Positions 1-46,803 of a stretch of DNA of 46,803 nucleotides are shown in pieces. The DNA comes from a virus. The notes under the pieces were generated by a model. It saw only the letters and a program-made list of their open reading frames with translations, was not told the DNA's origin and searched no databases. The stretch covers positions 1-46,803 of the IMG/VR virus record IMGVR_UViG_3300012920_010550, one strand, 5' to 3'. The position numbers and the translations under genes were made by a program. The stretch's first letter is position 1. Every line of letters starts with the position of its first letter.

Positions 1-1
1 T

Positions 2-1510
2 GAGGAAGTCGAAAAAAAGATTTTACAAAAAATTCTTTTATCTGACCCATCATATAGATATGCTTTTGGTCGTGGAAGAAAATTAGAAAAAGAGTGGAAC
101 AAAAACGCAATTCTAAAAGAAGTTCCTCCTGAACAAAAAGAGGATGCAAATTATGCCATAGATAATTCCAGCAATATTCTAAAAGGAGCCATCGCGCCCA
201 TAGAAAGCATTATTCATGACTTTTCCGTTGAAATGTTGAAAAGTCTAAAAAGCATCTTTATTCTTGATAACGAAAAAGAACTCCAAAGACAAAGAAAAGA
301 AGTTGAAAAAGCAATAAAAGCAATTCAGGCTTCTGGCTCTGAAGAGGCTATGCTAATTTTGCAAAAACAAATGGAAAAGCTAAAAAGTATTGAAAATATC
401 TCTACAGCTGCTGAAGGTTTTGTTTTTGATTATGATGGTCATACATATAAATTTACAGGTAATTTCGCCCCTATGAACCAACTATTGGGTTTATTCAAGT
501 ACGGTCGAAAAGGGATCCCTGCAATGGAAAAAATTGATGAATCCCTTATAAGTAAAGTTTATGATATAATCTTAGAAGAATTAGGATCAAATAAATTAGA
601 CGCTATTTATTTACCCGGAGGTTTCAAGCCTCCCCACAGAGGTCATTGGACCATGGTTCAAAGCGCTGCTGACAAATACCCAAATGTTCCAATCTATATT
701 GTCAGCGGAAAAGTCTCAAGAGAAGGAATAACCTTAGAAGATGCTGAAAAGATTTGGGATATTTACATCAAAGAATCCGGTCTAAATAACGTTGAATTGG
801 TCAAGGTCGACGAACCAATTGTAAGGACAGATAAAGATGGAAATCCTATCATAAAAAAAGATGGATCTACCTCGACTAGTACAAATCCGTGGGAGTGGAT
901 CAAGAAAAACGTTCCTGGAAATAAAACAAATATTGGAATAGTGTATAGCGAAAAAGATAAAAATTATGATGCCCTTGCTGATGTTCACTTAGGTGGGTTT
1001 GAAGACTTATCAGTTACTCCAATTATGGTTCCGGCATGCCCTGATGAAGACGGAAGTTGCGCTTTGAGTGCTACCAATTTTAGACAAGCTCTTAGAAATA
1101 GACAAGGATATGAAAATTTTATTCCTGAATTTGCTTCTGATAGGGCTGAAGATATTCTAGACGTTCTTGGGTTATCAAAAGAAGAACCTGAAAACGAACT
1201 TGTTGCCATGCATGAAGTTATTTTTTCATTGATAGAAGAAGTTATTGAAGAAAAGGAAACGAAAGTATCAAAAGCTGGCCAAGAACGCGTTGCAAATAAA
1301 ATTGCCAGTATGACAAGAGCTGGTGAATGTAAAGAAAATGCCGATCAATGTGCAGCAATCGCATATTCTTACGAAGAACAAGGCAAACTGGAGGAAGACG
1401 GTGATTTAGAAGAGGCATCAACAGCAGCATCGGCCGCTATTGGGTCCGGACCTTTTCCTGGGTTGAGAATAACAAGAAAAAAATCAAAAAGAAGCCATAA
1501 ATCAAACTAA
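2..1510 (+). CDS. Nucleotidylyltransferase-domain phage protein (5' partial)
   Basis: The reading frame is open from base 2, so the gene begins before the window; the internal ATG at 233 is not needed as a start. Upstream of the catalytic part is a charged helical stretch, then a block with the motif YKFTGNFAPMNQLLGLFKYG, which I associate with phage proteins of this type but cannot assign a function. The next domain carries GGFKPPHRGH (about 600-660), the HxGH nucleotide-binding signature of the cytidylyltransferase-like superfamily, which transfers NMP to a phosphorylated substrate. The C-terminus has a Cys-containing module (KIASMTRAGECKENADQCAA) and a basic tail. The combination suggests a multidomain phage protein rather than a housekeeping enzyme; the substrate is unknown. 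The following gene starts 28 bases downstream. Confidence 0.75.
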   Translation, partial: EEVEKKILQKILLSDPSYRYAFGRGRKLEKEWNKNAILKEVPPEQKEDANYAIDNSSNILKGAIAPIESIIHDFSVEMLKSLKSIFILDNEKELQRQRKEVEKAIKAIQASGSEEAMLILQKQMEKLKSIENISTAAEGFVFDYDGHTYKFTGNFAPMNQLLGLFKYGRKGIPAMEKIDESLISKVYDIILEELGSNKLDAIYLPGGFKPPHRGHWTMVQSAADKYPNVPIYIVSGKVSREGITLEDAEKIWDIYIKESGLNNVELVKVDEPIVRTDKDGNPIIKKDGSTSTSTNPWEWIKKNVPGNKTNIGIVYSEKDKNYDALADVHLGGFEDLSVTPIMVPACPDEDGSCALSATNFRQALRNRQGYENFIPEFASDRAEDILDVLGLSKEEPENELVAMHEVIFSLIEEVIEEKETKVSKAGQERVANKIASMTRAGECKENADQCAAIAYSYEEQGKLEEDGDLEEASTAASAAIGSGPFPGLRITRKKSKRSHKSN

Positions 1511-1538
1511 TTATAAGAAAACTGGAGTCTCTTTATAA

Positions 1539-2402
1539 ATGATTGATAGAAACAAAATGCTAGAAGAGCAACTTCTTAGAGAAACAATTCGAAAAGCAAT
1601 TCGAATTGTTCATAATAGAAAAACTAAAAAAGAAGAAAGTATTAGAACAATTGTTCGCCACCTAATCAAAGAAGCTAATCAGGTAAAGTATGAATATACT
1701 GCATTAAATTTGTTAGCGCATTTTATTAAAGAAACTGTTGGAGATCCCTCTAAGCCAGATAGTAATCCTGCTTTCAAGGATGCGTATACCGATCTTAGTT
1801 CTGGATCTGAAGATAGAGAAATTTTTGTTGAATTCCTTCTAGACTTTGCTAATGAAGATTTCAAGACGATGAATGCCAACAAACAACCAAAGCCCTTGGG
1901 ACAAGACTTTGTAGAAAAAGGCTTTGTTGATGATGAAGCTGAAAGTGAAGTTTTGGAAGAGCCAGAAGATGAAGTGATTACTGTTACTATTGGTGATCTT
2001 GAAAAACAAGGTGGGGATATCTCTCCTTCTGAAGAAGAGGAAGATCTTGCTCTTGGCGAAGATAGTATGGAAGAAGAGGTAGAAGAAGAACCAGAGTCTG
2101 GTGTAAAAGTTTATAGCAGAGAAGCTTACAAAAGAATGGGTCCATCTCTAAGGAGATATTATGGACAAATTGAAAAAGGTAGCATGCTCAAGAAAGGCGT
2201 AGAAATTGATGGAAGAGAATATCAGCCTGGAGAACTTTCTGAAAGAGATTTATTTCAAATCTATTTCAAGAAAAATTTAGTTCTCTGGGCAAATAGATAT
2301 GAAGATGAATTTTTCAATCAAACACCAGAAACTGATGTTGATATTGAGTCCGGAGGCGAAGAAGAAATGGGCACAGAAGAGGATATGGACTTAGGATTAT
2401 AA
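1539..2402 (+). CDS. Acidic hypothetical phage protein
   Basis: This 287-aa protein starts with ATG, with GGAG at 1524-1527. The N-terminal ~60 residues are basic and helical (IRKAIRIVHNRKTKKEESIR). The middle and C-terminus are strongly acidic, with Glu/Asp runs at about residues 130-185 and 265-287. No catalytic motif, signal peptide or membrane segment is visible. Its position directly after the nucleotidylyltransferase-domain gene suggests the two are expressed together, and the bipolar charge would suit a scaffold or adaptor, but that is inference. I do not recognise the family. Confidence 0.7.
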   Translation: MIDRNKMLEEQLLRETIRKAIRIVHNRKTKKEESIRTIVRHLIKEANQVKYEYTALNLLAHFIKETVGDPSKPDSNPAFKDAYTDLSSGSEDREIFVEFLLDFANEDFKTMNANKQPKPLGQDFVEKGFVDDEAESEVLEEPEDEVITVTIGDLEKQGGDISPSEEEEDLALGEDSMEEEVEEEPESGVKVYSREAYKRMGPSLRRYYGQIEKGSMLKKGVEIDGREYQPGELSERDLFQIYFKKNLVLWANRYEDEFFNQTPETDVDIESGGEEEMGTEEDMDLGL

Positions 2403-2421
2403 AAAAATTACATTTTTTTCC

Positions 2422-2450
2422 TTGACAGATTACCAAATCGTTGTTATATA
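2422..2450 (+). promoter_or_regulatory. Sigma70-type promoter
   Basis: TTGACA at 2422-2427, a 17-base spacer, and TATATA at 2445-2450. Transcription would start near 2457, immediately before the G-free repeat leader of the gene at 2577. It lies in a true gap between genes, which raises confidence. Confidence 0.8.
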
Positions 2451-2468
2451 TATATCATACTAAACAAG

Positions 2469-2568
2469 CTTAACACTCTAATCACTCTTAACACACTAAA
2501 CATTCTAATCATACTAACAATAATCACTCTAATCATACTAATAATAATCACTCTAAACACACTAATAT
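2469..2568 (+). repeat. G-free 24-bp tandem-repeat leader
   Basis: The 100 bases from 2469 to 2568 contain no G on the + strand. Two 24-bp units, 2505-2528 and 2529-2552, differ at a single base (C2518 versus T2542). Degenerate copies flank them, built from ~9-base words such as AATCACTCT, AATCATACT and AAACACACT. Transcribed from the promoter at 2422, it would form an unstructured 5' leader, because G is needed for both G-C and G-U pairs. No gene lies in the 174-base gap 2403-2576. Possible roles are a translational enhancer, a protein- or sRNA-binding array, or DNA-level operator repeats. Confidence 0.75.
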
Positions 2569-2576
2569 GAAGTAAT

Positions 2577-2951
2577 ATGATGTCTTGGAAGCGCAAGAAA
2601 AACTATAATGGTAAAAATAAAAATTATAGTATTAGCAATAAGCTAAAAAAAGAAAGGCGTTCGAGTGATGAATTTGAGATCATGCTTTCTAATCTTACGT
2701 TAGAAGAAGTTGTTGCTCTCAAATTAGAATTATCAACAAAGCCTGTATCGGGAAGATTGTATGGAATTCCTATTTGGAGTTCTTTACAACATATTGTACA
2801 AGATGCAGTATTCAAATATGCTTTTTCAGCTACTAGGACGCAAGGTGAAGCCATGCGTTTTCTTGGCTTGAAGGAGGATTCTTTTCATATTTTGAGAAAA
2901 AAGTTTGGTATTGATGATTATTTTCTTGACAAAAAAACAAAAAAACAATAA
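2577..2951 (+). CDS. Small basic Fis-like HTH protein
   Basis: A 124-aa protein with a very Lys/Arg-rich first 30 residues. The C-terminal segment at about residues 82-110, around TQGEAMRFLGLKEDSFHILR, resembles the helix-turn-helix of Fis and NtrC C-termini. It may bind DNA or RNA and act as a regulator. Two adjacent ATGs (2577 and 2580) are possible starts. No good Shine-Dalgarno precedes them, which is unusual here and leaves the G-free leader as the likely translation determinant. It follows a strong promoter, so early expression is likely. The HTH assignment is by pattern only. Confidence 0.6.
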   Translation: MMSWKRKKNYNGKNKNYSISNKLKKERRSSDEFEIMLSNLTLEEVVALKLELSTKPVSGRLYGIPIWSSLQHIVQDAVFKYAFSATRTQGEAMRFLGLKEDSFHILRKKFGIDDYFLDKKTKKQ

Positions 2952-3133
2952 AATATAAGAAAGGGAGAGAAGGGCGTTATAACTATAAACAAGGAGATGG
3001 ATCAATATCTCTCATGATCCTAGGGTAAAAAGGAGGCTTTCTTCCGAAATCCCGAATTAAAGAGAGGATAGCACGTTGGCAATGCGAGCAAACCAACCCC
3101 TTTAATCCCACATTATACAACAAAGAGAAAACA
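2952..3133 (+). other. Intergenic region with potential RNA structure
   Basis: This 182-base gap has no supportable gene; an ATG at 2997 opens only six codons. It contains a perfect 6-bp inverted repeat, GGATCA 2999-3004 with TGATCC 3015-3020. This overlaps an alternative pairing of GAGAT with ATCTC in the same stretch. A second stem is GTTGG 3075-3079 with CCAAC 3093-3097, and AAAGG near 3030 could pair with CCTTT near 3099-3103. It is richer in G and C than its surroundings. It could be a structured leader or small RNA upstream of the gene at 3134; no known RNA family is recognised. Confidence 0.35.
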
Positions 3134-3403
3134 GTGTTACATAAAGATATGATTGACGGAATGACGCTAGATCAGATAATTGATTTAGCATATACAGAAT
3201 ACGAAGAAAGTTTACCAGATAGTGCAAACTTAGAAATAAAAATTGGAAGTGACGATGGCGGCCGCCTTATTGAATTTCATGTCGAAGGTAAGAAAAACGC
3301 AGAACAACTTCGAGAAGAATTACCCCCTAAATACAAAAAGATGCGAACAATTGTCATTTATAGATACGAACCAGATCCTAGCTTGGAGGATTTACTATAT
3401 TGA
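3134..3403 (+). CDS. Hypothetical protein
   Basis: An 89-aa acidic protein beginning with GTG at 3134, with a weak AGAGA upstream; an in-frame ATG at 3149 is an alternative. No recognisable motif or membrane segment. Its stop codon overlaps the TTG start of the phosphoesterase gene, so the two are translationally coupled. The Shine-Dalgarno TTGGAGGA for the next gene lies inside this coding region. Confidence 0.6.
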   Translation: MLHKDMIDGMTLDQIIDLAYTEYEESLPDSANLEIKIGSDDGGRLIEFHVEGKKNAEQLREELPPKYKKMRTIVIYRYEPDPSLEDLLY

Positions 3404-4074
3404 AAAGATTGATCATATCAGATACCCATATTGGATCTAAATTCTATAAAGAGAAAGAATTATATGATTTTTTGGATACTCAAGAATATGATCAACTTAT
3501 ACTAAACGGGGACATAATTGAATTTCTAAAAATTCCTCGATTTACAGAGGGTTGTATGAAAATTGCTAAAAAAATAGATTTTTCAAAAGAAATAATCTAT
3601 ATTATAGGTAATCATGATGTAGCTCTAAGAAATTTTTCAAACAAAGAAATGTTTGGAATAAAATTCAAAACTGAATATGAATTCGAAGATAATGGTAGAA
3701 AATTTAGAATAGAACACGGAGATAAATACGAAAAAGGAATTGTTCATTATAGGACAACAATGAAAATAATTTCTGTTTTTCAAGATTTTTTAGAAAGATA
3801 TTTAAATATAGATATATCGACCTGGTTCAATAATCTAAAAATAAACAAAAGAAAAATAAAAAAATTATGGGATATAATTGATTTAAACAACGATGTTGAT
3901 GTTTTGATCGTTGGACATACCCATATTCCAGAAGCCGTGATTTGGATCGATGAGAATGAAAAAATAAAAACATATGTCAATACAGGAGATTGGGTTTCTC
4001 ATGCAACTTATGTTGAAATAAATAATGGAGTTGTAAGATTGAGAAATTTTTTAAAAAAACAAAATATAGAATAG
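3400..4074 (+). CDS. LpxH-like calcineurin-fold metallophosphoesterase
   Basis: A 224-aa protein starting at TTG 3400, with GGAGGA about 9 bases upstream. All metallophosphoesterase motifs are present in order: DTH (Asp8, His10), NGDI (Asp38), GNHD (residues 70-73), HGD (106-108) and GHTH (172-175). The size, the compact insert between HGD and GHTH and the HGDKY motif resemble the UDP-2,3-diacylglucosamine hydrolase (LpxH/YbbF, COG2908) branch, which cleaves a pyrophosphate in lipid A synthesis. Other phosphodiesterases of the fold, including nucleic-acid enzymes, remain possible. The next gene encodes a lipid-hydroxylase-like membrane protein, which makes a lipid substrate attractive. Confidence 0.8.
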   Translation: MKRLIISDTHIGSKFYKEKELYDFLDTQEYDQLILNGDIIEFLKIPRFTEGCMKIAKKIDFSKEIIYIIGNHDVALRNFSNKEMFGIKFKTEYEFEDNGRKFRIEHGDKYEKGIVHYRTTMKIISVFQDFLERYLNIDISTWFNNLKINKRKIKKLWDIIDLNNDVDVLIVGHTHIPEAVIWIDENEKIKTYVNTGDWVSHATYVEINNGVVRLRNFLKKQNIE

Positions 4075-4097
4075 TTACTATTGACTGAGAGGTTGAG

Positions 4098-4547
4098 ATG
4101 GTTGTTTTTGTTTTTTTGTGGTTTATTGGATTTTTTTTCACCTCTCTTATGTTTTATTTGAATCATAGATTCGTTGGCCATGGTAAACTGGGTAAGTGGC
4201 CTCTTCTAAAATACATAAGAAAAATGCATATGATTCATCATAAGAACGATTATAATGAAGAAAGAAACAATTATTTGAGGCTACCAGCATGGTCGAAACT
4301 TTTATTTTTTATAACATTTCTGATGATTTCTATGATTTCTTTATCATTTGCGTGTGGGTACTTATGTTATGTATTTTATTACGAATGGTTGCATTACAAA
4401 ATGCACAACGATGATCATACGGGCTGGTGCTCCAAGCATCATTTCATCCACCACAGAGAATCTGCAAAACATAATTTTTCAGGCACGATGCCTTTTATAG
4501 ATAAATTATTTGGAACTTATTATAAAAAAAACTTGACAACAAGATAA
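4098..4547 (+). CDS. Fatty acid hydroxylase/sterol desaturase-like membrane protein
   Basis: A 149-aa integral membrane protein with hydrophobic segments at about residues 1-20 and 68-97. It has the histidine clusters of the non-haem di-iron hydroxylase superfamily: HRFVGH (23-28), HMIHH (44-48), HYKMH (99-103), HHFIHH (114-119) and HN (125-126). Members hydroxylate or desaturate acyl chains, sterols or carotenoids at the membrane using O2; the length is close to beta-carotene-hydroxylase-type small members. The start is ATG 4098 after GAGAGG. It lies 23 bases after the LpxH-like gene. Together they suggest host-lipid modification, which is inference; the acceptor lipid cannot be read from sequence. 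Confidence 0.75.
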   Translation: MVVFVFLWFIGFFFTSLMFYLNHRFVGHGKLGKWPLLKYIRKMHMIHHKNDYNEERNNYLRLPAWSKLLFFITFLMISMISLSFACGYLCYVFYYEWLHYKMHNDDHTGWCSKHHFIHHRESAKHNFSGTMPFIDKLFGTYYKKNLTTR

Positions 4548-4561
4548 TGTCATGATATATT
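4533..4561 (+). promoter_or_regulatory. Sigma70-type promoter for tRNA-CAU
   Basis: TTGACA at 4533-4538, a 17-base spacer, and TATATT at 4556-4561. It lies about 20 bases before the tRNA gene and partly overlaps the end of the hydroxylase gene. Transcription would begin just before the tRNA and probably continue into the following genes. Confidence 0.75.
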
Positions 4562-4582
4562 ATTATTATGATGGAAAAGAAA

Positions 4583-4659
4583 GGGCTTATAGCTCAGTTG
4601 GTCAGAGCACCCGGCTCATACCCGGATTGTCCCAGGTTCGAGTCCTGGTAAGCCCACCA
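4583..4659 (+). tRNA. tRNA-CAU (Met or Ile2)
   Basis: A 77-base cloverleaf with encoded CCA. The acceptor GGGCTTA pairs perfectly with TAAGCCC. The D stem is GCTC/GAGC. The anticodon loop is CTCATAC with anticodon CAT, and the T stem is CCAGG/CCTGG with loop TTCGAGT. Two oddities are a C-A mismatch at the base of the anticodon stem (27-43) and C at position 38. The paired 1-72 argues against initiator tRNA. It may be elongator Met, or an Ile tRNA reading AUA after lysidine modification, which would suit an AT-rich genome. Confidence 0.93.
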
Positions 4660-4672
4660 AATAGGAGAATGA

Positions 4673-5134
4673 ATGTCTAGAATACAGAAACTAAAAATTG
4701 CAGAAATACCAGAATCTGCAATTGTAGTATTGAGATATATTGATGGCTCTAATGTAAATCGAGACCATGATTATGAAAACGATGTAATTGAAAGTACGTA
4801 TATCGCAAATCATTTGAGCGAAATGGTTATCAATCCATGTTTAGAAAATAATAATATTCTAAAAGAAATGAGAGACTGTGGCCTCTTGGATGATTATGAA
4901 AAAGGAACATTTGAATTTGAAAGTTATGTAGCAGAAGTTATCAAGGATAACTGGAGAAAATATGGCTGGATAGACGCAGATCTAACAAAGCATGGTTATA
5001 AAAAAGGGTATGCAAAAGTTTCTGCTTCCCTGACAACAACTGCATCAAGTATTTATCAGATGGCAGATTTTGAATTGTCAGGGTGGGAAATTATTATTAA
5101 AGACTCTTCAGATATTCTATATTTAGGTAGCTAA
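4673..5134 (+). CDS. Hypothetical protein between the two tRNA genes
   Basis: A 153-aa protein starting at ATG 4673, with TAGGAG about 6 bases upstream. It is mixed alpha/beta in appearance with no signal peptide, membrane segment or catalytic motif I can name. Cysteines are scattered rather than paired. It sits between tRNA-CAU and tRNA-Arg and is probably co-transcribed with both from the promoter at 4533. Function unknown. Confidence 0.7.
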   Translation: MSRIQKLKIAEIPESAIVVLRYIDGSNVNRDHDYENDVIESTYIANHLSEMVINPCLENNNILKEMRDCGLLDDYEKGTFEFESYVAEVIKDNWRKYGWIDADLTKHGYKKGYAKVSASLTTTASSIYQMADFELSGWEIIIKDSSDILYLGS

Positions 5135-5146
5135 TAAATTTTATAA

Positions 5147-5222
5147 GCCTCCGTAGCTCAACGGATAGAGCATCGGCCTTCTAAGCCGAGGGTTACACGT
5201 TCGAATCGTGTCGGAGGTGCCA
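5147..5222 (+). tRNA. tRNA-Arg (UCU)
   Basis: A 76-base cloverleaf with encoded CCA at 5220-5222. The acceptor GCCTCCG pairs with CGGAGGT, with a terminal G-U pair. The anticodon stem TCGGC/GCCGA encloses loop CTTCTAA with anticodon TCT. It reads AGA/AGG, and AGA is by eye the dominant arginine codon in this window, so a codon-supply role is plausible. The next coding region begins about 20 bases downstream. Confidence 0.95.
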
Positions 5223-5243
5223 TTTTGCAAAAAGAGGAAAAAA

Positions 5244-5855
5244 GTGAAAGATATTTATTGGGCATCATTGCCAACACACATTGTGGGATCAGAGCACGAG
5301 AATACAAAACCAGATGATAATAATAAAATTACAACAAAGCATAATAAAATTTATTTTTATTCTGAAGTCTCTCGCGCCAGAAATCTAGAACTAAATTTAG
5401 CAATCAAGTCTATGGAAGGAGATTTATTGCATGGCGCACAGCTTTCCGGTGGGGATCCGAGAAAAATTTTCTTGCACATCAATTCATACGGCGGTTCTGT
5501 GTTTGCGGGTTTTTCGAGCGTAGATTATATTTTAGGGTGTAAAGTTCCGACAGTATCTGTAATTGATGGCTGTGCTGCATCAGCGGCAACTATTATGAGT
5601 GTCACAGCAAATCATAGGCAAATCAACAAGCACGCATATATGCTAATTCACCAATTATCATCTGGAATGTGGGGCAAATATCAAGAACAGAAAGATACTA
5701 TGGAAAATAATGATAGAATTATGAAAATGATTATTTCTATCTACGAACAGCACACCAAAATTCCCAAAAAAGAATTGGATAAATTACTAAAGCATGATTT
5801 ATGGTGGGATGCCGAAACATGTCTCAAGTATGGTTTGGTAGATGAAATTGTTTAA
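5244..5855 (+). CDS. clpP: ClpP-like serine protease
   Basis: A 203-aa protein of the ClpP/crotonase fold. The catalytic triad is visible: Ser113 in GCAASAATIM, His136 in YMLIHQLSSGMWG and Asp189 in LWWDAETC. HINSYGGSVFAGF (about 78-90) supplies the oxyanion/substrate strand. I chose GTG 5244 because AGAGG at 5233-5237 lies 6 bases upstream; an upstream in-frame GTG at 5208 falls inside the tRNA. Phage ClpP-like proteins may replace or modulate host ClpP, or act as maturation proteases. No partner Clp ATPase is encoded here. The 3' end overlaps the start of a small membrane protein gene. Confidence 0.88.
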   Translation: MKDIYWASLPTHIVGSEHENTKPDDNNKITTKHNKIYFYSEVSRARNLELNLAIKSMEGDLLHGAQLSGGDPRKIFLHINSYGGSVFAGFSSVDYILGCKVPTVSVIDGCAASAATIMSVTANHRQINKHAYMLIHQLSSGMWGKYQEQKDTMENNDRIMKMIISIYEQHTKIPKKELDKLLKHDLWWDAETCLKYGLVDEIV

Positions 5856-6018
5856 AAAAATTTTGAAAAACTACTTAGTATTGGGAGTCGGAGTTATCTT
5901 CGGCTCTACAATCGCAACTATAGTGACATATGTGGTATTCTCAATCAGCCACGGTACCCCATCTGCTGCTAAGGTTTTGCAAATTCAAGAATGCCTGGAG
6001 GAAAAACTAAATGAGTAG
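5842..6018 (+). CDS. Small single-pass membrane protein (58 aa)
   Basis: ATG 5842 opens 58 codons, overlapping the ClpP end by 14 bases and the next start by 8. The N-terminus is basic (MKLFKKILKNY), followed by one hydrophobic helix at about residues 12-34 and a short acidic tail with one cysteine. The layout (Lys-rich cap, one transmembrane helix, cytosolic or periplasmic tail) matches small inner-membrane phage proteins. Function unknown. Overlap on both sides implies translational coupling, and GGAGG for the next gene lies within its 3' end. Confidence 0.65.
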   Translation: MKLFKKILKNYLVLGVGVIFGSTIATIVTYVVFSISHGTPSAAKVLQIQECLEEKLNE

Positions 6019-6466
6019 TGAAGAAGAAACAGCCGGCCCCACCATCATGGTTTCCGGTGGATTTGATCCAATTCATGTCGGTCATGTCCGCATGATTAGA
6101 GATGCAGCCAAATATGGCGATGTTATCGTTGTCGCCAATTCGGATGAGTGGCTTTTTCGCAAGAAGGGCTTCAATTTTATGGGTTTTAACGAAAGAAAAG
6201 AAATCCTTATGGCGATCAAAGGGGTGGTAGATGTTGTCGCGGTAGACGACAATGATGGTACTGTTTGTTCTGCATTATTAAAACATAAGCCCACTTATTT
6301 TGCTAACGGCGGTGATAGAACGTCCGATAATACTCCAGAAAAATTAGTCTGTGAAGAGTTGGGAATTAGAATGTTGTGGAACATAGGCGGTCAAAAAATT
6401 CAATCATCTTCAGATTTGGTAAAGACGGCGACTTCCCTAAAAGGCGACAAACATAGGGTAGGATAA
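6011..6466 (+). CDS. RfaE2/TagD-like nucleotidylyltransferase
   Basis: A 151-aa single-domain cytidylyltransferase-fold enzyme. Motifs are GGFDPIHVGH (16-25, with HxGH at 22-25), ERKEIL (61-66), ANGGDRT (98-104) and QSSSDLVK (131-138), which takes the place of the ISSTxxR signature. Such enzymes attach AMP or CMP to a sugar phosphate, glycerol phosphate or cofactor precursor; the closest resemblance is the C-terminal domain of RfaE/HldE (heptose-1-phosphate adenylyltransferase). GGAGG at 5997-6001 fixes the ATG 6011 start. It could make a second activated sugar for the glycosyltransferases downstream, but the substrate is not determined. Confidence 0.82.
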   Translation: MSSEEETAGPTIMVSGGFDPIHVGHVRMIRDAAKYGDVIVVANSDEWLFRKKGFNFMGFNERKEILMAIKGVVDVVAVDDNDGTVCSALLKHKPTYFANGGDRTSDNTPEKLVCEELGIRMLWNIGGQKIQSSSDLVKTATSLKGDKHRVG

Positions 6467-6624
6467 TGGTTAGTTTGATCAAAAATAAATCACCCCTATC
6501 AAAAGTAAAAAAAATAGCTTTTCATGTTGGTTTCTGGTCAGTTGTATCTGGAGTTGTTATTATAAATTCTTTGAGCAATGGTATCTATCAAGAAAAAAGG
6601 AAAAATGCCTACTTTAACGAATAA
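6466..6624 (+). CDS. Small single-pass membrane protein (52 aa)
   Basis: ATG 6466 overlaps the preceding stop (TAATG arrangement), preceded by AGGGTAGGA. The 52-aa product has a basic N-terminus (about residues 6-16), one hydrophobic helix at about 18-36 and a charged tail ending KRKNAYFNE. No homolog is recognised. It is the second of three similar-sized one-helix proteins within 1.3 kb. Confidence 0.6.
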   Translation: MVSLIKNKSPLSKVKKIAFHVGFWSVVSGVVIINSLSNGIYQEKRKNAYFNE

Positions 6625-6632
6625 TTATTATT

Positions 6633-6896
6633 ATGAGGGAAACTAACTGGTTTTTATATGTAGTAAAAGAAACTTTTATTGATGGTGATGATGTTATCAA
6701 AGCTGGAGAAAATGGAGTAGGAAGATGCTCTATGAGTCCTGGAATTATGGAAGCTCCCCATGGTATGATGTATGTAATACCTTATGAATTTGTGGCAGAA
6801 TATCACAAAAAAAGAGGACAAAAAAGGCCCTGTGCAACCTTGATAGCGGATGCTGCCGAAGCATACTTCGGAACACGATTGATAGATAGGAGATAA
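6633..6896 (+). CDS. Hypothetical protein (87 aa)
   Basis: Soluble 87-aa protein starting at ATG 6633, 8 bases after the preceding stop. There is no clear Shine-Dalgarno, so coupling is likely. It contains a conserved-looking segment rich in Gly, Met and Pro (around GRCSMSPGIMEAPHGMMYVI) and two cysteines. No motif names a function. It is flanked by genes for tiny membrane proteins. Confidence 0.6.
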   Translation: MRETNWFLYVVKETFIDGDDVIKAGENGVGRCSMSPGIMEAPHGMMYVIPYEFVAEYHKKRGQKRPCATLIADAAEAYFGTRLIDRR

Positions 6897-6897
6897 A

Positions 6898-7071
6898 TTG
6901 TTAGAAAAAATAAAGAATAACCTTATTAGAATCTTTAGGGATCCGCTAACTTCTGCGCTTTCAGTTGCTTGGTATGTAATTTGTTTTGGGGCCTCTATTA
7001 TAATAATTTTGTATGCTACTGCGTTTATAAAATATCACATCACTAATGCTTGGGGCTTGTTGGGTTTATAA
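6898..7071 (+). CDS. Small single-pass membrane protein (57 aa)
   Basis: TTG start at 6898 with AGGAG at 6888-6892, 5 bases away. The frame runs 57 codons to TAA 7069-7071, abutting the next ATG at 7072. The product has an amphipathic basic N-terminus (IKNNLIRIFRDP), one strong hydrophobic helix at about residues 19-44 and the tail KYHITNAWGLLGL. It is the third small membrane protein in the cluster; its function is unknown. Confidence 0.62.
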   Translation: MLEKIKNNLIRIFRDPLTSALSVAWYVICFGASIIIILYATAFIKYHITNAWGLLGL

Positions 7072-7368
7072 ATGAAAAATAAGATAAAAGAAGGTACACC
7101 GTGTTTTGTTTCTAAAATTGGTCATAATGGATTTTGGTACCCAATCTATGAAGTTCAAGGAATGACAGAATTTACAGAAGAAGTATTGGATGTAAAAATA
7201 AAGTCTTGGATATGTGGAAGAAAAGACATGGTAGCAATTGAAGTTTTGGCCAGTAAGATAAAGAATTTATACGGAAATCCTTCTGCCACCACTATCGTTT
7301 GGGTCGAAAGAAAAAACATAGAATATCACCCGATAAGTAATCTTTTATCTGACAAACAAACTACTTAA
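7072..7368 (+). CDS. Hypothetical protein (98 aa)
   Basis: A 98-aa soluble protein starting directly after the preceding stop. The beta-rich pattern (TPCFVSKIGHNGFWYPIYEV and later VWVERKNIEYHP) suggests a small SH3-like barrel, but this is only an impression. No catalytic residues recognised. It precedes phoH by 6 bases and is probably in the same transcript. Confidence 0.6.
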   Translation: MKNKIKEGTPCFVSKIGHNGFWYPIYEVQGMTEFTEEVLDVKIKSWICGRKDMVAIEVLASKIKNLYGNPSATTIVWVERKNIEYHPISNLLSDKQTT

Positions 7369-7374
7369 AAATAG

Positions 7375-8724
7375 ATGAGTAATAAGACCTATGTTTTAGA
7401 TACAAGTGTTTGCTTGACAGAATCATCTTGCTTATATAAGTTTGAAGACAACAATATTGTCATTCCCTTGAAAGTATTAGAAGAGATCGACAATCACAAA
7501 AAAAGACAAGATGCTGTAGGCGCTACTGCCAGAAGAATTATCAAGATATTTGATTCCTTAAGAGAAAAAGGTAATCTTCAGAAAGGTGTCACCCTAAGAG
7601 AAGAGGGTAAAGCAACATTGAGGGTAGCTCCAGCAAATCTTGATTTACTTCCAGAGGATCTGGATAGAAAAGTTGCAGATCACGTAATTATTTCAACAGC
7701 ACTATCTGAACATATATGTAATCCAGGCAGAGAAACAATTATGGTTTCTCGTGATATCAATATGAGAGTGATATGTGACAGTTTGAGTCTAAAATCTGCT
7801 GACTATAATTCAGATAAAGTAATAAAAGATCATTCTAATTTATATAACGGCTTTGCTACTATTATTGTTGATGACGAATATATTGATCGCTTTTATTCCG
7901 GAGAGGACTTATTTTTGCATTCTATGGAACTAGAAGAAGATATTGAAGTTTTTTATAATCAAATGCTGATGCTAGTATCTTCATCTAACGAAAAAAAAGC
8001 TGCTCTTTCGAGGTATCAGGGACCCAGAGCACCACTTAGGCAATTATATACAGCTGATAAGAAAGGTCTTTGGGGGGTAAAATCTAGAAACAAGGAGCAA
8101 GCATTTGCTTTCGATTTGCTGATGGACCCAACTGTCCCATTTGTTAGTTTAGTCGGAAAAGCAGGTAGCGGCAAAACACTTCTAGCCATCGCCGCCGGTA
8201 TATCGCAAGTTATAAATGATCCATTTCAAAGCCAAACAGAGAGTCCGTATAAGAAGTTGGTAATCTCAAGACCAGTTATGCCAATGGGTAAAGATATTGG
8301 TTTTCTTCCGGGTACTCTAGAAGAAAAGATGCATCCATGGCTTATGCCAATTCAAGATAATCTTCAATATATTATGGGTAGCGATAAACTAACTATTGAA
8401 GAGTATGTAGAGAAGGGTATCATAGAGATTGAAGCTTTGACATATATTCGAGGTAGATCTATTTCTAATGCATTTATTATCATCGATGAGGCTCAAAATT
8501 TATCCATGCACGAAATCAAGACAATTATGACGAGAGTTGGAGAAGGTACTAAGATTGTTTTGACTGGGGATGTTGAGCAAATTGATAACATTTATGTCGA
8601 CGAAACATCGACAGGCTTGGTACATGCAGTAGAGAAATTCAAAACATCAGAATTGTCAGGTCATATTACGCTGAAAAAAGGCGAACGTTCCGCCATAGCA
8701 ACCTTGGCTGCAAAAATATTATAA
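7375..8724 (+). CDS. phoH: PIN-domain PhoH-family ATPase
   Basis: A 449-aa two-domain protein. Residues 1-140 form a PIN ribonuclease domain (YVLDTSVCL with Asp9, EEIDNHK, and acidic positions near ADHVI and SRDINM). Residues ~225-449 are the PhoH P-loop ATPase, with Walker A GKAGSGKT (261-268), ISRPVMPMGKDIGFLPG and Walker B FIIIDEAQN (367-375). Such PIN-PhoH proteins are proposed to unwind and cleave RNA. PhoH genes are widespread in marine phages, and the link to phosphate starvation is not established for them. Length matches full PhoH2-type proteins. No good Shine-Dalgarno precedes ATG 7375. Confidence 0.92.
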   Translation: MSNKTYVLDTSVCLTESSCLYKFEDNNIVIPLKVLEEIDNHKKRQDAVGATARRIIKIFDSLREKGNLQKGVTLREEGKATLRVAPANLDLLPEDLDRKVADHVIISTALSEHICNPGRETIMVSRDINMRVICDSLSLKSADYNSDKVIKDHSNLYNGFATIIVDDEYIDRFYSGEDLFLHSMELEEDIEVFYNQMLMLVSSSNEKKAALSRYQGPRAPLRQLYTADKKGLWGVKSRNKEQAFAFDLLMDPTVPFVSLVGKAGSGKTLLAIAAGISQVINDPFQSQTESPYKKLVISRPVMPMGKDIGFLPGTLEEKMHPWLMPIQDNLQYIMGSDKLTIEEYVEKGIIEIEALTYIRGRSISNAFIIIDEAQNLSMHEIKTIMTRVGEGTKIVLTGDVEQIDNIYVDETSTGLVHAVEKFKTSELSGHITLKKGERSAIATLAAKIL

Positions 8725-8731
8725 TATTTGC

Positions 8732-8760
8732 TTGACAAATACAATAATATAGGTTATAAT
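8732..8760 (+). promoter_or_regulatory. Consensus sigma70 promoter
   Basis: A perfect consensus: TTGACA 8732-8737, a 17-base spacer, TATAAT 8755-8760. It lies in the gap after phoH, 26 bases before ATG 8786, with AGGAG in between. It should drive the protease/nuclease gene group. Confidence 0.92.
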
Positions 8761-8785
8761 TATAATATCAAGGAGAATATTATAA

Positions 8786-9064
8786 ATGTTTAACGAAAGA
8801 GAACTATTGGAAAAGAAATTGACTGAATCTGAAGATACAGAAAGTGAACTGAAAACTCACATTATCAATTATGTTGGTCAAAAATTGAAACCCGAAGGGG
8901 GACTAATCAATGTAGAAATGGTAATTTCCGTACTAGCAAGTGAATTTCCAGATATCGTTCTGGCACTAGCAGAGGAAAATTTTATTAGAGGCTATACTCA
9001 AGGACTTCATGATGCAGACAATCCACCAGTGATGCCTCAAGGTACACCTGAAAATGGCGAATGA
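8786..9064 (+). CDS. Hypothetical protein (92 aa)
   Basis: A 92-aa acidic, largely helical protein immediately after a consensus promoter, with AGGAG ahead of ATG 8786. It contains the segment LALAEENFIRGYTQGLHDA and a Pro-rich C-terminus. No known domain is recognised. Its 3' end overlaps the metalloprotease gene by 11 bases. Confidence 0.65.
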   Translation: MFNERELLEKKLTESEDTESELKTHIINYVGQKLKPEGGLINVEMVISVLASEFPDIVLALAEENFIRGYTQGLHDADNPPVMPQGTPENGE

Positions 9065-9749
9065 TTTTATAACGGACTATTTAAAAGAGTCTCTAAGAAG
9101 ATCTAAAGATCAGCAGAGGGAGTATAATTTGGCCGGTAAAATAAATCTCTACATCAAAGATCCTCTGACCAGAGAAGTGGATGTTCGAAATGTTATGGAA
9201 AAAATAAGTTCTACTGTACCTCCTCATCTTTTGGGCGAAATAGATGCAATTTTTGTTGGCATGTTTGATGAATTCGAAGAGATGCAAACCAACGCGATGT
9301 TCAAAGATGGTGCAATTTATCTAAGTAATGACCAAGATGACGAACAGGATATGGTAGATGATATTATCCATGAAATCGCCCACTCTATAGAGTTGCCCTA
9401 TGGGCACATAATTTATGGAGATGGAAGAATTCAAGATGAATTTTTAGCAAAAAGAAAAAAGTTATTTGAAATTCTAAAAGAAGAAAAACTAAATCCAAAC
9501 AAGAAACTGTTTATGGATCCAGAATATTCGAAAGAATTAGATTTTTATTTATATGAAGATGTGGGTTATGATAGGCTGAACTTTATTTGCTCTTCTTATG
9601 GTCTTTTTACTTCTGCATATTCTGCCACTTCTTTGAGGGAATATTTTGCAAATGGTTTTGAATATTTCTTTTTGGACGACAGACAATATATGTCAAAAAT
9701 ATGTCCACAACTTTACAAAAAAATAGAGGAAATATATGATGATCAATGA
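9054..9749 (+). CDS. Zincin metalloprotease
   Basis: A 231-aa protein with a gluzincin-like zinc site: HEIAH at residues 106-110 and a likely third ligand Glu196 in SLREYFANGFEYFF, spaced ~85 residues downstream. The arrangement resembles anthrax-lethal-factor-type (ATLF) catalytic domains and small phage metallopeptidases. There is no signal peptide, so it should act in the host cytoplasm or be packaged. Possible roles are cleavage of a host protein or of a virion precursor; the target is unknown. ATG 9054 lies within the preceding gene. Confidence 0.8.
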   Translation: MANDFITDYLKESLRRSKDQQREYNLAGKINLYIKDPLTREVDVRNVMEKISSTVPPHLLGEIDAIFVGMFDEFEEMQTNAMFKDGAIYLSNDQDDEQDMVDDIIHEIAHSIELPYGHIIYGDGRIQDEFLAKRKKLFEILKEEKLNPNKKLFMDPEYSKELDFYLYEDVGYDRLNFICSSYGLFTSAYSATSLREYFANGFEYFFLDDRQYMSKICPQLYKKIEEIYDDQ

Positions 9750-10113
9750 AGAATGGGTAAAAATTGAAAAAAAAGGGGGCAAGTTATTTGTAGAAATTTC
9801 ACTTCCCTTATATACAATTCAAAACAAGGTAGTTAAGACAAAATATACAACTTCTCACATAAGGTCTTATGTAGAATCTTTAGGTCATAAAATTATCGGA
9901 TGTTCAGAAGATCCGTATTCTGTTCACAATTCTTTACCTTCACAAAGAACTAAAACATGGGTGTTTGATCTAAAAACAAGACAACAAAATAAATCTAATT
10001 CCAAAAGAAAAAATCAACAAAAAAGTAAAAAATCGCTTGACAAAAGTTCTGAAAGTGTTATAATGAATATAGAGAAAAAAGATTCTTTTTCAAAAAACAC
10101 AAATCGCGATTGA
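9736..10113 (+). CDS. Hypothetical protein with basic tail
   Basis: A 125-aa protein; ATG 9736 or ATG 9739 follows AGAGGA. The N-terminal ~75 residues look folded. The C-terminal 50 are very Lys/Ser/Asn/Gln-rich (for example KRKNQQKSKKSLDKSSES) and probably disordered, perhaps nucleic-acid binding. The promoter for the next gene is embedded in the coding sequence of this tail. Function unknown. Confidence 0.6.
   Translation: MMINEEWVKIEKKGGKLFVEISLPLYTIQNKVVKTKYTTSHIRSYVESLGHKIIGCSEDPYSVHNSLPSQRTKTWVFDLKTRQQNKSNSKRKNQQKSKKSLDKSSESVIMNIEKKDSFSKNTNRD
10037..10064 (+). promoter_or_regulatory. Sigma70 promoter inside upstream gene
   Basis: TTGACA 10037-10042, a 16-base spacer, TATAAT 10059-10064. 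It lies in the 3' part of the preceding gene, about 65 bases before the nuclease start. It is the last consensus promoter I see before the sugar operon, which it may also transcribe. Confidence 0.72.
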
Positions 10114-10128
10114 TTTACTGAGGAATAA

Positions 10129-10890
10129 TTGGCTCACATTTCATTTTCAGAACTCAAAAATTGGAACTTTTGCCCTTTTTATCACAAACTAACATACATA
10201 GATAAATTGAAAGGATTTACTGGAAATGAATATACGGCTTTTGGTACAGCAATTCATGATATTGCTGAAAAGAAAATTCTTCAAGAAAAATTTGAACCTG
10301 AAGAGATGTTTGTCAAAAGGTTTGAAGAATGTTTGCAGGAGCTAGATAAGGATTTAGTATATAGAGAAGATCCTGAAAAAATGGCAATCCAGGCTTTAGG
10401 AATCATACCGGAAATCGAACCGGCTATTAAAGAATATTTTTCTGATGGATATGAGGTTATTTCTACAGAAGAGCCAATCATGGAACCAATCGACGGGTAT
10501 GATTACAATTTCAAAGGATATATTGACGCAGCTGTCAAGACTCCTGATGGCAAGTATCACATCATTGACTGGAAATCTTGTTCTTGGGGGTGGGATGCAA
10601 GACGTAGATCTGACCCTATGGTGACATATCAACTAACTTTTTATAAAATATTTTTTGCCAAAAAGCACGGAATTGAACTTTCTCAAATAGAAACACACTT
10701 TGCTCTATTGAAAAGAACAGCGAAAAAAAATAGAGTTGAGTTTTTTAGAGTAACTAGTGGTAACAAAAAACAAAGTAATGCAATGGAATTATTGAAAAAA
10801 GCAATTTACAATATAAAAAAGAAAAATTTTATCAAAGACAAAAGGTCTTGTGCAAAGTGTGAATTTTGCAAGACCCCTGAATGTCCATAA
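10129..10890 (+). CDS. Cas4/RecB-like PD-(D/E)XK nuclease
   Basis: A 253-aa nuclease of the PDDEXK_1 type. Motifs are FGTAIHDIAE with His43, GYIDAA (Asp133), YHIIDWKSC (Asp147, Lys149) and YQLTFY (Gln168). Four cysteines, Cys15 plus Cys241, Cys244 and Cys247 (with Cys252 as a fifth), are placed as in Cas4/AddB, where they hold a 4Fe-4S cluster. It probably cuts or resects DNA in phage recombination or replication. The start is TTG 10129 with GAGGAA upstream. There is no CRISPR array or Cas1/Cas2 in the window, so a CRISPR role is not supported. Confidence 0.85.
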   Translation: MAHISFSELKNWNFCPFYHKLTYIDKLKGFTGNEYTAFGTAIHDIAEKKILQEKFEPEEMFVKRFEECLQELDKDLVYREDPEKMAIQALGIIPEIEPAIKEYFSDGYEVISTEEPIMEPIDGYDYNFKGYIDAAVKTPDGKYHIIDWKSCSWGWDARRRSDPMVTYQLTFYKIFFAKKHGIELSQIETHFALLKRTAKKNRVEFFRVTSGNKKQSNAMELLKKAIYNIKKKNFIKDKRSCAKCEFCKTPECP

Positions 10891-10899
10891 GAGGTATAA

Positions 10900-12162
10900 A
10901 TGACAGACAAAAAAAAGATTTTCGTAATCTCTGACCACCCTCTTGCTCCGTCTGGGGTAGGTACTCAAACAAAATACGTTATCGAAGCCCTTCTAAATAC
11001 AGGAAGATATAAGGTGGTTTGTTTAGGTGGAGCAGTGAAGCATAAAGACTACAAGCCACAAAAAGTAGAAGGATGGGGAGATGATTGGGTTATTTATCCA
11101 GTCAAAGGCTACGGAACTCAAGAGATGGTAAGGTCAGCTCTTTTCAACGAAAAGCCAGATATCCTTTGGTTTATGACGGACCCTAGATTTTATGGTTGGT
11201 TGTGGTCTATTGAAAATGAGGTAAGAAAACATATTCCAATGGTATATTACCATGTTTGGGATAATTATCCTTATCCAAAATATAATAAGCAAAACTATGC
11301 ATCTACGGATGTAATTGCTTCTATTTCAAAGGTAACACACGATATTGTAAATAATGTAGCGCCAGAAGTAGAAAATCATTATGTTCCTCATGCTGTGGAT
11401 ACCTCTATTTTTCATCCTTTTCCCGAAGAAGATATTGAAAAACTAAAATTGCAAAACTTCAATATTGATGATGATAGGGTAATTTTCTTCTGGAATAATA
11501 GAAATGCTAGGCGTAAAATGAGCGGCTCCCTGATCTATTGGTTCAACGAATTTGCAGAAAAAGTAGGCCCGGAAAATGTAAAGCTAGTTATGCATACCGA
11601 CCCAAAAGATCCGAACGGGCAAGATCTAGGAGTAATCTTGGATAACCTTGGGGCCACTGATGGTCGCATTGTCTTATCTACTAAGAAAATTTCTCCTCAA
11701 GCACTAGCAGCAATGTACAATATGGCAGACTGTACAATCAATATTTCCGATGCAGAAGGCTTTGGTTTGGCAACTTTGGAGTCCTTATCTTGTCAAACTC
11801 CAATTATTGTAAACATGACAGGGGGTCTACAGGAGCAAGTCACAGACGGAGAAGAGTGGTTTGGTATTGGTATCGAACCATCTTCCAAGGCAGTAATTGG
11901 ATCACAAAACGTCCCTTACATCTATGAAGATAGAATCTCTAAAGAAGATTTCATTAGTTCTTTGACAAAATTTTATGAAATGTCGAAAGAAGAAAGAAAG
12001 GTTCTTGGAATGAAAGGCCGAAATCATGTTGCAAAAAACTATAACTTTGAAAATTTCAAAAAGCAATGGATTGAGCTAATCGACTCTGTTGTTGAAAATC
12101 ACGGGTCTTGGGAAACGAGACAAAATTATAAGCCTTGGGCTTTTATGGAGATCACAAAATGA
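10900..12162 (+). CDS. GT-B glycosyltransferase (family 4-like)
   Basis: A 420-aa GT-B enzyme. The N-terminal domain begins ISDHPLAPSGVGTQTKYV, the acceptor-side glycine loop. The C-terminal donor-binding domain holds EGFGLATLESLSCQTPIIV at about residues 285-303, the E-x7-E nucleotide-sugar motif, preceded by HAVDTSIFHPF (about 163-173). It transfers a sugar from a nucleotide donor to an unknown acceptor in the cytoplasm. AAGAGG lies 5 bases before ATG 10900. It is the first gene of the sugar operon, and its stop overlaps the next start (ATGA). Confidence 0.9.
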   Translation: MTDKKKIFVISDHPLAPSGVGTQTKYVIEALLNTGRYKVVCLGGAVKHKDYKPQKVEGWGDDWVIYPVKGYGTQEMVRSALFNEKPDILWFMTDPRFYGWLWSIENEVRKHIPMVYYHVWDNYPYPKYNKQNYASTDVIASISKVTHDIVNNVAPEVENHYVPHAVDTSIFHPFPEEDIEKLKLQNFNIDDDRVIFFWNNRNARRKMSGSLIYWFNEFAEKVGPENVKLVMHTDPKDPNGQDLGVILDNLGATDGRIVLSTKKISPQALAAMYNMADCTINISDAEGFGLATLESLSCQTPIIVNMTGGLQEQVTDGEEWFGIGIEPSSKAVIGSQNVPYIYEDRISKEDFISSLTKFYEMSKEERKVLGMKGRNHVAKNYNFENFKKQWIELIDSVVENHGSWETRQNYKPWAFMEITK

Positions 12163-13436
12163 AAAAAAAGGTAATTCTAAAAGGGCCTGTATTATCACAA
12201 TCTGGATATGGAGAGCAAGCAAGATTTGCTCTTCGTGCTTTGAGAACAAGGGAGGATATTTTTGATATCTATATTGTACCAACAGCGTGGGGTCAAACTG
12301 GCTGGGTAAGTGAGGTATCAGAAGAAAGATTGTGGGTAGATAACAAAATCAAAGAAACTCATATCTACATCAATAGTGGAGGAAAATTTGATATTTCTGT
12401 GCAGGTAACTATTCCAAACGAATGGGAAAATCTTGCAACAGTAAATGTTGGATATACTGCCGGAATTGAAACTACAAAGGTGGCCCCAATTTGGCTGCAA
12501 AAAGCTAATCAAATGGATAATATTATCGTAGTATCCAATCACTCTAAGGAAGTTTACGAAAACACAGTATATCAAGGAAAAAATAAAAACACTGGTCAAA
12601 TTGTAGATATCTTGTGTACTACTCCAATTGACGTTGTAAATTATCCAGTAAAAGACTTCAAAAAAGAAAAAATGGATCTGAATCTTGAATATGATTTTAA
12701 TTATCTGGCCATTTCTCAATGGGGTCCAAGAAAGAATTTCGATAACCTCATCAAATGGTTTTTGGAGGAAAATTTTGATCAAGAGGTTGGTTTAGTTCTA
12801 AAGACATCCTTTAGGAATAATAGTATTATTGACAGAGAGCACACCCGTAAAAGATTAGAAGCCTTACTTGAGGCTCATGGTGGTGAAAATCGAAAATGCA
12901 AATTGTACCTTGTTCACGGCGACTTGACGCCCGAAGAGCTAACCGGTTTATATCAACATAAAAAAATCAAAGCTCTTATTTCAACTACACACGGAGAAGG
13001 GTACGGTCTTCCGCTTTTCGAAGCGGCGTATAATGGATTGCCAGTAATTGTTCACGGGTGGTCTGGCCAAAAAGACTTTTTGTATGTTCCGGATCCTCGT
13101 CGAGAGGGTAAAAATAAGCCAATGTTCGCATCCGTAGAATATGAACTAAAAAATGTACAACCAGCAGCTATGTGGGAAGGGGTAATTCAGCATGATTCGC
13201 AGTGGGCTTTTCCGAAAGAAGCTTCTTTCAAACGCCGACTTAGAGAAGTTAGAAGTGAATATAGTAGATTCAAAAAGAATGCTAAAAAGCTTCAAACATA
13301 TTTGATCAACAATTTTACAGAAGAAAAGCTTTATTCAGAATTTTGTGAATTAGTTACAAAAACAAAAAAAGGAATTGAAGAAGACCAATATATCGGGTCT
13401 GTTCTTAGGGACACGGTAGTTTCAAGTCTAATTTAG
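12159..13436 (+). CDS. GT-B glycosyltransferase (second)
   Basis: A 425-aa GT-B enzyme distinct from its neighbour. It has the N-terminal loop LSQSGYGEQARFALRAL, AISQWGPRKNFDNLIKWF at mid-protein (linker/donor domain) and THGEGYGLPLFEAAYNGLP at about 276-294 as the donor E-x7-E motif. I chose ATG 12159 (4-base overlap with the preceding gene, GGAG at 12147-12150) over an in-frame ATG 24 bases upstream. Paired GT-B enzymes of this kind are common in marine myoviruses, often with unknown acceptors. Donor unknown; UDP-ManNAc3NAcA made by this operon is one candidate. Confidence 0.88.
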   Translation: MKKKVILKGPVLSQSGYGEQARFALRALRTREDIFDIYIVPTAWGQTGWVSEVSEERLWVDNKIKETHIYINSGGKFDISVQVTIPNEWENLATVNVGYTAGIETTKVAPIWLQKANQMDNIIVVSNHSKEVYENTVYQGKNKNTGQIVDILCTTPIDVVNYPVKDFKKEKMDLNLEYDFNYLAISQWGPRKNFDNLIKWFLEENFDQEVGLVLKTSFRNNSIIDREHTRKRLEALLEAHGGENRKCKLYLVHGDLTPEELTGLYQHKKIKALISTTHGEGYGLPLFEAAYNGLPVIVHGWSGQKDFLYVPDPRREGKNKPMFASVEYELKNVQPAAMWEGVIQHDSQWAFPKEASFKRRLREVRSEYSRFKKNAKKLQTYLINNFTEEKLYSEFCELVTKTKKGIEEDQYIGSVLRDTVVSSLI

Positions 13437-13445
13437 GAAAAAGAA

Positions 13446-14102
13446 ATGGATCTAGGTATAATTCAGATAACTAATAAAAATACTAAAAGAGAAGATCTTA
13501 TGATTAGTGAGATCATTCCGAAATGTATTGAAATAACAGGCGGAAAATACACTCTGGTATCTCCAGAGAATAAAAACCTGGAAGAAGAAGTAACAAAAAG
13601 AGGTGGAACTTTTTCTCTATATACGGCATGGGACAAGGATATGTCTAGAAAATGGAGACAGGGCATCCAATCAAGAAAAGAAGAGTGGGTAGCCTTTTTT
13701 GCCGATGATATCCTGCCAGACGAAAACTGGTTATCGGAGATGTCTCTATTCTTAGAAAAAAAAATACCGGGTCAATATGGATTTAGACTAACAGACGAAA
13801 ATGGCAAAAGGCATGAGTTTGGAGAAGATTGGATGCAGTTCCCAAATAGAATGTTAAACCTCTCTCACAGGCCTCTAGCCTACGATATAACTACAGGAGA
13901 GATAGAACAGTCTCCCACGTCATATGTAGCAAATTGTGTAGTCCATAAAGATGTTTTAGAGATGATAGAACCATTTGGAATTTACGGAGCAGCCCCAGAT
14001 GTCTCGTGGAGTTTCGCAATTAGGAGCTGTGGCTTCCAAATAGGGTTCAATCCGATTGCCAGAGCTTATCATCTTGGAGATAGGAGTGATAATAGAAAAT
14101 GA
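13446..14102 (+). CDS. GT-A (GT2-like) glycosyltransferase
   Basis: A 218-aa GT-A-like protein. FFADDILPDENWL at about residues 80-92 carries the DxD-type metal/nucleotide-sugar site. The later segment SYVANCVVHKDVLEMIEPFG with APDVSWSFAIRSCG resembles the acceptor/catalytic region of GT2 enzymes. It lacks the usual longer N-terminal strand set (family usually ~250-300 aa), so it is a short member. The last codons overlap the acetyltransferase start by 4 bases. Likely adds one sugar in the product glycan. Confidence 0.75.
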   Translation: MDLGIIQITNKNTKREDLMISEIIPKCIEITGGKYTLVSPENKNLEEEVTKRGGTFSLYTAWDKDMSRKWRQGIQSRKEEWVAFFADDILPDENWLSEMSLFLEKKIPGQYGFRLTDENGKRHEFGEDWMQFPNRMLNLSHRPLAYDITTGEIEQSPTSYVANCVVHKDVLEMIEPFGIYGAAPDVSWSFAIRSCGFQIGFNPIARAYHLGDRSDNRK

Positions 14103-14491
14103 TACACGATACAGCCAATGTTTATAATTCTGCTGAAATTGGAGAAGGTACAAAAATTGGTGCCTTTGCTGAAATTGGTAAAGATGTAATTATTGGAAAA
14201 AATTGCTCTATTGGATGTGGAGCCTTTATTCCTGAAAATGTAATTGTTGAAGATAATGTATTTATCGGACCTCATGTCGTTTTTACAAATGATAAGTATG
14301 CCCCCTCTCGCGGAGCGTGGAGGCAAGAACCTCCAACAGTGGTCGGCTCCGGTTCTTCGATTGGTGCAAATGCTACAATTTTGCCTAACTTGGTGATTGG
14401 AAAAGATTGTAAAATTGGCGCAGGAAGTGTCGTAACAAAATCTCTAGAAGACAAGTCGGTAGCTTTTGGCAATCCAGCGAGGGTAGTATGA
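14099..14491 (+). CDS. wbpD: WbpD/WlbB-like N-acetyltransferase
   Basis: A 130-aa left-handed beta-helix acyltransferase with hexapeptide repeats (IGEGTKIGAFAEIG, IGKNCSIGCGAFI, VEDNVFIGPHVVFTND, IGANATILPNLVIG). The end, IGAGSVVTKSLED followed by GNPAR, is the standard acetyltransferase finish. The FTND element and PTVVGSGSSIGANATI are typical of UDP-GlcNAc3NA N-acetyltransferases of the Wbp/Wlb route (acetyl-CoA donor, C3 amino acceptor). It is shorter than most (~190 aa). The role is supported by four pathway partners in the same operon. Both ends overlap neighbours by 4 bases. Confidence 0.82.
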   Translation: MIHDTANVYNSAEIGEGTKIGAFAEIGKDVIIGKNCSIGCGAFIPENVIVEDNVFIGPHVVFTNDKYAPSRGAWRQEPPTVVGSGSSIGANATILPNLVIGKDCKIGAGSVVTKSLEDKSVAFGNPARVV

Positions 14492-15300
14492 TTAGGGCAA
14501 CAGTAGGACTTCCTATGTATAGGAGTAAAAATATTGCAGAGTTATCTCTAGAAAGCCTGTGTGCACAAAAAAATATTGATTTCGAGTGGGAGTTGTTGAT
14601 TATCGAAGAAGAAGAGGATTCATTAGGTAAGGAAAATATTAGTTCTTTTTCTAAAAGACTTTCAGATGTTGGATGTACAAAGATAGAATATTTTAGTATC
14701 AAGGGCTGGATTCCCCTTTCTATGAAATGGTATCATCTATCTCAAAATGCTTCTAATACTAGCGAATGTTTTCTCTTGAAGGCCGCCGATTGTTATTCGC
14801 AGCCATATAGATTGAAAGAAACGTATGATATCTTTTCGAAAAATGAGGGTATCGACTGGGTACAGGCAAAGAAAGGATATTTTTATGATATTGCTTCCGA
14901 ATCAGTTTCAAGATTTAATCATGATCTCTGTTTCACCATGACAGCCGGCGGAAGAAGATCTCACCCCTGTGCTCTCAATATGGCAATTAGGACAAATTTA
15001 TTAAAAAGAATACCACCAACAAAGGTAAGAAGAGGTGTCGATGGCCATATTTATTCAGAACTGCAATTAATCAAGGGAGAGCCTTTGAACGTGGGCTGGT
15101 TAGAATCAGATAATTGGAAATTGGGATTGGATACACATGGTTTGAATAATATTTCTCGCCTTCGTGGTAGAATGATCGTCAAAAATAAACCACCATTTGA
15201 GGAAACAACAGCCACTATATCAGATATTGTCCCTAGTCAGATTCAAGATTTCTTAAATAAACTTAGAGTTGATGCTCTTGAGCATAAGTATAAAATTTAG
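14488..15300 (+). CDS. Probable GT-A glycosyltransferase (fourth)
   Basis: A 270-aa protein with a GT2-like beginning (RATVGLPMYRSKNIAELSLE), a nucleotide-binding-like beta strand (ELLIIEEEED) and a DxD-like region at FLLKAADCYSQPYRL (about 93-107). HPCALNMAIRTNLLKRIPP and RGVDGHIYSEL lie where GT2 acceptor-site segments fall. The assignment rests on overall pattern, so a divergent or inactive enzyme is possible. It overlaps the acetyltransferase gene by 4 bases and sits between sugar-pathway genes. Confidence 0.65.
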   Translation: MIRATVGLPMYRSKNIAELSLESLCAQKNIDFEWELLIIEEEEDSLGKENISSFSKRLSDVGCTKIEYFSIKGWIPLSMKWYHLSQNASNTSECFLLKAADCYSQPYRLKETYDIFSKNEGIDWVQAKKGYFYDIASESVSRFNHDLCFTMTAGGRRSHPCALNMAIRTNLLKRIPPTKVRRGVDGHIYSELQLIKGEPLNVGWLESDNWKLGLDTHGLNNISRLRGRMIVKNKPPFEETTATISDIVPSQIQDFLNKLRVDALEHKYKI

Positions 15301-15317
15301 TTTTTTTGGAGAGAGGA

Positions 15318-15914
15318 ATGACTAGAGAAAAAGATAAAAACTGCTATAATGAAATTTATAAATCTGGTGGCTACGGAGGTGCATATTTAAAAAAAGCAAA
15401 AAATGTACCAATTTATAGTACTTTATGGGAGAAAGTTGCAAATTTAGTATCAAATTCTGGATATTCAAAAGTGATTGATTTCGGCTGCGGCCCAGGACAA
15501 TTTGCGGAAATCATGAATTCTATAGATTCCGATGTAAAGTATGTTGGTTATGATTTTTCTGATGTAGCAATCGCGCGCGCCCAATCAAAAAAAATTTCAA
15601 ATTGTGAGTTTTCGGTAAGAGATTTATATAAATATTCCTTAGATGAGGGTATTGAGGAAAATCACGCATATGTGTGTTTGGAAGTCCTGGAGCATTTAGA
15701 GGGGGACCTATCTTTATTAGAAAAAATTCCAAAGGGAAAAACTTTATTTTTTAGCGTCCCGAATTATGATAGTACCGGTCACGTTAGGGTTTTCAAAAAT
15801 CAAAAAGAAGTAACAGATAGATATGGTCATATGTTCGAGCTGGAACATCAGAAAACTATTTCATGGAATAATTCAAAAAATAAAATTTTTATTTATAGTG
15901 CAATAAAAAGATGA
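15318..15914 (+). CDS. SAM-dependent methyltransferase
   Basis: A 198-aa class I methyltransferase. Motif I is VIDFGCGPGQFAEIM; the acidic strand is YVGYDFSDVAI; motif IV/post-II is AYVCLEVLEHLEGDLSLLEK, followed by LFFSVPNYDSTGHVRVF. The pattern is that of sugar or small-molecule O/N-methyltransferases in glycan clusters. ATG 15318 is preferred over TTG 15306 because GGAG at 15308-15311 sits 6 bases before it. In this operon it may methylate the nucleotide sugar or the transferred glycan. It overlaps the epimerase gene by 4 bases. Confidence 0.83.
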   Translation: MTREKDKNCYNEIYKSGGYGGAYLKKAKNVPIYSTLWEKVANLVSNSGYSKVIDFGCGPGQFAEIMNSIDSDVKYVGYDFSDVAIARAQSKKISNCEFSVRDLYKYSLDEGIEENHAYVCLEVLEHLEGDLSLLEKIPKGKTLFFSVPNYDSTGHVRVFKNQKEVTDRYGHMFELEHQKTISWNNSKNKIFIYSAIKR

Positions 15915-16915
15915 AAATCTTGAGCGTAATAGGGACTCGCCCACAATACATAAAAATAAAACCAGTTTATGATTATTGTCTTCTCAATAAAATTGAACAC
16001 AAAATCATAGATACTATGCAACACTATTCAAACAACGTCTCAAAAAATATTATACAAGACCTTGAAATGAACATAGATTATTCCTTATCACCAGATACTA
16101 GGGGAGAAATTCCCTTTATATCAAGTTGTTTATTATCTTTGGAGAATTTATTTTCAAAAGAAAAGCCAGATTATGTATTGGTTTATGGAGATACTAATTC
16201 TACTTTTTGTGCATCATTTGTTTGCTATAAAATGAGAATTCCTGTCGGTCACGTCGAGGCAGGTCTACGATGCAACGATAAGAAAGTTCCTGAAGAGATA
16301 AACAGAATTTTTTCTGATATTATTTCTGATTTAAAGTTTTGTCCTTCTGTGGAGGCAATGAACAATTTTCCGGACGGCATATATAATGGAGATCTTGAAT
16401 ACGAACTATTGAATAAAATAAATCCAGAAATAACTATTTCAAATCACGCTGTCATGACGATTCATAGACAATCTAATACGAATATTGAAAAAATGTCAAA
16501 AATTTTATCTTTTTGTGAAAAGCTACCGAATAAAATAGAATTTTATGTACATCACAGAACAAAGCCAATTCTGAAAAACTTGACTATTCCCGACAATATT
16601 ATTCTAAAAGATTCGTGTAACTATTCCACTATGGTAGATCGTCTGTCTTCTTGTAGGTATGTAATAACTGATTCCGGAGGAATTCAAAAAACAGTCCCTT
16701 TTTTTGGTAAAAAGGCGTTAGTTGTGAGAGATGAAATAGAGTGGAAGAAGACAGAACAAAAAAATTATGTAAAGAAGTGTACTTTTGAACAAGAAAACAT
16801 AGAATGGCTATTGACACAGGACCTGAAACGTGATAAACTATTTTATATGAGTGGGAATAGTAGTCCTTCTGAAATTATTTTTAATTCAATAGAGAGACTA
16901 TTTATATCGAAATAG
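15911..16915 (+). CDS. wbpI: UDP-sugar 2-epimerase (WbpI/WecB family)
   Basis: A 334-aa protein with the signatures of non-hydrolysing UDP-GlcNAc 2-epimerases: GTRPQYIK (8-15), YGDTNSTF, GHVEAGLRC, PEEINRIFSDIISD, MTIHRQSN, HHRTKP and TDSGGIQKT. WecB makes UDP-ManNAc; WbpI/WlbD makes UDP-ManNAc3NAcA from UDP-GlcNAc3NAcA. Sequence alone does not separate them for me, but the four companion genes favour WbpI. It is slightly short (family ~360-380 aa), missing part of the central VGDVMYD-like region (here NGDLEYE). ATG 15911 overlaps the preceding stop. Confidence 0.85.
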   Translation: MKILSVIGTRPQYIKIKPVYDYCLLNKIEHKIIDTMQHYSNNVSKNIIQDLEMNIDYSLSPDTRGEIPFISSCLLSLENLFSKEKPDYVLVYGDTNSTFCASFVCYKMRIPVGHVEAGLRCNDKKVPEEINRIFSDIISDLKFCPSVEAMNNFPDGIYNGDLEYELLNKINPEITISNHAVMTIHRQSNTNIEKMSKILSFCEKLPNKIEFYVHHRTKPILKNLTIPDNIILKDSCNYSTMVDRLSSCRYVITDSGGIQKTVPFFGKKALVVRDEIEWKKTEQKNYVKKCTFEQENIEWLLTQDLKRDKLFYMSGNSSPSEIIFNSIERLFISK

Positions 16916-16923
16916 GAGATAAA

Positions 16924-18012
16924 ATGATTCCTTTATTTGATTTATCTAGAGTGGTAAGTCCTTATAAAAGCGAACTAGAAAAGAGCATAAGTGACTGTAT
17001 TTCAACAGCACGATTCATCAATGGACCCAGTGTTCTTGAATTTGAAAATAATCTAAAAAAATATTTAGGATCCAAGAACGTCATGGGCGTATCTAGCGGT
17101 ACGGATGCTCTTTTGACAATTTTTATGTCCCTAGGCTTGAGTCCGGGTGATGAGGTTTTAGTTACGCCGTTTACTTTTGTAGCTTCCGCTACCAGTATTG
17201 CAAGAGCTGGCTTATCTCCTGTTCTAGTTGATTTAGGTGAAGATTCTTTTCATCCAACTATTGAACAGTATGAGAAAAATATTACTTCCAAGACAAAGGC
17301 AATCCTGTGTGTTCATTTATTTGGAGAACCAAATGATTTATTGGAATTGAGAAAATTTTGTGACTCTAAAAATCTACTTTTGATAGAGGATTGTGCCCAA
17401 TCTCTTGGCTCAACTTGGAATTCTAAAAAAGTAGGAACTTATGGAGACGCAGCTGCTTTCTCATTCTTCCCAGCAAAAAATCTTGGATGCTTCGGCGATG
17501 GTGGCGCAATTTGCACTGATAACGAAGATATTTTTGAAACTGCCAAAATTGTAAAGTCTCACGGGGCAAAAGAAAAATACAATACAATTATGATGGGTGG
17601 CAATTTTAGATTAGATACTATTCAAGCTGGAATATTAAATATTCTTTTACCGCAGCTCGAATGCTGGATTGAAAAAAGAACACAAAATGCTAAATACTAT
17701 ACAGATAATTTATCGCACTTAGATAATCTAACATTACCAAAAAACACCCCAGGCCACTCTTGGAACCAATACACTCTAAGGTTAGAGAATAGAGATGATC
17801 TAAAGAAGTATTTAGATAACAAGAAAATAGGAAACGCCGTATATTACCCAATTCCATTGCATAGGCAAAGGCTCTTTTATAAAAGCGAGACATTGCCAAA
17901 TACAGAAAAAAGATGCTCAGAAGTGTTATCCATTCCTATATATCCTGGCCTTACAGAAAAAGAAAGATCCTTAGTTGTGGAGTCGATTTTAGAATTTATG
18001 GAGAAAAAATGA
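16924..18012 (+). CDS. wbpE: DegT/DnrJ-family sugar aminotransferase (WbpE-like)
   Basis: A full-length 362-aa PLP enzyme of the DegT/DnrJ/EryC1/StrS family. SSGTDALL (about 59-66) binds PLP phosphate, LLIEDCAQSLGS holds the PLP-pyridine Asp, and FSFFPAKNLGCFGDGGA carries the Schiff-base Lys185. It transfers an amino group from glutamate to a 3-keto nucleotide sugar; with WlbA next door the substrate should be UDP-3-keto-GlcNAcA, as for WbpE/WlbC. AGGAG precedes ATG 16924, and the stop overlaps the wlbA start (ATGA). Confidence 0.9.
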   Translation: MIPLFDLSRVVSPYKSELEKSISDCISTARFINGPSVLEFENNLKKYLGSKNVMGVSSGTDALLTIFMSLGLSPGDEVLVTPFTFVASATSIARAGLSPVLVDLGEDSFHPTIEQYEKNITSKTKAILCVHLFGEPNDLLELRKFCDSKNLLLIEDCAQSLGSTWNSKKVGTYGDAAAFSFFPAKNLGCFGDGGAICTDNEDIFETAKIVKSHGAKEKYNTIMMGGNFRLDTIQAGILNILLPQLECWIEKRTQNAKYYTDNLSHLDNLTLPKNTPGHSWNQYTLRLENRDDLKKYLDNKKIGNAVYYPIPLHRQRLFYKSETLPNTEKRCSEVLSIPIYPGLTEKERSLVVESILEFMEKK

Positions 18013-18941
18013 AAAGATTTGGACTAATCGGTGCGGCAGGATATATCGCACCAAGACATATGCAAGCTATCAAAGAAACGGGAAACACCCTTGAGGTTGC
18101 CTTGGATCTTCATGATTCGGTAGGTATTTTAGACAGGTACCACCCGGATGCATCATTTTTTACTGAAATTGAAAGGTTCGATCGACACATTGATAAGTTG
18201 CGCCGGCGAGGCACCGGTCTTGATTATATTTCTATTTGTTCTCCAAATTACTTGCACGATTCTCATATAAGAATGGCTCTTAGGAATGGTTGTGGTGTAG
18301 TTTGCGAAAAGCCTACCGTACTAAATCCTGAAAATTTAGAACTTTTAGAAATATTAGAAAAAGAAAACGGGAAAAAAATAAACAACATCTTACAACTAAG
18401 ACTTCATGAATCGATAATTCGACTAAAAGAAGAAATAGAAAAAGATAAAATTTATGATATTGATTTATCATACATAACATCTAGAGGGTTGTGGTATCAT
18501 CATTCTTGGAAGGGAGATATTCAAAAATCGGGAGGACTGGCAACTAACATAGGGATTCATTTTTTTGATATGTTGATGTGGATTTTTGGATCCGAATTAG
18601 AAAATAAAATATACTTGTCAGAAAGGGACGCAATGTCTGGTTATTTGAGACTAGAGAGGGCAAATGTCAAATGGTTTTTGAGCTGTAATGAAAAATATGT
18701 CCCAGAAAAAGAAAGAAAAATGGGACAGAAAACACACAGATCTCTAAAGATTGGAGAAAGTTCTTTTGATTTTAGCAAAGGATTTACAGATTTGCATACG
18801 AAAAGTTATGAGCATATTTTGTCTGGCAAAGGTTTCGGAATAGAAGAAACAAAAAAAGCAATCAATTTAGCATCCAAAATAAGAACTTCTGAAATATCAG
18901 AGATGGATGACGACATTCATCATTTCTTGGAGAAAAAGTGA
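18009..18941 (+). CDS. wlbA: UDP-GlcNAcA 3-dehydrogenase (WlbA/WbpB)
   Basis: A 310-aa Gfo/Idh/MocA-fold NAD oxidoreductase. The Rossmann start GLIGAAGYIAPRHMQAIKET, ICSPNYLHDSHIRMAL, catalytic-region EKP (Lys101) and the block YITSRGLWYHHSWKGDIQKS then GLATNIGIHFFDML are the specific signature I know from WlbA. GFTDLHTKSYEHILSGKGFG closes the catalytic half. It oxidises the C3 hydroxyl of UDP-GlcNAcA to the 3-keto sugar used by the aminotransferase. ATG 18009 has GGAG 5 bases upstream and overlaps the previous stop. This is the most diagnostic gene of the pathway. Confidence 0.93.
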   Translation: MKRFGLIGAAGYIAPRHMQAIKETGNTLEVALDLHDSVGILDRYHPDASFFTEIERFDRHIDKLRRRGTGLDYISICSPNYLHDSHIRMALRNGCGVVCEKPTVLNPENLELLEILEKENGKKINNILQLRLHESIIRLKEEIEKDKIYDIDLSYITSRGLWYHHSWKGDIQKSGGLATNIGIHFFDMLMWIFGSELENKIYLSERDAMSGYLRLERANVKWFLSCNEKYVPEKERKMGQKTHRSLKIGESSFDFSKGFTDLHTKSYEHILSGKGFGIEETKKAINLASKIRTSEISEMDDDIHHFLEKK

Positions 18942-19753
18942 AATTAGGAATCATTGGTAACGGATTTGTAGGAGCAGCAATCTACAATGGGCTTAGGGAT
19001 CATTACGATATTTTTGTCTACGATAAAGATTCATCTAAGTCTTGCAATTCTATGAAAGAAATAAACGAAAAAGCAGATGCAATATTTGTTTGTGTTCCAA
19101 CCCCCATGAGTCAAGCCGGCGAAATAGATTGTACAATAATCAATGAGACGATCAAAGATTTAGATTCGGAAAAATTATTAATTATAAAATCCACAATTAC
19201 GCCCGCCGCCGCAAAAACCATTCTAGAGAAAAATGATCACAAAATGGTATTCAATCCAGAATTCCTGACTGAAAGAACTGCCAAAGAAGATTTTCTAAAT
19301 CCTTCTAGAATTGTTTTGGGCGGAAATGAAAAGGATGTAAAAGAGGTAAAAAGTTTATATGAGAAAGTCTTCCCAGATGTAAAATATATAGAAACAGACC
19401 ACAAGACAGCATGCTTCATAAAGTATGTCTCAAATTGTTTTTCAGCAGTCAAGATATCTATTATGAATGAATTCCGACAAATGGCAGACAGTGATAATCT
19501 AAATTGGCAAGATACTTTGGATGGCATGTTGGCATCCGGATGGGTAAACCCTATGCACACCATGGTGCCAGGACCCGATGGTAGCTTGGGTTTTGGGGGA
19601 AAATGTTTTCCCAAAGATATCAATGCCTTTATTAGTTATGCCACCAAAGTAGGAGTAGATCCAAAAGTGTTGCGGTCATCTTGGAAAAAAAATCTAGAAG
19701 TTAGAGAAAATAAAGATTGGCTAAAAATCCCCGGTGCTGTTTCTAAAAAATAA
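18938..19753 (+). CDS. wbpA: UDP-GlcNAc/UDP-glucose 6-dehydrogenase-like (WbpA role), short form
   Basis: A 271-aa nucleotide-sugar dehydrogenase. Rossmann GNGFVG (7-12), VCVPTPMS, KSTITP, FNPEFLTERTA, the central helix with FIKYVSNCFSAVKISIMNE, and catalytic Cys223 in FGGKCFPKD are all present. The ~150-residue C-terminal UDP-binding domain of the usual 400-440-aa enzymes is missing; the stop follows ~48 residues after Cys223. Short forms occur in phages, but how they bind UDP is unclear. Within this operon it would make UDP-GlcNAcA from host UDP-GlcNAc. The start is GTG 18938, GGAG 5 bases upstream. Confidence 0.86.
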   Translation: MKLGIIGNGFVGAAIYNGLRDHYDIFVYDKDSSKSCNSMKEINEKADAIFVCVPTPMSQAGEIDCTIINETIKDLDSEKLLIIKSTITPAAAKTILEKNDHKMVFNPEFLTERTAKEDFLNPSRIVLGGNEKDVKEVKSLYEKVFPDVKYIETDHKTACFIKYVSNCFSAVKISIMNEFRQMADSDNLNWQDTLDGMLASGWVNPMHTMVPGPDGSLGFGGKCFPKDINAFISYATKVGVDPKVLRSSWKKNLEVRENKDWLKIPGAVSKK

Positions 19754-19772
19754 AAATAATTCACCTTTATAC

Positions 19773-19801
19773 TTGACAAATAGCTAATAAAGAGTTATAA
19801 T
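19773..19801 (+). promoter_or_regulatory. Consensus sigma70 promoter
   Basis: TTGACA 19773-19778, a 17-base spacer and TATAAT 19796-19801, a perfect consensus in the gap after the sugar operon. It is followed by AAGGAG and ATG 19823 and drives the zinc ribbon/sigma-factor group. Confidence 0.92.
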
Positions 19802-19822
19802 ATAGATATAAAGGAGAAAATT

Positions 19823-20017
19823 ATGAATTTATCTAATCAAGCGCTTGGCGCAGTAATGTTAGCACTACAAAAATCCCTTATGGAACAGTCAGATATTGTG
19901 CCAGTATTACAGGGTTTTGTATTTAAAGATACTGATGACGGTCTAGTTGTGGAAAATCCTCCAATTCTAGATTTTGGTCAACAAACCCAAGAAGAAGTAG
20001 AAGATGCCGAGGTATAA
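19823..20017 (+). CDS. Hypothetical protein (64 aa)
   Basis: A 64-aa acidic protein directly after a consensus promoter with AAGGAG. The sequence LSNQALGAVMLALQKSLMEQ suggests an amphipathic helix, followed by a short beta segment. Function unknown. Its end overlaps the zinc-ribbon gene by 14 bases. Confidence 0.7.
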   Translation: MNLSNQALGAVMLALQKSLMEQSDIVPVLQGFVFKDTDDGLVVENPPILDFGQQTQEEVEDAEV

Positions 20018-20264
20018 TTACTATTGTGCATCTTGCGATGAATATTTCGAAATTAGACATGGCATGTCGGAGTCTTTAGAAGTGTGCACGGAGTGCGAAT
20101 CTGAAGATTTCCGGCTTGTTCCATCTATTCCGTCTTACCTAAATAAGACAAACAAAGATGCCGATAAAAAAGTCGGGTCTGTTGTGGAAGAATATATAAA
20201 GAAAAATAAAAAATCAATTTCTGAAGAAAAAAAGAAATTGAGACAAAAGGATTATAAAGTATGA
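20004..20264 (+). CDS. FmdB-like zinc ribbon protein
   Basis: An 86-aa protein with an N-terminal zinc ribbon: Cys8-x2-Cys11 and Cys28-x2-Cys31, starting MPRYNYYCASCDEYFE as in the FmdB/CxxC_CxxC_SSSS family. The C-terminal half is Lys-rich and helical. Such proteins are thought to be small regulators, and the location before the sigma factor gene fits. The stop overlaps the next start (ATGA). Confidence 0.82.
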   Translation: MPRYNYYCASCDEYFEIRHGMSESLEVCTECESEDFRLVPSIPSYLNKTNKDADKKVGSVVEEYIKKNKKSISEEKKKLRQKDYKV

Positions 20265-20587
20265 GCTGGGCACTGATTTCTATAGTCTTATCTTTGGCTT
20301 TACTTGTTAGTATTGTGGCTAATCTGGCTACAACTTGGTATGTCATAAATCTATTGAGGCAAGTAAGATATTATGACGAAGAATTGACAGAAAATATTAC
20401 TGTTATCAATAACTTTACAAACCATCTGAAATCTGTATATGAATTGGAAACATTCTATGGTGATGAAACTCTTCGTCACCTATTGAGACATGCACAGGAT
20501 TTGACATCCGTGTTTGATCAATATAATCTATATTCTGATATGGACTTGGCAGAGGAAACAGAAAATGACAACACAGCAAGAAATTAA
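20261..20587 (+). CDS. Membrane-anchored hypothetical protein
   Basis: A 108-aa protein with one N-terminal transmembrane helix (residues ~4-27, WALISIVLSLALLVSIVANL) followed by a soluble, partly coiled acidic domain. No catalytic residues. It is translationally coupled to genes on both sides, and a possible promoter for the sigma factor lies in its 3' end. Function unknown. Confidence 0.72.
   Translation: MSWALISIVLSLALLVSIVANLATTWYVINLLRQVRYYDEELTENITVINNFTNHLKSVYELETFYGDETLRHLLRHAQDLTSVFDQYNLYSDMDLAEETENDNTARN
20501..20527 (+). promoter_or_regulatory. Possible sigma70 promoter for late sigma gene
   Basis: TTGACA 20501-20506 and TATAAT 20522-20527 with a 15-base spacer, shorter than the 17 of its neighbours. 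It lies within the preceding gene, 38 bases before ATG 20565. Both hexamers are exact, but chance within coding DNA cannot be excluded. Confidence 0.45.
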
Positions 20588-21293
20588 GCCAAAAAAACGC
20601 AGAAGAAGAATCAGAAGAAGTAAAAATTCTAGAAAATATTTTACTCAAGAACATGAAGACGCAATTATTGAATATAACAACTCCACAGATCTGGATAGAA
20701 GAGAAGAGTTGTATAGAACAATGATTCAGCCAACCTTTAGCGAAATGGTAGATAAGATCGTTTTTACATATAGATTTACGACTTTACCAAACATTGACAC
20801 ACTTAGAGAAGATTGTAAAGTCTGGCTAACAACAGTCATTGAGAAGTTCAATCCAGATAAGGGGTCGAAAGCTTTTTCTTATTTTTCTGTTATTACGAAA
20901 AATTGGTTCATTCAGAAAGTAAAGAAAAACAAAAGAAGCAGACAGAGAGAAATAGAATTTCAAGACTTATCTAAAGAAATGGAACTGAAATATGTTGCAG
21001 TAGAAATGGAATACGATGATCTTCGAGAGAAGGATGAATTTTGGAAACACCTGTGGTCAGAAATTGAAGGGTGGGACAAAATGAAGCTTCGAGAAAATGA
21101 AAAGAAAGTTTTAGAAGCTATAAAAATTCTATTAAGTTCTCCAGATGAGATAGAAATTTTTAATAAGAAAGCTATTTATTTGTACATAAGAGAAATTACC
21201 GGATTGAATACAAAACAAATTGTAAATTGTTTGAATAAGATGAGGAACCGGTATAAAATTTTCAAAACCAAGTGGGACCGTGGCGATTTATGA
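20565..21293 (+). CDS. gp55: gp55-like late-transcription sigma factor
   Basis: A 242-aa protein. KFNPDKGSKAFSYFSVITKN (about 94-113) matches the sigma region 2 core found in T4 gp55 relatives, which direct host RNA polymerase to late promoters. The N-terminus is Lys/Arg-rich and the C-terminus (NKKAIYLYIREITG, then KQIVNCLNKMRNRYKIFKTK) looks like a divergent HTH. It is somewhat longer than T4 gp55 (~185 aa). ATG 20565 is preferred (AGAGG at 20551-20555); an in-frame ATG at 20514 lacks support. It stands immediately before the virion block it would activate. Confidence 0.82.
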   Translation: MTTQQEIKPKKRRRRIRRSKNSRKYFTQEHEDAIIEYNNSTDLDRREELYRTMIQPTFSEMVDKIVFTYRFTTLPNIDTLREDCKVWLTTVIEKFNPDKGSKAFSYFSVITKNWFIQKVKKNKRSRQREIEFQDLSKEMELKYVAVEMEYDDLREKDEFWKHLWSEIEGWDKMKLRENEKKVLEAIKILLSSPDEIEIFNKKAIYLYIREITGLNTKQIVNCLNKMRNRYKIFKTKWDRGDL

Positions 21294-21583
21294 AAAAACT
21301 TGATAAGTACATTGACGAAGCTATCGACAATATAAGAAATGACAGAGATGTCACTCGTCGTTTATTGGACGATGTAATGATCTATCTAAGCAAGAGTGAA
21401 GAAAGACATAGAGAAGTTGGCATAACAGCCGCCAAATATGTAGAAACATTACAAAGATCAAATGAGCAATTAGTAAAAGTCGCGACCCTGATACAAAAAA
21501 AGGAATCGAAACAAGAGGGCCTTACTGACGATGATAAGGCCGAGATTTTCGATTTACTACAAAAAGGGGGTCCCGTTGACTAA
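21290..21583 (+). CDS. Small helical hypothetical protein
   Basis: A 97-aa charged, nearly all-helical protein (LDKYIDEAIDNIRNDRDVTR and onwards), possibly a coiled coil. ATG 21290 overlaps the sigma gene end by 4 bases; a GTG at 21272 is a weaker alternative. Coupling to the sigma factor gene suggests a partner, such as a late-transcription coactivator, but there is no sequence proof. Its stop overlaps the next ATG (TAATG). Confidence 0.65.
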   Translation: MKKLDKYIDEAIDNIRNDRDVTRRLLDDVMIYLSKSEERHREVGITAAKYVETLQRSNEQLVKVATLIQKKESKQEGLTDDDKAEIFDLLQKGGPVD

Positions 21584-23280
21584 TGGCTGGCGACGATAAC
21601 AACGACGATAATGATGAGTTTTACCCGTCCTTGGGAGTTTTAAATCCCTTGGTAATGCCTACTGATGGTTTTAGGTATTCTAGGTCTATGGAAGGCAAAG
21701 GGGTACCCCAAGTCAAGACTGGAGTGGAGTGGGTAGCTGACCAAGGTCAAAATGCTCTCCCTCCTCTACCATGGGAAGCAACAGTCATTGGAATAGAAAA
21801 GGCAGAAAAAACTTCTTGGATTCCTAATAGTTGGTACCCAGGTGTTTTTTCAAGAAATTCTCCAAAAGCAGCTATTTGTCATGTCGATATAGTGCACACA
21901 TTCGTAGCAAAGTTTAAAAGGAAAGAACTAAGAGGACTAGAAGAACAAGAAAGAATAAAATATAATCTAAAACAGTATGATATAATAGCCAGAAATGGAG
22001 GAACCTTTACAATACACGTAGATTCTCCGGAAATGGAAGCCGTCGAACTAAAACCTGGAGATCGGGTACAAATAAACTACAAAGATCCGAAAAAATTTAC
22101 AGGCGGATATGTAAGCAAAGTTTTAAAATTAAACAACGCTAATTTCTTGCCTCCAGAATGGCGAGACCCAGTTCGCAACACCGCGCCCCCTGCTGATCCC
22201 AAATCAGCATTCGAAGCCGGAGAACCATCAACCGTAGGAGACCTAACTCCAGCAGAGGATGCAGAGTTTCTAGATGTTCCTCCTGCCGAATTCGAAAATG
22301 AACAATTGGATCCCAACATTCCTCAAAATTTTAGACCTTTTCTTCATCCCCTAAATGGAGTAGGAACAATTGCTTCAGCCGCCCCTCTAAGAAATACTAG
22401 AACTGGTACTCACGCTGGGGTGGATATCGGTCCAAAGGGCACCCCCATATATGCCATGGCCGATGGATATGTTTCAAGTGCTACGCAGGCCAGCGGCAAA
22501 AAGTCGAAAAAATATGTTTCTGATCGCCACCTTCGCTATTTGACAGAAGAAACATTTACGGAAACTTCTGGAGAAAATATTGGAAAGAAGTATGTTTTTA
22601 GAGATAGCTCGATGAGTTCGCAAGCCGGCTGGTTTTGCGAGCTTATACATTGGCCAGAAAAAGTTGGAAAACATCCGGTCAACAAGCAAGGATGGAATGC
22701 AAATAACGCCAACGGATATGGCAGCAGATATCTTCATATGATGTCTCCTCCTTTAGTCAAGAAAGGGCAAAAGGTCAAGAAAGGGCAACTACTTGGATAC
22801 GTTGGTGGTACGCCTTTTTTCGCCCCGCACCTCCATTTAGAAGTCGTTTATAAAGGCCTCTATGCGGATCCTACCCCATATATGTATATGGATATTAATG
22901 CAATCGCCATGATAGAACACGGCGGACAGGGAGCAGATAAACAATCAGAGGGGTCCGACTTTGGGCTAATTAGAAAAGTCTTTACCTATAATGGCACATC
23001 AAAAAAATATAACTATAGAATTGGAAAGTTTGTAACGGGTCAACAATTGGTGTGGCCTAAAAATGGTAATATTAACCCAAACAATCCAGACTCATCTAGA
23101 CAGTGGTATAAGCCAGTATCAGGAAATCCTCTCTCTAACGAAGAGATGACTTATGTTGCACAACAGGTGGAAAACAGCAACCCAACAGAAGATTCAGAAG
23201 GTAAGGATACAGAAAATTCAAAAACTCCAGATATAGGAGATATTCCAAGTCAGCCAAGACCAGAACAAGGAGGCGAATAA
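21583..23280 (+). CDS. M23 peptidase-domain baseplate/tail protein
   Basis: A 565-aa protein. The N-terminal ~220 residues include an OB/beta-rich domain (VELKPGDRVQINYKDP) seen in baseplate hub proteins. The C-terminal domain is a lysostaphin-type M23 endopeptidase: His277 and Asp281 in HAGVDIG, His385 in YLHM, and His416-x-His418 in PHLHLEV. It would hold zinc and cut peptidoglycan cross-links. The spacing from Asp281 to His385 is long, implying an insert. The final ~50 residues are acidic and low complexity. It is probably the tail-tip lysin that helps penetrate the wall, equivalent in role to T4 gp5 lysozyme. Confidence 0.86.
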   Translation: MAGDDNNDDNDEFYPSLGVLNPLVMPTDGFRYSRSMEGKGVPQVKTGVEWVADQGQNALPPLPWEATVIGIEKAEKTSWIPNSWYPGVFSRNSPKAAICHVDIVHTFVAKFKRKELRGLEEQERIKYNLKQYDIIARNGGTFTIHVDSPEMEAVELKPGDRVQINYKDPKKFTGGYVSKVLKLNNANFLPPEWRDPVRNTAPPADPKSAFEAGEPSTVGDLTPAEDAEFLDVPPAEFENEQLDPNIPQNFRPFLHPLNGVGTIASAAPLRNTRTGTHAGVDIGPKGTPIYAMADGYVSSATQASGKKSKKYVSDRHLRYLTEETFTETSGENIGKKYVFRDSSMSSQAGWFCELIHWPEKVGKHPVNKQGWNANNANGYGSRYLHMMSPPLVKKGQKVKKGQLLGYVGGTPFFAPHLHLEVVYKGLYADPTPYMYMDINAIAMIEHGGQGADKQSEGSDFGLIRKVFTYNGTSKKYNYRIGKFVTGQQLVWPKNGNINPNNPDSSRQWYKPVSGNPLSNEEMTYVAQQVENSNPTEDSEGKDTENSKTPDIGDIPSQPRPEQGGE

Positions 23281-24273
23281 ATGCCAATCAATTTATCTCT
23301 ATTGGGTATTTCTAAAAAGCAAGCAGCCACATGGATAACTAACAGTGCAAGAAATTTAGAGAATCTCAACCCATATGTAAAAAGCATTGTAGAAAGTGGA
23401 ATTTCTGAACTAAATGAGGATCCCTCTACAATAAAAACGGAGAAAAATCTATCACCGAGTGTTCCAGGTTTGAATAGTGCACGATCAGCTGAACCTATTT
23501 GTCGATATATCAAAGGGGAAGGAGAAAGGGTGTTCAACAATTCGAATGATGCTTGGATTGTGTTAGGTAGAGATAGAAAAGACAATTTAGCAAGTGGATA
23601 TGGCGGAGCCGGACATTCAGGAGCAAGCTCGATTGATATAGTATGCGGTCGCGGCGCCTCCGCCGGCGCCGATGATGACTCATATGTTGATCCAAATTTT
23701 AAAAGTGATGCAGCCCGTATATATATAAGTCAAAAGTCGGATATTGATGATTACTTATCGCTCGTTGATGGTACAGTTGGGAACTCCAAGGCAAGGTCTG
23801 CAATTGGAATGAAAGCAGATTCCATCAGATTAGCAGCCAGACAAGGAATAAAAATTGTTACGAATGCGGATGATACAAATTCGTTTGGTGGGCTTCTGCT
23901 AGGAACAAAGGGCATAGATCTAATCGCTGGCAATAATGAGGAAGAATTGCAGCCCATTCCAAAAGGAGACAATACTGTGAGTGCATTGAGAAAAGTCAAT
24001 GAAAATATAAGTCGCCTAAACGGGATTGTTATGAATTTTATTTTGAACCAAACCGCATTCAATATTGCTCTACAGGCCCACACTCATGCACCCTCTTTTG
24101 GTATGGCTCCATCTATAGAATTGCAGCCTGTCGGGGTATTTTCCAATAGTCAGATTATTCAAAACATTCCAAACTTGTGGCTAAACAAGGTAAATACTGA
24201 ATTTATTTTTCCAATGAACTTTCTATATCCTTTCGGTACGAAATATATTTGCGGGACTAACAGGACAAACTAA
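23281..24273 (+). CDS. Probable baseplate hub/spike-associated structural protein
   Basis: A 330-aa protein directly abutting the M23 protein gene (start right after its stop). The pattern DAWIVLGRDRKDNLASGYGG, IDIVCGRGA, SQKSDIDDYLSL and RSAIGMKADSIRLAARQGIK is one I associate with conserved structural proteins of divergent T4-like marine phages. Gly/Asp-rich beta repeats suggest a spike-like or beta-helical assembly. No enzyme motif. The stop overlaps the next start (TAATG). Confidence 0.6.
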   Translation: MPINLSLLGISKKQAATWITNSARNLENLNPYVKSIVESGISELNEDPSTIKTEKNLSPSVPGLNSARSAEPICRYIKGEGERVFNNSNDAWIVLGRDRKDNLASGYGGAGHSGASSIDIVCGRGASAGADDDSYVDPNFKSDAARIYISQKSDIDDYLSLVDGTVGNSKARSAIGMKADSIRLAARQGIKIVTNADDTNSFGGLLLGTKGIDLIAGNNEEELQPIPKGDNTVSALRKVNENISRLNGIVMNFILNQTAFNIALQAHTHAPSFGMAPSIELQPVGVFSNSQIIQNIPNLWLNKVNTEFIFPMNFLYPFGTKYICGTNRTN

Positions 24274-27200
24274 TGACTGAAAGATGTAAAGAAGAAATCG
24301 AAGAAAAAGAAATAGATTGTGCACCCTCTTCTGGCAAGTGCGATAATCCCCCTTCTCCAATGCCAGTTCCAGACTGGCGTAAAACAAAAGATCCTTTCAA
24401 AAACGAAAAAGAAGGAAAATATTCCGTAACGATAACGCTGACAGAAGAAATAAAAAATTTAGATGAATTGGATACAAAAAAAGGAGAAGAAATAAAAATC
24501 TCCGCTTTGCTGGAGATGCTTGATTTTTATGGAAAAGATGAGAAAAATGTAGGATCCGTATCTTACGATGACATCGATATTGAAAAGCTGTACGTTGACC
24601 CTAGAATTCTAGTAAAGCCAAAAGTATTAGTAAGCGTATCATCTCAAATTTTTGACAAAATTCCAGAAAATCTATCCGAACAAGAAGAGGAAGAGAAAGC
24701 TCCCTCTGAAGAATCTTCCGATACAGCAGCTAGCGAGAGTAAAGAAAGCGAATCCGCTGATGTGTCTCCAGAAGAAGCACCTATCGCAAATTACGTTATT
24801 TTCGAATCTTCAGAAATAACAAAAATGTTCGAAACAGTGGCAGAAAAAATTTCAGAGTTATCTGTAGAAGCTGTGAAATTATCATATCAGGATCCTGGCC
24901 AGGTTTTGACGATCAATTTGATAAAAGAAGCACAAAGACTTTTAGGATATAGATCTTCTTTAATTTCTCTTATTGAGAAAAATGGTTACACTTTACAAAA
25001 TATAGAAAGAGTAAAAATTCAATTCAATTCAGATAGTGTTAGGAGTGTCGAGGTTGGCCCGAAAAGCAATTGCTCAAAAAAACTAGCAAAAGGATTTCAA
25101 TCTTTCAAAAAAGGACCAGATGTCTCAAGACAACTAACAAACAGCTTAGTATCTAGACTTCCAGATATATATAAAGATTTCAATTCTAGAAGATCTTTGA
25201 ATTATCAATCTTTTATAAACAAATATATGTCCAATGTTCAATCTTATTCTCAAAATGGATATGTAGATAGGGTTTCTGCACAAGACATTTATCCTTTTAG
25301 AAAATATTTTTCAGAACAGTTTGAGACGAAAGTTTTGAAAACACAGTCAGAAGTACAAAGAGAAGAAGAGCTGATGACAGATATGGTAATGATGAAAGAT
25401 CGATACCAAAATCTAATAAAAGAACAGATATCAGTAAACGATCCTATCTCAAATAGTTTTCCTGATCTTGTAAAATCCACTGGAACCGAATCTGATATTG
25501 AGTTTTTTTGGCAAAATGTTGTAAACGGAATGGGAAAGAGGGGAATCTCTTCTTTGGCCAGGGTGGCTCTTAACAAAGCTCAAGAAAATTTAGGAGTAGA
25601 TCTCAACAATTCCATTATATCAGAAAGCTTTGTTATGAATCTAAATAATGCTGATTTGGCTAACTTTATAAGAAAAATTCCAACTCAAGCAGAATTACAA
25701 GAAAACATTAATAAAACTGCCGAAGATATTCTTGTTGGAATAGGCATAGAAGAATATGATATCCCATGGCAAAATGGCTCCCAAAGAGGAAGCTTTTCTA
25801 GTACAAATCCTAATTCTGATTCATATAATCGCGAACCCCTTTCAGAGTTTGAAGAGTTGATGAGGTATGGCACCATCGCCACCGGTTATCGTGAGCGTGT
25901 TACTCAAGAAGTTTATGATGCATACAGGCAAGCAATTACAGAGAACATGATGCCAGAATCTATCTTGGCAATCGCCGATATAAATTTCGAAGGCCCATCG
26001 TTTTATGATGTATTATGCTTGAGAAATAAATTTGGTAAAGTTGATATAGATTTACAACTTCCAAAATTCAATGGGAAAATAGGAATTCCAGAACTTCCTC
26101 AAATAAAAGTCCCAGACTTGTTAGCAATTGTCATAGAAAATGCTATTCAAGCTGCTCTAAAGCTAATCTTGAATACCGTTATGATGATTATAGAGAAAAT
26201 ATTGTCAGCTTTGGGTGATGGTGTTTGCGAATCTCCATCTAATTTTGGTATCGAAGACATTCCCGTCTCAAACCTTAGAACGATTATCAAAAACTCAATA
26301 CCAATTCAGGGAAATGCTCCCGAACTGGTAGACAGTTATATGACAAGCTTTCTTTCGTCTTCTGGTTTTACACCAGATAATTCTCCAAAAACTAGATCAA
26401 TAGTTGCAGAATTTATTGATGATATCTCTGTTACTTTGACAGAAAACGAACTAATGCTTTTACTAAAAGGTCAACCAACAACAGAAGTTTTGGTACTTGT
26501 ATCCGAGTTAGCAAAAATGAGAGATAACTTTTTAGCTAACCAATTGACTGATCCGAACAATGTGGCAGACCTATTTTCATCTTTGAGTAATTTTATCCCT
26601 CAAGATTTTTTGAATAACCAAACTGATCCAAGCCCGATAAATCCAACAAGTATTGGAATCTGTAGAGATGAAGGCGCCCTCGATAAATTCAGTGCTCTAA
26701 GATGCTCGTTGCTGGGTCAGAACAAGGGATTGAAAGAAGAAGACTGCAAAAATCATCTAGATATTCTAAAAGATTTGGCTAAAAATGATGTAGAAGATTT
26801 AAATAATATTATACAAAATCTTGACAACATGATCGGCTGCTCTTTGCCTGATATTATCGCAAATCCATCATGTCCGGGAGAAGACACTTCATCTGCACTG
26901 TTACCACAAATACCAGACCAAGTAAAGCAAATTCTAAACTCTGCAATGTCTTCTTATTTTGATACTTTAGAGTTGAAAATAATGGAAGAACTAATTGATC
27001 ATCAAGGTTTTTTGGATATGGTTTTGGTTGATGAATTCGGAGCCGGATTCAAGCAGCACAACAATCTAATAAATGGCCCACTAGGTGCAGAAAGTCCAGA
27101 AGATTGGAAATTACTAGGAATATTCTCCTCTCACGCATCACCAGCTTCTGGATCCACAGGCTCCTCTATTCTACGGAATAGTCCCACTGGCTCAATAGGT

Positions 27201-29561
27201 AATTTTCCGGAAGAGGTGGCTTCACAACTAAAAGAAAATTTGGAAGAAATGGTAGAGAAAAATTACGAAGTTACCCAGAATAATGGATACGATATCTTTA
27301 CCTATGAATATCCAGAGAATCTAGATGATTATTCTTTTTATCTAGCTGATACAAATTTGAATGGAAAAGAATATATTTTGAAACTGAAAGAGTCCTATAA
27401 GCAAGGTGGAAATAAAAAAGTAGATATATTTGAAGAGGAAGCCCTTTATGTAAGAGGAGAAGAAAATATCGATGCAAGTTTGGGCATGTACATCAGTTCT
27501 GAATTAGGAGTGGATATAAATTCACCTACTGCCAAAAAAGATTGTATATTTTCTACCATTGTTTCCAATGTACCAAACTCGAAAGAACACGAAGTTTTTA
27601 TAAAAAGCTTTAGTGATAAGCTATATTTCTATTTTTACAAAAAATATCTAAAAGAAGTAACAAACAAAATAACAGAAGAGGTATCTGGATCGACATCTTT
27701 TTCTTTTGGCTATGATCCGGAAGCAAAGCCAAAAAAGATTTGCTTAGATCCGGAACAGTTTGGTGGAACAGAAGAAAATCCACCATATTATTTAGAGCCT
27801 CCCGAGAGATATGGCTGGCTAAACATATACGACAAAATAATTCCAGAACAAGATGGCGAAGAGCCACATCGCTCTTCTATTATAAATTTTGAAGAAATTT
27901 CTTCTAAGATTGTAGAAAATTCAGAATTGTTTCCCGATGACGAAAGAATATATGTAGACACGCGTAAAATGTTTATTCCACCATTCTACCAGGTTCTTGA
28001 TAAAAGTTCTAAAGCAATGATGGAGGCTACTCTTCGTGCAACATTTAGGGTGTATATTTTTGATATCATGCTAAAAGGCATCAATATATTTACCAAATTC
28101 AAGCCCGATTTTACTGAAAATTTTGACGATGTATTGCTCTCTTATTTGTCAGAAAACATCAAGATGGGCTTGTTGGACGAAAGTAAAACTTTTTATGGCA
28201 GAAAAGATGACGCTTATTATTTGGAGTTTTTAGAGCAGACAGTTCAGATATTTGGAAATCTTGTAGATGCCAGTCTTGCTGAACCAACCCTGCAAGAACA
28301 AAGCGCGATAGACTACCTTAACCAAGAACAATCTAAATTGGGTGTAATTTGTGAATCTACTAAGAAAGAAAATAAAAAAATCAAGCTTGACTTTCTAAGA
28401 AGGGAAGACATTCAAAAAGAAGCTATGGTGATTTTCAAAAGATATATCGCCGAAGAGTTGAAAAAAGTGTCTGCTGCCTTTGAAGAGACTTTAGATTTAG
28501 ATGCTGAAATAGTTGATGACATCTTTGTTCAAGAGCAGGGCTGGATTCACAATCCTATCGAGCTTGGTCGTGTCGTTGAGGGAATGACACTAATAACGGA
28601 TGTAGTGGCAGATACAGCATCAGAGATTGATCCTCCTGATTTTAGAAACAACATTTATGGAAATCCTCCTGGGAAATTTGATTTATCAGAATTAGATTAT
28701 ATCCCATTTGTATTGGAGCGATATATAAAAATAGAAGACTACAATGACAAGGAGGCTGAAGATAAAAACATTCCTTCTCGTGTAAGAAATAGAGACAAAA
28801 ATCTATACGGCGTAGTAAATGCAACTTCGTGGTCGGATTATTTAGATTCTATTTCTGATATTACTTCCGAAAAAGAAGTTAGCGATTTTTGGAAAAGTTG
28901 GAAATTTGGAATAAGGATTAGTATCGTACCAACTGGAGATTTTATTGATGGAAAAAATTTCAAAGACATTTTGGTTGATACGCCAGAAGAGATGTGTCAA
29001 AGCAGTAAAGCTTACAAGATAGGTAAATATAACTCTCCTTTATTACCGTTTATTAATCACGAGGAGGATATTGAAAATAAATCAATTTCTGAATATCAAA
29101 ATGGTCAAATAGTTACAGATTTCAACAATAATCAAAAATGTATGTTATTCGATTTTTTTGAAACGCCTCAATATAGATCTATTTTTAAGTATTCTATGTC
29201 ATTCTCTAGAATTCTGTCCATGATGGGAATTTATACCATAAACGGATTTTTACCTTCTTTTCAGGATGCAGACGCGGCTTACCTTGGCCCCCTAAGAGGC
29301 CTAAAGAGTTGGAATAGAAGAACTCTAAAAAAATCAAAAGATTATGCAAGAATAATTTTTGAATCAATTTATAATTCTAGGGATCCAAATTACAAAGACA
29401 GGAAATCTCGTCGACCAACGGAATTTTTTAGAAATAATAATAAAATTAGGTTTTCTTCTGTCGATATTGGTCTGAAATGGTTTGAGCGCCAGCTTGAGTT
29501 GCCTAGACCATTCGATAAAGATGGTAATCCAAAAGATTTTATAAAAGAAGATTGCTCATAA
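24273..29561 (+). CDS. Giant virion protein of unknown function (1762 aa)
   Basis: A single 1762-codon frame, unbroken. The N-terminus is Cys-containing and Pro-rich (residues 1-35). A low-complexity acidic Ser/Glu linker lies at about 140-170. The rest is mixed alpha/beta, with the helical block LLAIVIENAIQAALKLILNT at about 625-645 as the most hydrophobic part. No LamG, Ig or enzyme motif is recognised. Its place between the spike-like protein and gp25 suggests a baseplate or tail-tube-associated component. It lacks the heptad pattern of a tape measure across its length, so that role is not claimed. Confidence 0.65.
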   Translation: MTERCKEEIEEKEIDCAPSSGKCDNPPSPMPVPDWRKTKDPFKNEKEGKYSVTITLTEEIKNLDELDTKKGEEIKISALLEMLDFYGKDEKNVGSVSYDDIDIEKLYVDPRILVKPKVLVSVSSQIFDKIPENLSEQEEEEKAPSEESSDTAASESKESESADVSPEEAPIANYVIFESSEITKMFETVAEKISELSVEAVKLSYQDPGQVLTINLIKEAQRLLGYRSSLISLIEKNGYTLQNIERVKIQFNSDSVRSVEVGPKSNCSKKLAKGFQSFKKGPDVSRQLTNSLVSRLPDIYKDFNSRRSLNYQSFINKYMSNVQSYSQNGYVDRVSAQDIYPFRKYFSEQFETKVLKTQSEVQREEELMTDMVMMKDRYQNLIKEQISVNDPISNSFPDLVKSTGTESDIEFFWQNVVNGMGKRGISSLARVALNKAQENLGVDLNNSIISESFVMNLNNADLANFIRKIPTQAELQENINKTAEDILVGIGIEEYDIPWQNGSQRGSFSSTNPNSDSYNREPLSEFEELMRYGTIATGYRERVTQEVYDAYRQAITENMMPESILAIADINFEGPSFYDVLCLRNKFGKVDIDLQLPKFNGKIGIPELPQIKVPDLLAIVIENAIQAALKLILNTVMMIIEKILSALGDGVCESPSNFGIEDIPVSNLRTIIKNSIPIQGNAPELVDSYMTSFLSSSGFTPDNSPKTRSIVAEFIDDISVTLTENELMLLLKGQPTTEVLVLVSELAKMRDNFLANQLTDPNNVADLFSSLSNFIPQDFLNNQTDPSPINPTSIGICRDEGALDKFSALRCSLLGQNKGLKEEDCKNHLDILKDLAKNDVEDLNNIIQNLDNMIGCSLPDIIANPSCPGEDTSSALLPQIPDQVKQILNSAMSSYFDTLELKIMEELIDHQGFLDMVLVDEFGAGFKQHNNLINGPLGAESPEDWKLLGIFSSHASPASGSTGSSILRNSPTGSIGNFPEEVASQLKENLEEMVEKNYEVTQNNGYDIFTYEYPENLDDYSFYLADTNLNGKEYILKLKESYKQGGNKKVDIFEEEALYVRGEENIDASLGMYISSELGVDINSPTAKKDCIFSTIVSNVPNSKEHEVFIKSFSDKLYFYFYKKYLKEVTNKITEEVSGSTSFSFGYDPEAKPKKICLDPEQFGGTEENPPYYLEPPERYGWLNIYDKIIPEQDGEEPHRSSIINFEEISSKIVENSELFPDDERIYVDTRKMFIPPFYQVLDKSSKAMMEATLRATFRVYIFDIMLKGINIFTKFKPDFTENFDDVLLSYLSENIKMGLLDESKTFYGRKDDAYYLEFLEQTVQIFGNLVDASLAEPTLQEQSAIDYLNQEQSKLGVICESTKKENKKIKLDFLRREDIQKEAMVIFKRYIAEELKKVSAAFEETLDLDAEIVDDIFVQEQGWIHNPIELGRVVEGMTLITDVVADTASEIDPPDFRNNIYGNPPGKFDLSELDYIPFVLERYIKIEDYNDKEAEDKNIPSRVRNRDKNLYGVVNATSWSDYLDSISDITSEKEVSDFWKSWKFGIRISIVPTGDFIDGKNFKDILVDTPEEMCQSSKAYKIGKYNSPLLPFINHEEDIENKSISEYQNGQIVTDFNNNQKCMLFDFFETPQYRSIFKYSMSFSRILSMMGIYTINGFLPSFQDADAAYLGPLRGLKSWNRRTLKKSKDYARIIFESIYNSRDPNYKDRKSRRPTEFFRNNNKIRFSSVDIGLKWFERQLELPRPFDKDGNPKDFIKEDCS

Positions 29562-29618
29562 ATAACTAAAACAGGGAAGTAATTTATTTTTTAAGCCTAA
29601 TTATAGGGAGGAATAAGT

Positions 29619-30002
29619 ATGGCTTCTGGATATTCACCAAAATTACCAATCTCAAGACATGCCGATGATGGGTACTCATTGACTAAAACCTTGGAGCAGG
29701 TAGCATCTCAAAATCTAAAGCACCTGTTGTTGACCAATCCCGGAGAAAGAATAATGGATCCAGAATTTGGAGTTGGTTTGAAGAAATTTTTATTCGAAAT
29801 GAGAACAGAAGAAGTAAATTTTGAAATGAATTCCAGAATAAGAGAGCAGGTATCAAAATACTTGACCTATATCAACATACAAAATATTAGCTTTAATAGC
29901 GATATTCGAAATGAAAACCTTGTTGCGGTCTCTATTGTGTATAACATCTTGCCTTCCACAAAGCAAATCATAACAGATTTTTTAGTTTCACTATCGCAAT
30001 AA
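29619..30002 (+). CDS. gp25: Baseplate wedge protein gp25 (GPW_gp25)
   Basis: A 127-aa protein, full length for the family. The segment HLLLTNPGERIMDPEFGVGL (about 35-54) is the hallmark of GPW/gp25 proteins, which nucleate sheath assembly and sit in the inner baseplate. GGGAGG lies about 7 bases before ATG 29619. It follows a 57-base gap, the longest between structural genes, and probably begins a transcript with gp6. Confidence 0.95.
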   Translation: MASGYSPKLPISRHADDGYSLTKTLEQVASQNLKHLLLTNPGERIMDPEFGVGLKKFLFEMRTEEVNFEMNSRIREQVSKYLTYINIQNISFNSDIRNENLVAVSIVYNILPSTKQIITDFLVSLSQ

Positions 30003-30040
30003 TAGCCAAATTACTACTTACTATAGAGGAAAACAAATAG

Positions 30041-31840
30041 ATGGCAAAAAGTAAAAAAACATCACCAGTTATTTATACCAGTAGAGAATATACAAGTATT
30101 AGAGATGATCTTTTACAATTTGCAAAAAGATATTATCCAGAGTCTTTTCAGGATTTCAACGAGTCTTCTTTCGGGTCTTTGATGATTGATACAGTCGCAT
30201 ACGTGGGAGACATTTTGTCATTCTACCTAGATTACCAAACAAACGAGTCTCTATTGGACACGGCTATTGAATATAATAACGTAGTTAGGCTTAGTAGGCA
30301 GTTGGGCTACAAATACCAAGGTAAGCCAACTTCTTCAGGAGTCATTGCACTTTATTGTATCATCCCATCAAACTCTATAGGTTTGGGTCCGAATTCATCA
30401 TATTTTCCAATTTTGAAAAAAAATACACAACTCAAATCTAAAAATGGAGTTTCTTTTTTGTTGGATGAGGATGTGAGATTTGACAATCCAAACAACGAAA
30501 TAGTGGCAGCCAGAATTGATCAAACAACCGGCACTCCAACATCATATGCCGTAAAGGCATACGGAAAAGTCATATCTGGTATCTTATCTGAAGAAACAAT
30601 CATAGTTGGAGAGTTTGAGAGATTTAAGAAAATAGAATTATCTTCAAGAAATATATCCGAAATTTTATCAGTAGTGGACTTGGAAGGAAATGAATACTAT
30701 GAAGTAGATTACTTGTCCCAAAACGTAATTTATAAAGACGTTACCAATCGCGGTTTAGATAAAGAAGATACACCTTCTATTCTCAAACCATTCGTCGTAC
30801 CAAGAAGATTTACTGTAGAGCAGACATATGGCAAAACTACTCTACAATTTGGGTATGGCTCTGATTCCGAGCTGGCAGAGCCTTCTATTGCCAACCCAAG
30901 TAATGTAGTCCTAAAGAAGCATGGCAAAGAATATATTTCAGATTTTTCTTTTGACCCTTCAAAGCTTTTGAGCACCGATAAATTTGGCGTAGGGCCGGCA
31001 AATACTAGGCTAATAGTAAAATACAGAACAAATAACTCTAGAAATACAAATGCAGCCGCAGGAACTCTAAAGACAGTTAGTAATCCTATAATTGAATTCA
31101 ACAATCCACAAAACTTAAATAACAATACAATAAGAAATGTGCGCTCTTCTATTGAGTGCTATAACGAATCACCAATTACGGGAGACATAACACCAGAAAC
31201 TTCTGAAGAGCTAAAGATAAGAACAATGGATAACTATGCTGCACAAAATAGAGCAGTGACCACACAAGACTATAAATCAGTTATCTATGCAATGCCACAA
31301 AAATTCGGTGCGATAAAGAGATGTCAAGTAGTCAGAGATAGTGACTCTTTCAAAAGAAATATAAATATTTATTTACTATCTCAAGACGAAAAAGGGAAAC
31401 TAACGACAGCTTCTCAAACTTTGAAAAATAATCTAAAAGTCTGGCTTGGAAACATGAAAATGGTAAATGATACTGTAGATCTAATAGATGGTAAGATTAT
31501 CAACATAGGTATAAATTTCAAAATCGTTGCAGATAAAAATTCTAATAGATTTGAGATTTTAGATGCCTGTACAGAAGCCTTAAAAAATAAATATATTGAA
31601 CCATTTGATATGGGTGAGCCAATATATTTGAATGAAATTTATTCGACACTGAATAGGGTAAGAGGAGTTATTGATACTGAAGATGTCGAGATTGTTGTAA
31701 AGCGCGGATCTTCTTATTCTACAACAACTTATAGCGTAGCGGAGGGAAAAGTAAACGGTGGAAGAGAACTTATGTCTCCACTAAATGCTGCGTTTGAAAT
31801 AAAATTCCCAGATTTAGATATAAAAGGTACTATTAAATAA
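30041..31840 (+). CDS. gp6: Baseplate wedge protein gp6/baseplate J-like
   Basis: A 599-aa protein with the typical gp6/J start: IYTSREYTSIRDDLLQFAKR, then MIDTVAYVGDILSFYLDYQT and ESLLDTAIEYNNVVRLSRQL. ITGDITPETSEELKIRTMDNYAAQ with VTTQDYKSVIYAMP in the second half is the baseplate-J core. It forms the iris-like ring that opens at sheath contraction. Length is close to T4 gp6 (660 aa). AGAGGA precedes ATG 30041. It lies 38 bases after gp25 and overlaps the next gene by one base. Confidence 0.93.
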   Translation: MAKSKKTSPVIYTSREYTSIRDDLLQFAKRYYPESFQDFNESSFGSLMIDTVAYVGDILSFYLDYQTNESLLDTAIEYNNVVRLSRQLGYKYQGKPTSSGVIALYCIIPSNSIGLGPNSSYFPILKKNTQLKSKNGVSFLLDEDVRFDNPNNEIVAARIDQTTGTPTSYAVKAYGKVISGILSEETIIVGEFERFKKIELSSRNISEILSVVDLEGNEYYEVDYLSQNVIYKDVTNRGLDKEDTPSILKPFVVPRRFTVEQTYGKTTLQFGYGSDSELAEPSIANPSNVVLKKHGKEYISDFSFDPSKLLSTDKFGVGPANTRLIVKYRTNNSRNTNAAAGTLKTVSNPIIEFNNPQNLNNNTIRNVRSSIECYNESPITGDITPETSEELKIRTMDNYAAQNRAVTTQDYKSVIYAMPQKFGAIKRCQVVRDSDSFKRNINIYLLSQDEKGKLTTASQTLKNNLKVWLGNMKMVNDTVDLIDGKIINIGINFKIVADKNSNRFEILDACTEALKNKYIEPFDMGEPIYLNEIYSTLNRVRGVIDTEDVEIVVKRGSSYSTTTYSVAEGKVNGGRELMSPLNAAFEIKFPDLDIKGTIK

Positions 31841-33318
31841 TGGCTATTAAAAAGTATTATTCAAATGCAGACAACACTATAACCAGCGCATATCGAACAA
31901 CTTTAGTTTCTAGAGGTACTGGTTCGAATATGGGACTATCAGATATTCTAGAAACATTTTCAATTTATGGTCAAGAAACCACTAACTCAACAGAATTAGA
32001 GAGAATTTTGATAAAATTTCCTGTAAATAAAATATCTCAAGATAGAGCAGCGGGACAGATCCCAGGCGCTGGAAATGTAAAATTTTTCTTAAATATGTAT
32101 AATGCGCCACATAGGCAGACAACCCCAAGACAAGCTAAATTGGTAATACTTCCAATCTCGCAAGCTTGGCAAGAAGGAACTGGCTTAGATATGGAAGATT
32201 ATACCGATGTCACAAACGATGGAGACGGATCTAATTGGGTAAATGCTGGAAAAGCAGCTCCGTGGGTCAGGCAAGGGGGCGATTATTTGACCACTCCTGT
32301 GTTCTCTCAAACGTTTCCTGTAGGAAATGAAGATTTGCAAGTCGACATTACAAGCTTAGTCGAGGAATGGATTGATGGATCCATCGACAATTACGGTGTG
32401 GGAGTACACTTTACATCCAGCCAGGAAGCTTATTTTGACAATTCCCTGGCAGCAGACGACGGACCCCAGTTATATAATCCAGATGGAAGTACGGAAAGTT
32501 GGTATACTAAGAAATTTTTCGGGAGAGGTTCTGAATTTTTCTTCAAAAGACCCACAATCGAGGCTGTTTGGGATTCGTCGATTAAGGACGATAGAGGTAA
32601 CTTCTACGCAAGTTCATCATTATTGCCAGCATCCGACAACACTAGAACTGTTTACTTATATAATACAATAGGCGGTAGATTGAGAAACATCCCGGCAATT
32701 GGCACCGGTCAAATAAATTTGAGAATTTTTACGGAAGAATCTGAAGGCACACAGTTGGCGACAGGGCCAATCGTTGGCGGCCACGTTTCTACTGGAATAT
32801 ATTCTGCATCCTTTGCCCTAGACACTACCGCTAGTGTTGTTTATGACAGATGGTTTGATCCAACTTTTACCAATTGTTATTATACAGGATCAATCGAAAT
32901 CAAGAATCACCAGGTGTCTAATTACAATCTGTATCCAAATTATGTTACAAATTTGACAAATCTTAGACCAATTTATTACACACACGAAACGAATAGATTT
33001 AGATTTTACGTCCGCGAGAAAGATTGGAGTCCAACTATTTACACGGCCGCAACTAAAGACAATGATACTTTGATTATCGAAAGCGGCTCATATCAAATTC
33101 ATAGAGTTATAGATGATCTGGTTGTTGCACCATTTAGTACTGGAAGTAATATTGGGACAGAAATGTCCTTTGATGTCAGTGGTAATTATTTTGATTTCAA
33201 AATGGACTTTCTAGCTCCAGGATATTCTTACGGAATCAAAGTGGCATATTATGATGATACCGTAAACAGCTACGTTGAGCAACCCTATATTTGGAAATTT
33301 AGAGTAGAAAAAGTATGA
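31840..33318 (+). CDS. DNRLRE-like tail/baseplate protein
   Basis: A 492-aa beta-rich protein. The N-terminal half resembles DNRLRE-type jelly-roll domains (ERILIKFPVNKIS, AKLVILPISQAWQEGTGLD, ITSLVEEWIDGSI), found in extracellular and phage tail adhesins. The second half is repetitive beta structure. It probably decorates the baseplate or connects fibres. The coding sequence overlaps both neighbours (TAATG, ATGA). Confidence 0.7.
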   Translation: MAIKKYYSNADNTITSAYRTTLVSRGTGSNMGLSDILETFSIYGQETTNSTELERILIKFPVNKISQDRAAGQIPGAGNVKFFLNMYNAPHRQTTPRQAKLVILPISQAWQEGTGLDMEDYTDVTNDGDGSNWVNAGKAAPWVRQGGDYLTTPVFSQTFPVGNEDLQVDITSLVEEWIDGSIDNYGVGVHFTSSQEAYFDNSLAADDGPQLYNPDGSTESWYTKKFFGRGSEFFFKRPTIEAVWDSSIKDDRGNFYASSSLLPASDNTRTVYLYNTIGGRLRNIPAIGTGQINLRIFTEESEGTQLATGPIVGGHVSTGIYSASFALDTTASVVYDRWFDPTFTNCYYTGSIEIKNHQVSNYNLYPNYVTNLTNLRPIYYTHETNRFRFYVREKDWSPTIYTAATKDNDTLIIESGSYQIHRVIDDLVVAPFSTGSNIGTEMSFDVSGNYFDFKMDFLAPGYSYGIKVAYYDDTVNSYVEQPYIWKFRVEKV

Positions 33319-36300
33319 GCATTAGAGATTTTTTCAACAAGTCTTATAAAACCCTTTCTTCCGATATATCAACCCTCGGAGAAGAGACGGAATCTACAGG
33401 TAACCTCTCAAATAGACTAATTGAGAAATATAGATTTATACCCCCTGTAGATTTTGAAAACCCAGAATCTTTTGCAAAATTCGGATCCGCAAGGAGGTAT
33501 TACGAAGATTCTATCCAAAGAATATATAATACCTATCCATATGACGGCTCTCTTCAAGAGCGCACCCAATTTTCAAACGAGTCTACATATTTGGACTTAT
33601 ATATTTTAGATAATTTATATCCTAGATCCACAGGTTATGCCATAATTTCTCCAAATGGCTGGGGAACTCAAGTATCTTCTAAGTCTTGGGGCGCCGGCGG
33701 AGACGTGATTGGAAAGCCGAGTATTGTAGAGTATATTCAAGTTATCGGCGGCCCACATACTGCTTCTGGTGGGATGACCAATAAGGATCTTGCAGACACG
33801 TTTAGTAAATCAAATATTTACGATCCAGCCTTGAACCGCGAATCTAATTTGAAATGCGATTTTGATAGTGGCATAACTATAGAATTTTGGATGAATAAAC
33901 AGCAGGGATCACTGACAAGTGGGTTATCTGATGTTGAAATGATCGCTCACTTGACAAATGATAATAGTGGTTCAGTTCAGATTTATTTAGATACAAAAAC
34001 ACCGGGCGATGATTTGAAGCGCCGCTTAGCAATTGCCGCAACAACACAGACTCAAGTGGCAATCTTTGAATCAACTCTTACAAATATAGAAATTTTAGAT
34101 GGAAACTGGCATCATTATGCAATTTCTCTAAAAAATTCTGGAAGTAATCTAGAAGTAAAGACATACTACGATGGAATCTTGCGAGATAGCGACAATGCAG
34201 CATTTTTTATAGGCACCGCGCCGCTGTCAGAAGTTACTGGTGCCCTAAAGATGAACGTTGGAGCAAGTAGGGAGTTTTCCTATGACTTAGGAGGGCCAGA
34301 TTTAGACTTTCCATCTGATGGGTGGTGTAAATTATCCGGATCAATCGATGAATTTAGATATTGGAAGACAAAAAGAACTTCTGAAGATATTGGAAAAAAT
34401 TGGTTTACCCAATACGGTGGTGGCACGAACCGAGATGCTGCAAATACAGATTTGGGTGTTTATCTGAAATTCAATGAAGGAATCACCGGAAACGACCACA
34501 TCGATTCTGTTGCTCTTGATTATTCTGGAAGGTTATCCAATGGCGCGTGGGTTGGTTACACATCCGAAGCACGATCAACTGGTTCGGCAATTGATTCGCA
34601 TTTATCAAGACAAAGCGAATTCCGTGATCCAATTATTTACCCGTCTCACCCAGAAGTAAAAAGTTTGTACGAAGAATTGTCTCAATCTGGTTCTGTTTAT
34701 GATTTGACCAATAATTCTTCGATATATACCTCAATTCCATCTTGGATTACAGAAGAGGACACAAGAGAAGGAAATTCAGATTTAGAAATCTTAACTCAAA
34801 TACTTAGTAGCTATTTAGATACCCTCTATCTTCAAATAGAAAATTTACCCCACATCAAAGACAAAGGTTACGATTCTTTGGATGTAAAGCCGTACCCTTT
34901 CTTGGATAAGATATTAGAATCTCACGGCTTTATTGCTCCTGAAATTTTTGCAAATGCAGATGTTATTTCACAAATTTTACAAAGAGATGGGGCTAGAAAA
35001 TATGAATTAGATTTGACAGATATCAAAAACGCGATTTATAAAAACATATATAACAATCTGGAGTATATATACAAATCAAAAGGAACAGAAAAGGCATTTA
35101 GAAACTTAGTTCGGTGTTTCGGCGTAGACGAAGAGTTGATTAAGATAAATGTATATGGTGACAATACATCTTATGACTTTAGGGATTCTTATAAATCAAC
35201 TTCTGAAAGAAAAAAATATGCTGATTTCAACGATCCGGACCGCTTTGATTCTACAGTTTATCAGCAAACTGCAAGTGGTAATCCAAATACCCTATCATAT
35301 GTTCCGGGTGTTAGCTCCTCATATGCAAGTTATTCATCATTTACGGCAGAAGTAGAAGTAATATTTCCTAAAAAAATAGAAAAAAGAAATAGTGCTTACT
35401 TTCCTACTACATTTCTAACTTCTTCTATATTCGGTTTTCACACGGCCGATACTGGCACAGTCGAGTTGACATGGAAAAGTCCAGATTATGATCTGCAAGT
35501 CTATGCTATTAGGTTTGAGAAAGAATCAAAAGACGTGTACTTTAGTTTACAGAACACCGATGGAACCATAAATCTAACTACAGACATATATAAAGACGTT
35601 TATGATAATCAAAAGTGGAATTTTGCTGTTAGGCTTAGTCCAGAAAAGTCTCCGCACTCCGATTTACCTTCTGGATCATCAGATACGAACTATCTTTTAG
35701 AATTTAGCGGAATAAACTCTGAAATTGATTATGTTTCGGGAGAATTCAAGTTATCTGCCAGTATAAACCCGATTACTGGGAGCGCCCTCCTCGGAGAAGC
35801 TAAAAGAATGTACTTAGGTGCGCACAGAGCCAACTTTACCGGCTCCACTTTGGCATTTTCTGATGCTAAAATAAGTTCTCTAAGGTACTGGGCAAGCTAT
35901 CTGGACGATGATGTCCTATCATCACACGCTAGAGATCCGTCCAACGTTGGTGTGGCCGCCCCATATGCAAGTACGTATTTGATGCAAACTAGTTTGCAAA
36001 ATATTATAGTCCCTCAAATAGAGACTTTGGCCCTAAATTGGGATTTCTCTTCGGTTACTTCTTCTGATGGGGGCTTGTCGGGTATCCCATTTGTTTCCGA
36101 TGCGGGATACCTAGTTCAAGATGTTTCTTCTGGTTCGCTAGACACTATCGATCGATATAAGTGGCTTGGGGATGTAGTAAATCACCAATTGACCGGTCGA
36201 GGAGACTTTTATTTAGCAAATGATAGCAAAGTTACAGACGCTAGGTATGTTTATAGCGGAAAGCAAGCACTACCAGAAGTTATTCAGGCTTCGGATACAA

Positions 36301-38774
36301 TAAATTCTCTGGGAGAGAGTGATCTGGCGTTCACTAGGGACACCAGACCAGCAAGACACTTCTTCGCAATAGAAAAAAGCATGTATCAAGCAATTTCGGA
36401 AGACATGGTCAATATGTTTTCCACCATTGTTGACTTCAATACACTGGTGGGGGAACCTGTCAACAGATATAGGGGAGAATATAAATATTTACAAAAACTA
36501 AGGCAACTTTATTTTGAAAAAGTGGAGAATGAGCCAGATTTAGAGAAATTTATTAGCTTTTATTCCTGGATTGATCAATCTCTAGGTAAAATGTTGCAAA
36601 CTCTCATACCAGCTTCGGCAGAATTCTCTGAAGACATTAGGAATATGGTAGAAAGTCACATTCTAGAAAGAAATAAATATAGATCAAAGTTTCCAACTCT
36701 AGAATTTACAGCCAGAGATCCAGAGGCCGGCCTAATTGGAATAAATAAACATTTATACGACTGGAAAACAGGTCATTCTCCTGTAAATGGCCAAGAAAAT
36801 GAAAACTGCTATTGGTGGAAAGCTCGCGCAGAAAGAAACAATCCAGAAATAACATCCGGGAATGCCACAGTTGATTCAAACAGGCAATCTTATCTAAATG
36901 CAACGATTAGTGCGCTAAATCGCTCATATACTACCCCTCTTAGGCTAAATATTGCCCAACAAAGGACCATTCATGGTGGAAATAACATGGATTCCAAAAA
37001 GTCGGTAGATATTACACGATCAAAAATAAAATTTGGCACCTCTGATGGTGTAGAGATAGCAAATCTTTCCCCTTTGCCAGATTGCACAGACGAATCTTTA
37101 GAAAAAGTAATAATAAACGGTGCCATGAAGTCAAATCCAGCCGAAGAATATCTAAATTCTTCAGCACAGAGATACTTTCCATACACATTTTACTTCTCTT
37201 CTATGGGACTGGAGCTGAATAACTTACATAGAGACGCATATGGCCCAGATATGGAAACCCCAATGCAGTCTCCGTTTACAAATGCGCACGTCGGAGGCCT
37301 TCAATCTAGGCACGTACCTTTGAATCAGGGAGCGGATACTAAATCTACAAGACCAGAAGCGTGGGATTTGCAATTTCTAACAATTGTTCACCCTGCATCG
37401 GACAATCCCAGGGCACCATACTACCGAGATGAAACCGCAAAAAGGCCGCTAAACATCAAAAACATCAAAGGACCAGCCGGAAATTACCAATACGACTATC
37501 AAGCGATTATGACATCCGGGAGATCCGTAAATAATAGGGCTTTTGTCAAGTCAGAAGGCTTTTCTTTGATAGACCCAATCAGTGATGTTTCTTCATCTTG
37601 GGTTCCAGATATGGCAACCGAACTCGGCCCAGAAATAGACAGGCTCGGCACTTGGGGATCAAACAAATATATCATTGTGGAGAGATTTTCTGCCCCCGGT
37701 GGCCCAGATACGATGGGTGATGCCAACGGCGGCCCCGGATTAGACAAATACGCAGCAGAAATGTCTCCAAATAATGATCTGAATTATAGAAACTCTTTCG
37801 TCAGAGATGTTTTACAGAGCCTACACACCAGTCATGTAAACAAGTTTGGATATTTTTCCGATTCACAGGACATTCCAGGTGCAGAAGCTTCTGAAGTCAA
37901 CCCTCTAAACTACGAAGGTACTGGTTCAATTTATAAAACTAATAGAAATACTAGATATTCTTATCGCCTAAGTGGTACAGTTGCGGTCAAAACGCCCCAA
38001 TATGATAACTGGTACGTTCAGCACCCAATCCCGCAAAGCGATTTTCAGTATGCTTGGATCACTGCATCATATGTATCTAGTCCTTATTGTGGATATTTAC
38101 CTCCAGATGGAGCACCATATAGTAGTTCACTAGGTTTGATACCTGCTATCACTTTCGGCCCTATTACTTCATCTTATTCGTGGGAGATTTGGCCAACATG
38201 GAAGCAAATAAGAACCGGAGAGGAACTTCAAGCGAGACAAATAAGAGAAAACAATCAAATAGTGTATAACCCTCCAGGGAAAACTTTCAAAAATTCTTCA
38301 GGAATAACGATTATTCCTAAATTATCTCCAAACTACAAGACTTTTGATGAACCTTGTGTGGTATCTAAGTATAGACCTGTAAATCAGGTCTTGAATGATT
38401 CTAAATTTATACTAAGTGCGACAAAAATTTCTGTAAAAAGCAGTTATGGAAATAATTTATCTTTCTTTTCAAATGAGGAGCTGAACATGGATTTGAATGT
38501 TAAGCCTCCTGAAAGATTAGCTTATGATAGTATAAAGGACAATTATCTTGAAACCGAACTAATTATTAATCCAGAGCTAGAACAAGGTGGAATTACTGCA
38601 ACCAAATTGGTGGCACCACTTTTAGATAGCGTAAAGTATGAGGAAATTGTTTTCCCAGCTTCCTCAAACACTTATAAAAAGAGAAATAGAGAAAGAGAAG
38701 GTTATCAAAATGATTTTTGGAGAAACAGTAGAAGCGCAAGAAGTGCTCTTGGAAAAACTAAGTTCGGAGGCTAA
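33315..38774 (+). CDS. Giant LamG-containing baseplate/tail protein (1819 aa)
   Basis: A single 1819-codon frame. Residues ~175-370 form a LamG/concanavalin-like domain (SGITIEFWMNKQQ, DGNWHHYAISLKNSG, GSIDEFRYWKTKRTSEDIGK). A second related beta-sandwich lies at ~675-870 (FTAEVEVIFPKK, LRYWASYLDDDVL). Between them is a helical segment (YLDTLYLQIENLPHIKDKGY) seen in large phage baseplate proteins. Such domains bind glycans. It is likely a wedge/receptor-binding protein. Long beta-rich Asn/Ser/Gly sections fill the C-terminal half. ATG 33315 overlaps the preceding stop. Confidence 0.78.
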   Translation: MSIRDFFNKSYKTLSSDISTLGEETESTGNLSNRLIEKYRFIPPVDFENPESFAKFGSARRYYEDSIQRIYNTYPYDGSLQERTQFSNESTYLDLYILDNLYPRSTGYAIISPNGWGTQVSSKSWGAGGDVIGKPSIVEYIQVIGGPHTASGGMTNKDLADTFSKSNIYDPALNRESNLKCDFDSGITIEFWMNKQQGSLTSGLSDVEMIAHLTNDNSGSVQIYLDTKTPGDDLKRRLAIAATTQTQVAIFESTLTNIEILDGNWHHYAISLKNSGSNLEVKTYYDGILRDSDNAAFFIGTAPLSEVTGALKMNVGASREFSYDLGGPDLDFPSDGWCKLSGSIDEFRYWKTKRTSEDIGKNWFTQYGGGTNRDAANTDLGVYLKFNEGITGNDHIDSVALDYSGRLSNGAWVGYTSEARSTGSAIDSHLSRQSEFRDPIIYPSHPEVKSLYEELSQSGSVYDLTNNSSIYTSIPSWITEEDTREGNSDLEILTQILSSYLDTLYLQIENLPHIKDKGYDSLDVKPYPFLDKILESHGFIAPEIFANADVISQILQRDGARKYELDLTDIKNAIYKNIYNNLEYIYKSKGTEKAFRNLVRCFGVDEELIKINVYGDNTSYDFRDSYKSTSERKKYADFNDPDRFDSTVYQQTASGNPNTLSYVPGVSSSYASYSSFTAEVEVIFPKKIEKRNSAYFPTTFLTSSIFGFHTADTGTVELTWKSPDYDLQVYAIRFEKESKDVYFSLQNTDGTINLTTDIYKDVYDNQKWNFAVRLSPEKSPHSDLPSGSSDTNYLLEFSGINSEIDYVSGEFKLSASINPITGSALLGEAKRMYLGAHRANFTGSTLAFSDAKISSLRYWASYLDDDVLSSHARDPSNVGVAAPYASTYLMQTSLQNIIVPQIETLALNWDFSSVTSSDGGLSGIPFVSDAGYLVQDVSSGSLDTIDRYKWLGDVVNHQLTGRGDFYLANDSKVTDARYVYSGKQALPEVIQASDTINSLGESDLAFTRDTRPARHFFAIEKSMYQAISEDMVNMFSTIVDFNTLVGEPVNRYRGEYKYLQKLRQLYFEKVENEPDLEKFISFYSWIDQSLGKMLQTLIPASAEFSEDIRNMVESHILERNKYRSKFPTLEFTARDPEAGLIGINKHLYDWKTGHSPVNGQENENCYWWKARAERNNPEITSGNATVDSNRQSYLNATISALNRSYTTPLRLNIAQQRTIHGGNNMDSKKSVDITRSKIKFGTSDGVEIANLSPLPDCTDESLEKVIINGAMKSNPAEEYLNSSAQRYFPYTFYFSSMGLELNNLHRDAYGPDMETPMQSPFTNAHVGGLQSRHVPLNQGADTKSTRPEAWDLQFLTIVHPASDNPRAPYYRDETAKRPLNIKNIKGPAGNYQYDYQAIMTSGRSVNNRAFVKSEGFSLIDPISDVSSSWVPDMATELGPEIDRLGTWGSNKYIIVERFSAPGGPDTMGDANGGPGLDKYAAEMSPNNDLNYRNSFVRDVLQSLHTSHVNKFGYFSDSQDIPGAEASEVNPLNYEGTGSIYKTNRNTRYSYRLSGTVAVKTPQYDNWYVQHPIPQSDFQYAWITASYVSSPYCGYLPPDGAPYSSSLGLIPAITFGPITSSYSWEIWPTWKQIRTGEELQARQIRENNQIVYNPPGKTFKNSSGITIIPKLSPNYKTFDEPCVVSKYRPVNQVLNDSKFILSATKISVKSSYGNNLSFFSNEELNMDLNVKPPERLAYDSIKDNYLETELIINPELEQGGITATKLVAPLLDSVKYEEIVFPASSNTYKKRNREREGYQNDFWRNSRSARSALGKTKFGG

Positions 38775-38776
38775 AA

Positions 38777-41700
38777 ATGCCTAATTCTCAAGGTATTAAT
38801 ATGTCCCAGAGCGCCTGGGCCATGGATGCAGTCGAAGAGTTTGAAACTTCGCCAATCTATACGGCAATGAATGCAGACTCTGGCTCGGCTGGCGAACTTC
38901 AAAATGATTATACCATTGTTCATGCAAACGAAAGATATGAAAATGATTATGCGCTTTCTTGTAGTAATTATGGGATTACTTGGACAATTTTTCATCCGGC
39001 ATATAACCCTCCGGCATTTTCTGAAGGAACAGGAGTGCAAATAGGGTATTCCAGCAGTCTTTCTACGGCATCATTGCCAGCAGGAAATTATAAATTGAGT
39101 TCTGATTGGGGTTCGGTATTGAACCCAGATGACGGATTTACTTTATCGATTTGGATAAATGAAAAGGCTATTCCCCCATCTGCATCTCCACCATCTCCAC
39201 CACCAGCAGGACCTGGAGGTACAGGTCGTTTTCCTTTTGTTGTTGATTGGCCACTTTTTCACTTTGGCACAACGGGTAGTCTCGCTGATTCGGAAAGAGG
39301 ATCTTTATATTTCGGATTGGTAAAAGATTTTCCCTCTGCGATATCTCCGGTAGGCTTCTGCATGTCAGAACCTTGGATGCAGGATAGGTACAGATTTATG
39401 TCATATATAGTTTACAGCAAGTCAAGTGTTTTTCCAGATCCAGCCGTAGATATGGTATATTCTTCAAACATTTTTGAGGCTAACGAGATCACAAATTCAA
39501 GCACTTGGAAGCATGTAGCTTTGACTTACCACAATTATCCTGGCTCATCAAAAGAGAATAGGTGGAGAATTTACCTTAACGGCGTTCCTGTAAGTCTATC
39601 TCATTATATGAACCCCAATCCAACCAACGGAGGCGAAATTCCAAAAAATTGGCAACGCCGTCCGATTAGAGATGTATCATCAATTGGGGTAGCCAAAAAA
39701 GATAATTATCCATTTGATACTGCACCATTTGGCGCATATATGGATCCAACTGCTTGCGGACTTTTGCCAGCAACAAGTGGAGACTTTTTTCATATTTTTA
39801 ATGGACTTTTAGATGAAGCTACAATTTGGTCAGAGGCTCTGAACGAGTCACAAATAACAGAATTATACGGCGGAGGTAGGGCATCAGACATATCTAGAAT
39901 TTCTTTTGGAACTTCTTCTTTGGCATCTTGGTATCGTTTCGGAGACACCCCCGGAGACACACAAGGAATTTGGGATACTGCCAAGATAAATGATTTGGGA
40001 AATTTCGGTGCTGATGCTGCGAACGTAACAGACCTGGACACAGGAATCCCAACAGTTTCAGCATCAATTTTACCAGATAGGGGCCTTGTTGTTTTTAGCA
40101 CAGAAGCACCTCTTGCTGGAACTTTGGAATATTTGTCGGCCTCTCCTCTTTATAATAGAAAACAAACATTGCAGAGTGTTTATTCAGTTGTTGACCGTCA
40201 CGGAGTTCAAATACCAGAAACAGCACTCGCACTTCAAAACTTAGATGAAGAATGGTCTTTTATTTCATGTGCAGACAAATACTTAGAGGAAGCCCCTCTT
40301 GGATCCATTCAGCCATTCGGTGGAACTGCCTTGTGGGAGGCGGATCGTCTTGCCGGATATGGTAATCCTTTTGTATCATCTTCCAGATCACCATTTTATG
40401 ATACATATGATGACTATTCTCTAGACACAAAATATGCCTTCAAAGAAGGTACGATCCTTTCAGAGTTTAGGATAAGCGAAAAAATAAAAAAATACATAGA
40501 AAATGAAGATTTCTTGGTTGACTCGGGAGATGATTTTTCTATATTTGGAATTCCGGAAGGAACAATATCAAATCCCCAGAATAGCTCGGAAGACAACTTC
40601 AATACTTATTATTCTAATTCCGAGTTTATGCAATTTTTCGATATCGTAAGGTCTGACCATGATGGTGTAGCTCTGCCTGAAAAAATAACAATTAAGTGTA
40701 AAGGCTTAAAGAAATTTATCCCTTATGATGGATTTTATCCTGCTGAAAGATCCTTACAAATAGCATCTCAATTTTCCAAATCATATGCAGAATATATTGA
40801 ACCTGTTGGTGGTTCTGACGCTGATGTTGCGGATGCCACAAACAGACCCATCATGGCCGCCATGTTTTCTCCGGGAATTATGTATAATTCTATAAAAGCA
40901 GGAATGGCAGTAGATTATCCCGTTTCTTTGAACTCAGTACAAAAACTACAATATAATACCTTTATTTCTGGTGCCCAAGAGCTAACTTCATCTGGTTATT
41001 GGGCTTTGGGTACGGGATCGGCAGGTGTTTCTGGTTGGGACTATAGAGTTCCATTCGAGGCACTGTTAGAGCCGGAAGAATATCTAAAAAATAAAAATAT
41101 TACTGATATGGAGCCTGATCCATCTGCTTCTCTTGGTCTCACAACAAGACTTGGCCAGACTGGAGACAATCTATATAAATTGATGATCAATAACTTTTTG
41201 GCAGAAATTCCAGAATTTTTCTTAAGAAATGATGAATTCACAGCAATTAGGTCGATTCCAGATAATTCTAAAAATTTTGGCAAAGTTGAGCCTGGAAAAA
41301 CTTATGGAATGAGAGTGAAAATGAGAAGATCGATGAACAAAACCAGAAAATGGTTTCATCCATCTTTTGTTGCAAACGAAAATTCTGGTTTAGAAACAAT
41401 TACTGAATACGAGGTGCCTCAAGATCCTTTATATCAGCCAGACTTACGAGAAACCTTTACAATGTACAGTCGACCAACAGCATTCGGCCCACCAGTTGCT
41501 GCAACAGATACATTATATAAATCTGAATGGGGAGATAATGCCTTCGATCCTCACCCTTCCAGGGTCGACGCGGGCTTTGCCATCAGACAATCTTACGCAG
41601 GAAATCCAAATCTACCGGGTACCACTAGTTATACTTGCTCAGCCGGCCAGCAAAATCAAGATCTTTATCCATCTGACAGCTTAAATGGGTATAATCCATC

Positions 41701-43387
41701 GTTCACGCCACCATATTATAATGGAGAAGCTTGGGCGGATATTTTATATACAGCACCGTCTAACGTTACAGGGAATGTTTCTTTAGACGATATTCTAAAT
41801 AATTCCAAAGTAATATATTGGCGTATTGATGGCAAGCCAATTTTGAGATTCAAATTTGCAGGACAAAGCCCAGAAAGTGTAATTCAGGAATGGCAAACAG
41901 CTAGGGGAGCACTTCCAATTCCAAGCTCTTCTTTACCAGAATATTGGGCACCAGCAACATCCTCCACCCTAGTCGGTGAGGGATATGATTTCACCGGCCT
42001 ATCTTCCTATAATCCTGGACGTTCTGGTACTGGGTGGTATTTTTGGGGTACCCCCTCTGCGTGGAATGGTTCGGGATCTTTTCCTATGGCGCCCCTATAT
42101 GCCAACAAATTCGCAATGCAGCTTTCTGCTTCAATAAATCTCTTAGGCAGAGAAGATGTGTTAGTAGATGACTTTTCAGCTGATGGAACTAAAAATAATG
42201 AATCGACAGTAAATATTTCTGGCCGATGGGTTATCCAGCCAAAGTTTGAAACGCCAATGTTCAATTTTGGTGATCAATCTATACGACCAATTTCGAATGA
42301 TAATGATACACTAACAATACCAACAAATGGCTCCGAATCTGTTCCTAGGGGAATGTGGCATCAATATGGTTGCCTACCTAGGCCTAATGAGGGAATATTT
42401 TTAGAAGTTGCAGACATTCCGGATAATTGGGTTAGGTATCGAGGCGCGTTTGATGGTGCTGAAAGAAAGCAGTGGAACATAGACCTCGATGGAGAATTCA
42501 GAGGAGAAACAGCAGGGACGTATAGGAGTGAATATTATGATGATTATGGCGCAGGAAGCGGTGTTTCATCACTAATGGATGTGGCAGGCTTTACAAAGGT
42601 AAATATTAACTCTGATGTTGATCTTGGCAAAGTCAAAGGAAGTCAGAAAAATATTAGCAAAAAATTAGGACAGCTAAAAGAAGGCAAAACTGTTTCTGAA
42701 GCAATTGTAGCTATTCCTTTTTACATGGAAGACGGAAATCAGAAATTGTTTGGAATATCAAATAAAAAAATACAAGCCATCATTGATCAACAAAATGGCA
42801 TAACTCCAAAAACAGAAGTCAATATTTTGAGTCAAATAGGTCCTTCACTATATGACTTGGTTGAAAAAATGCAAAAATTTGTTTTACCTCCAAGATATGA
42901 TTTTGTAAATTATCCAGAAGTTTTGAATAATCCAGATTTGGGCGCGTTTGCAATGTATATTTTTGAATTCTCGCATACATTTACTTCAGAAGATCTATCT
43001 CATATTTGGCAGAACGTAATGCCAAACGCAGGTTTGAAGTCGGTATTTGGAGAACCTGAAGTTGAGGCTTCCATTACGCACGATTTGGTGAATACGGAGT
43101 TGCTAGACGCAGAGGATTTTGAAAAAGAAATTAGATGGCACGTTTTCAAAGTCAAGCAACGCGCAGCAAAAAATTACTTTGAAAAAACAACATCTAATAC
43201 CAGAAAAATAAATACAACTCAAGACGCGTCCGCTCCAAGCTATAACTGGCCTTATGATTTCTTCTCGCTGATAGAGTTGGGTAATATGAGCACAGAAGTA
43301 TCTCTGAAAAATGAACAAGAGAGCGAATTGGGAGAACAAGTTCCAGGAACTACAATTCCCAAATTTAATTACAAAGAAAATCAATAA
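38777..43387 (+). CDS. Giant LamG-containing tail protein (1536 aa)
   Basis: A 1536-codon frame starting 2 bases after the previous stop, with GGAGG upstream. Residues ~115-395 form a LamG-like domain (DDGFTLSIWINEKA, SSTWKHVALTYHN, RWRIYLNGVPVSLS, GLLDEATIWSEALNESQITE). It is interrupted by a Pro-rich loop (SASPPSPPPAGPGG). The remainder is beta-rich with no further motif until a helical C-terminus (about 1380-1536). It resembles its 1819-aa neighbour in design, so ancient duplication is possible. Likely a host-recognition or baseplate-periphery protein. Confidence 0.75.
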   Translation: MPNSQGINMSQSAWAMDAVEEFETSPIYTAMNADSGSAGELQNDYTIVHANERYENDYALSCSNYGITWTIFHPAYNPPAFSEGTGVQIGYSSSLSTASLPAGNYKLSSDWGSVLNPDDGFTLSIWINEKAIPPSASPPSPPPAGPGGTGRFPFVVDWPLFHFGTTGSLADSERGSLYFGLVKDFPSAISPVGFCMSEPWMQDRYRFMSYIVYSKSSVFPDPAVDMVYSSNIFEANEITNSSTWKHVALTYHNYPGSSKENRWRIYLNGVPVSLSHYMNPNPTNGGEIPKNWQRRPIRDVSSIGVAKKDNYPFDTAPFGAYMDPTACGLLPATSGDFFHIFNGLLDEATIWSEALNESQITELYGGGRASDISRISFGTSSLASWYRFGDTPGDTQGIWDTAKINDLGNFGADAANVTDLDTGIPTVSASILPDRGLVVFSTEAPLAGTLEYLSASPLYNRKQTLQSVYSVVDRHGVQIPETALALQNLDEEWSFISCADKYLEEAPLGSIQPFGGTALWEADRLAGYGNPFVSSSRSPFYDTYDDYSLDTKYAFKEGTILSEFRISEKIKKYIENEDFLVDSGDDFSIFGIPEGTISNPQNSSEDNFNTYYSNSEFMQFFDIVRSDHDGVALPEKITIKCKGLKKFIPYDGFYPAERSLQIASQFSKSYAEYIEPVGGSDADVADATNRPIMAAMFSPGIMYNSIKAGMAVDYPVSLNSVQKLQYNTFISGAQELTSSGYWALGTGSAGVSGWDYRVPFEALLEPEEYLKNKNITDMEPDPSASLGLTTRLGQTGDNLYKLMINNFLAEIPEFFLRNDEFTAIRSIPDNSKNFGKVEPGKTYGMRVKMRRSMNKTRKWFHPSFVANENSGLETITEYEVPQDPLYQPDLRETFTMYSRPTAFGPPVAATDTLYKSEWGDNAFDPHPSRVDAGFAIRQSYAGNPNLPGTTSYTCSAGQQNQDLYPSDSLNGYNPSFTPPYYNGEAWADILYTAPSNVTGNVSLDDILNNSKVIYWRIDGKPILRFKFAGQSPESVIQEWQTARGALPIPSSSLPEYWAPATSSTLVGEGYDFTGLSSYNPGRSGTGWYFWGTPSAWNGSGSFPMAPLYANKFAMQLSASINLLGREDVLVDDFSADGTKNNESTVNISGRWVIQPKFETPMFNFGDQSIRPISNDNDTLTIPTNGSESVPRGMWHQYGCLPRPNEGIFLEVADIPDNWVRYRGAFDGAERKQWNIDLDGEFRGETAGTYRSEYYDDYGAGSGVSSLMDVAGFTKVNINSDVDLGKVKGSQKNISKKLGQLKEGKTVSEAIVAIPFYMEDGNQKLFGISNKKIQAIIDQQNGITPKTEVNILSQIGPSLYDLVEKMQKFVLPPRYDFVNYPEVLNNPDLGAFAMYIFEFSHTFTSEDLSHIWQNVMPNAGLKSVFGEPEVEASITHDLVNTELLDAEDFEKEIRWHVFKVKQRAAKNYFEKTTSNTRKINTTQDASAPSYNWPYDFFSLIELGNMSTEVSLKNEQESELGEQVPGTTIPKFNYKENQ

Positions 43388-43406
43388 AGAAGATAATTAT
43401 TAGCAA

Positions 43407-44429
43407 ATGACCTATTTCAACAAGAAAGAAGAAGTATTGGATATACAGCTTACTCAATATGGTAAGCACCTATTATCAATTGGAAAATTGAATCCAACAT
43501 ATTATCGTTTTTTTGATGATGATATTTTGTATGACGTAGGGTATGCGGGCCTGGAGGAACCTCAAAATGATTCGCATCCTAGAATTGTTGATGATACTCC
43601 CAACAAAAAAACCCAACATAACCACATCGGACTTGAAACAACCGTAAAAACAGATTATAATAAAAAGCAAAAGCCATACACAATTGCGGAGCATAAAAAA
43701 ATAGTCATGCCTCCGGTTGTTGAGAGTGAATACGTACTAAATAACCCTCTCGGAACTTCAAATTTGGGAGAAGACAATGCTCCTAATTTCAATTTGGGAT
43801 TATTGCGAGGGGAAATAAATAAATTTTCAAAAGAACTGATAAGTGAATTTCAATCACTGACAATCCCACAATTAGATATAAATTTGACTCAAAAATTACA
43901 AGTTCGAAATCTGAATACTGTAGGTGTAGGGCAAACAGACCCTGAATTGGCAAGTCCCCTATTCGAAGACAATACTTTCATCGGAGTATATCCAGATCAC
44001 ATTTTGGGAATATTTTCAGAAGATGGCACGCCCTTTCGAAAAGAAAATTTCAACATAGAAGTCTATGAAATGATGGATGTTAGCGCGTCCGCCGGCACTA
44101 AATTAGAATATGAGCTTCGTCAGCTTTCTTTCGCAACTATTCCAAACCCAGCAATTGTAAATGGAATTCTTCTAGATAGCGAAGAAATAAGAAAAGATAT
44201 AGTAAGCCTTACTCCGGACCATGTAGAGTATTTTTTTGAAATTTTGACCGATGAAGAGATTTCGGAAGGGACAATTTGTGAAAACTCTAGTAGGCTCAAG
44301 TCTCTAAATATATCTTTAGATAGAGATATCAATTGTCCAGATATACCTTTTACTGATAAGATTCTAGATCCATATTATTCAGAAATAGATGAACAAAAGG
44401 CTACTGTCTGTAAGGATGAAGGGGAATAA
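43407..44429 (+). CDS. Conserved phage structural protein (340 aa)
   Basis: A 340-aa protein starting with MTYFNKKEEVLDIQLTQYGK, then HLLSIGKLNPTYYRFFDDDI. I recognise this opening from uncharacterised structural proteins of divergent T4-like phages, but its role is unknown. The C-terminal part is acidic with several Cys. It lies 19 bases after the LamG gene, with only a weak AAGA as ribosome site, and 4 bases before the next start. Confidence 0.7.
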   Translation: MTYFNKKEEVLDIQLTQYGKHLLSIGKLNPTYYRFFDDDILYDVGYAGLEEPQNDSHPRIVDDTPNKKTQHNHIGLETTVKTDYNKKQKPYTIAEHKKIVMPPVVESEYVLNNPLGTSNLGEDNAPNFNLGLLRGEINKFSKELISEFQSLTIPQLDINLTQKLQVRNLNTVGVGQTDPELASPLFEDNTFIGVYPDHILGIFSEDGTPFRKENFNIEVYEMMDVSASAGTKLEYELRQLSFATIPNPAIVNGILLDSEEIRKDIVSLTPDHVEYFFEILTDEEISEGTICENSSRLKSLNISLDRDINCPDIPFTDKILDPYYSEIDEQKATVCKDEGE

Positions 44430-44433
44430 ATAG

Positions 44434-46803
44434 ATGGCTAAATTTGAATTAGGGAGCGAAATTATTCCCTCTGTCTCGATTGATCGTATTATTTTAGAGC
44501 CAGGTTCAGAGGAAGGAAAAACGAGCGTATTTTTGGATATGTCAATTCAAGATACGTTAGATAATAAAAATACTTCATGGTTTTTTCAAGAAGAATTTAT
44601 TGACTATGTGTCGATAAAAGTTATTCAATCTCACTCAAATGAAGACACCAGAATGATATTAACTCAAGATATCTCTACTATTCTTGCTACCCTAAATAAT
44701 AATTCAATCAGCGATGATAATAAAGATCTAAATCTATCTCACGAAATAAAGAAATTTCAAAATAAAGTAAATGATAACGGCAATCTTATAAAGGATTTAT
44801 CATTTGTTGATGACCCAGTTGAAACTTCTGATGGAAATCTAATATATAGAATCCCAATAAGGTACAATCTTGAAACAACAATAGCCGACCATTACTCTAT
44901 TTTTGTTTACGCGCATCTCGATTTAGGAAAGATTGCCCAAGAATCAGGCCTCAACATACCCATTGACGCTTTTACAGAAAAAGTCTATGGAGAGATAAGT
45001 GGAGAAACAGTAATAAATAATGACACTGTGGTTTCCACAAGCAGCGTGTTTTATACAACACAATCAAATGGAGAAAGAATAGTTTGGACCGGCCCAGTAA
45101 GTTATGATTCAGTAACTAAAGAATATTATGTTCCCATGTCAAGTCCTAGAAAAATACTCGAATTGACATCTGTGCCAAATTATAAAGTGCAAGATATGAG
45201 GGGAACAAGAGTTTTGGCAAATCCTCCAGTGATTACACAAGCTATGGATCAATTCAAGCTGGCCCAAAAAAGACTTTACAATAATACGACCCTAAACTTT
45301 GGTATCAATACAGAAAACTACTGCTCACCTGGTGCTGTTTCGAGAGGAGAAGAAGGAGTCGTATCTTTTATTTTTGATCTGGACTTCAACAACCTCGTAA
45401 AGTACAAAAGTCTTTTTGGAAATCTAATGTCTGGGCCATCTCAAGAAGATATTTTGGAAAAATCAAGAATAACAGAAATGAAAATCGTGCGGCGCCGAGT
45501 AAAAAGAAGGAGCACAAATTCTAAGCTAGATACAACAATTTCAGATATTGATGTTTTTGATAAAAATGAACCATGGGAAACTGTTGTGATTACTGGAGAA
45601 AAAAAGGATACAAGATTTATAGAACAAGTAGGCTATTATGGAAATATTCCTAAAAATTCTAGAACAAAAGACAATATGATAGGTTCAATTACGGAAGTAT
45701 TATCTGCAAATAATAATCCAGAATTCCCTCTATCTCTTAGGGGATTTATGTTCGAAGACCACACATTGAAAAATAAGACTTACGGCCTGTATCAGTATGG
45801 CCTCGAAATTCAAATACAAGACGGCACAGTCCTTTTTTTGCAGGATATGCTAATAGAACTCTCGCAAGCTATAACTTCTCTTTCGAATTATTACACAATT
45901 TCAACTTCTTTGAAATTCTACAACCCCGAAACTAGGAAGTATAATCCTAGTCTGGCCAGATTTTATGAATTGAATAACGAATCTCCATGGGAAACAGCAA
46001 TATCTACCTATATTGATTCTCTAGAGAAGCTAATTTATAGCGTTTCAGAAGATGATAAAGAAGAGGGTGGCAGCAAAATAGATATTCTAACTGGATTAGA
46101 AAAAACTAACTTAGCAGTTGAGCTAAACAATTTAGCAAACCCTAATAGTGGAACCCCGGAAGGAACAGATGCTCTGATTTCTTTGCTAAAAAATTTAGAA
46201 GATTCTATTATCAAAACTTTGCAGGGTAAAACAAGATTTATTTCTCAACAAAATGATAGTTCAAAAACAAAATCTTATCACAACAACAACTATAATAGAT
46301 TTATTTTGAATTTTTCTCACCATTTTTCTTCTTGTGTAGATAGTGACTTTCCGGACGGTACCGGAATTAGCGTCTTACCAACGGAAAGTCCCACTCTTTA
46401 TCTTCCAAAACTAAAAACAAGAGCACAGCAAGAGAGTGCAAAATATTTCAAATATAAAAATCCAGGAACTCTACAGAAAAACATTGGAAGCATTCCGGGT
46501 GTAAATACAGAAAATTCAGGAATTACTAATGTTACAGATTCATTTTACACTTTCTTTTCGCCATCAAAAATTTCAGTCAATGGTCAAGAGCTGGAATTAC
46601 AAAATACTGGAAATAAAGTTTGGGAAAATTCTCAATACGAAAGCTTTACTTCGCGCCTTATGCAGTCAGTTGGAAGTCCTAAATTGACTTCTGCTGTCGG
46701 CAATAATACAAGCCCATCTCCGTCTCTGGGTATGCTACAAGATGTGTTGTCAAAATATTCTGTTACTGTTTCGGTGACACTAGAAGAGAATAAGACAACA
46801 AAA
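44434..46803 (+). CDS. Large structural protein, 3' partial
   Basis: ATG 44434 opens a frame with no stop for 790 codons to the window end, so the gene is incomplete. The product starts MAKFELGSEIIPSVSIDRII. It is mixed beta-rich with a helical region (LQDMLIELSQAITSLSNYYT) and acidic linkers; no enzyme motif or LamG signature is seen. GGGG/GGAATAAATAG just upstream gives a modest ribosome site. Position makes it a further tail or baseplate component. Confidence 0.75.
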   Translation, partial: MAKFELGSEIIPSVSIDRIILEPGSEEGKTSVFLDMSIQDTLDNKNTSWFFQEEFIDYVSIKVIQSHSNEDTRMILTQDISTILATLNNNSISDDNKDLNLSHEIKKFQNKVNDNGNLIKDLSFVDDPVETSDGNLIYRIPIRYNLETTIADHYSIFVYAHLDLGKIAQESGLNIPIDAFTEKVYGEISGETVINNDTVVSTSSVFYTTQSNGERIVWTGPVSYDSVTKEYYVPMSSPRKILELTSVPNYKVQDMRGTRVLANPPVITQAMDQFKLAQKRLYNNTTLNFGINTENYCSPGAVSRGEEGVVSFIFDLDFNNLVKYKSLFGNLMSGPSQEDILEKSRITEMKIVRRRVKRRSTNSKLDTTISDIDVFDKNEPWETVVITGEKKDTRFIEQVGYYGNIPKNSRTKDNMIGSITEVLSANNNPEFPLSLRGFMFEDHTLKNKTYGLYQYGLEIQIQDGTVLFLQDMLIELSQAITSLSNYYTISTSLKFYNPETRKYNPSLARFYELNNESPWETAISTYIDSLEKLIYSVSEDDKEEGGSKIDILTGLEKTNLAVELNNLANPNSGTPEGTDALISLLKNLEDSIIKTLQGKTRFISQQNDSSKTKSYHNNNYNRFILNFSHHFSSCVDSDFPDGTGISVLPTESPTLYLPKLKTRAQQESAKYFKYKNPGTLQKNIGSIPGVNTENSGITNVTDSFYTFFSPSKISVNGQELELQNTGNKVWENSQYESFTSRLMQSVGSPKLTSAVGNNTSPSPSLGMLQDVLSKYSVTVSVTLEENKTTK

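Follow-up and report, generated by a model that had tools for sequence, protein, structure and literature searches.

A gene for a PlcP-like metallophosphoesterase (MPE) and a gene for a di-iron membrane hydroxylase of the fatty acid hydroxylase type (FAH) lie side by side in the DNA of a marine tailed phage, and this pair is most likely a phage auxiliary metabolic module. Our preferred reading, to which we give a probability of roughly 0.45, is that the two enzymes form a two-step module for the remodelling of membrane lipids. If this is true, the combination of a phage PlcP-like enzyme with a linked enzyme of the FAH type puts membrane renovation under viral control, and the lipid A annotation that phage proteins bear may be a misnomer. 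The pair, which is small, can be tested in laboratory strains.

The gene pair and its surroundings

The stretch of DNA that was analysed (the window), a fragment from a virus record, is 46.8 kb long and has a GC content of about 35% over the first 20 kb. Its gene content, which includes a baseplate wedge protein, a Clp-type head-maturation protease and a PhoH-like protein, identifies it as a contractile-tailed bacterial virus. An earlier note on this DNA had described two adjacent genes, for a calcineurin-fold phosphoesterase and a di-iron hydroxylase, and both reading frames are present exactly where it had placed them (Table 1), with exactly 23 bases in between. The two enzyme classes were recovered as well: MPE matches the Pfam families Metallophos_2 (48.8 bits, cut-off 27) and Metallophos (43.1 bits, cut-off 21.5), and FAH matches FA_hydroxylase (PF04116; 51.8 bits, gathering cut-off 31). 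The start codon of MPE is preceded by GGAGG and overlaps the stop of a small reading frame, the family of which is conserved upstream of MPE in the window's clade and matches none of the known families above cut-off. On the other side, a tRNA-Met gene forms the boundary of the pair and is probably not part of the module.

Table 1. Features of the gene pair and its flanks in the window
Feature	Position	Strand	Product length	Start codon
Small ORF upstream of MPE	3134..3403	+	89 aa	GTG
PlcP-like calcineurin-fold metallophosphoesterase (MPE)	3400..4074	+	224 aa	TTG
FA_hydroxylase/Scs7p-like di-iron membrane hydroxylase (FAH, type I)	4098..4547	+	149 aa	ATG
tRNA-Met (CAT), just downstream of FAH	4583..4659	+		

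Both genes are under strong purifying selection. Synonymous sites are saturated in most pairs, and for those pairs in which dS was measurable the dN/dS relative to the window was 0.045-0.16 for MPE (3 of 8 pairs) and 0.09 (NG86) or 0.15-0.26 (YN00) for FAH (2 of 7 pairs). Moreover, the synteny of the two genes recurs in independent viral contigs, and the observation is therefore more than chance.

Some other genes of the window deserve mention. A cytidylyltransferase/RfaE-like protein (6011-6466) is encoded a few genes downstream of the pair and is conserved across the clade. A surface-glycan cluster (10900-19753) comprises two GT4-type glycosyltransferases, a methyltransferase, a UDP-GlcNAc 2-epimerase, a DegT aminotransferase and a UDP-glucose dehydrogenase. 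The two glycosyltransferases were considered as Agt partners and rejected, as they gave just a short generic match and are not Agt orthologues. Finally, the C-terminal 45 residues of the protein encoded at 9054-9749 match two metallopeptidase families (M90 and ATLF), below both cut-offs.

Genetic association of MPE and FAH

The pairing that was noticed in the window extends to other viruses. Scans of IMG/VR with FAH alignments picked out a close (type I) FAH in 13 viral contigs, and 11 of these also carry MPE, the exceptions being the divergent contigs G002 and G003. The two genes are in tandem in the window's clade, with 19-43 bases between them, and also in L063, where they overlap slightly. 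L028, L029 and L025 have them on opposite strands and in another genome context, the neighbours being ThyX/dUTPase/glycosylase genes in L028 and glycosylase genes in L029. The linkage is thus based on at least two independent lineages, represented by the tandem and the opposite-strand arrangements. At the same time, FAH is missing from L013, L006, L026 and L058, all of them near relatives in which the gene order is the same, and L013, a near relative of the window, does have MPE; FAH has therefore been lost or gained repeatedly beside MPE. A separate observation concerns L051 (6676-6849), where the FAH that adjoins MPE looks truncated or frame-broken; an intact copy is found at the same place in L029.

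The association was quantified in a control set of 48 PhoH-selected contigs of at least 40 kb (of 80 loci). In this set 11 contigs carry MPE, a count that leaves out weak matches (E ~1e-4 to 1e-6, nearly all in frames of ~1,050 aa), and 12 carry a PF04116 gene. MPE was present in 7/7 contigs with a type I FAH and in 4/41 without (p 4e-6), where type I was called by A4-profile scores and the split into types I and II was made after the counts had been seen. Without the window's clade, a type I FAH is found in 1/4 MPE contigs versus 0/37 of the others (p 0.098). When any PF04116 gene is counted, the numbers are 7/11 with MPE versus 5/37 without (p 0.002), and 1/4 versus 5/37 (p 0.48) once the window's clade is removed. 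The pairing of MPE and FAH is not random, but the small number of independent lineages makes the statistics weak outside the window's clade.

These data bear directly on the foremost alternative, namely that both proteins are lipid enzymes that act independently, MPE being a general phospholipid or lipid-phosphate enzyme of marine phages and FAH a separate accessory neighbour in a few lineages. As many as 64 of the 77 distinct MPE loci have no type I FAH within 3 kb (13 have one), the two contigs G002 and G003 have a type I FAH without MPE, the genes are ~15 kb apart in G022, and a second type of FAH is unlinked to MPE. Nevertheless, wherever a contig from the FAH scans has MPE (11 contigs) the two genes are at most 2.3 kb apart, in tandem in eight and on opposite strands in three, and we consider independent action somewhat unlikely.

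Distribution and neighbourhood of MPE

MPE is common in marine phages, being encoded by 138 of the 250 candidate stretches in the viral collection, and in most cases FAH is absent. The counts of distinct loci were made after nine loci that repeated contigs or stretches already counted had been dropped. Since most carriers lack a type I FAH, MPE works without it. Some PF04116 gene is present in 19 of the 50 MPE-bearing records and adjoins MPE in 11 of them; the other eight genes comprise the distant type I gene of G022 and seven of type II. The latter belong to a second PF04116 hydroxylase family of marine phage contigs, with the motif FSFHxxxHH...WHYDHHMGxNQ (L232 and L234-L244, 12 virus records). 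This family forms a clade of its own (support 100/99), is not linked to MPE and occurs in 5/48 of the PhoH-selected contigs.

The neighbours of MPE are very diverse and include genes for DNA repair and for chaperonins as well as unassigned genes; a cpn60/TCP-1-type chaperonin is encoded close downstream of MPE in 11 loci (L019 7608-9233, L020, L031 and others). Three further associations were looked for and rejected. A phosphate-starvation package is contradicted by the count of PstS-type transporters, which is 0 in 50 of the distinct MPE records, and the arrangement in phage Mosig (see below) is not general. Likewise, a wider lipid gene set around MPE was dismissed with FA_desaturase in 0/26 records, and an electron donor for FAH of the phage's own with ferredoxin (Fer2) in 0/26 MPE records.

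The neighbourhood also raises the question whether MPE could be a nucleotide or nucleic-acid phosphodiesterase, for instance in cyclic-nucleotide counter-defence or in DNA metabolism, with FAH as an unrelated gene. Many MPE loci adjoin genes of DNA metabolism (ThyX, dUTPase/NT5C, HhH-GPD, Fpg and DNA glycosylases), the protein scores 43.7 bits with the YfcE family, which is below the cut-off of 56.25 and above its scores with the LpxH models, and residues 1-82 match the PADLOC candidate model PDC-S10 (28.9 bits). However, MPE is encoded on the strand opposite to the adjoining DNA-metabolism operons, its similarity over the full length is to PlcP, and the match to PDC-S10 is generic because the PlcP of Sinorhizobium meliloti matches that model too (21.4 bits). 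A role in defence, for which this weak and partial match common to PlcP was the sole support, was rejected. Moreover, the solved folds nearest to the AlphaFold model of MPE (mean pLDDT 86.8, 32-row alignment) are those of LpxH (Foldseek E ~1e-12; VIA-align Z 16.7-18.6), ahead of Vps29 (Z 14.7), YfcE (14.4) and DNA-polymerase subunits (~14), while the lists of fold matches contain no PlcP structure. A role in nucleic-acid metabolism thus appears improbable, and the order of the folds upholds the lipid direction, though not the lipid A substrate, that the earlier note had proposed.

The hydroxylase

FAH consists of the hydroxylase domain alone. Histidines 23, 28, 44, 47, 48, 99, 103, 115, 118 and 119, ten in all, make up four boxes and are invariant in 12/12 relatives, in agreement with the initial description of a multi-histidine, di-iron protein. 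The predicted structure (mean pLDDT 87.0) has Scs7p as its sole match in the PDB (4zr0 and 4zr1, TMq 0.71-0.75), with Z 12.7 and an rmsd of 2.9 over 143 aligned residues (residues 1-146), and a 12-row FAH profile run against the PDB sequences likewise retrieved Scs7p alone (E 2.9e-5). Scs7p carries a cytochrome b5 domain; a fused domain of this kind is absent from FAH. A search of 50,697 phage records gave 0 matches to FAH at E 1e-5, the scan of cellular genomes gave a single match of 21% identity in Nocardia, and the plasmid matches are 22-29% identical.

PF04116 also takes in sterol desaturases, and the carotenoid hydroxylases are related to it. FAH could therefore be imagined as an oxygenase of the carotenoid or hopanoid/sterol type instead of an acyl-chain hydroxylase, and some of the plasmid matches are indeed named 'sterol desaturase family protein'. 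Considering that Scs7p is the only match in the PDB and that the NCBIfam matches with an E value of 1 or lower include no carotenoid-hydroxylase model, we regard this as quite improbable.

MPE is PlcP-like and differs from LpxH

MPE has the motifs SDTH, GD, GNHD, HGD and GHTH, which fit the metal-binding calcineurin-type pattern DxH, GD, GN, HGD and GHxH. Among the characterised enzymes that were compared it is closest by sequence to PlcP. In BLASTP it scores 77.4 bits with S. meliloti PlcP, 60.8 with P. aeruginosa PlcP and 30.0 with E. coli LpxH, the identity over the full length being 29% to the former PlcP and 27% to PA3219. A profile of the viral MPEs gives 78.9 and 71.0 bits with the two PlcPs, versus 13.1 with E. 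coli LpxH, 52.6 with Acinetobacter LpxH, 12.7 with YfcE and 16.1 with SbcD. Among 72,556 plasmid records, which include chromosome-sized ones, a Sinorhizobium PlcP ranked first, and the 33 records retrieved by the window's MPE share none with the 23 records retrieved by E. coli LpxH (at least 32% identity). Beyond the plasmid records searched a closer cellular family could exist.

As to the anchors, the one from S. meliloti (L095) was taken as SMc00171/plcP because of its location, close to genes for an AHL synthase and a LuxR protein that we take to be sinI and sinR, and because of an identity of 47% to the P. aeruginosa anchor. Next after the latter comes a glycosyltransferase gene, as in PA3219-PA3218. 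PA3219 is reported to be a phospholipase that is 46% identical to S. meliloti PlcP (PMC8528852).

Several residues separate the families. GNH is found in 77/77 viral MPEs and Y[VIA]NxGDW in 76/77, and both are common to the PlcP-type rows, whereas all five LpxH rows of the alignment have GNR. Arg80 of PaLpxH is reported to bind lipid X and Arg81 of HiLpxH to be required for activity (PMC5016852); the corresponding position is His72 in the MPE of the window. One feature of PlcP is lacking, namely the PYWS[LF]S-like stretch of the helical insert, which is found in 7/8 PlcP-type bacterial rows and is absent from the viral clade. This absence and the mere 27-29% identity to PlcP count against the proposed module.

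In a maximum likelihood tree rooted on YfcE, the branch of which is long, the viral MPEs, the PlcPs and other phage proteins group together (99/98). The SbcD row was left out of the first tree, and the long-branch vL086 and megaphage rows were left out of the second. The rooting on YfcE is weak: with YfcE and SbcD as outgroups the AU tests rejected none of the pairings viral+PlcP (p 0.59), viral+LpxH (0.22) and PlcP+LpxH (0.38); with three groups that lack a good outgroup the tree therefore cannot tell which two are sisters. The mean path from the viral MPEs to PlcP is 5.5 versus 9.7 to LpxH. As the AU tests leave every pairing in place and the path lengths favour PlcP, we use the name 'PlcP-like': the viral MPEs are a separate viral clade that resembles PlcP without being proven PlcP.

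These data also settle what is left of the 'LpxH-type' label that MPE had been given, of which the fold stands and the family does not. A role of MPE as a divergent form of LpxH in the supply or alteration of lipid A precursors, with FAH hydroxylating the lipid A chains, is very improbable indeed: although LpxH is the nearest solved fold and phage relatives are annotated as UDP-2,3-diacylglucosamine hydrolase or diphosphatase, MPE misses the cut-offs of both LpxH equivalogs by more than 100 bits (NF003743: 28.6 versus 134; TIGR01854: 16.2 versus 190.35), where the true LpxHs of E. coli and Acinetobacter pass with 237-389 bits, 77/77 viral MPEs have His where LpxH has its lipid-X-binding Arg, and in the tree the five LpxH rows are a clade apart (100/98) that contains no viral row.

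Proposed role in membrane renovation

We propose that the pair acts on the membrane of the infected cell in two steps. MPE would be a cytosolic, membrane-facing, PlcP-like phosphodiesterase at the inner membrane, which cuts the phosphate head group off host phospholipids to give diacylglycerol and a phospho-alcohol. FAH, as a membrane-embedded di-iron enzyme, would hydroxylate a lipid of that membrane, either on an acyl chain or on the head group. Its electrons would probably come from redox partners of the host, because ferredoxin was found in none of the 26 records. Together the two enzymes would change the membrane of the infected cell, and phosphate and backbone might be freed for the virus. 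What the data establish are the genes, their families and folds, the conserved catalytic residues, the purifying selection and the linkage; the substrates, the direction of the flow, a single path shared by MPE and FAH and a benefit to the phage are presumed here. A more far-reaching version, in which marine tailed phages carry their own two-gene membrane renovation with a PlcP-like phospholipase C that strips head groups and an Scs7p-like hydroxylase that modifies acyl chains, so that the virus and not the host phosphate regulon rewrites the membrane, we consider unlikely.

PlcP-driven phospholipid replacement is described as a widespread means of phosphorus saving by marine bacteria (PMC4796936), and membrane lipids are reported to affect phage attachment (PMC9938194). 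Phage genes of the MPE superfamily are already known, under the annotation UDP-2,3-diacylglucosamine hydrolase or diphosphatase. In the literature searched, which excluded subscription journals, we found neither the PlcP-like reading of a phage MPE and its pairing with an Scs7p-like hydroxylase nor plcP as an auxiliary metabolic gene. The portion of PMC7029224 that was consulted does not mention the phosphoesterase, and the papers that came up on fatty acid hydroxylases among phage auxiliary metabolic genes concern, to judge by their titles, an algal-virus pangenome and cytochrome b5 in giant viruses.

Comparison with known systems

PlcP of S. meliloti and PA3219 resemble MPE in the similarity over the full length, the metal motifs, GNHD with its His, HGD, and YxNxGDW near the C-terminus. 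PlcP is longer (270-281 aa versus 224 aa), and the viral proteins form their own clade without the PYWS[LF]S-like stretch. An adjoining Agt glycosyltransferase or PstS was not found with the viral MPEs. LpxH has the fold, the metal core and the helical insert in common with MPE and differs in its equivalog models, both of which MPE fails, and in the lipid-binding Arg, for which MPE has His.

The MPE superfamily is also represented in marine or freshwater myoviruses, by proteins of Pelagibacter phage Mosig EXVC030M and Synechococcus phage S-SRM01 that carry the lipid A annotation mentioned above. They are just 26-27% identical to MPE, are found in the tree among the bacterial PlcPs and outside the window's clade, and have no FA_hydroxylase gene annotated alongside. 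In Mosig (L089 6254-9484) the distant MPE is flanked on one side by the gene for a putative phosphate ABC transporter and on the other by that for a 2OG-Fe(II) oxygenase, and a protein with an Asp_Arg_Hydrox domain adjoins the transporter; hydroxylases of other families are thus encoded near a similar phosphoesterase.

For FAH the closest known counterpart is Scs7p, the yeast ceramide very-long-chain fatty acid hydroxylase. With 149 aa FAH has no room for a fused cytochrome b5 domain and the identity is 23-24%, whereas the fold and the histidine boxes of the two proteins are alike.
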